This document shows, in pieces, positions 1 through 34,469 of a DNA stretch of 34,469 bases. The translations under genes were made by a program, and so were the position numbers. Numbering within the stretch: position 1 is the first letter of the stretch; every line of letters begins with the position of its first letter. The notes under the pieces were generated by a model that worked only from the letters and a program-made list of their open reading frames with translations, had not been told where the DNA came from and searched no databases. The stretch comes from Candidatus Acidiferrales bacterium (GTDB lineage Bacteria; Acidobacteriota; Terriglobia; Acidiferrales; UBA7541). The stretch spans positions 1-34,469 of the forward strand of contig JASHRL010000239.1 of the NCBI GenBank assembly GCA_030037355.1. Direction: 5' to 3'.

Positions 1-9
1 GGCGGCGCA

Positions 10-3000
10 TCAGAACATCACCCGCACGACGACGTCCATCGTGCGCATCGATTGCGCGCCGGTGACTTCGCCAAAAGTGCTTGAGCCAAGAATGGTGGAA
101 AGGCCGGAGAAGCTCGGAGTATTCGTCAAGTTGTTGACCTCCCAGCGTATATCCATGTGATGCTGTTGGTCGCGCCCAAAAACAAATGAGCGCGAGAAGC
201 CAGCATTGATATTGAAGGTTCCCGGGCCGCAGATTGTGCCGCGTCCAGCCGTGCCGAGCGTTCCCGGAGCAGGAACGGAGAAAACGGAGGTGTTGAAGAA
301 ATCGAGCGGGCCACGCTGGCCAGCGGGGAGGCAAGCGTTGCCGTCCTGATCGGCGCGCTCGGAAAAGCCGCCGCCACTTTGAATGTTCGAGGAAGGCGGC
401 GCGAGGGCCGTGTACGGCAAGCCGCTATTAATGGTCACAACGCTATTGATGCGATAGTTGCCGAGCAATTTGCCCGCCCAGCCGCTGCGCGCCCAGCGCT
501 GGCGCGGGCCGAAGGGCAACTGATACGTTTCGCCGGAACGGAATTGGTGAGTCATGTCGAAGGCGGACCGCCCCCAATCCTGACGGAAATCATTTTGATT
601 CTGGACGACGACTCCCGTTCCGCCACCGATCGCGCTCGCATCGTCGAGGGATTTTCCGTAGGTGTAGAGCGCGTAGAACATCAGGCCGCGCGACATGTGC
701 TTCTGCAGACGTACCTGCAGCGCGTTGTAACTCGAATCGGCGACGGACTGATCGTAGGTGAAGCCATCAGCATAAGGAATCTGCCGTTGCCCAGTAGAGG
801 GAAGAATGCGGTTGGGAGCTTCGAGCATGTCCAGATGGGTTCCTTTGGTTCCCGTATAAGTGAGGTCAAGAAACCATCCATGTTGAAATTGGCGCTCAAG
901 CGAAAGATCCCAGATTTGGGCGTTGCCGGGCTTGTAATTCGGATCGACGGCTTTTGTGTTTGTGATCGTGGTTGACGAAGACTGGGACTGCGCCACAAAC
1001 CCCTGCTGCAAAGTCAGGACCTGCGCAGGATTATTGTTCACATTGAATTGCGCGTCCGCCCAGGGAGGCTGATTGGCGAGCTCGCGAGCAAGCGTATCGT
1101 AGACAGATTCGTTATAAAAAATCGAATAGCCGGCGCGGACAATGATGGGCTGTTTCTGAAATGGCTTCCACGCAAGGCCGATGCGCGGAGCCCAATTATT
1201 ATAGTCGCCGTGAATCAATGCACGCGGCAAAGGCGCGCCGAAAGGATTCGGTTGGCCCGGTACGACAACTTGAGCCGCAGTAAAATCGGAATTCACAACG
1301 ATGTTCGCCAGTGCGTTGTAGATATCGACCGGCGGTGTCTCAACCTGATAGCGGAGGCCGTATTCAAACGTGAAACGCGTATTCACGCGCCAATCATCCT
1401 GCCCAAAGCCGATGAGACCCCAGTTGCGAAAATAGGTGCTCGTGCTGCCAAACTGCTCCTGTGTCGTTTGGGGGACGCCAAGGAGAAAATCAGCAAAATC
1501 AATGCCCTCCTCTCCGGGCACAGGGTTGCCCGAAGAATCTAGCTGGCTGGTCATCTGGCCCGTGAAGCTGAATGCGCCGCGAGGGATTGGGTCGGAGGCA
1601 GTGTTCAGTTCCATCCGGCGAATTTCTCCGCCGGCAGTGATGGTGTGCTTGGGCAAGACATAGGTGACAGTGTCGTTGAAGCGGAGCGTTTGATTGCGAG
1701 TCAGAGACGGCACCGGATCGTTCAGACCCGTGAAGCTCGTGAAGCTGATTTGCGGAACACCATAGTCGATCGGAGAATTCGAAACGCCGTTGATGTCGAG
1801 CAGGGCAGCAATGTTATTGACGTAGGAATTGTCGCTGAGGATTTGTGTGCGTGCGCGAGTGAAATTCAAATAGGAATCGTTCGTCAGACGCGGAGTCCAC
1901 ACCTGTACAAAATGAAGATCGAGGTTCTGATTGCGCCCCGAGGTCGTTCCGCCGAGAGTGAGGAAGCTCGCGAGGGTATTGCCGCGCGTAGAATTGAAAT
2001 TGTATCCGCCATTGATGCTGAACTTCTTCGATATCGTATGCAGGATATGAATGTTGACGGAATCGCTCGACTGCGGAACCGTAGCTTCGAGATGGTAATT
2101 CAACGCCGTACTAGCCGTGTTCACGTTGGGCATGGGAATGTAATTCAGCAAGCCTGTGGCTGCACTGCTCTGCATCGTTATCGGAATCGAGCAACCGATA
2201 GGCTGGCGTGGCCCGTTCAAACTTGAAAATGGGTTGTAGAGCTCGGTGACGACACCGCAGAAATCCCCCCCGCGCTCGGCGACGGTGGGCACCGTGGAGA
2301 AGCTGTCGATGGGCTCCTGCTGGCGGCCGAGCGTGTAGTTCACAAAGAAAAATGTCTTGTCGCTACCGTCATAGATATGGGGGATTACGAGCGGACCGCC
2401 GGCGTTGAATCCGAGCTTTTCGTTATAGAAACTGATCTTCGGCGGATTTGGCTCGGTTAAGGAATAAGGTCGCGCATCAAAGGCGGAATTTTGATATGTG
2501 TTGACGAATCCCCAGTGAATTCGATTCACCTGCTGGCGAAGCCTCTGCGACATGAAAGTTCGAGGCCCGCCACCGCCGCCACCACCCCGAAATCCCCCGG
2601 GACCTCCACGCCCACCACCGCCACCAAACATTCCACCTCTCTGCCCGGGAGCGGGGCCAAGCTGCACTCCCAAATTCGAGCCTGGCAAACCACCAGTGCC
2701 GCCGAATCCAGGAGAAAAAGTGCTTGCGCTCAGTCCAACCGAACCGTTCAGCACGTAAGAGTCGGCTGACGCAGCACCACCCATCGCATCACCGGTGGAC
2801 GATCCCGTCTGAGATGCGCCCGGCGTTTCGCCCGTCGCCGCAGCGCCACCACCTTCTACATCCACATCGACCTGCTGAAATCCCCCCATCCCTGCCTGAA
2901 TGGCGTTACTCACACCGGCCGGAATCGCCGCACCGGAGAAGCCGCGTCGGCCAGTGGAGCTCGGCGCTTGCCCAGCTGCCGCGCGATTGGTTCCTCCAGG

Positions 3001-3450
3001 TGACGTTTGGCTTGCCGTGGTGGCAGATTTTCCTGTGGCCGGTGTGGCCGCTCCCGAGGAAGACATTTGGGCGAGTGTCTGAACTTGTAGAGTAACCGTC
3101 AGAGATGGAGGAGGAGGACCCGCCTCCTGGAACGTGATCTCGAGCGAGTTCGATTGAAATCCGAGGCCTTCCGAAGTCAAATGATAGGAGCCAGCGGGGA
3201 GAGCCGGAAAACCGAATTTGCCATCTTCGTCGCTCCACGTGACCCAACTTTGATGCGTCACCGTGTTGGTGATTCTGACTGTAGCGCCGGGGATCGGCTC
3301 GTGCGTTGCCGTGACGACGACTCCGGAAATAACTGGCTGCGCGCCGGCCGTTTGCTTTGCTTGCCGTGCTTGCAACGCCATCGGACAAGCAACGAGCACT
3401 CCGAGAATCAGGAGAGAAGTTCTGCATACCCAAAATGCATTAAGCTTCAA
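10..3450 (-). CDS. Oar-like TonB-dependent outer-membrane protein with N-terminal carboxypeptidase-regulatory-like domain
   Basis: Long ORF (track 10..3507). N-terminal signal peptide, then ISGVVVTATHEPIPGATVRITN (CarboxypepD_reg-like), then KTFFFVNYTLGRQQ and long beta-barrel-like sequence ending in VVVRVMF. A TTG at 3450 preceded by GGAGAGATAG fits the signal peptide better than the upstream TTG at 3507. Confidence 0.85.
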   Translation of the reverse strand: MKLNAFWVCRTSLLILGVLVACPMALQARQAKQTAGAQPVISGVVVTATHEPIPGATVRITNTVTHQSWVTWSDEDGKFGFPALPAGSYHLTSEGLGFQSNSLEITFQEAGPPPPSLTVTLQVQTLAQMSSSGAATPATGKSATTASQTSPGGTNRAAAGQAPSSTGRRGFSGAAIPAGVSNAIQAGMGGFQQVDVDVEGGGAAATGETPGASQTGSSTGDAMGGAASADSYVLNGSVGLSASTFSPGFGGTGGLPGSNLGVQLGPAPGQRGGMFGGGGGRGGPGGFRGGGGGGGPRTFMSQRLRQQVNRIHWGFVNTYQNSAFDARPYSLTEPNPPKISFYNEKLGFNAGGPLVIPHIYDGSDKTFFFVNYTLGRQQEPIDSFSTVPTVAERGGDFCGVVTELYNPFSSLNGPRQPIGCSIPITMQSSAATGLLNYIPMPNVNTASTALNYHLEATVPQSSDSVNIHILHTISKKFSINGGYNFNSTRGNTLASFLTLGGTTSGRNQNLDLHFVQVWTPRLTNDSYLNFTRARTQILSDNSYVNNIAALLDINGVSNSPIDYGVPQISFTSFTGLNDPVPSLTRNQTLRFNDTVTYVLPKHTITAGGEIRRMELNTASDPIPRGAFSFTGQMTSQLDSSGNPVPGEEGIDFADFLLGVPQTTQEQFGSTSTYFRNWGLIGFGQDDWRVNTRFTFEYGLRYQVETPPVDIYNALANIVVNSDFTAAQVVVPGQPNPFGAPLPRALIHGDYNNWAPRIGLAWKPFQKQPIIVRAGYSIFYNESVYDTLARELANQPPWADAQFNVNNNPAQVLTLQQGFVAQSQSSSTTITNTKAVDPNYKPGNAQIWDLSLERQFQHGWFLDLTYTGTKGTHLDMLEAPNRILPSTGQRQIPYADGFTYDQSVADSSYNALQVRLQKHMSRGLMFYALYTYGKSLDDASAIGGGTGVVVQNQNDFRQDWGRSAFDMTHQFRSGETYQLPFGPRQRWARSGWAGKLLGNYRINSVVTINSGLPYTALAPPSSNIQSGGGFSERADQDGNACLPAGQRGPLDFFNTSVFSVPAPGTLGTAGRGTICGPGTFNINAGFSRSFVFGRDQQHHMDIRWEVNNLTNTPSFSGLSTILGSSTFGEVTGAQSMRTMDVVVRVMF

Positions 3451-3710
3451 ACTATCTCTCCATCGTTCGCTGAAACCACACACAAGAATAATTAACCGAA
3501 TTCGCAACCGGCTTTGCCAGCGACCATTTCAGATTGTTTATCTTCTCTGTGCTTGCGCTATACCTGCGCATCAACTCGCGGTCTCCGAATGCTTCTTTGA
3601 AGCGAACCGCGCGCGGAGCGTTGCCGTCATCGCGCACTTCCGAATTGCTCTCCGGTAACGGCGCAAACGGGAGGCTACTCCCGGCATTTCCTTAACGGCG
3701 AAAAAGCAGG

Positions 3711-4175
3711 CTATTGGCCGGACCCTGACCCGGGGTTTCCGCCGCCACCATGGCGACGCTCTTGCATCTGCTTCTGCATGTCGTCATATTTCTTCTGCTG
3801 ATCGCTGTCCAGAGTTGCCCGAATCTGGGTTGAAGAATCCTGACGGATCTGTTGCATCTTCTGGAAGCGGTCCTGGCGCGAAAGTGTCGAATCGTTCCGT
3901 AGGTCATCCATCTTCTTCTGCTCATCCACGAGAATCGGCTTGATCTTGCCCTGCTGGTCGGAGGTGAGGTTTAGTTGCTTCGTCAGCATCTGTAGCCGTT
4001 CATCCGGAGTGGGCATGCCACGATGATGCCCCATGCCCTGTTGCCCGCCCTGTTGGTTGCCTTGCTGTCCATCTTGCTGCAAAGCCGCCGAAGCCAAAGC
4101 CGGGCTAGTGTTTACCAGGAAAAGGAAACCCGCTGCTAGCGACGAAATCCAAAACATTCTGTGCATTTTTTTCAT
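3711..4175 (-). CDS. Spy/CpxP-like LTXXQ periplasmic protein (small secreted, Gln/Met/Lys-rich)
   Basis: Signal peptide, LNLTSDQQGKIKPILVDEQKKMDDLR and repeated DSDQQKKYDDMQKQ motifs; GGAGGAGCG SD upstream of ATG. Confidence 0.7.
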   Translation of the reverse strand: MKKMHRMFWISSLAAGFLFLVNTSPALASAALQQDGQQGNQQGGQQGMGHHRGMPTPDERLQMLTKQLNLTSDQQGKIKPILVDEQKKMDDLRNDSTLSRQDRFQKMQQIRQDSSTQIRATLDSDQQKKYDDMQKQMQERRHGGGGNPGSGSGQ

Positions 4176-4456
4176 GTCACGCTCCTCCGCGCTTCTTCTT
4201 ACTTAATCAAAGCCCTGAATCGCTCGCCAAATACAAAAGTCGAACGATTCGCACCAAACGAAAGGGTTTTATGCGAACCACGCGCACATCACCCTATGTC
4301 CTACTTCATCCTAGGAAACTCGGAAGTTCCATCATTTATACTCTTTCCGAAGCGCCCAGCAAATGAGTCCGGATGGCCCTCATTCTAATAGGCCGTCATA
4401 AGGAAGGAAATACCCTGCTAAACGGGCGAGCCATTATCGAATGATCATTAATGATA

Positions 4457-4531
4457 TGGAGGCGCGGGTGGGAATCGAACCCACGTATAAAGGTTTTGCA
4501 GACCTCTCCCTTACCACTTGGGTACCGCGCC
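4457..4531 (-). tRNA. tRNA-Cys (anticodon GCA), 3' CCA encoded
   Basis: Reverse complement GGCGCGGTACCCAAGTGGTAAGGGAGAGGTCTGCAAAACCTTTATACGTGGGTTCGATTCCCACCCGCGCCTCCA folds as a cloverleaf: 7-bp acceptor GGCGCGG/CCGCGCC, anticodon loop CTGCAAA, T-arm GTGGG-TTCGATT-CCCAC, discriminator U73, then CCA. Confidence 0.95.
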
Positions 4532-4544
4532 CGTGAACAGACCA

Positions 4545-4571
4545 AGTATAGCGAAATTTGCGCTACGGCAA
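4545..4571 (-). promoter_or_regulatory. Putative sigma70 promoter for tRNA-Cys
   Basis: Minus strand TATACT (-10), with TTGCCG 15 nt upstream as a weak, short-spaced -35. Confidence 0.4.
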
Positions 4572-4604
4572 ACATCGAATTGAAAGGAACGCCGCAGGAA
4601 TGAA

Positions 4605-6326
4605 TCAGCGAATCGTCAAAGTATACGGCATCTGAACGCGCACGGGCTCCGTGCGGGCCATAATCGAGAGGCGATGGACGATCGACTGAACGGCTGTGTA
4701 CTCGTCCTGCGGTGCGGAAACGTTTCCCTGCAGACGATTGAAGAGTAATTCAAAAAACGTCTGGGGCTTGGGCATACGCACCAGTTCGACGGACTCGCTC
4801 GCGGGAATATGCGCTAGTTGCTTGGCGACGGCGATGGCCCGATCTGTTCCGCCTAAATAATCCACGAGTCCCAGGCTCTTGGCCTGCTCTCCGCTCCAGA
4901 CGCGCCCCTTGGCGATCTTGTCTACCGCGTTGATCGGGAGATTGCGTCCCTCAGAAACGCCCCGCGTGAAATTCGTATAGACATCTTGGAGCATTTTTTG
5001 GACGGCCTCTTGCTGTTCCGCCGTGAAGTCGCTCTGCTCAGAATAGAGCGTCGCATTCTCGCTCGTGGCCACATAGTCAGTGCTGACGCCCAGAAGTTGA
5101 TACAACCCGGAAAGGTTCATTTTGCCGCTGAATACGCCGATGGACGCGGTGATGGTTTCTGGATCGGCCACGATTTTATCCGCAGCCATAGAAATCCAGT
5201 AGCCGCCTGAGGCCGCCAAATCGGACATGGAAACAACCACCGGTTTTTCGCGCCGGGCCAATTGAACTTCGCGGCGAATGACTTCGCTGGCGACCGACGA
5301 GCCGCCGGGCGAATCGACGCGCAAAATAATTGCTCGTATATCCGAATCCGTGCGCGCCGCGCGAATCTCCCGGGCGATCGTATCTCCACCCATTACCGCT
5401 GTGCCTGTCGTTGTAATTTGAGAATCACCGGATACGATTTCGCCAGACGCATACACGATGGCGATTTCCGGCCCAGAACCGTCGCCCAACCCGAGGCGAT
5501 ACTGTGCAAAACTCACTGGATTCCAACCCCCGACCCTGCGGCGGAAGAAATCTTGGACCTGATCCCAGTCGGCAAGGCGATCAACGAGTCTGTCTTGCAA
5601 AGCCTCCTTCGGCAAGAATGGTCCTTTCGGGACAAGGCTGGCAAACTGAGCGCGATCCATGTTGCGCGCTGAAGAGACATCCGTGAGGTATTGATCGTAA
5701 ACGCTTGTCAGAAGTGCCTGGACTTCCTCGCGGTGTGCAGGCGTAAATTTCTTTTCCGTGTATTCATTCGGGGCGGTCTTGTACTCCGCGATGTGCAAGA
5801 AGTCCGGAACAATTTTCAGTTTGTCGAGGCTTCCACGCAAAAATGTAGCCTCTGCCATCATTCCGCGCACGCCCAAAGGGTTCGTGGGCTCGAGCCAAAT
5901 CTGGCTGCATCCGGTGGCGACGTAATACTCCTCATTTTCCGCACCGTCGTAACCCAGATAACAGAGGCTCGGCTTCCCGCTCCGGCGAAAACTCAGAAGA
6001 TGATCATGAATCTCCTCAAGTTTTGCCCATCCTGCTTCCAGCGGTGCAATACGAACGACCAATCCTTTTACCCGGTAGTCGTTCGCCGCCTCATCGATCG
6101 AGTCATTCACTTCATGGAGCACGGTAACCTGGGAGCCAAAAAGAGCGCTCGAAAAATCATTCGGCCGCTGTTCCACAATGGAACCACTTAAGTCGAGTAC
6201 GAGGACGGAGTTGGACGAGATCATTTGCGCGGGAGCAAAAGCCCAGCGCGGAACAATCCAAAAAAGCATGACGACGCCGGCAACGACCAACAGAATTACA
6301 AGTGCTCGTCTCTGACCCCACGTCAT
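4605..6326 (-). CDS. sppA: Signal peptide peptidase SppA, 67K type (S49)
   Basis: 573 aa, N-terminal TM, tandem S49-like domains; SPGGSSVASEVIRREV, SDLAASGGYWISMAADKIVADPETITASIGVF (catalytic Ser) and IAEYKTAPNEYTEKKFT (candidate catalytic Lys). Confidence 0.92.
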   Translation of the reverse strand: MTWGQRRALVILLVVAGVVMLFWIVPRWAFAPAQMISSNSVLVLDLSGSIVEQRPNDFSSALFGSQVTVLHEVNDSIDEAANDYRVKGLVVRIAPLEAGWAKLEEIHDHLLSFRRSGKPSLCYLGYDGAENEEYYVATGCSQIWLEPTNPLGVRGMMAEATFLRGSLDKLKIVPDFLHIAEYKTAPNEYTEKKFTPAHREEVQALLTSVYDQYLTDVSSARNMDRAQFASLVPKGPFLPKEALQDRLVDRLADWDQVQDFFRRRVGGWNPVSFAQYRLGLGDGSGPEIAIVYASGEIVSGDSQITTTGTAVMGGDTIAREIRAARTDSDIRAIILRVDSPGGSSVASEVIRREVQLARREKPVVVSMSDLAASGGYWISMAADKIVADPETITASIGVFSGKMNLSGLYQLLGVSTDYVATSENATLYSEQSDFTAEQQEAVQKMLQDVYTNFTRGVSEGRNLPINAVDKIAKGRVWSGEQAKSLGLVDYLGGTDRAIAVAKQLAHIPASESVELVRMPKPQTFFELLFNRLQGNVSAPQDEYTAVQSIVHRLSIMARTEPVRVQMPYTLTIR

Positions 6327-6581
6327 TTTTTTGCCCCTCGGCTACCGGCTCGCATTCGTCGTGACTTTCCAAAATTACCACCTGCGCACTGAAAATGCCA
6401 TTCCGCCCAACTTTCTCCACCTGTTCGTTCGTACAGGAAAGCGGCGGCGGAAGTACAGTTACATGCATTGGGCAATTCCAGAAACAAATTCCATCAAGTA
6501 CCGTAGGCCGTTGTTACCATTTTAGAGCAAGACGACCAAGGCTGCCGCGGGATAAAAAATATTCCTCAGGAGGGTAAGGCC

Positions 6582-7550
6582 GTGAAGAAGCCGATTATGT
6601 CTCGGATCATGGAGGTCAACAAAGAGCTGCTGCTGATCTTCTCGATCATAGCGTTCGCGGCAGTCATCAATTTCTTTGTGTCGGGCGAGCGCCTGGTCTT
6701 GTCGTTCTACAACCTGCCAACGCTCTTCGCGGCATACTATTTTGGCCGATCGAGAGCTGTTCAGACGGCTCTGGCCTCCGTCCTGATCGTCTCGTGGCTG
6801 AATATTATGAATCCGGTCGCGTTTGCGGCGGGGCAAGCCGTGACAGCGAGGCACCTGATTAGCTGGGCGGATGTCGCCATCTGGGGCGGCTTCCTCCTGA
6901 TAACCGCCTACGCGATGGGCACTCTCTACGAAGTCAAAGAAGAAGGGATGACCGAACTGCGCGAAACATATTTCGGCGTCCTTCAAATCCTGTGCCAGGT
7001 CATTTCCAACGACAAGTACACGCAGAATCATTCCTTCCGCGTATCCGTCTACTCAGCCAGACTGGCAGCGGAGATGGGGCTCCCCGAGGACCAGATCGAA
7101 GACGTTCGCGCCGCAGCTTTGCTCCATGATATCGGCAAGCTCGAGGTAAGCCGCAACATTCTCTACAAATCAGCGCGGCTTTCGGAAGGTGAAATTGCTG
7201 AAGTGCAGTCGCACTTGCCGCGCGGTGTCGAAGCGCTGCGTCCCGTCGCCGTCGGCGGAACCTTGCGCAGAGTACTCCCGATAATTCTCGCGCATCACGA
7301 CAAATTTGATGGGACTGGCTACCATCCCACAAAGGGTGAGGACATTCCCATCGAAGCTCGAATTATCACCGTGGCGGATGTGTATGACGCGCTCGTCAGC
7401 GATCGGCCATACCGCAAGGCAATGTCTCCCTTCGAAGCGCGCGACATTATCCTGAAGGGTGCGGGCTCGGATTTTGACCCGAAGGTAGTCGCCGCGTTCG
7501 AATCCGCATTCCGCGGCGGACGGATGGAAGTTCCCGAAGTGCTGGTCTAA
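6582..7550 (+). CDS. Membrane-anchored HD-GYP-type HD domain phosphohydrolase
   Basis: N-terminal hydrophobic segments, then NHSFRVSVYSARLA, AALLHDIGKLEV, ILAHHDKFDGTGYHP, ARIITVADVYDALVSDRPYR. GTG start with AGGAGGG SD. Confidence 0.88.
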   Translation: MKKPIMSRIMEVNKELLLIFSIIAFAAVINFFVSGERLVLSFYNLPTLFAAYYFGRSRAVQTALASVLIVSWLNIMNPVAFAAGQAVTARHLISWADVAIWGGFLLITAYAMGTLYEVKEEGMTELRETYFGVLQILCQVISNDKYTQNHSFRVSVYSARLAAEMGLPEDQIEDVRAAALLHDIGKLEVSRNILYKSARLSEGEIAEVQSHLPRGVEALRPVAVGGTLRRVLPIILAHHDKFDGTGYHPTKGEDIPIEARIITVADVYDALVSDRPYRKAMSPFEARDIILKGAGSDFDPKVVAAFESAFRGGRMEVPEVLV

Positions 7551-7564
7551 TCCCGCGGTCCGAA

Positions 7565-8566
7565 CTAAAGCTGCGCCTCACGCAAGAACCGCGCCGCCTC
7601 CTCCGGCGGCGTCGGATTAATGTAAAATCCGGTTCCCCATTCGAAGCCCGCCACACGCGTGAGCTTCGGCATCATCTCGACATGCCAATGATAGTGATCG
7701 TTGATTTCCTCTCCGATGGGAGACGTGTGGATGACGTAGTTGTACGCAGGCCGATTGAGGACAGCGTCTAACCGCGAAAGGAACTCGTGGAACAACTTCG
7801 CGAGGCTGCCATAAACAGGACTGGATTGATTTTCAAATGACGAACTGTGCTGCCGTGGAAGAATCCAGGTCTCGAAAGGAAAGCGCGGAGCATAGGGCGC
7901 GAGGGCGATGAATTGATCATTCTCCAAAATCACGCGCGTTCCGGTTTCCAGCTCCTGACGGATCATGTCGCAGAAAATGCAGCGCTCTTTGACGTCGAAA
8001 TACCGCCGTGAGTTATCGACTTCTTCGCGGACTCGCTTGGGGACGATGGGGAGGGCGATCAGCTGAGAATGAGTGTGCTCGAGAGAAGCCCCGGCCGCTT
8101 CGCCGTGATTCTTGAACAACAAAATATAGCGGAAGCGCTTGTCGTTCTTCAGATCAAGGACGCGGTCCCGATACGCCCACAAGACTTCCTCTAGGCATTT
8201 CTCAGGCAGCGTCGCAAGCGTGCTTTGGTGATCGGGTGTTTCGATAATGACTTCGTGCGCGCCGATTCCGTTCATGCGATCAAATAGGCCTTCGCCTTCG
8301 CGGTCGGCATCGCCTTCGATCCCCAGGGCGGGAAATTTATTGGGCACCACCCGAACGGTCCAGCCGGGAGTGTCCTTTCCGCATCCATTGCGGCCGTAGG
8401 CCAGAATCTCCGGGGGCGTCTTCGTCTCATTCCCCGGACAAAACGGGCAAAACGAGCTGCCCTTCATCTGCACACTTTCGCGAACGAAATCTGTGGGGCG
8501 CTTTCCCCGGTCGCTCGAAATAATCACCCAGCGCCCTGTAATCGGATCCTTGCGTAACTCAGGCAA
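7565..8566 (-). CDS. galT: Galactose-1-phosphate uridylyltransferase (GalT/HIT superfamily)
   Basis: 333 aa; MPELRKDPITGRWVIISSDRGKRP, FCPFCPGNETKTPPE (CxxC), EHTHSQLIALP nucleotidyl-His motif, INDHYHWHVEMMPKLTRVAGFEWGTGFYINP. Confidence 0.85.
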   Translation of the reverse strand: MPELRKDPITGRWVIISSDRGKRPTDFVRESVQMKGSSFCPFCPGNETKTPPEILAYGRNGCGKDTPGWTVRVVPNKFPALGIEGDADREGEGLFDRMNGIGAHEVIIETPDHQSTLATLPEKCLEEVLWAYRDRVLDLKNDKRFRYILLFKNHGEAAGASLEHTHSQLIALPIVPKRVREEVDNSRRYFDVKERCIFCDMIRQELETGTRVILENDQFIALAPYAPRFPFETWILPRQHSSSFENQSSPVYGSLAKLFHEFLSRLDAVLNRPAYNYVIHTSPIGEEINDHYHWHVEMMPKLTRVAGFEWGTGFYINPTPPEEAARFLREAQL

Positions 8567-8665
8567 TCTTCCATCCTCCTAGCTCGAATTCCTGCAAAGC
8601 AAAACCCTATCTTACACCGCGGGAGCAATTCATGAAGGAGAGTTGGCGTTCATGCAGGGTATGAA

Positions 8666-9136
8666 TCACTGGCGCGCTGCCGCAAATGCGTTTTTGTGGA
8701 GACGAATCACGGGCGCATGCCCCTTTGGACTCTCAATAGCTACCAAATCGAAGCGCCACGGCGAGCCGTGCGCTCGGCGCTCCTGCAGAAATCGCTTTGC
8801 CATGCGCTCGATATGCTGGCGCTTCTGTGGAGTCACAGCTTCTTCCGGTTGGCCCGGATGTTTCTCGCTTCCGCTCCGCGTTTTCACTTCGACAAAAGTA
8901 AGGACTGAGCCATCGTAGCCCACAAGATCGATTTCACCCTTGTCTTCCGGGACTCTGTAATTTCGAGCGACGAAAACATAGCCGTGTCGCCTGAGATACC
9001 AATAAGCATACGTCTCGCCGCGAATCCCCGTGCGGCGGGCGCGCTCCTTGGTCGATTCGCTACTGCGCGATTCTGCCAGTCCCTTCCGCGCAGCCAGTTG
9101 CAAGACGCCGAATACAGCTCGCGAAAACAGCGGCAC
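8666..9136 (-). CDS. YraN/UPF0102 family nuclease-like protein
   Basis: RTGIRGETYAYWYLRRHGYVFVARNYRVPEDKGEIDLVGYDGSVLTFVEVKTR, the PD-(D/E)XK-like YraN signature. Confidence 0.9.
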   Translation of the reverse strand: MPLFSRAVFGVLQLAARKGLAESRSSESTKERARRTGIRGETYAYWYLRRHGYVFVARNYRVPEDKGEIDLVGYDGSVLTFVEVKTRSGSEKHPGQPEEAVTPQKRQHIERMAKRFLQERRAHGSPWRFDLVAIESPKGHAPVIRLHKNAFAAARQ

Positions 9137-9246
9137 GGCTACTCAATATCCTCCAAAGCAAATTCCATCGCTTTGCCGCCGGCGATGCAACAGAAAAATT
9201 CCCAACCTCGCCGGAAGCTCAGCGAACGAGAACGCGAAATCAAACT

Positions 9247-9273
9247 GACGCTGGAATCAAGATCGCCAGCGTC
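9247..9273 (-). terminator. Candidate hairpin terminator downstream of the aminotransferase gene
   Basis: Perfect 8-bp inverted repeat GACGCTGG-N11-CCAGCGTC about 50 nt past the stop at 9325; only a moderately T-rich tail (AGTTTGATTTC) on the minus strand. Confidence 0.35.
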
Positions 9274-9324
9274 TGCGATGCGATCTTCTTCCGTCCGAAA
9301 GGGCGGCATCGCCGAACGCGAAGC

Positions 9325-10671
9325 CTACGCTTTCTTTTGCACTTCTGTGATGCACTCGCCAAGAATCCGAAGAGCGTGTTCCGCCTGTTCTTCGTCAATC
9401 AGAAGCGGCGGAGCGATTCGGATTGTATTGTCTCCGGCTCCCAGGATCAGTAGCCCTTTATAAAAGGCGAGATCGACGATTTTGTTCCGCAGATCCGGCG
9501 CTCTTTCCTTCGTCTTTTGATCGCGCACGATTTCAACGCCGATCATCAAACCGGGACCGCGGACATCTCCGACGATCTTGTATCTCTCCCGCCAATCCGC
9601 CATCTTCGCCGTGATGAACTTGCCCATGCGCTGCGCGTTCACCATGTATTGCTTCTCGATGAGGTCAATCGTGGCGAGTGAAGCCGCAACGCAGATCGGA
9701 TTGCCTCCAAATGTGGAGGCGTGCGCTCCCGGCGGCCAGTTCATGATACTCGCACGCGCGATGGTGGCACACAGCGGCATGCCGGAAGCAATTCCTTTCG
9801 CCACGCAAACAATATCCGGCTCGATTTGCGCATGTTCTGAGGCCCACCACTTCCCCGTGCGCCCCATCCCGCACTGTACCTCGTCCGCGACAAGCAAAAT
9901 TCCATGCTTGCGGCAGATGCGCTGCAACTCCTGCAAGAATCGCGCCGGAGCGGGAACGTATCCGCCTTCACCTTGAATGGGCTCGATGAAAATCGCGGCG
10001 ACATCGGCAGGGTCAGCGAGACGATGAAAAATTTGATTCTCAAGAAACTCCAGACATTCCGATGTGGCTACATCGGCGCTTTCTCCCGGCGCGCGATAGG
10101 CATCGGGAAACGGCATGTGCATCACGCCGCTGATGAGCGACCCAAATCCTTTGCGTTGGATGGATTTGCTCGACGTGAGCGAGAGCGAACCCATCGTTCG
10201 TCCATGGAAAGAGCCGTAAAAGGCGATGAATTTCTCGCGCTTCGTGTGATACCGCGCAAGCTTCATTGCTGCTTCGAGCGCTTCGGTGCCTGAGTTGCCG
10301 AAATAAACGCGCTTTGAGTCTTTCCCCGGAGCAATCCTTGCCAGTTTTTCCGCCAGTGTCACCATGTTCTCGTAATAAAAATCTGTCCCCGACATGTGGA
10401 TCAATTCGGCGGCTTGCTTCTGAATCGCAGCGACCACTTCCGGATGGCAATGACCCGTTGCGACGACAGCAATGCCAGCCGCGAAATCGAGGAAGCGATT
10501 GCCGTCAACGTCCTCAACCACCGCTCCGCGCCCCGTCTTGGCAACGAGCGGGTAGCTTCGCGTATACGATGGGGAAACGAATTTCGCATCGAGACTGACG
10601 AGCTTCTTTGCCTTAGGACCCGGCAAAGAAGTAACAAGGCAAGGCAGCTTCCAATTCTCAGCTTTCTTCAT
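9325..10671 (-). CDS. Class-III PLP aminotransferase (acetylornithine / 4-aminobutyrate aminotransferase family)
   Basis: NSGTEALEAAMKLARYHTKREKFIAFYGSFHGRTMGSLSLT; FIEPIQGEGGYVPAP; LLVADEVQCGMGRTGKWWA; CVAKGIASGMPL (PLP Lys); STFGGNPICVAA. Substrate cannot be assigned from sequence alone. Confidence 0.92.
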   Translation of the reverse strand: MKKAENWKLPCLVTSLPGPKAKKLVSLDAKFVSPSYTRSYPLVAKTGRGAVVEDVDGNRFLDFAAGIAVVATGHCHPEVVAAIQKQAAELIHMSGTDFYYENMVTLAEKLARIAPGKDSKRVYFGNSGTEALEAAMKLARYHTKREKFIAFYGSFHGRTMGSLSLTSSKSIQRKGFGSLISGVMHMPFPDAYRAPGESADVATSECLEFLENQIFHRLADPADVAAIFIEPIQGEGGYVPAPARFLQELQRICRKHGILLVADEVQCGMGRTGKWWASEHAQIEPDIVCVAKGIASGMPLCATIARASIMNWPPGAHASTFGGNPICVAASLATIDLIEKQYMVNAQRMGKFITAKMADWRERYKIVGDVRGPGLMIGVEIVRDQKTKERAPDLRNKIVDLAFYKGLLILGAGDNTIRIAPPLLIDEEQAEHALRILGECITEVQKKA

Positions 10672-10815
10672 ATCTTCCTCCCGATTGGATTTTTTCGCGC
10701 GGCCACGGGTCGCTGCGCCGATGCGTGAGGAAGGGTTGTTAGTCCACGCCGAAAAGATTGGGCCTTTGGCGAGATGGCAAACTGTGCCAGGAGGACGGGT
10801 TTTGAAATCGCAAGT

Positions 10816-12255
10816 TCACTTCTTTTTCCAACGAATCCCGCCATCGCGGGTGTCTTCCAAAAGAATACCACGATCCGCAAGTTCCTGGCGGATTTCGTCC
10901 GCGCGCTTGAAATTCCGCTGCTTCCGCGCCTGTTGACGCTCTGCAACGAGCGCTTCGATTTGCTCTGCCGTCAGTTCCTCGCTGGCCGATGCAAAACCCA
11001 ACGCACGAAGCTTGCTTGCATCGTTGTCTTCGAGCACCGCAAAAATCTCATCGAATTTATTCATCGCGTCCAAGACGGGGACAGCATCCTGCTGACGGAA
11101 TTCGCCGCGGTCCATGGCCGTGTTCACGTCGCGAACAAGATCGAAAATAGCAGCCAGCGCAACTGCGGTGTTTAGATCGTCCTCGAGACCTGCCTCGAAA
11201 CCCGCAATGGCTTCCTTAGCGCGTTTCTGCATTGCCGCATTATTACCCGCCGGAAATTTACCTTCGCGGAGTCGTGCGACGAAGTTGCGCAACCGCTCCA
11301 CCGAACTCGCCGCTTGCTGAATGCTGTCCGCCGTGAAATTAAGCTGGCGGCGATACGGCACCGACGCAAGCAAGTACCGCACCGTGGACGGCTTATGACC
11401 TTTTTTCAGCAGGTCGCGCAGCGTATAGAAATTTCCGAGCGACTTGGACATCTTCTCGCCGTCGATAATCAAGTGCTCGGCGTGCAGCCAATAGCGGACG
11501 AACGGATGACCTGTGGCGGCTTCGCTTTGGGCGATTTCGTTTTCGTGGTGAGGAAACGCGAGGTCAATGCCGCCCGTGTGAATGTCCAGCGTATCGCCGA
11601 GAAATTTCATGGCCATCGCGGAGCATTCGATGTGCCAGCCAGGGCGTCCCGGGCCAATTCGTGTTTCCCAGAAATGCTCGCCGGGCTTCGGCGATTTCCA
11701 GAGCGCGAAATCTCGCGCGTCCGCTTTTTCATAACGGTCAACTTCTACTCGCGCGCCAGCTTGAATCCCGCTCAAATCAATCTTCGAGAGCTTGCCGTAG
11801 TCGGGAAATTTCGCGATGCGATAGTAGATCGAGCCATCGCTTCGGTACGTCATGCCTTTGGCTTCGAGCCTCTCGATCAGCGCGACCATGTCCTCGATGC
11901 AATCCGTCGCGCGAATCAGATGTTCCGGCGTTTCGCAGCTCAGAGCGTTCATATCGTCCTTGAACGCCTGAATGTACTGCGCCGTGTAATCGAAGATGCT
12001 GATTCCCTTCTCCGCGGCGTTTTGAATGATGCGGTCGTCAACGTCGGTAAGATTCATGACGTGCTTCATGCGCAAGCCGCGCGATTTCAGAAAGCGGCGC
12101 AAGATATCCTGAAAAACAAAAGTGCGGTAATTTCCGATGTGCGCATAGTCATAAACTGTCGGGCCGCAGGTGTACATGCGCACTTCGCCGGCATGGAGCG
12201 GAACGAAACGCTCTGTGCTACTCGTCAGCGTGTTGTGGAGCAGAATTTCGCCCAT
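10816..12255 (-). CDS. cysS: Cysteinyl-tRNA synthetase
   Basis: MYTCGPTVYDYAHIGNYRTFVFQDILRR (HIGH-type motif), GWHIECSAMAMKFLGDTLDIHTGGIDLAFPHHENEIAQSEA, GEKMSKSLGN (KMSKS). Confidence 0.97.
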   Translation of the reverse strand: MGEILLHNTLTSSTERFVPLHAGEVRMYTCGPTVYDYAHIGNYRTFVFQDILRRFLKSRGLRMKHVMNLTDVDDRIIQNAAEKGISIFDYTAQYIQAFKDDMNALSCETPEHLIRATDCIEDMVALIERLEAKGMTYRSDGSIYYRIAKFPDYGKLSKIDLSGIQAGARVEVDRYEKADARDFALWKSPKPGEHFWETRIGPGRPGWHIECSAMAMKFLGDTLDIHTGGIDLAFPHHENEIAQSEAATGHPFVRYWLHAEHLIIDGEKMSKSLGNFYTLRDLLKKGHKPSTVRYLLASVPYRRQLNFTADSIQQAASSVERLRNFVARLREGKFPAGNNAAMQKRAKEAIAGFEAGLEDDLNTAVALAAIFDLVRDVNTAMDRGEFRQQDAVPVLDAMNKFDEIFAVLEDNDASKLRALGFASASEELTAEQIEALVAERQQARKQRNFKRADEIRQELADRGILLEDTRDGGIRWKKK

Positions 12256-12405
12256 TCCAGCGCTATCTCCATTTCAAAAATTGATTGAAAGCTGGCGATC
12301 TCACAGTCGCGCAATCCGCACGCGAAGCAAGCAAATAGAAACTGTCATTCTAGCCGAGGCTTCCTGAGGTAGCAAACAGAGGTGAACAGGCACGATAGCG
12401 CAGGA

Positions 12406-14709
12406 CTATTGTGGCTTCAATGTGATGCGACGCGTGACCGTCACCGCATCGCCGCTGTTATTTGCCACTGCCGTATCTGGCCGCGCGTTCCCCAGGAACG
12501 CACCCTGCGGCGGGAGACCATAACTCTCGTCAAGGAGCAGCGCCTCGACGGGTGCGGCGCTCGGCAACGTGAACTTCATCTCCAGACCATCGGCAGGAAC
12601 ATCCACATCGCCATACAGATGCCAGCCATGCGTATAGCGCAGCATCCGGCTATCGAACGGCGGAATGGAATGTCCTGAAGCAGAAACCGAATCGACATCC
12701 ACATTTGGAGGAAAGCCCAAAATAATTCGCGGCGCGCCGCGCGGCGATTTCAAGAGCACGTCGTATTGGTATTTGCCCTGCGAAGGTGTGACGCTTTGGA
12801 TGGTCAGCTCTGGCGCTGCGAGGCCGAGCGTCGGCGCAACGGCAGCAAATGGCGTGCTGGCATCCCACGGGTAAATTGCCGCTTGCGCACGCACAAACGA
12901 AGCCGCGTGCATCAAAGCCGGCGGCAAACGGCCGGAACTCGGATACGCCAGCCACTGCGATTGATCCGTGTCTGCGTCAAGATGATATTGCAGATTGAGT
13001 CCCTCAGGGGAGGTTGCCGAAAAAGGCGGCACGAGCGACGCGGCGACGGCTCCGATCACAGCCACCAAAACCGCCAGCGACGGAAATTTCCATCGATTTC
13101 CCGAAGAAACCGCACCGGCGAACGGCGCCAGCGGCGCGGCGATCATAGCGACGGATACGGCAATCCCAGCCAAGAACACATTGCCAAGCGCGGCGTACAA
13201 GAACCACAGCATTCCAAAGCCGGCAATCGCCGCAACGACGGCTGGAATGACGGTTCCAACCGCAATCAGCCCTTGCCCGCCGCGCCCCGCGAACAAAATC
13301 GCCAGCCCAAAAATTCCAGCGGCGACAGAAGGCACAACAAAAAAATAACTCAAGCCCGGAGCCAAAATGCCAAGCACAAGAGCAACGACAACCCACCAAA
13401 CCCAAATGCCGGTCCAGAGTCCCCAGAATCCCGCGAGGCGCGCAAACACGACTCCCACCGCAGCCGCAACGGCGAATCCCAACGCCCAAAATGCGATGAG
13501 AAGTGGCGCAGGATGCGCGACCCAGTTCGTGGGAATCCCACCACCTTTGCCAACGAGCCATTGCAAAACGACGCCGGCAACCATACTGGCGATCAAGATC
13601 GACGGCCAGGCGAAAAGCCCAATCACATAAGCTTTCATCCGCATTTGGCCGCGCCGCACCAGCACCGCGGCTTCGATAAGCAGGAGTACGAGCGCCAAAA
13701 CCGCCAGACCAGCAGTCTCGTGCGCTGGCCACCAAATTGTTTTCCACCCGAACAAACCAGCATAGACGGCGTCGGAAGGCGGGCCGAAGTTCAAATCCGA
13801 ATTCGCCAGAGCGCGAACAGCATCGAGTCCGCTTTCGCCTTCCTCCTGAATGCTTGCGGCACTGGCGTTAGCAAAATTGTCGAGCGGCGTGTGATAGTGC
13901 GCGACGTCGTTGATGAACGCGAAATTGAAGCCCTGATAGCCCGCATGCTTGAAAATCGTGAAGTCCGTATCGTTCGGCAGAGTCTTGTAGACCGTATACG
14001 AGAGCGACGTGCCGTCCGCATGATGGATCGACTTCGCAAACAGGCGAATGAGCCACTGATTGGCGCTTCCCGTCTCGAACATCGCCGTGGGCCCGGAAGT
14101 CCCGCGATTGTCCATGTTGACATCAGCGCGAACATCCTTCGCCCATGGATCGTCCTGAACAAAAGCAACCGCGCCGAACAGGCCGGCTTCTTCGCCTTCG
14201 TCGAGAAGAAAAATCACGGGATGGTGAAGCGGCGGAGACGCTTTCAGAGCACGCGCAATTTCGAGCACAGAAACCGTCCCGGCGCCGTCGTCTGACGCCC
14301 CGGGTCCCGCAGGCACCGAGTCGTAATGCGCCGAGACGAGAACAGCGCCGCTCGCTCCTTCGCCATCGAGACGCGCCACCACATTCTTAACTTCAGCGCA
14401 TTGGCCAAACTCGCCGCAAACGAAGCTGTCCTGAACGCGCGGCTGATAACCCAACTCTCTTAATTGCGCGACAATGCCATCACGCACGGCCGCGTCCGCA
14501 GCGCTGCCAACGGGGTGCGGCGCGCCATTGCCGACCAGCTGCTGCAAGACGCTCTTCGCGCGCACGGCGGAGAATTGGCTCGTCGGAGCATCGGCAGGCT
14601 TTGGCGGAGGAGGCTGCGCGCGAAATGCCGCCAGACAGATCACCGCGGCATATAGCAACAGAACGATCACAAACACGCCGCCGCGCGGGGTTGGCTCCGT
14701 GAGGTTCAC
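12406..14709 (-). CDS. M28 family peptidase with C-terminal multi-TM region
   Basis: VLVSAHYDSVPAGPGASDDGAGTVSVLEIAR, FLLDEGEEAGLFGAVAFV and HADGTSLSYTVYKTLPNDTDFTIFKHAG, followed by about 8 hydrophobic helices. The track start (14760) lies inside the predicted promoter; GTG at 14709 has GGAGAG SD (GGAGAGCCTGTG). Confidence 0.88.
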   Translation of the reverse strand: MNLTEPTPRGGVFVIVLLLYAAVICLAAFRAQPPPPKPADAPTSQFSAVRAKSVLQQLVGNGAPHPVGSAADAAVRDGIVAQLRELGYQPRVQDSFVCGEFGQCAEVKNVVARLDGEGASGAVLVSAHYDSVPAGPGASDDGAGTVSVLEIARALKASPPLHHPVIFLLDEGEEAGLFGAVAFVQDDPWAKDVRADVNMDNRGTSGPTAMFETGSANQWLIRLFAKSIHHADGTSLSYTVYKTLPNDTDFTIFKHAGYQGFNFAFINDVAHYHTPLDNFANASAASIQEEGESGLDAVRALANSDLNFGPPSDAVYAGLFGWKTIWWPAHETAGLAVLALVLLLIEAAVLVRRGQMRMKAYVIGLFAWPSILIASMVAGVVLQWLVGKGGGIPTNWVAHPAPLLIAFWALGFAVAAAVGVVFARLAGFWGLWTGIWVWWVVVALVLGILAPGLSYFFVVPSVAAGIFGLAILFAGRGGQGLIAVGTVIPAVVAAIAGFGMLWFLYAALGNVFLAGIAVSVAMIAAPLAPFAGAVSSGNRWKFPSLAVLVAVIGAVAASLVPPFSATSPEGLNLQYHLDADTDQSQWLAYPSSGRLPPALMHAASFVRAQAAIYPWDASTPFAAVAPTLGLAAPELTIQSVTPSQGKYQYDVLLKSPRGAPRIILGFPPNVDVDSVSASGHSIPPFDSRMLRYTHGWHLYGDVDVPADGLEMKFTLPSAAPVEALLLDESYGLPPQGAFLGNARPDTAVANNSGDAVTVTRRITLKPQ

Positions 14710-14744
14710 AGGCTCTCCGTATCGATACCGATGATGTGCGCGAC

Positions 14745-14773
14745 ATCCTATGGCCAGCACATGGCTAAGTCAA
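14745..14773 (-). promoter_or_regulatory. Putative sigma70 promoter for the M28 peptidase gene
   Basis: Minus strand TTGACT-17 nt-TAGGAT. Confidence 0.55.
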
Positions 14774-14805
14774 CGACCACAATCGACCGAAACAAAATTT
14801 GCTCG

Positions 14806-14834
14806 TTGACGAATTGCCGCGCCGCCCCTACATT
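14806..14834 (+). promoter_or_regulatory. Putative sigma70 promoter for the S9 peptidase gene
   Basis: TTGACG (14806-14811), 17-nt spacer, TACATT (14829-14834), GAGGAG SD before ATG 14858. Confidence 0.55.
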
Positions 14835-14857
14835 GTCGATTCACTGAGGAGCCAGCC

Positions 14858-16813
14858 ATGAAAATCCGTTCTCTTGCCGTTGCAGTCGCGATTCTAGTTT
14901 TCGCGAGCCTCCCCGTTCTCGGTCAGGAGAGTAGCAGCAACAATGCCTCGTCGAACCAGCTCCTAACGCCGCAGCAGGCTCTGAATATGCGGCGCATTTC
15001 GGACTTACGGTTTTCCCCTGACGGCATGCGCCTGGCATTCACAATCGCCGAACCCCCGAAAGACACCGAAAATCCGCGTCATATCTGGATCCTCGATACG
15101 GCAACTCGGCAGGCGCGCCAGTACACATTCTCGGACAAGTCCGATGATTCTCCGCGATGGTCGCCCGACGGCAAGCTCCTAGCTTTCCTGTCCAACCGCG
15201 AAGAGAACCGGCAAATCTATCTGATGCCTTCAAACGGCGGCGATGCATACCCAATTACGGACGGCAAGCGCAGCATCAGCTCCTTCGAATGGTCGGCGGA
15301 CGGCAAGCAAATCGCCTTCCTCGCACCTGATGAGCAAACAGCTGCCGAAGAGAAAAAAGAAAAAGACAAAGATGATGCCATCGTGGTCGATCATCAAGAC
15401 AAGAACAATCGCCTCTGGATTCTGAATGTCGCAACAAAGGAAGCTCGCGCCATCACCGCTGCCAACTGGGAAGTTCGACAGTTGGAGTGGACGCCTCAAG
15501 GTGAAAGCATCGTCGTCTCCGCGACAGACCATCCTGAATCCGACGACGATACGAACCGCATCTTCTCCGTCGACGTTTCGACGGGAAGAATGTCTGCGCT
15601 GTTCGCTCCTGTAGGGCCGTTCGGAAACATTCGCGTTTCGCCAGACGGCAAACAATTCCTATATGCAGGCGCGCGCGTCGATGGTCCGGAGCCACATGAC
15701 ATCTATGTGCGCGCGATTAGCTCTGCGGCTTCCGAGGCGAGCCGCAACCTCACAGCAACGGGACTAGACCGTCCTTCACTCGAGTTTCAATGGCGGCCCG
15801 ACGGCAGTGTCATGGCAGTTGCGCAGACAGGATTCAGGACGACGCTTTATTCCATCGCGATGGATGGCTCAGCGAAACCCGTCGACAATGCCGAGCCGAA
15901 TCCCCACGGCTTCGCGATTTCATCTTCCGGAGAGCTTGCGTTTGTCGGCCAATCCGCCACGGAGCCGCCAGAAATCTATCTTTCCGCAAATGGCGGTGCG
16001 CCGGAGCGCGTCACGCATCTGAATGCAAGCTGGGATTCCATCACACTCTCAAAGCCGGAGTTTTTCCATTACAAGAGCTTTGATGGCCTCTCCATCGAAG
16101 GCGAATTGCTGCGTCCGCTCAATTCCACCGGAAATTCGCCGAAGCCGACGGTGATTCTGGTTCACGGCGGGCCAACCGGCGCATGGTCGGACAGCATCGA
16201 CTCATGGGGACAGTTGCTGGCGGCTCGCGGATTCGCCGTCGCTTATTTCAATATTCGCGGTTCGACAGGCTACGGCGAGAAATTCGTCGAGATGAATCGC
16301 GCCGACTGGGGCGGCGCCGATTTCAAGGATGTGATGGTCGGCGTCGACTACCTCGTCGCGCAAGGTGTCGCCGATCCCAATCGCCTCGGCATCGGCGGAT
16401 GGTCCTATGGCGGATATATGGCGGAATGGGCCATTACCCAAACCAATCGCTTCAAGGCTTCTGTTTCCGGCGCGGGTATGGTGGACCTCATTGCCGAATT
16501 CGAAACCGAAAATGGCCCTTCGTACGACAAATGGTTCTGGGGCCTTCCCTACGATCAACAGGAAGTGATGCTGAAGCACTCGCCTTATCTATATTTGAAA
16601 AACGCGCACACGCCAATTCTGATTCTTCAAGGCATCAACGACACGACCGATCCCCTCGGCCAGAGCACGGGCCTTTATCGCGGGCTGAAATTCTACGGCG
16701 CACCCGCGGAACTGGTGGAATACCCGCGTGAAAATCACGGATTCCACGAAGAAAAACACGAACTCGACAGGCTCAACCGGATTATCGCGTGGTACGAGGA
16801 GTATCTGAAATAG
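14858..16813 (+). CDS. S9 family (prolyl oligopeptidase / acylaminoacyl-peptidase-like) serine peptidase
   Basis: Signal peptide; WD40/TolB-like beta-propeller repeats (RFSPDGMRLAF, RWSPDGKLLAFLSN); catalytic GIGGWSYGGYMAEW, INDTTDP, ENHGFHEEKHELD. Confidence 0.93.
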   Translation: MKIRSLAVAVAILVFASLPVLGQESSSNNASSNQLLTPQQALNMRRISDLRFSPDGMRLAFTIAEPPKDTENPRHIWILDTATRQARQYTFSDKSDDSPRWSPDGKLLAFLSNREENRQIYLMPSNGGDAYPITDGKRSISSFEWSADGKQIAFLAPDEQTAAEEKKEKDKDDAIVVDHQDKNNRLWILNVATKEARAITAANWEVRQLEWTPQGESIVVSATDHPESDDDTNRIFSVDVSTGRMSALFAPVGPFGNIRVSPDGKQFLYAGARVDGPEPHDIYVRAISSAASEASRNLTATGLDRPSLEFQWRPDGSVMAVAQTGFRTTLYSIAMDGSAKPVDNAEPNPHGFAISSSGELAFVGQSATEPPEIYLSANGGAPERVTHLNASWDSITLSKPEFFHYKSFDGLSIEGELLRPLNSTGNSPKPTVILVHGGPTGAWSDSIDSWGQLLAARGFAVAYFNIRGSTGYGEKFVEMNRADWGGADFKDVMVGVDYLVAQGVADPNRLGIGGWSYGGYMAEWAITQTNRFKASVSGAGMVDLIAEFETENGPSYDKWFWGLPYDQQEVMLKHSPYLYLKNAHTPILILQGINDTTDPLGQSTGLYRGLKFYGAPAELVEYPRENHGFHEEKHELDRLNRIIAWYEEYLK

Positions 16814-17064
16814 ACCACGAGATTTCGCACTCTAGGGCTCCCTCCCCGCGTTCTCTGCGGGCACATTCTTCGGCCAAAGGCTTTACACGCCTCCGGCCCC
16901 GTGCTATCGTCATCCGCATCACCGCCGATCCGAAGCGCCAGGCGGCTGGGCCTGCTCCATGCGACCCGCCACGATTTTTGTCCCCATAGTTCAGTTTCTG
17001 GAAGCCGAATTGCGGCCAAATCCGCGTATGATGCGGAAGAGCCAGGCAAAATCCGAGGAGCGGC

Positions 17065-20000
17065 GTGCTCAAACTGCGTAAGGTCGAAATACTGGGCTTC
17101 AAATCGTTCTGCGATAAGACGCAGATCGTCTTCAGTGGCAGCGGCGTCACGTGCATTGTCGGGCCGAACGGCTGCGGCAAGTCCAACGTTGTGGATGCGG
17201 TTTCTTGGGTGCTCGGCGAGCAGAGCCACAGAATGCTTCGCGCCGAGCGCATGTCGGATTGCATCTTTAACGGCACGGCCAAGCGTCCGCCGCTGGGCGT
17301 CGCCGAAGTGTCCTTGACACTCGTCGACCCGGAGCTCACCGACGCGGTTTCGAAAGTTTTGGGCGACGGCGCCGAAAATTCCGCCGAAGCGCCCATCGAA
17401 GAACCCGTCGCCTCGATAGAACCGAGCCCTGCTGAATCCTCCAGCACAGCGGTCGTCGCCGAGGCAGCGCTCGACGAAGGCAAGCCGGTAAAGACTTTCA
17501 AGAAACGCGGCTCAGAAAAACCGGCAATCCATGTGAAGCCAGGAGAAATTGTCGTCGGCCGTCGCCTTTATCGTTCAGGGCAAAGCGAATACCTGCTCAA
17601 CGGCCGCGTCGCGCGCCTGCGCGACGTCCAGGAACTTTTCATGGGCATGGGCCTCGGACCCGACTCGTACGCCATCATCGAGCAGGGCCGCATCGGCCAG
17701 ATTCTCAACTCTCGCCCGATGGATCGTCGCGCGCTGATCGAAGAAGCCGCCGGAATCACGGTCTACAAAACCAAGCGGCGCCTCGCCGAAGCCAAACTCG
17801 AAGCTTCGAAAGTGAACCTCTCGCGCGTCAACGATATCCTCGTCGAAGTCGAAAAGCAGCTCGCATCGCTCAAACGCCAGGCGTCCAAAGCGCGGCGATA
17901 CGCAGAATTGCGCGAAGAGATGCGCGGCTTGATGTCTATCGTGCTCGCCAGCAAAGCGCGCCGGCTCGAATCGGAAGCGGAAAGACTTGAAGCGGCGCTT
18001 GCGGAGATCATCTCCACAGAGAGCTATGGCATCACAGAGATCCGCGAACTCGAAGCCGAGCAGGAGCGCCTCAACGCACGCAATTATGAACTCGAAGGCG
18101 AGATGCGCCAGCTTCAGAATTTTCTCAATCAGTCCGCCCTTGAGCTCGACCGCGCGGAAAACCGCGTGGCATTCAATCGTGAGCAAGCCGCGCAGATCGA
18201 CGCGCGTGTCGCGGCGCTCGCTGCGGAAATCGCGCAGGCGGAAGCCCAGGCCGCGCAAGTCGAATCTCGCCTTGCTGGCCATCGCGAAAGCGTTGCGGCA
18301 TTGCGCGATGAATCCTCGCGTCTCGAAACTCATTTGCAGGATTTCGCAAGACAGATTGAATCCGATAACGCCGGGCAAGCAGCGCTCGAAAATCGTATCG
18401 CCAGCCTTCGCGAAGCAGCTTCCCGCAGCGGAGAGGATTCCGTTCGCGCCCAGGTGGAATCGCTGCAAGCGGAAGATTTGCTGACGCGCATTTCGTCGGA
18501 ACAAAGCCAGCGCCAGGAGATTTGCGCACAGATCAATTCGCAACGTGCGGCGCAAGTCGAAAAGACGCAAGCCGCGCACGTCCGCCATCTGGAAAGCGAA
18601 GAAGCCGCCCACGCGCTCGAGCAGCAGGTCCTCGCCGCGCAGGAGTCGCTCGCGGCCTTGCGTCATTCGCAGCAGGAAGCGTCGCAGCGGAATGAAAAAT
18701 TGCGCGAGGAACTAAGCGCCGCCCGCGCCCGCCGCAGTTCTCTTGAGCAGATTCTGAATGATCGCGCCTACACTGCCGAAGCCGTGCAGAAGCTTTTCTC
18801 CGTCAATGGCGAAAGCGAGTCGCGCGGTTTCCGCGCCGTCGGCGTGCTTGCGGATTATGCCGAAGTGGAAGAGCAATACGAAGGAGCCGTCGAGCAATTC
18901 CTGCGCGATGAACTGGAATATGTCGTCGTGGAAACATTCGATCACGCGCGTGCGGGTGTCAGCCTTCTGCGCGAAGAAATGGGCGGCCGCGCCACATTTT
19001 TCGTCGATTCTCTTCGCCATCTGAAGTACGAACCCAAATCGGATCCGGCCATGCTTTCATCCGCTGGAATCGTTTCGCGCATGGACAAGCTCGTTGATTT
19101 TCGCGATCCTCTCGGCCCGGCAGCGAAGCAATTTCTCTCCAAGCTGCAGGACGCCTATCTGGTCGAGACGGCCGCGGAAGCCGAACATCTCGCCCACGCC
19201 AATCCACAAAATCATTTCGTCACGCTCGACGGCACGTGTTACCACGGCCGCATGGTCACCGGCGGACGCCCCGGCGAAGCTGGCCCGCTCGCGTTGAAGC
19301 GCGAACTGCGCATGCACGAGGCCGACGCTGTGCGCCTCGAACGATTGAGCGCGGAAACTCATGCGGAATTGACTCGTCTCGAAAATGAATTACGCCGCGT
19401 CGAAGCGGAGCTGGCGCAAAATCTCGCAAAACATGTCGAAGCCGAGCGAAATCGCGTCAGCGCATTCCATCAGCTTGAGCAGGCGCGCGAGGAGCTGGCG
19501 CGTTATGAGCAGCAGCTTGCCGAAGCTGAGCGCGAAGCGGCTCGTCTCGCAGCCGAAGCGGAGGATGCCCGCTCGAAAGCTTCCGGCGCTCGTCGTCTGA
19601 GCGAGCAGGCCCTGGTCTCGCGCGCCGATGCGGAACAGCAAGCCTCTGAAGCAGTCGAACGCCTGGCCGCGATGCGCGAAAAATCGCAATTGCAACAGGG
19701 ACAGCTCGCCGCGCGCCGCGAAGAACTCGCAGCCATGTCCGAACGTCTCGCGAATGCGGAAACGCTCGAGGCGCGTTTAGCGGAGGAGTCCAGTCAAGCG
19801 GGTGAGCGCCTAAACAGCCTTCAAGAGCAGCGCGACGCGCTAGCTCGCGAGAAAGCCGAACGCGAAGCGAGCAGCGCTCAACTCGAACTGCAGATCGAAC
19901 ATCACCGAAGCGAAAAAATCCGTCTGGAACTGCGTCAGACAGAACTCGAGACGCAATGGAGTGCGTTGCGTGATCGCGTCGCGAATCTCGATGACAGCCT

Positions 20001-20853
20001 GCGCACAAAACGGCAGGCGCTGGAAGAAGTCCGTGCAAATCGCAGTCAGCGCGAGATCGAAAAGGCTCGAAACGATTCCGATCGCGAATATCTGCGCCAG
20101 ACTTGCGTCGCCGAAGCCAACGCGCAGCCCGAAGAGCTCGTCGCGCAACAGGAACACTTAATCGAGGGCGACGAGCTGGCCGCCGCGGAAGCGAGCTACG
20201 CCGAAAAGAAGGAACGTCTGGAGTCTATGGGTCCGGTCAACATGATGGCGCTCGAGGAATATCAGGAATGTGACCAGCGCAATTCGTTCCTCACGCGCGA
20301 ACGCGACGATCTCGTCGAATCGATACAAAACACGCAGCAAGCCATCACGGAACTGGATACCGTTTCCCGCCAGAAATTCGAAGAAGCCTTTACAATCATC
20401 AATCGAAATTTCTCTGAAGCATTCCGCGCCCTTTTCGGTGGCGGCTCGGGAGAGATGCGCTTGACCGAACCAGACAGCTCCGGCGATTGCGGCATCGACA
20501 TCGTCGCTCAGCCGCCCGGAAAGCGTCTGCAGAACATTATGCTGCTTTCCGGTGGCGAGAAGGCCATGACGGCTCTCGCCTTGCTGATCGCCGTGTTCCG
20601 CTTCCAGCCGAGTCCGTTCTGCATTCTCGACGAAGTGGACGCTCCGCTCGACGAAGCCAATGTCGGCCGCTTCAATCGCATGTTGCTCGACATGGGCGAG
20701 CAAACACAATTCATCATCGTCACGCACAATCGGAAAACCATGGAAATGGGTTCCGTGCTTTATGGCGTCACGATGCAGGAGCCCGGCGTGTCGAAGCTCG
20801 TCTCGGTTCGCTGGGACGAACCAGCCGAGCGCGCGCAATCCACAGCTGCGTAG
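17065..20853 (+). CDS. smc: Chromosome segregation protein SMC
   Basis: GTG start with GAGGAG SD; Walker A [21 protein letters not shown], long coiled coils, hinge [26 protein letters not shown], ABC signature [14 protein letters not shown], Walker B [15 protein letters not shown]. Confidence 0.97.
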   Translation: [1262 protein letters not shown]

Positions 20854-20921
20854 TGCGTAGATTGTCTTGCGCAACTGTGTGCGCAGTATGAAAAAGTTTT
20901 CCTCAGGGTTCACCTTATCCG

Positions 20922-20949
20922 TTGACAACGTTTTTCTCTGCGCTAGAAT
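20922..20949 (+). promoter_or_regulatory. Putative sigma70 promoter for purC
   Basis: TTGACA (20922-20927), 16-nt spacer, TAGAAT (20944-20949), 32 nt upstream of the proposed TTG start. Confidence 0.65.
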
Positions 20950-20980
20950 TGCGTCCTCTTTTTTAACGAGGAAAAAAATC

Positions 20981-21877
20981 TTGGCGACTCCAGCGAATCA
21001 TCCAATTTCACAGACAGATTTTCCGGGCCTGAAACTCATCGCGCGGGGAAAAGTCCGCGATATATACGACCTCGGCGAGCACCTGCTGATCGTCGCGACC
21101 GATCGCCTCTCGGCCTTCGATGTTATTCTTCCGACGCCGATCCCCGACAAAGGCCGCGTGCTGACGCAGCTTTCTCTCTTCTGGTTCGATAAGCTTGCCA
21201 GCATTTGTCCGCATCACGTGATCAGCGCGACGGATTTTTCTGGCCCGCTGGCAAATTATCGCAGCGAGCTGCAGGGCCGCTCCATGATCGTCCGCCGCAC
21301 CAAGCCGCTTCCCATCGAGTGTGTCGCGCGCGGCTACATCTCCGGCTCTGGCTGGAAGGATTACCGCGCGACGGGGAAAATCTGCGGCATTCCGCTTCCA
21401 GTAGGATTGAAGGAATCCGATCGCCTTCCCGAACCGATCTTCACGCCGGCGACAAAAGAGACGACGGGGCACGACGAGAATATTTCGTTTGAAGAAACCG
21501 CGTCTCGCATCGGACAAGAGCTTGCGGGGCGGCTCCGCGACATCACTCTTGAGGTTTACAAGCGGGCTTCGGAATACGCAGCGGAGCGCGGCATCATCAT
21601 CGCTGATACGAAATTGGAATTCGGCATGGATGGCAGCGAATTGATCTGGATCGACGAAGCGTTGACGCCAGATTCCTCGCGTTTTTGGCCTGCAGATTCG
21701 TACGCGCCCGGTAAGGCGCAGCCGTCATTTGATAAGCAATTTGTCCGCGACTACCTGGAACGCATCGGCTGGGCCAAGCAACCGCCTGCGCCCGCTCTGC
21801 CGCCTGACGTAGTAAATGGAACGCGCGCTAAGTATCGCGAAGCATACGAGCGATTGACGGGACACCCGCTCGACTGA
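20981..21877 (+). CDS. purC: Phosphoribosylaminoimidazole-succinocarboxamide synthase
   Basis: [92 protein letters not shown] start preceded by ACGAGGA; the upstream part of the track ORF covers the predicted promoter. Confidence 0.95.
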
Positions 21878-21935
21878 GGCTTCGATTCGCTGACCCGCAG
21901 CACGCCCCCGGAGCAGTATTTCGGAGGATGGAAAC

Positions 21936-22163
21936 TTGAGAGATCAATTGGAAGCCCTGGTAGGGCAGATGGTGGATCGCGGGATTCTGCTCGAGGAAGC
22001 TGTGGCTGAATTCGAGCGGCGCTTCATCAAGCGCGCCATCGACCAGTCTGGAGGCAATCAGACGCGCGCCGCGCGCGTCCTGGGCATTCACCGCAATACG
22101 CTCAGCCGCAAGATCGGCGAATACAAGCTGGAAAGCAACGGGCATCGCCGCGCCCATCGCTGA
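21936..22163 (+). CDS. Standalone Fis-type HTH (HTH_8) DNA-binding protein
   Basis: 75 aa; FIKRAIDQSGGNQTRAARVLGIHRNTLSRKIGEYKL is the Fis/NtrC C-terminal HTH; GGAGG SD before TTG. Confidence 0.85.
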   Translation: MRDQLEALVGQMVDRGILLEEAVAEFERRFIKRAIDQSGGNQTRAARVLGIHRNTLSRKIGEYKLESNGHRRAHR

Positions 22164-22221
22164 AGCACTCCTGAACTAAGACCTTTCGCTCCCCTGTTCT
22201 GTGACTTTCTCGAGAAAGAAA

Positions 22222-22253
22222 ATGGCCGCCGCGCAATCAAGCACGGCGGCCAT
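22222..22253 (-). terminator. Intrinsic terminator between the convergent fis-like and TPR-like genes
   Basis: Perfect 10-bp stem ATGGCCGCCG-N12-CGGCGGCCAT; on the minus strand followed by TTTCTTTCTC. Confidence 0.7.
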
Positions 22254-22276
22254 ATCGCAAACTGTTGAACCTCCTG

Positions 22277-23800
22277 CTACGCGCCTGGATGATGCGGCTT
22301 TTTCTCCGCCGGAATGACAGAGGGATCGACGGTACATTTATCGAAATGGACGAGGAATGGCTGTGCATCATAACTCACCAGTGTACCGGTGAATTTGATT
22401 TCGCCGTTCTTTTGCAAACGCGCCGCTTCTGGCTGCACCGGCACATCCGCCGGAGTCTGGCCGCCTGCCGGTGCTGCCGGCGGCGCCGTGTGAACCAGCA
22501 CGTCCAGGTTTGGCGTCGTACCAGCTTCAATTGCCTCCCCTGTCGCTGCGGTGAACACTTTGAAATCAATCGTATCTGTCCCCGGCGTAACATCAGTGAT
22601 CTTGCCGACGACCGCTGGAATTTCCTGTCCGCAGACGGCAAGCCAGGTCATCTTCGCCTTGTCGCCACCAGTCTGCAAATCGCCCAAAATCGAAAGCAAG
22701 TTGCTGGCCTGCAGAATCTTGTTCAGATCCGCAGCGCTCGGAACCGAATAGGTCGTCGGCCGCGTCGCTTGCGTCCCAGCCAGTTGAATCAGCTCGTTCA
22801 GTTGCGCATCGAGCAAAGTGCCGCAAGCGGGCTGCTCGTAGTTGAACATTTCCGCGCGCAAGTAAGACTGAATCTGTTCCTTCCCCGAACCGTTCAGCGC
22901 CACGGCGCGCGCCAGGTCCCAAAATCCATTCATATACAAATCTGTGAGCGCGCTGTTGTCAGTGGTTGGCGCCGGCGGCGTCGTGGCTGTTGCTGGAGTA
23001 GCAGGAGTCGTAGTTGCTGGCGGTGTTCCGTTCGCAGGCGTTGCCGGCGTCTGCGATTGCGCAGGAGCTTGTTGCGCCGCTAGCTGCAAATACGAAACGC
23101 CAAGCCGATAGTACGTCGCCGCCGTCGTTTGATCCGCTGTGCTTCCCGTGGCCGCGACATCCGCATTGAACGAATCAATCGCGTTCTTGTAATCCTTCAT
23201 GTCAAACGACGCAATTCCCGCCGTGTAATTAAAGAGCAAAATCACCGGCTTCTTCGACTGTGCGAATTGATCGTCCGTTTGATTGGCGGGCTTGGGAATC
23301 TGATCGAGGACCTTCAAACCATCCAGCGCCGATTGCCGCGCTTTGGTCAATTCATCCTGCGCATTCGCATCTTTTTCGTTGAACGATTGATTGAAAGCCA
23401 CGGCGCGCAGATAGAGCGCCTGCAGCCGGTCGCCCGTGATGGCTTCTTTCGATTCGCCGGGAATCAAGAGCAGCTTGTCATCCGGAACCGCAAGAAACTT
23501 GTCGGTGTACTCGATGGTTTTCGGATAGTTCTTCAGTTGGTTGTACGTCGTGTAATAAATCTTATACGCGAGCGGCACAAGAACGGAATTCGGAAATTTC
23601 GAGACGAAATCGTCGAGACCTTGAACTTTCGCTTGCGGATCATTTTGTCCCGCGGCTGTCTGGAACGCGTTGTATTCCGACAGCGTGTAAGGCGTTTTCG
23701 ACGCCTGCTGGTCCTGGCCAAACGCCATTGGCGCGCCTATCGCCAGCAATGCGGCCATAAACGCCAAAATCGAGATCCCGGCGAACCACTTTCGCATCAT
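22277..23800 (-). CDS. Secreted TPR-like repeat protein of unknown function with Ala/Thr/Pro-rich linker
   Basis: Signal peptide MMRKWFAGISILAFMAALLAIGAPMAFGQ; helical repeat-like LDDFVSKFPNSVLVPLAYKIYYTTYNQLKNYPKTIEYTDKFLA; linker TPATPANGTPPATTTPATPATATTPPAPTT. Confidence 0.65.
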   Translation of the reverse strand: MMRKWFAGISILAFMAALLAIGAPMAFGQDQQASKTPYTLSEYNAFQTAAGQNDPQAKVQGLDDFVSKFPNSVLVPLAYKIYYTTYNQLKNYPKTIEYTDKFLAVPDDKLLLIPGESKEAITGDRLQALYLRAVAFNQSFNEKDANAQDELTKARQSALDGLKVLDQIPKPANQTDDQFAQSKKPVILLFNYTAGIASFDMKDYKNAIDSFNADVAATGSTADQTTAATYYRLGVSYLQLAAQQAPAQSQTPATPANGTPPATTTPATPATATTPPAPTTDNSALTDLYMNGFWDLARAVALNGSGKEQIQSYLRAEMFNYEQPACGTLLDAQLNELIQLAGTQATRPTTYSVPSAADLNKILQASNLLSILGDLQTGGDKAKMTWLAVCGQEIPAVVGKITDVTPGTDTIDFKVFTAATGEAIEAGTTPNLDVLVHTAPPAAPAGGQTPADVPVQPEAARLQKNGEIKFTGTLVSYDAQPFLVHFDKCTVDPSVIPAEKKPHHPGA

Positions 23801-23890
23801 CGTCCTGTTGCCTCCTCGCTCGGATGCGCACAGCTCGAAATTCCATCGAGCGCGCGCCTGTCATGATTGCGAACTGAAAGAAACCCTCGG

Positions 23891-23919
23891 ATTATAGGGA
23901 AAGCCCGCGAGCCGCGCAA
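23891..23919 (-). promoter_or_regulatory. Putative sigma70 promoter for the TPR-like gene
   Basis: Minus strand TTGCGC-17 nt-TATAAT (perfect -10). Confidence 0.5.
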
Positions 23920-24043
23920 GCCGAATTCCCCCATCTTCCAGGACATTGCAGCGCTACCTCGCCTTCCGGTAACGCTTTCACCTGGTTGATGAGATGATGA
24001 ATCGCGCTCAAATGTCGCCCAGGACTCCGAGGAGCCAATTCTC

Positions 24044-24763
24044 ATGGACTCTCAACTCCCCCTGAAAGGCCAGCACGCTCTCATCACCGGCGCCAGTCGT
24101 GGTATCGGACTGGCCATCGCCCGCCGCCTCGGCCAAATGGGCGCGCGCATCAGTATATGCGGCCGCAATGAGCAGTCGCTCGACGCCGCTCGCTCGCAAC
24201 TCCAAAAGGAAGGCATCGAGACATTCTCTTTCGCAGCGAATGTCGCGGATAGCCGTCAGGTCTCCGCGCTCGTCGAAGCCGCCAGCGCAAAATTCGGCCA
24301 CATCGAAATTCTACTCAATAACGCCGGAATTGGCCGCTTTGGTCCCGTAAATCAGCTCAATGAAACCGACTGGGACACTGTGTTAGACACCAATCTCAAG
24401 GGAGTGTTCCTGGTCAGCCGCGCCGTGATGGAGGGGATGATATCGCGCGGCCGCGGCCACATCGTCAACATCAGCTCGCTCGCCGGCAAGAATTCCTTCG
24501 CCGGCGGCAGCATTTATTGCGCCTCAAAATGGGGCCTGCTCGGCCTCACCTATTCCATGGCCGAGGACTTGCGCGCTCACGGCATCCGCGTCGCCGCCGT
24601 CTGCCCCGGCTCTGTCGCGACGGAATTTTCGCCCCACGCCGGCAAAGACCCACGCAAAATGCTTCAGGCCGAAGACGTCGCCCACGCCGTCGCCATGATC
24701 CTCACCGAAGCGCCGCAATCCTTCATCAGCGAAGTCCTCCTCCGCCCCACCCAAAAACCGTAG
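24044..24763 (+). CDS. SDR family oxidoreductase (FabG-like)
   Basis: ALITGASRGIGLAIARRLG, LLNNAGIG, NISSLAGKNSFAGGSIYCASKWGLLG (S...YxxxK), VCPGSVATEF. Confidence 0.92.
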   Translation: MDSQLPLKGQHALITGASRGIGLAIARRLGQMGARISICGRNEQSLDAARSQLQKEGIETFSFAANVADSRQVSALVEAASAKFGHIEILLNNAGIGRFGPVNQLNETDWDTVLDTNLKGVFLVSRAVMEGMISRGRGHIVNISSLAGKNSFAGGSIYCASKWGLLGLTYSMAEDLRAHGIRVAAVCPGSVATEFSPHAGKDPRKMLQAEDVAHAVAMILTEAPQSFISEVLLRPTQKP

Positions 24764-24790
24764 CGCGTGGCGATGGCTCCTGTGCGGCGC

Positions 24791-26131
24791 TCAAGACGAC
24801 ATGCTCGACCCAAACGGATCGTCGAGTGACGGGCTGGCCGGCGTCAGCAGCTCGGCGCCATCTTCGGTGACGTGCATGTCGTCTTCGAGCCGAATTCCAA
24901 ATTCACCCGGGATGTAAATGCCCGGCTCGTCGCTCGTCGTCATGTTCGCTTGCAGCACTGGATGCAGCGGCGAACCCCACATATTGTTGGCGACCAGATA
25001 CGGCCATTCATGCATGTCCATGCCCAAGCCATGGCCGACGCGATGCGTGAAGTACTTGAAGCCCGGGCCGTAGCCCGCGTCGACGATAACTTTGCGCGCC
25101 GCCGCGTCGATCTCTCCCGTCACCACGCCGGGCTTTGCGGCTTTCACGGCAGCTTGCTGCGCTGCGTGGACGATATCGAAAACCTTCGCCATCTTGTCGG
25201 TCGGCTTGCCCAACACAAACGTCCGCGTGATATCCGACGTAAACCCTTCCACCTTGCAGCCATCGTCGAGCATGATGATCGTGCCTTCGCGGATGGTTTG
25301 CGGCGTTCTCGATCCGTGAGGCAAAGCCGTGTATTCGCCGATATTCATGCTCGCTTCTCCCACGAATCCCACCTGCGCGTAGGCAGCGTGGATCAGCGCT
25401 TGCACGTCTGCTCCTGTCATTCCCACTTTCAGCGATTTGTAAACCGCCTCATACACGCTCAGCGTCGCGTGCGCAGCTAGACGGATGCACTCGACCTCGT
25501 GGTCCGTCTTGATCATGCGGCACCCCGCCGTGACCGGCGTTGCGCTGACGGCCTCGATGGCGTGCCCGCCCGCGTTGGCGAGGCTGTTCGCGAAGACGTA
25601 TTTGACCTCCTCTTCAATTCCCAGCCGGCCCGTGCTGATCCCGCAATCTTTCAGGCTCTTGATGAGCAGAGCAAACGGACTCTCGTCTTCCTGCCACACT
25701 CGGATGTCAGCCCCTGATCCGAAGGGGCTATTCGCCAAAATCTCTCTCGCGCGTCCCTCCTCGAACGCCGGACATACGATGAACGGATTCGCTCTGGCCG
25801 GAATCACCACCGCCCACAGACGCTCGCCTCCGCCGATCTGCGCATTGGCGAAATAGAGCGTCGACGTGCCTCCGCACAGCGCGATGGCGTCAATCTCGTT
25901 CGCCGTCATCAGGCTCTTCGCCTTTTCGACGCGCGCCATGCGCTCCTCGTTCGTGATCGGACGCACCCGCGGCGTCATCGACGGCAGCGCCGCAATTGCT
26001 GGCGGAAGCGGCCCGCGCATCGCTTCCTGAGGCTGCCGGCCCTGCGCCGAATCACCCATCAGGGACTTGCTCGCGGCGGCTGCCGCAACACCTGCCGACG
26101 TCAATCGCAGAAATGAGCGCCTTGACAACAT
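24791..26131 (-). CDS. Tat-exported M24 family metallopeptidase (Xaa-Pro aminopeptidase-like)
   Basis: Twin-arginine leader MLSRRSFLRLTSAGVAAAAASKS; metal-site motifs IIMLDDGCKVEGFTSDITRTF, FTHRVGHGLGMDMHEWP, TSDEPGIYIPGEFGIRLEDD. Confidence 0.9.
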   Translation of the reverse strand: MLSRRSFLRLTSAGVAAAAASKSLMGDSAQGRQPQEAMRGPLPPAIAALPSMTPRVRPITNEERMARVEKAKSLMTANEIDAIALCGGTSTLYFANAQIGGGERLWAVVIPARANPFIVCPAFEEGRAREILANSPFGSGADIRVWQEDESPFALLIKSLKDCGISTGRLGIEEEVKYVFANSLANAGGHAIEAVSATPVTAGCRMIKTDHEVECIRLAAHATLSVYEAVYKSLKVGMTGADVQALIHAAYAQVGFVGEASMNIGEYTALPHGSRTPQTIREGTIIMLDDGCKVEGFTSDITRTFVLGKPTDKMAKVFDIVHAAQQAAVKAAKPGVVTGEIDAAARKVIVDAGYGPGFKYFTHRVGHGLGMDMHEWPYLVANNMWGSPLHPVLQANMTTSDEPGIYIPGEFGIRLEDDMHVTEDGAELLTPASPSLDDPFGSSMSS

Positions 26132-26501
26132 CGCTTCCTCCCCAGTCCGAAGATGACTTCTTCCGTTCCATCCAGCGCCTTGCCTCGCCGCGATGGCCTG
26201 TGAATCCTACGCGCCTTCCGCCGCCGACACAACAAATCTGAACCATCAGGGGACCTCTCATGGGCCCAGGTGGACTCTGCGGAGTGGGTTCTGAGGGCAA
26301 GTGTCCGAAATCGTAAAATTTTTCAAAAAGTCGAAAGAATCAGCGATTAGAACGACCTCCTTCCTTTTGTTTTGTGTGAGTTAGGTCAACTTCTAATTCT
26401 TCATAGGACAAGCGATTAGAAATGGATTTTGGGGGCGGAGACGGGGGTTTCTGGCCTCTTCCATTGAATTCCAACGCCATTTTCGACATACCCCCAAAAC
26501 G

Positions 26502-26526
26502 AAAAAAGCCACCCGAAGGTGGCCAT
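26502..26526 (-). terminator. Rho-independent terminator with C(UUCG)G tetraloop
   Basis: Minus strand GCCACC-TTCG-GGTGGC followed directly by TTTTTT (stem 26508-26523, T-tract 26502-26507). Confidence 0.8.
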
Positions 26527-26567
26527 ACGCTTCTCCTGCGCGCATTGTCTGGCTGATCTCCAGCTGC
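26502..26567 (-). ncRNA. Candidate short regulatory RNA or leader/attenuator transcript
   Basis: Bounded by a strong promoter (TTGACT-17-TATACA) and the UUCG terminator. Predicted RNA: GCAGCUGGAGAUCAGCCAGACAAUGCGCGCAGGAGAAGCGUAUGGCCACCUUCGGGUGGCUUUUUU. TSS inferred, not observed. Confidence 0.45.
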
Positions 26568-26573
26568 AATACC

Positions 26574-26602
26574 TGTATATCAGAGAGTCAACTAAAAGTC
26601 AA
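26574..26602 (-). promoter_or_regulatory. Strong putative sigma70 promoter driving the short transcript
   Basis: Minus strand TTGACT (26602-26597), 17-nt spacer, TATACA (26579-26574); a second TTGACT starts 11 nt after the first. Confidence 0.65.
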
Positions 26603-26881
26603 GGAAAATCGCAAATAGTGAATCCGGCGGGGCAGACCACTCTGCCACAATCGGACCCAAGTGTCGCGCGAAATGCCTAGTATACTACGCGTCCCTGAGT
26701 CAGACGCTTCCATCCGCGAGCTATTACGTCTTCCGCGAAGGCATAGTGAAATCTGGTAGGAAGGCACCGGAAGTTTTTGTGATAGACGCTCGACCTACTC
26801 CGTCCGCTTCCAAGCGTTGATTGGTGTGGATTGCCGATTGCGTCGGTCGGCAGCAGTCGGGATGCGCAGGGCAACGGGGAT

Positions 26882-27121
26882 TTATAGGTAGCGCAGAAGC
26901 TGAGAGCGATCAACGCCTTTATGTGTCGCGACGGCCTTCAGAATGGCGTTCAACGTGCCGAGCCTAAGATTCTTATGGGCTGGGATCGCAATCCTCTGAT
27001 GCGAGGGCGTACCAGTTTCGAGAACGATATGACTCCCCACTTGGTGTACGACGCGATAACTCCAATTTCGACAGAGCATCTGGACTAAATCCTGGCCGCT
27101 CAGGTCGCGCGGGATTTTCAT
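26882..27121 (-). CDS. hicA: HicA-family toxin (mRNA interferase)
   Basis: 79 aa; MKIPRDLSGQDLVQMLCRNWSYRVVHQVGSHIVLETGTPSHQRIAIPAHKNLRLGTLNAILKAV: HicA dsRBD-like fold with the GSH...P.H..L..GTL..IL pattern. Confidence 0.9.
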   Translation of the reverse strand: MKIPRDLSGQDLVQMLCRNWSYRVVHQVGSHIVLETGTPSHQRIAIPAHKNLRLGTLNAILKAVATHKGVDRSQLLRYL

Positions 27122-27330
27122 CCGTTAGCCAGGATTTCATCGCGGACGAGATGGAGGCGAATCACGGAAGGGGCTAGTTTGCGGTCGAAAAAGAAGGCGG
27201 AGACGGCTTCTCTCACGTTTTTTCTGAGGGCATCCCAGTCGTCAGCCTCAGTGAAAATGGGTTCGCTTAGACATTCGGCCACAAACCCGCCGTCGGCCTC
27301 TTGCGTCACCTCAAACACGATTTCGTTCAT
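27118..27330 (-). CDS. HicB-like short antitoxin
   Basis: 70 aa; IVFEVTQEADGGFVAECLSEPIFTEADDWDALRKNVREAVSAFFF; overlaps hicA by ATGA. Confidence 0.85.
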   Translation of the reverse strand: MNEIVFEVTQEADGGFVAECLSEPIFTEADDWDALRKNVREAVSAFFFDRKLAPSVIRLHLVRDEILANG

Positions 27331-27424
27331 GCCGCTAGGTTAAGCCACTGGCGGTCAATAGACAAGCGGGTACGTCGCGCGCGTGTCTGCTGGGTATGCG
27401 ACGGGCGGGGCAAACCCCAGCCCC

Positions 27425-27551
27425 GACGAATGCAAAAACTCGCGCGAAGTGCCGACTAAAGTCCGCCGGTAGAAAGGTGCCGAGGCTGAGAGCCTGCTTG
27501 CGGCAGACAGCCTGTGCGACGGCAAAGAGGTTGCGAGGTTTTTCGCTCGTC
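27425..27551. repeat. Candidate REP/MITE-like intergenic element with imperfect ~19-nt terminal inverted repeats
   Basis: Left end GACGAATGCAAAAACTCGC; reverse complement of the right end GACGAGCGAAAAACCTCGC. Internal AGGCTG...CAGCCT and CTGC...GCAG nested hairpins. Confidence 0.5.
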
Positions 27552-27578
27552 CCCCGACTGCAAGCCGACACAGGTTCC

Positions 27579-28133
27579 CTACAGCCGCGGCAGGACGATT
27601 CCCTGCTGCGACTGATACTTGCCCTTTTTGTCTTTGTAGGAGATTTCGCAAACTTCGTCGGATTCGAAAAAAATCACCTGGCAGAGCCCTTCGTTGGCGT
27701 AAATGCGCGCCGGCAGCGGCGTCGTGTTGCTGATTTCCAGCGTGACGTAGCCTTCCCATTCCGGCTCGAACGGCGTCACATTGACGATGATTCCGCAGCG
27801 CGCGTAGGTGGATTTTCCCACGCAAATCGTCAGCACGCTTCGCGGAATGCGAAAATATTCCACCGACCGCGCCAGAGCAAACGAATTCGGCGGAACGATG
27901 CACACAGGCCCTTTGAATTCCACGAACGAGCGCGCGTCGAATTGCTTCGGATCGACAATCGTCGAATTGACGTTGGTGAAAATGCGAAACTCGTCGGCCA
28001 CGCGCATATCGTAGCCATAAGACGACACGCCGTAACTGATGACGCCGTCGCGCACCTGGCGATCCGCAAACGGCTCGATCATTTTATGTTCGCGCGCCAT
28101 CTTCGTAATCCAGCGATCCGACTTCACACTCAT
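27579..28133 (-). CDS. dcd: dCTP deaminase
   Basis: [112 protein letters not shown]. Confidence 0.95.
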
Positions 28134-28194
28134 CCGATTCCTCCGGGAAAATCCATTTCGAAAAGGCGCGGCATGTTATTACACCGCGCGCAGC

Positions 28195-28224
28195 TTGACA
28201 ACCTGCAACCGCGCCAACTAGCAT
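28195..28224 (+). promoter_or_regulatory. Putative sigma70 promoter for the HU/IHF gene
   Basis: TTGACA (28195-28200), 18-nt spacer, TAGCAT (28219-28224). Confidence 0.5.
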
Positions 28225-28253
28225 ACCGTGCGGCAAAGGAGCGGCTTGCTTCC

Positions 28254-28520
28254 ATGATCAAACTCGATATCGTCAACGCAGTCGTGCAACGCACCAACAT
28301 TCCTCGCACCAAGGCCGAGCAGGCTGTCGAGACTGTCTTTGACGCCTTGAAGAACGCTCTCGGACGCGGCGAGCGCATCGAACTTCGCCGTTTCGGTGTG
28401 TTCAACGTCAAGCCGCGCAAGACCGGCATCGGGCGCAATCCGCGCACGGGCCAGCAGGTGAGCATTCAGCCCGGCAAAGCGGTCCGCTTCAAGCCCGGAA
28501 AAGAATTGCAGGCGCTCTAG
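28254..28520 (+). CDS. HU/IHF family DNA-binding protein
   Basis: MIKLDIVNAVVQRTNIPRTKAEQAVETVFDALKNALGRGERIELRRFGVFNVKPRKTGIGRNPRTGQQVSIQPGKAVRFKPGKELQAL; AAAGGAG SD; the longer track ORF 27396..28520 is a read-through of antisense-dcd sequence. Confidence 0.94.
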   Translation: MIKLDIVNAVVQRTNIPRTKAEQAVETVFDALKNALGRGERIELRRFGVFNVKPRKTGIGRNPRTGQQVSIQPGKAVRFKPGKELQAL

Positions 28521-28592
28521 CTCCATTTCTTTCTTTCGAAATTCGCGTCTCTTGCAGTTGGCGCGTTCGCTGTCAGCGTGTAATCTATCATT

Positions 28593-29579
28593 GTGGAATC
28601 TGGCAACGGACATTCGCGCCCGCCGGTGGAAATTGTCGATCCGGGCTATCCTCTTTTTCTTCAGCCGCGGATTATTTATCCCACGCCGCAGAAGCGGCCG
28701 TTTGTTCTTTCGCTCATTCTTTTTGTGCTGACGATGATTTCGACGCTGGCCGTTGGCCGCGAATTTTGCGTTTCCTACGCGCAAAATCGCGCGCCCTTCT
28801 CGGGAATTGATAATCCTTATGTTCCAACGTTCCATGCTCTGATGCATCCGCGATTGTTACTCGGCGGGATTCCTTTTGCGTTCACATTGATTGGAATTCT
28901 GTTAGCGCACGAACTGGGGCATTATTTCACGTGCCGGTATTACCGAATCGACGCGAGCTATCCGTATTTTCTTCCAGCGCCGACGATCATCGGAACATTC
29001 GGCGCGTTCATTCGCATTCGCTCGCCGATCGTAAACCGCAAAGCGCTGTTCGACGTGGGATTTTCCGGACCGCTCGTGGGATTCATACTGGCGGTGCCCG
29101 TTCTGGCGTATGGTGTGTACACGTCGAAGATCATTCCGGGAGTGCAAAGCAGCGCCGCCGTCGTTTTTGGCAGTCCGCCGCTGATGAAATTTTTTCTTGA
29201 ACTTTTTCATCCGGGGGTTCGCGAAAGGAATATTCTTCTGAGTCCGATTGCGCTTGCCGCATGGGTGGGGCTGCTTGTCACGGCGATCAATCTTCTGCCG
29301 GTTGGACAGCTTGACGGAGGGCATATCGTCTACAGCGTCACCAGCAAATATCATCGCCTGATTTCGCCACTCTTCGGAATCGGACTGCTCGTTGTGGGGA
29401 TTGCATACTGGCACGATTGGGTTGTGTTTGCCGTGCTTCTGCTCATCCTCGGGTTCCGTCATCCGCCATTAATTGACGTTTGGACTCCGCTCGATGGCAA
29501 GCGACGCGCCTGGGCGGCTTTTGCACTGGTGATTTTTATTCTTTGCTTCACGCCGATGCCATTGAGCATTCCGCATTAA
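28593..29579 (+). CDS. M50 family (site-2 protease) membrane metallopeptidase
   Basis: LLAHELGHYFTCRYY (HExxH), NLLPVGQLDGGHIVYS second metal-site motif, multiple TM helices. Confidence 0.9.
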   Translation: MESGNGHSRPPVEIVDPGYPLFLQPRIIYPTPQKRPFVLSLILFVLTMISTLAVGREFCVSYAQNRAPFSGIDNPYVPTFHALMHPRLLLGGIPFAFTLIGILLAHELGHYFTCRYYRIDASYPYFLPAPTIIGTFGAFIRIRSPIVNRKALFDVGFSGPLVGFILAVPVLAYGVYTSKIIPGVQSSAAVVFGSPPLMKFFLELFHPGVRERNILLSPIALAAWVGLLVTAINLLPVGQLDGGHIVYSVTSKYHRLISPLFGIGLLVVGIAYWHDWVVFAVLLLILGFRHPPLIDVWTPLDGKRRAWAAFALVIFILCFTPMPLSIPH

Positions 29580-29608
29580 CCGGCAGCCAAGCGCGGAGGA
29601 TTTCAAAA

Positions 29609-32035
29609 CTAGAGCAGACTGGTCGGATCGACGTCCACAATCAGCGCGCTATCGGGAATTTCTTTTTTCGCGCAGAATTCCAGACATCCATCGAGCACTT
29701 GCGCCAGAAGGCGGCGATTCGGAGTTTTCAGCAAAATCTGGAAACGAAATTCGCGCCGCAATTTTGATAGAGCTGCGGCGGCAGGGCCGAGGACTTTCAA
29801 CTCGGCGATTTTTCTCGCATCGAGATAGCTCGCAATTGCGCGGCACCAGCGAATGGCATTCTCGATTTTCCTGTCACGCACCAGGATATTCGCGAGCGCG
29901 ATGAACGGCGGATAATGCATCATGCGGCGAAAATGAATCTCGCGGTCGAAAAACGCGCGATAGTCTTGATCCACGGCATGCTGAATTGCGTAGTGTTCGG
30001 GATAATAGGTTTCGATCAGGACTTCGCCAGGAAATTTCCCGCGTCCGGCACGTCCGGCCACCTGAGTGAGCAACTGAAACGTTCGTTCCGCGGCGCGAAA
30101 ATCCGGACGTCCTAGCGCGAGGTCCGCGGAAACGACGCCGACAAGCGTCACGCGCTCGAAATCGTGGCCTTTCGCTACCATTTGCGTCCCAACGAGTAAA
30201 TCCAGTTCGCCGCGTGCGAATGCGCCAAGGACTTTTTGGTATTCGCGCTTCGTGCGCACTGTGTCGCGATCGAGCCGACCGATGCGCGCTTTCGGAAATT
30301 GGTCGCGGAGATATTCTTCCACGCGCTCCGCGCCATCGCCGACGAAATACAAATATTCGGATTTACACTTCGGGCAGATTTTCGGCACTGCGATCGAGTA
30401 TCCGCAGTAGTGACATTCGAGGCGTGCGCGATTCTTGTGGTACGAGAGCGCGATACTGCAATTCTTACATTCGATTCCTGCACCGCAACTGCGGCAGAGC
30501 ACATACCATGAATATCCGCGCCGGTTGATCAGAACGAGCGCCTGAGTGCCTTCTTCAAATCGCCGCGCGATCGCGGACAGGAGCGAGGATGAGATGGGAG
30601 CAGATTTGTGGGTCTGGCGAAATTCCTCGCGAAGATCAACGAGCTTCACGGATGCAAGCGGACGATTTTCCACGCGCGTCGTCAGCTCCAGCAGGCGGTA
30701 TTTGCCTGTCCGCGCATTGTGGAAACTTTCGAGCGAAGGCGTCGCCGAACCGAGCAGCGCTACCGCGCCTTCGAGCCGCGCGCGGACGATGGCGACGTCG
30801 CGGCCGTTGTAACGCGGCGTTTCCTCCTGCTTGTAACTTGATTCCTGTTCCTCATCGACAATGATCAGTCCCAAATTATCCAGCGGCGCAAAAACTGCGG
30901 AGCGCGTACCGACAACGATTCGCGCCTCGCCTCGCCGTGCGCGCCACCATTCGCGCGTGCGCTCATTTTCCGTGAGCCCGCTGTGCAGCACGGCGACAAT
31001 ATCGCCAAATCGCGCGCGCACTTGGCGACTGAGCCAAAGCGTCAGCGCAATTTCCGGGACGAGAACGATGGCGGCCCGTTCATACGCGAGCGCCGCTTCG
31101 ATGGCACCAAGATAGACTTCCGTCTTACCGCTTCCCGTAACTCCGTGAAGAAGACCCGCAGTGAAGGTCTTCGATGCCAGCCATTCGCCTATGGCGCTGA
31201 CGGCTTTCTGCTGTTCCGCGTTCAAGACATTCGCGGGCGGAATGAAATCTGCTTCCCACGCGTCCTCTTCTGCGGTGAGAGGTTCTTCCCACGTGGTCAC
31301 TTTCCCTTGTTTTTCAAGCCGCGCAACCGCTGCGCGGGAAATGCCCTCTTTCAGCAAGAACGGCAGCGACAATGGGCCGCGCTCCGCCGAGAGCATTTCG
31401 CGAACTTTTTCTTCTGCCGCGCCGCTGGCGATTGCAGCCGAATTCCACGCAACGATTTTCTGCATGCGCTCGCGCTTGTGGCGCATTCGATCGCTGACGC
31501 GCAGATATCCGCGCCGGACAAGCCTTTCTGCCGCAGCTTCTCCGCCGGAGATCCGCAGCAGGCGCGAGGAGACGACTGATTTGCCCGCGCGTTCGAGGAT
31601 TTCGAGCAATGCCAGATCAAGTGAGTCTCCCGGAGCGGATGGCCCTCGCTGCTTCAATTCGTCGAGGAAGGCGCGACCGTGTTCAGTGATCTCGTATTCG
31701 CGGCTCTGCCGCATTTCGGCAAGCGGAGGCAGCGTCGCGCGCAATGTCTCGCCGATCGGCGCAACGTAGTAGCGGCTGACCCATAGGCCCAATTCGATCA
31801 GTTTTGCGGAAAGCGCTGGAACAGGATCCAGCAGCTCAACGATTTCCTTTAGATTTTTGACTTCGGGAGGCTTCGCGCCGACGCTTATGACGACACCGAC
31901 CATGGCGCGGTTGCGGAATGGAACAACGACACGGCTACCGATGATTTCCGCAGTTGCCAAACGCTCCGGGAGCGCATACGTGAACGTGGAGCGCAGCGGA
32001 ACGGGCAGCGCCACTTCGCAGAATCGAGCAGTCAT
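29609..32035 (-). CDS. priA: Primosomal protein N' (replication restart helicase PriA)
   Basis: LLHGVTGSGKTEVYLGAIE, LGLIIVDEEQESSYKQEETPRYNGRDVA, Zn-binding CRSCGAGIECKNC...CHYCGYS...CPKCKSEYL, GTQMVAKGHDFERVTLVGV. Confidence 0.95.
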   Translation of the reverse strand: MTARFCEVALPVPLRSTFTYALPERLATAEIIGSRVVVPFRNRAMVGVVISVGAKPPEVKNLKEIVELLDPVPALSAKLIELGLWVSRYYVAPIGETLRATLPPLAEMRQSREYEITEHGRAFLDELKQRGPSAPGDSLDLALLEILERAGKSVVSSRLLRISGGEAAAERLVRRGYLRVSDRMRHKRERMQKIVAWNSAAIASGAAEEKVREMLSAERGPLSLPFLLKEGISRAAVARLEKQGKVTTWEEPLTAEEDAWEADFIPPANVLNAEQQKAVSAIGEWLASKTFTAGLLHGVTGSGKTEVYLGAIEAALAYERAAIVLVPEIALTLWLSRQVRARFGDIVAVLHSGLTENERTREWWRARRGEARIVVGTRSAVFAPLDNLGLIIVDEEQESSYKQEETPRYNGRDVAIVRARLEGAVALLGSATPSLESFHNARTGKYRLLELTTRVENRPLASVKLVDLREEFRQTHKSAPISSSLLSAIARRFEEGTQALVLINRRGYSWYVLCRSCGAGIECKNCSIALSYHKNRARLECHYCGYSIAVPKICPKCKSEYLYFVGDGAERVEEYLRDQFPKARIGRLDRDTVRTKREYQKVLGAFARGELDLLVGTQMVAKGHDFERVTLVGVVSADLALGRPDFRAAERTFQLLTQVAGRAGRGKFPGEVLIETYYPEHYAIQHAVDQDYRAFFDREIHFRRMMHYPPFIALANILVRDRKIENAIRWCRAIASYLDARKIAELKVLGPAAAALSKLRREFRFQILLKTPNRRLLAQVLDGCLEFCAKKEIPDSALIVDVDPTSLL

Positions 32036-32093
32036 GTCGGATTAGTGTAACAGCATGGCTTGGGGCACAAAATCCCACGACTTCGGCAACTGG

Positions 32094-32984
32094 TTACACG
32101 CTGACCAGCGCCACTCCGGCAAAAATCAGGGCGACGCCCAGCCATTGCCGCCGCCCCAACCTCTCGCGCAGAAATGCGGCGGCAAACAGAAGGGTGACCA
32201 CACCATAAAGAGAGGAGAGCACGGTGGCGATAGCGATCTCTTCCTGCTTGAAGGCGAGATTATTGGCTACGAAGCCAGCGGTGTCGGCCAAGCCGATAAA
32301 AAAAATCAGCCAAGCGGTTGAGCCCTTTGGAATCTCCGTCGATTGTCCAAGCGGACGAAGCAAAAGCAGCAGAATCACAAACGAGATCAGACGAATCACC
32401 CAAACGGAGGCAAATCCGCCGAAAATGGGCATGACGCGAAATCCCAAAATCCAATAATTCACGCCAAATCCGAGCGCCGCCGCGAGCGCCCACGGCACGC
32501 CGCGCAACAAATGCCTGCGATGGTGTCTGGCCGCCTCCTGCTCATGCTGCGCCGCATTTTGCGATGGGAGCGCGAGCGCTGCGATGATCACGCCAACGAT
32601 CACGGAGATGACTCCGACGGCGTGCGCGCGTGTCAATCGCTCGCCAGTCGAGATCGAAAGAACAACCGTCAACGCGGGATAACTGGCAGCGATGGGAGAG
32701 ACAAGCGCGAGCATGCCAATTTCGAACGAACGGTAGAGCGCGAGCGATGCCAGCACGCTCAGCGTTCCGGCCAGGAGGATCCATGACCAGGCGCTCCAAC
32801 GAAGTGCAGGGAAAAATGCCGACCAATGGCCCGTTGCCACCATGCACGCCGTGAGGGCAAAAAGACCGGCGAGCTGCATGAACATGAGAGCGCGCAGCGC
32901 GCCGGTTCGCCGCGTGGCGAAGCGCGCCATGAAATCCGCGACTCCCCAGCCGAATGCCGCCGAAAGCCCGAGCAAAATTCCCAA
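32094..32984 (-). CDS. EamA/DMT-family transporter
   Basis: About 10 TM helices, GILLGLSAAFGWGVADFMARF and a duplicated EamA architecture. TTG at 32984 has GGAG SD; the track start at 33035 is also TTG. Confidence 0.85.
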   Translation of the reverse strand: MGILLGLSAAFGWGVADFMARFATRRTGALRALMFMQLAGLFALTACMVATGHWSAFFPALRWSAWSWILLAGTLSVLASLALYRSFEIGMLALVSPIAASYPALTVVLSISTGERLTRAHAVGVISVIVGVIIAALALPSQNAAQHEQEAARHHRRHLLRGVPWALAAALGFGVNYWILGFRVMPIFGGFASVWVIRLISFVILLLLLRPLGQSTEIPKGSTAWLIFFIGLADTAGFVANNLAFKQEEIAIATVLSSLYGVVTLLFAAAFLRERLGRRQWLGVALIFAGVALVSV

Positions 32985-33129
32985 GACGCTTCTCCGCGAA
33001 CTAAATTCCCGCTCTCGCCGCCGCAAAAACCGCAACTGAGGCGCAGTTGCAGCGCAATAGTGTAACAGGAGGGTTCGATTCGACTGAAAGCTGAATCATC
33101 AAGTGCGGCGAAAAGAGAGCGGCGGAAAT

Positions 33130-33963
33130 TTATCGCCGCGCCGGAGGCTTCAGTCCCAAGTGTGCCATCACTTTCTTCAGATCGTCCCAAACTTCGCCCT
33201 TCGCGTTCGGATTGCGGAGCAAATAGGCAGGATGGTACGTGGCCAGCATCGGCGTGCCGCGAAAATCCAGCCACTGGCCGCGAAGACGCGAAATCGACAG
33301 CTTTGAAGCCATGAGCGATTGAAACGCCGTCGCGCCCAGACAAACGATCGCCTTGGGATGAATCACAGCGAGCTGCCGAAAAAGAAATGGCGAGCAGGTT
33401 TCGACTTCGTCCGGCTCCGGCGCGCGATTCTGGGGCGGGCGGCATTTCACGACGTTGCAGATGTAGACCTCGTCGCGGCGCAATCCCATGGCCTCGATCA
33501 TTTGTGTCAACAATTTTCCCGCGCGCCCGACGAAAGGCAGGCCTTGAACGTCTTCGTCGTGCCCCGGGCCTTCGCCGATAAATACCAATTCCGCTTTGCC
33601 GCTGCCGGAACCGAACACAATATTTGTCCGCTGCTCGCAGAGTTTGCAGCGCTTGCAGTCGCCGATGTCTTCGCGAATGCGCTCCAAAGTATCGTTTTCG
33701 ATGCGGTTGCTCGATTCGAACAGCGACGCGCTCTTGACGACAGGCAACGCAGCCGCAAGCGGCGCGGCTTGCGCGAGCGAATTGAAATCCTTCGCGGGTG
33801 TCTTCACTGCAAAAATTGTATCTGGCTTCGGTCGCGGCTCTCCCGGTGGAATATTCTCAGGCGCGGTTGGCGCGCTGAAGCGGTCGAGATAAAACGAGGA
33901 GATATTCAGGTCATTGAAATACTGCAGCCAGGCCTCGACGCGCGCGCGGCTTTCCGAATTCAC
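33130..33963 (-). CDS. Family 4 (Fe-S) uracil-DNA glycosylase
   Basis: CKRCKLCEQRTNIVFGSGSGKAELVFIGEGPGHDEDVQGLPFVGRAGKLL, YICNVVKCRPPQNRAPEPDEVETC, ATYHPAYLLRN; Cys residues fit the family Fe-S cluster. Confidence 0.94.
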   Translation of the reverse strand: MNSESRARVEAWLQYFNDLNISSFYLDRFSAPTAPENIPPGEPRPKPDTIFAVKTPAKDFNSLAQAAPLAAALPVVKSASLFESSNRIENDTLERIREDIGDCKRCKLCEQRTNIVFGSGSGKAELVFIGEGPGHDEDVQGLPFVGRAGKLLTQMIEAMGLRRDEVYICNVVKCRPPQNRAPEPDEVETCSPFLFRQLAVIHPKAIVCLGATAFQSLMASKLSISRLRGQWLDFRGTPMLATYHPAYLLRNPNAKGEVWDDLKKVMAHLGLKPPARR

Positions 33964-34469
33964 TTCAAACCTTTGCGAAGCTCTGCAACGTGATCGAGAA
34001 TGCGATTCGCGACATCGAATTTCGACATTTTGGGGAGAGCTATCTCGCGACCATCGCGCAAGAACAAGGTTACGATGTTGGTGTCGGTGTCGAATCCGGC
34101 GCCTTCTTTGGTGACGTCGTTGGCGACAATCATGTCCGCACCTTTGGATTCGAGTTTGTGGCGCGCGTTCTCGGCGAGCCGTTCCGTTTCCGCAGCAAAA
34201 CCGATCAGGATGCGCCCAGCCTTCTCGCGCGCGAGCTCTCCGAGAATGTCGGCAGTCGGCTCAAGTTCGAGCATCACATGCCCGGCTCCGCGCTTCATTT
34301 TCTGCGGTGCGGCGGAAACCGGCCGGTAATCCGCAACGGCGGCGGCCATGATTACGGCATCCGCGACGCGAGCGTTGTCACGCACCGCGCGATGCATCTC
34401 TTCGGTGGAGCGGACCGGCACCCAATCCACCTCCGCGGGCGCTTTCAGTTCCGTCGGACCGCTGATCAG
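33960..34469 (-). CDS. coaBC: Phosphopantothenoylcysteine decarboxylase / phosphopantothenate-cysteine ligase, C-terminal (CoaB) part; truncated by the window edge
   Basis: Frame stays open to 34469: LISGPTELKAPAEVDWVPVRSTEEMHRAV..., AAAVADYRPV, KMKR, LIGFAAETE, DMIVANDV; ATGA overlap with the udg gene. Confidence 0.92.
   Translation of the reverse strand: MISGPTELKAPAEVDWVPVRSTEEMHRAVRDNARVADAVIMAAAVADYRPVSAAPQKMKRGAGHVMLELEPTADILGELAREKAGRILIGFAAETERLAENARHKLESKGADMIVANDVTKEGAGFDTDTNIVTLFLRDGREIALPKMSKFDVANRILDHVAELRKGLK

Follow-up and report, generated by a model that had tools for sequence, protein, structure and literature searches.

Closest described systems

Transcription attenuators are arranged in a characteristic order: a promoter, a short structured leader, an intrinsic terminator and then the gene. 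Among dispersed repeats, REPINs are linked to the RAYT transposase. REPIN populations comprise many short non-coding repeats per genome (PMC8049555). The QMITE1 element of Coxiella burnetii is present in about 50 dispersed copies of 300-400 bp, which carry sigma-70 promoters and give small RNAs; it has been termed a typical MITE with short direct repeats (PMC5896051). The Correia repeat enclosed elements of Neisseria are small dispersed repeats, more than 100 in number, which alter gene expression and are often located near non-coding RNAs (PMC5039591). Our literature search found no paper on such repeats in Acidobacteria.

The locus we report lies in a window of 34,469 nucleotides, the whole stretch of DNA that was analysed, from a Candidatus Acidiferrales bacterium. 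The repeat family to which it belongs resembles QMITE1 in consisting of dispersed, promoter-carrying repeats; it differs in that no inverted ends or target duplications were found, that its unit has a covarying terminator of its own and that a gene-bearing parent locus with an HTH protein can be identified. The Correia elements are likewise small, dispersed and linked to non-coding RNA, but they belong to another lineage, their abstract describes no gene-derived leader-terminator unit, and they are likened here by description only. As in the REPIN/RAYT pair, many short non-coding repeats accompany few copies of a linked protein gene; unlike in that pair, the linked protein is Cys/His-containing and HTH-like without a recognised transposase domain, and the repeats carry a promoter and a terminator. 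The gene-bearing locus shows the order of parts of an attenuator, although no leader peptide, ligand motif or antiterminator is demonstrated there and Rfam offers no match. We consider it probable that the unit in the window is the promoter, leader and terminator of the HTH gene on a copy of the locus that lacks the gene, that the family is a MITE-like composite repeat, and that the same unit acts as an attenuating leader at the gene locus.

A compact promoter-to-terminator unit

On the minus strand of the window, TTGACT and TATACA are separated by a 17-nt spacer, and 3' of this promoter GGCCACC-TTCG-GGTGGCT (26524-26507) runs into six T residues ending at 26502. The sequence thereby confirms the compact unit of the original prediction, and its parts are the following:

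26574-26602, minus strand: promoter, with the -35 box TTGACT at 26602-26597, the -10 box TATACA at 26579-26574 and an extended TG
26586-26591, minus strand: second half-site, candidate operator; it lies 11 nt from the first half-site and reads TTGACT in the window and TTAACT in most copies
26502-26567, minus strand: predicted short RNA, from sequence and fold, its start placed from the -10 box
26552-26564, minus strand: predicted 5' hairpin GCUG-GAGAU-CAGC, from the fold
26525-26545, minus strand: predicted second hairpin AUGCGC-GCAGGAGAA-GCGUAU with a 9-nt loop, from fold and alignment
26502-26524, minus strand: intrinsic terminator with U tract, from the terminator scan and family covariation

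The RNA of about 66 nt (~26567 to 26502) is predicted to fold at -23.7 kcal/mol (z -1.6) into three hairpins, namely the two upstream ones and the terminator as earlier proposed, while a slightly longer form is predicted to take an alternative 5' fold (z -2.3). In the alignment, the second hairpin is confined to units of type A, and its stem is not retained in the G002 and G001:C66 orthologues. No Rfam family matches the window unit at gathering or relaxed thresholds, and inspection by eye for a small protein in the RNA found no start codon kept across copies.

Considered singly, the promoter and terminator signals are weak and not above chance. A consensus scan of the region gave 12 terminator-like sites, the window terminator among them, against 18.8 by chance, and the window promoter is absent from the scan list since the rule demands T at position 6 of the -10 box. 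These scans are what a chance resemblance to a promoter and a terminator would produce, but such a resemblance is refuted by the existence of 71 copies with covariation, and we assign it a negligible probability: comparison across the family puts the window unit far beyond chance.

The unit family in the genus

A search of the window's own genome found a second copy (78%) and three more promoter matches, and relatives in the genus added further ones. A first, independently found set defined by TTGACTTTTAGTTAACTCTMTGRTAYAC comprises 25 distinct copies in five genomes, 24 of which reach an intrinsic terminator 50-75 nt downstream; the public contigs with the exact TTGACTTTTAGTTAACTCTMTGRTAYAC pattern are those of the Candidatus Acidiferrales MAG JOPF102. 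A covariance model built from 24 units (cut-off E <= 0.01) recovered 71 copies in five genomes of the genus (G000 21, G001 2, G002 10, G003 21, G004 17), with 21 in the window's own genome. The same model returned four weak matches, none credible, in three of 56 other genomes of the family. The original prediction had been made to depend on conservation outside its own genome and had called for a search for covariation; copies occur in all five genomes, and the terminator stem covaries.

In an alignment of 57 copies that was fitted to the terminator stem and hence leans towards it, covariation of that stem is 0.380 as against 0.166 when shuffled, a value reached by none of 500 shuffles. Six of its eight pairs show compensatory changes, sliding the pairs abolishes the signal, and a MAFFT alignment contains the same G-C/A-U and G-C/C-G exchanges. 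Over 24 copies, a 5' hairpin of variable sequence reappears (mean z -1.7). In the promoter, TTGAC and TGNTA are conserved at 89-100% except at N, and TTAAC is kept within the spacer at bases without a promoter role (T 93%, A 93%, C 84% in 56 copies). Hence, the direct repeat TTGAC-N6-TTAAC, with its halves 11 nt apart, is a feature of the family, and the suggestion that the two TTGACT copies of the window mark an operator gains from this: the repeat could be one. The conservation of these spacer bases (84-93%) would also suit a DNA-level device, in which TTGAC-N6-TTAAC would serve as a binding site at dispersed positions, with the short terminated RNA as a by-product. However, the RNA hairpin persists and compensatory change maintains the terminator stem, neither of which a DNA site would need, and at the orthologous gene locus the promoter has diverged more than the RNA; we regard this device as improbable.

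A further possibility is that the copies encode trans-acting sibling small RNAs of 50-75 nt, Hfq-dependent and under one regulator, with the repeats only as the multiplying vehicle. This would account for the regulated promoter, 5' hairpin, purine-rich single-stranded stretch and terminator common to the 71 copies, for each unit having its own promoter and an intrinsic terminator with a U tract, and for the high conservation of the type A RNA; moreover, hfq is found in all five genomes (PF17209 over cut-off). It sits poorly with the body between promoter and terminator, which is the least conserved part across unit types and has no common seed region, with the shortest type, which barely exceeds two hairpins, and with the near-constant tie of the unit to a second element, TTCTAATCG, described below. 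We therefore consider sibling small RNAs rather unlikely, if the least so of the alternatives. The earlier proposal of protein binding through GGA loops, of the CsrA type, fails: the loop GGA is lost in several copies (the loop of G001:C51 is CACA) and no csrA is found in the five genomes (PF02599 absent from all, controls positive), so that a CsrA sponge was rejected. With Hfq present and CsrA absent throughout the five genomes, a role in trans is possible via Hfq and ruled out via CsrA.

The composite repeat and its 3' element

A dispersed composite repeat contains the unit as its 5' half and the TTCTAATCG element as its 3' half; the description of the unit as an orphan, an isolated small RNA gene, is thus superseded. 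In the window the composite is made up as follows:

26302-26613, minus strand: whole composite (promoter, ~66-nt unit, terminator, spacer and TTCTAATCG element), from the alignment to G004:C11
26422-26501, minus strand: spacer joining terminator and element; an ORF occupies this place in the gene-bearing locus
26344-26421, minus strand: TTCTAATCG element, with ATTAGAA and an A-rich core between two direct TTCTAATCG repeats
26302-26343, minus strand: 3' part of the element, ending ...TTCGGACAC, where homology to the G004 copy stops
26340-26489, minus strand: stub reading frame with the end SNRLSYEELEVDLTHTKQKEGGRSNR, matching the C terminus of the G000:C158 HTH protein; probably a remnant and no gene

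Across the family the composite measures about 250-310 nt: a promoter, a 50-75-nt RNA with hairpin and terminator, and then the element, in which the TTCTAATCG copies lie ~65-70 nt apart around ATTAGAA and the A-rich core. The window's own genome has 42 exact occurrences of the two-repeat pattern, which is found in 10 of the 41 genomes searched; a reversed control pattern has no occurrence. Of 70 testable unit copies, 69 have the element downstream of them on their own strand, counting exact, one-mismatch and partial forms. It is exact in 49 of the 71 units, 28 of them with the element 19-32 nt past the terminator; an exact element within 350 nt would be expected by chance in ~0.2% of cases, and none lies on the opposite strand within 1.5 kb of any of the 71 units. 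The remaining 22 comprise one unit at a contig edge, one without an element and 20 with a one-mismatch or partial element downstream, which are weaker evidence as a lone one-mismatch element can arise by chance. An integron attC-like site was also considered from the sequence but set aside: apart from one inverted copy inside, the repeats are direct, and they occur as scattered single units.

Strand and spacing would suit an ordinary role for the neighbouring genes, be it as a 5' leader or attenuator for the M24 peptidase gene downstream or as a 3' UTR for hicBA: the M24 start (26131) is ~170 nt past the composite, and hicA ends ~280 nt upstream of it. Yet the homology that the window shares around M24 with G004, G002 and G003 (protein identity 91-96%) ends at 26242-26254, just short of the composite, and the composite is not found upstream of M24 in these genomes. 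We rejected the M24 leader on account of this absence in relatives, and hold the ordinary leader or UTR as a whole to be very improbable.

The gene-bearing locus and its probable attenuated leader

Four type A units (G000:C158, G004:C3, G002:C70 and G001:C66) are followed by the gene of an HTH protein and then by the element, and the downstream flank identifies this locus as orthologous in the four species. Its order is promoter, structured RNA, terminator, Shine-Dalgarno sequence and gene, such that in all four orthologous loci the terminator stands between promoter and gene; the window copy has no gene. G000 and G004, the closest pair, agree at 91-96% in leader and terminator and at 92% in the ORF, as against only 71% in the promoter. 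All four species retain the stems of the hairpin and the terminator as well as the ACAATT..GAGA core, while the terminator loop and the linker diverge. From its sequence, this arrangement is most likely and most simply an attenuated leader; no conserved alternative (antiterminator) pairing was seen by eye in the fold predictions and alignment. The original prediction had offered an attenuated leader as its alternative, and this is supported: in four species the unit is conserved at the head of a gene, as its leader. Of that interpretation as a whole, the compact unit, the direct repeat and the attenuated leader hold, whereas the orphan status and the binding through GGA loops do not.

The end of the HTH ORF overlaps the element in most copies of the protein family from genomes that have the element. 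Among 92 distinct elements, that of the window is identical at 77 of 78 positions (98.7%) to the element at the ORF end in G000:C158 and at 76 of 78 (97.4%) to that in G004:C3; the gene-less G004:C11 element follows at 94.9%, and all others are at or below 86%. The window copy thus matches the G000:C158 locus at both ends, and is that locus's ends without the gene. Such sharing of both ends with a gene-bearing parent is confined to type A; no candidate parent of this kind for types B, C and D is present in the genomes at hand.

At the gene-bearing locus, RNA polymerase would start at the regulated promoter and mostly stop at the terminator, with read-through past it transcribing the HTH gene. 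At the gene-less copies, that of the window included, the same short RNA would be started and stopped with nothing left to attenuate; unless active in trans, this RNA would serve no purpose locally. A gene's control leader would then have been copied about 20 times over a genome, with the gene left behind, and fused to a 3' element, which has also spread on its own (the 42 exact copies in the window's genome). This would give a tangible example of promoter-terminator units being handed round ready-made by repeats, in a phylum where RNA biology is sparse.

Two further observations concern the gene locus. In G001:C51 (L032) another small gene (ORF MTKKAISAGPVHSVPADLRKAL...) stands between a type A unit and the element; hence, the gene slot is not restricted to the HTH gene. 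A CGTACTATACC-like stretch is conserved upstream of the HTH-gene promoter in G004:C3, G001:C66 and G003:C70, with a variant in G000:C158 and G002:C70, and may represent a second regulatory site.

The linked Cys/His-HTH protein

The linked protein is marked by the motifs CxxCxH and YRHAxAxGL. Its family is found in 11 of 41 genomes, and the element is present in nine of these 11. It has no convincing match in Pfam, NCBIfam or PDB and no recognised transposase signature or domain; the plasmid and phage record collections hold no match to it. A two-sequence AlphaFold model has a mean pLDDT of 58, with confidence limited to the N-terminal helices, and no significant match came from fold searches with this low-confidence model. 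One of 16 members has a weak terminase small subunit (TerS) signal, matching phrog_426 with E 0.0032. In two IMG/VR contigs (L262 and L263), homologues lie directly before genes matching the terminase large subunit, and it is this gene position that suggests a terminase-small-subunit-like protein. A search of viral contigs for the exact promoter pattern found none.

It is conceivable, if distinctly speculative, that the protein is a domesticated terminase small subunit and that the dispersed TTCTAATCG elements are its recognition (packaging-type) sites on the bacterial chromosome. Were this so, many such sites would be paired with the promoter and terminated RNA of the same gene, and the system would either propagate these sites itself or tag chromosomal DNA to be packaged into phage- or gene-transfer-like particles. 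The protein may also take part in the attenuation or the spread of the repeats. The linkage of this unclassified family, terminase-small-like by position, to the repeat family offers a testable partner for the repeats.

Genomic positions and mode of spread

The 312-nt window composite (26302-26613) aligns at 90% to the G004:C11 copy, while the neighbouring genes differ; apart from the composite, only a hicB stretch aligns between the two sites. This stretch (86%; window 27153-27411, L030 5817-6079) lies beside the composite at both non-orthologous sites, and the hicA region of the window has no alignment at the L030 site. The M24 and dcd genes on either side of the window copy enclose, in G004, a different family member on the opposite strand, and a G003 contig that lacks M24 bears another member next to dcd. 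The copies are thus short, multiple, dispersed over non-orthologous positions and gene-less, as expected of a MITE. However, inspection of the edges of the window and G004:C11 copies by eye revealed neither terminal inverted repeats nor target-site duplications, for which reason we file the family as MITE-like and not as a MITE. Two 6-kb searches for a clean empty site returned synteny breaks in its place, and, given these three results, we infer rather than observe the mode of spread.

For some copies, recombination between repeats is indicated in place of transposition: at an orthologous locus, G000:C186 and G004:C11 have the terminator and element in common, while their 5' halves and upstream flank are exchanged, a pattern that in sequence terms is one of recombination. 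Another copy sits at the junction of two gene blocks that are joined in G004, near each other in G000 and apart in the other three genomes. With several copies at synteny breaks, the family may also drive rearrangement.

A second module upstream of the element

A second module was also observed upstream of the element. Its promoter resembles that of the unit (e.g. TTGACAACTCGGTTAACATCTGCTATAAA), and close behind it comes a short ATG frame of ~22 codons ending in ...RGSRWxLxAA-stop, which is kept in frame in ten copies and possibly encodes a leader peptide. Its copies are located as follows:

G004: C1:34276, C6:74660, C16:248358, C20:93969
G000: C134, C209, C262, C266, C30, C123
Loci of G004 and G000 together: L103, L110, L121, L124, L136-L140, L095
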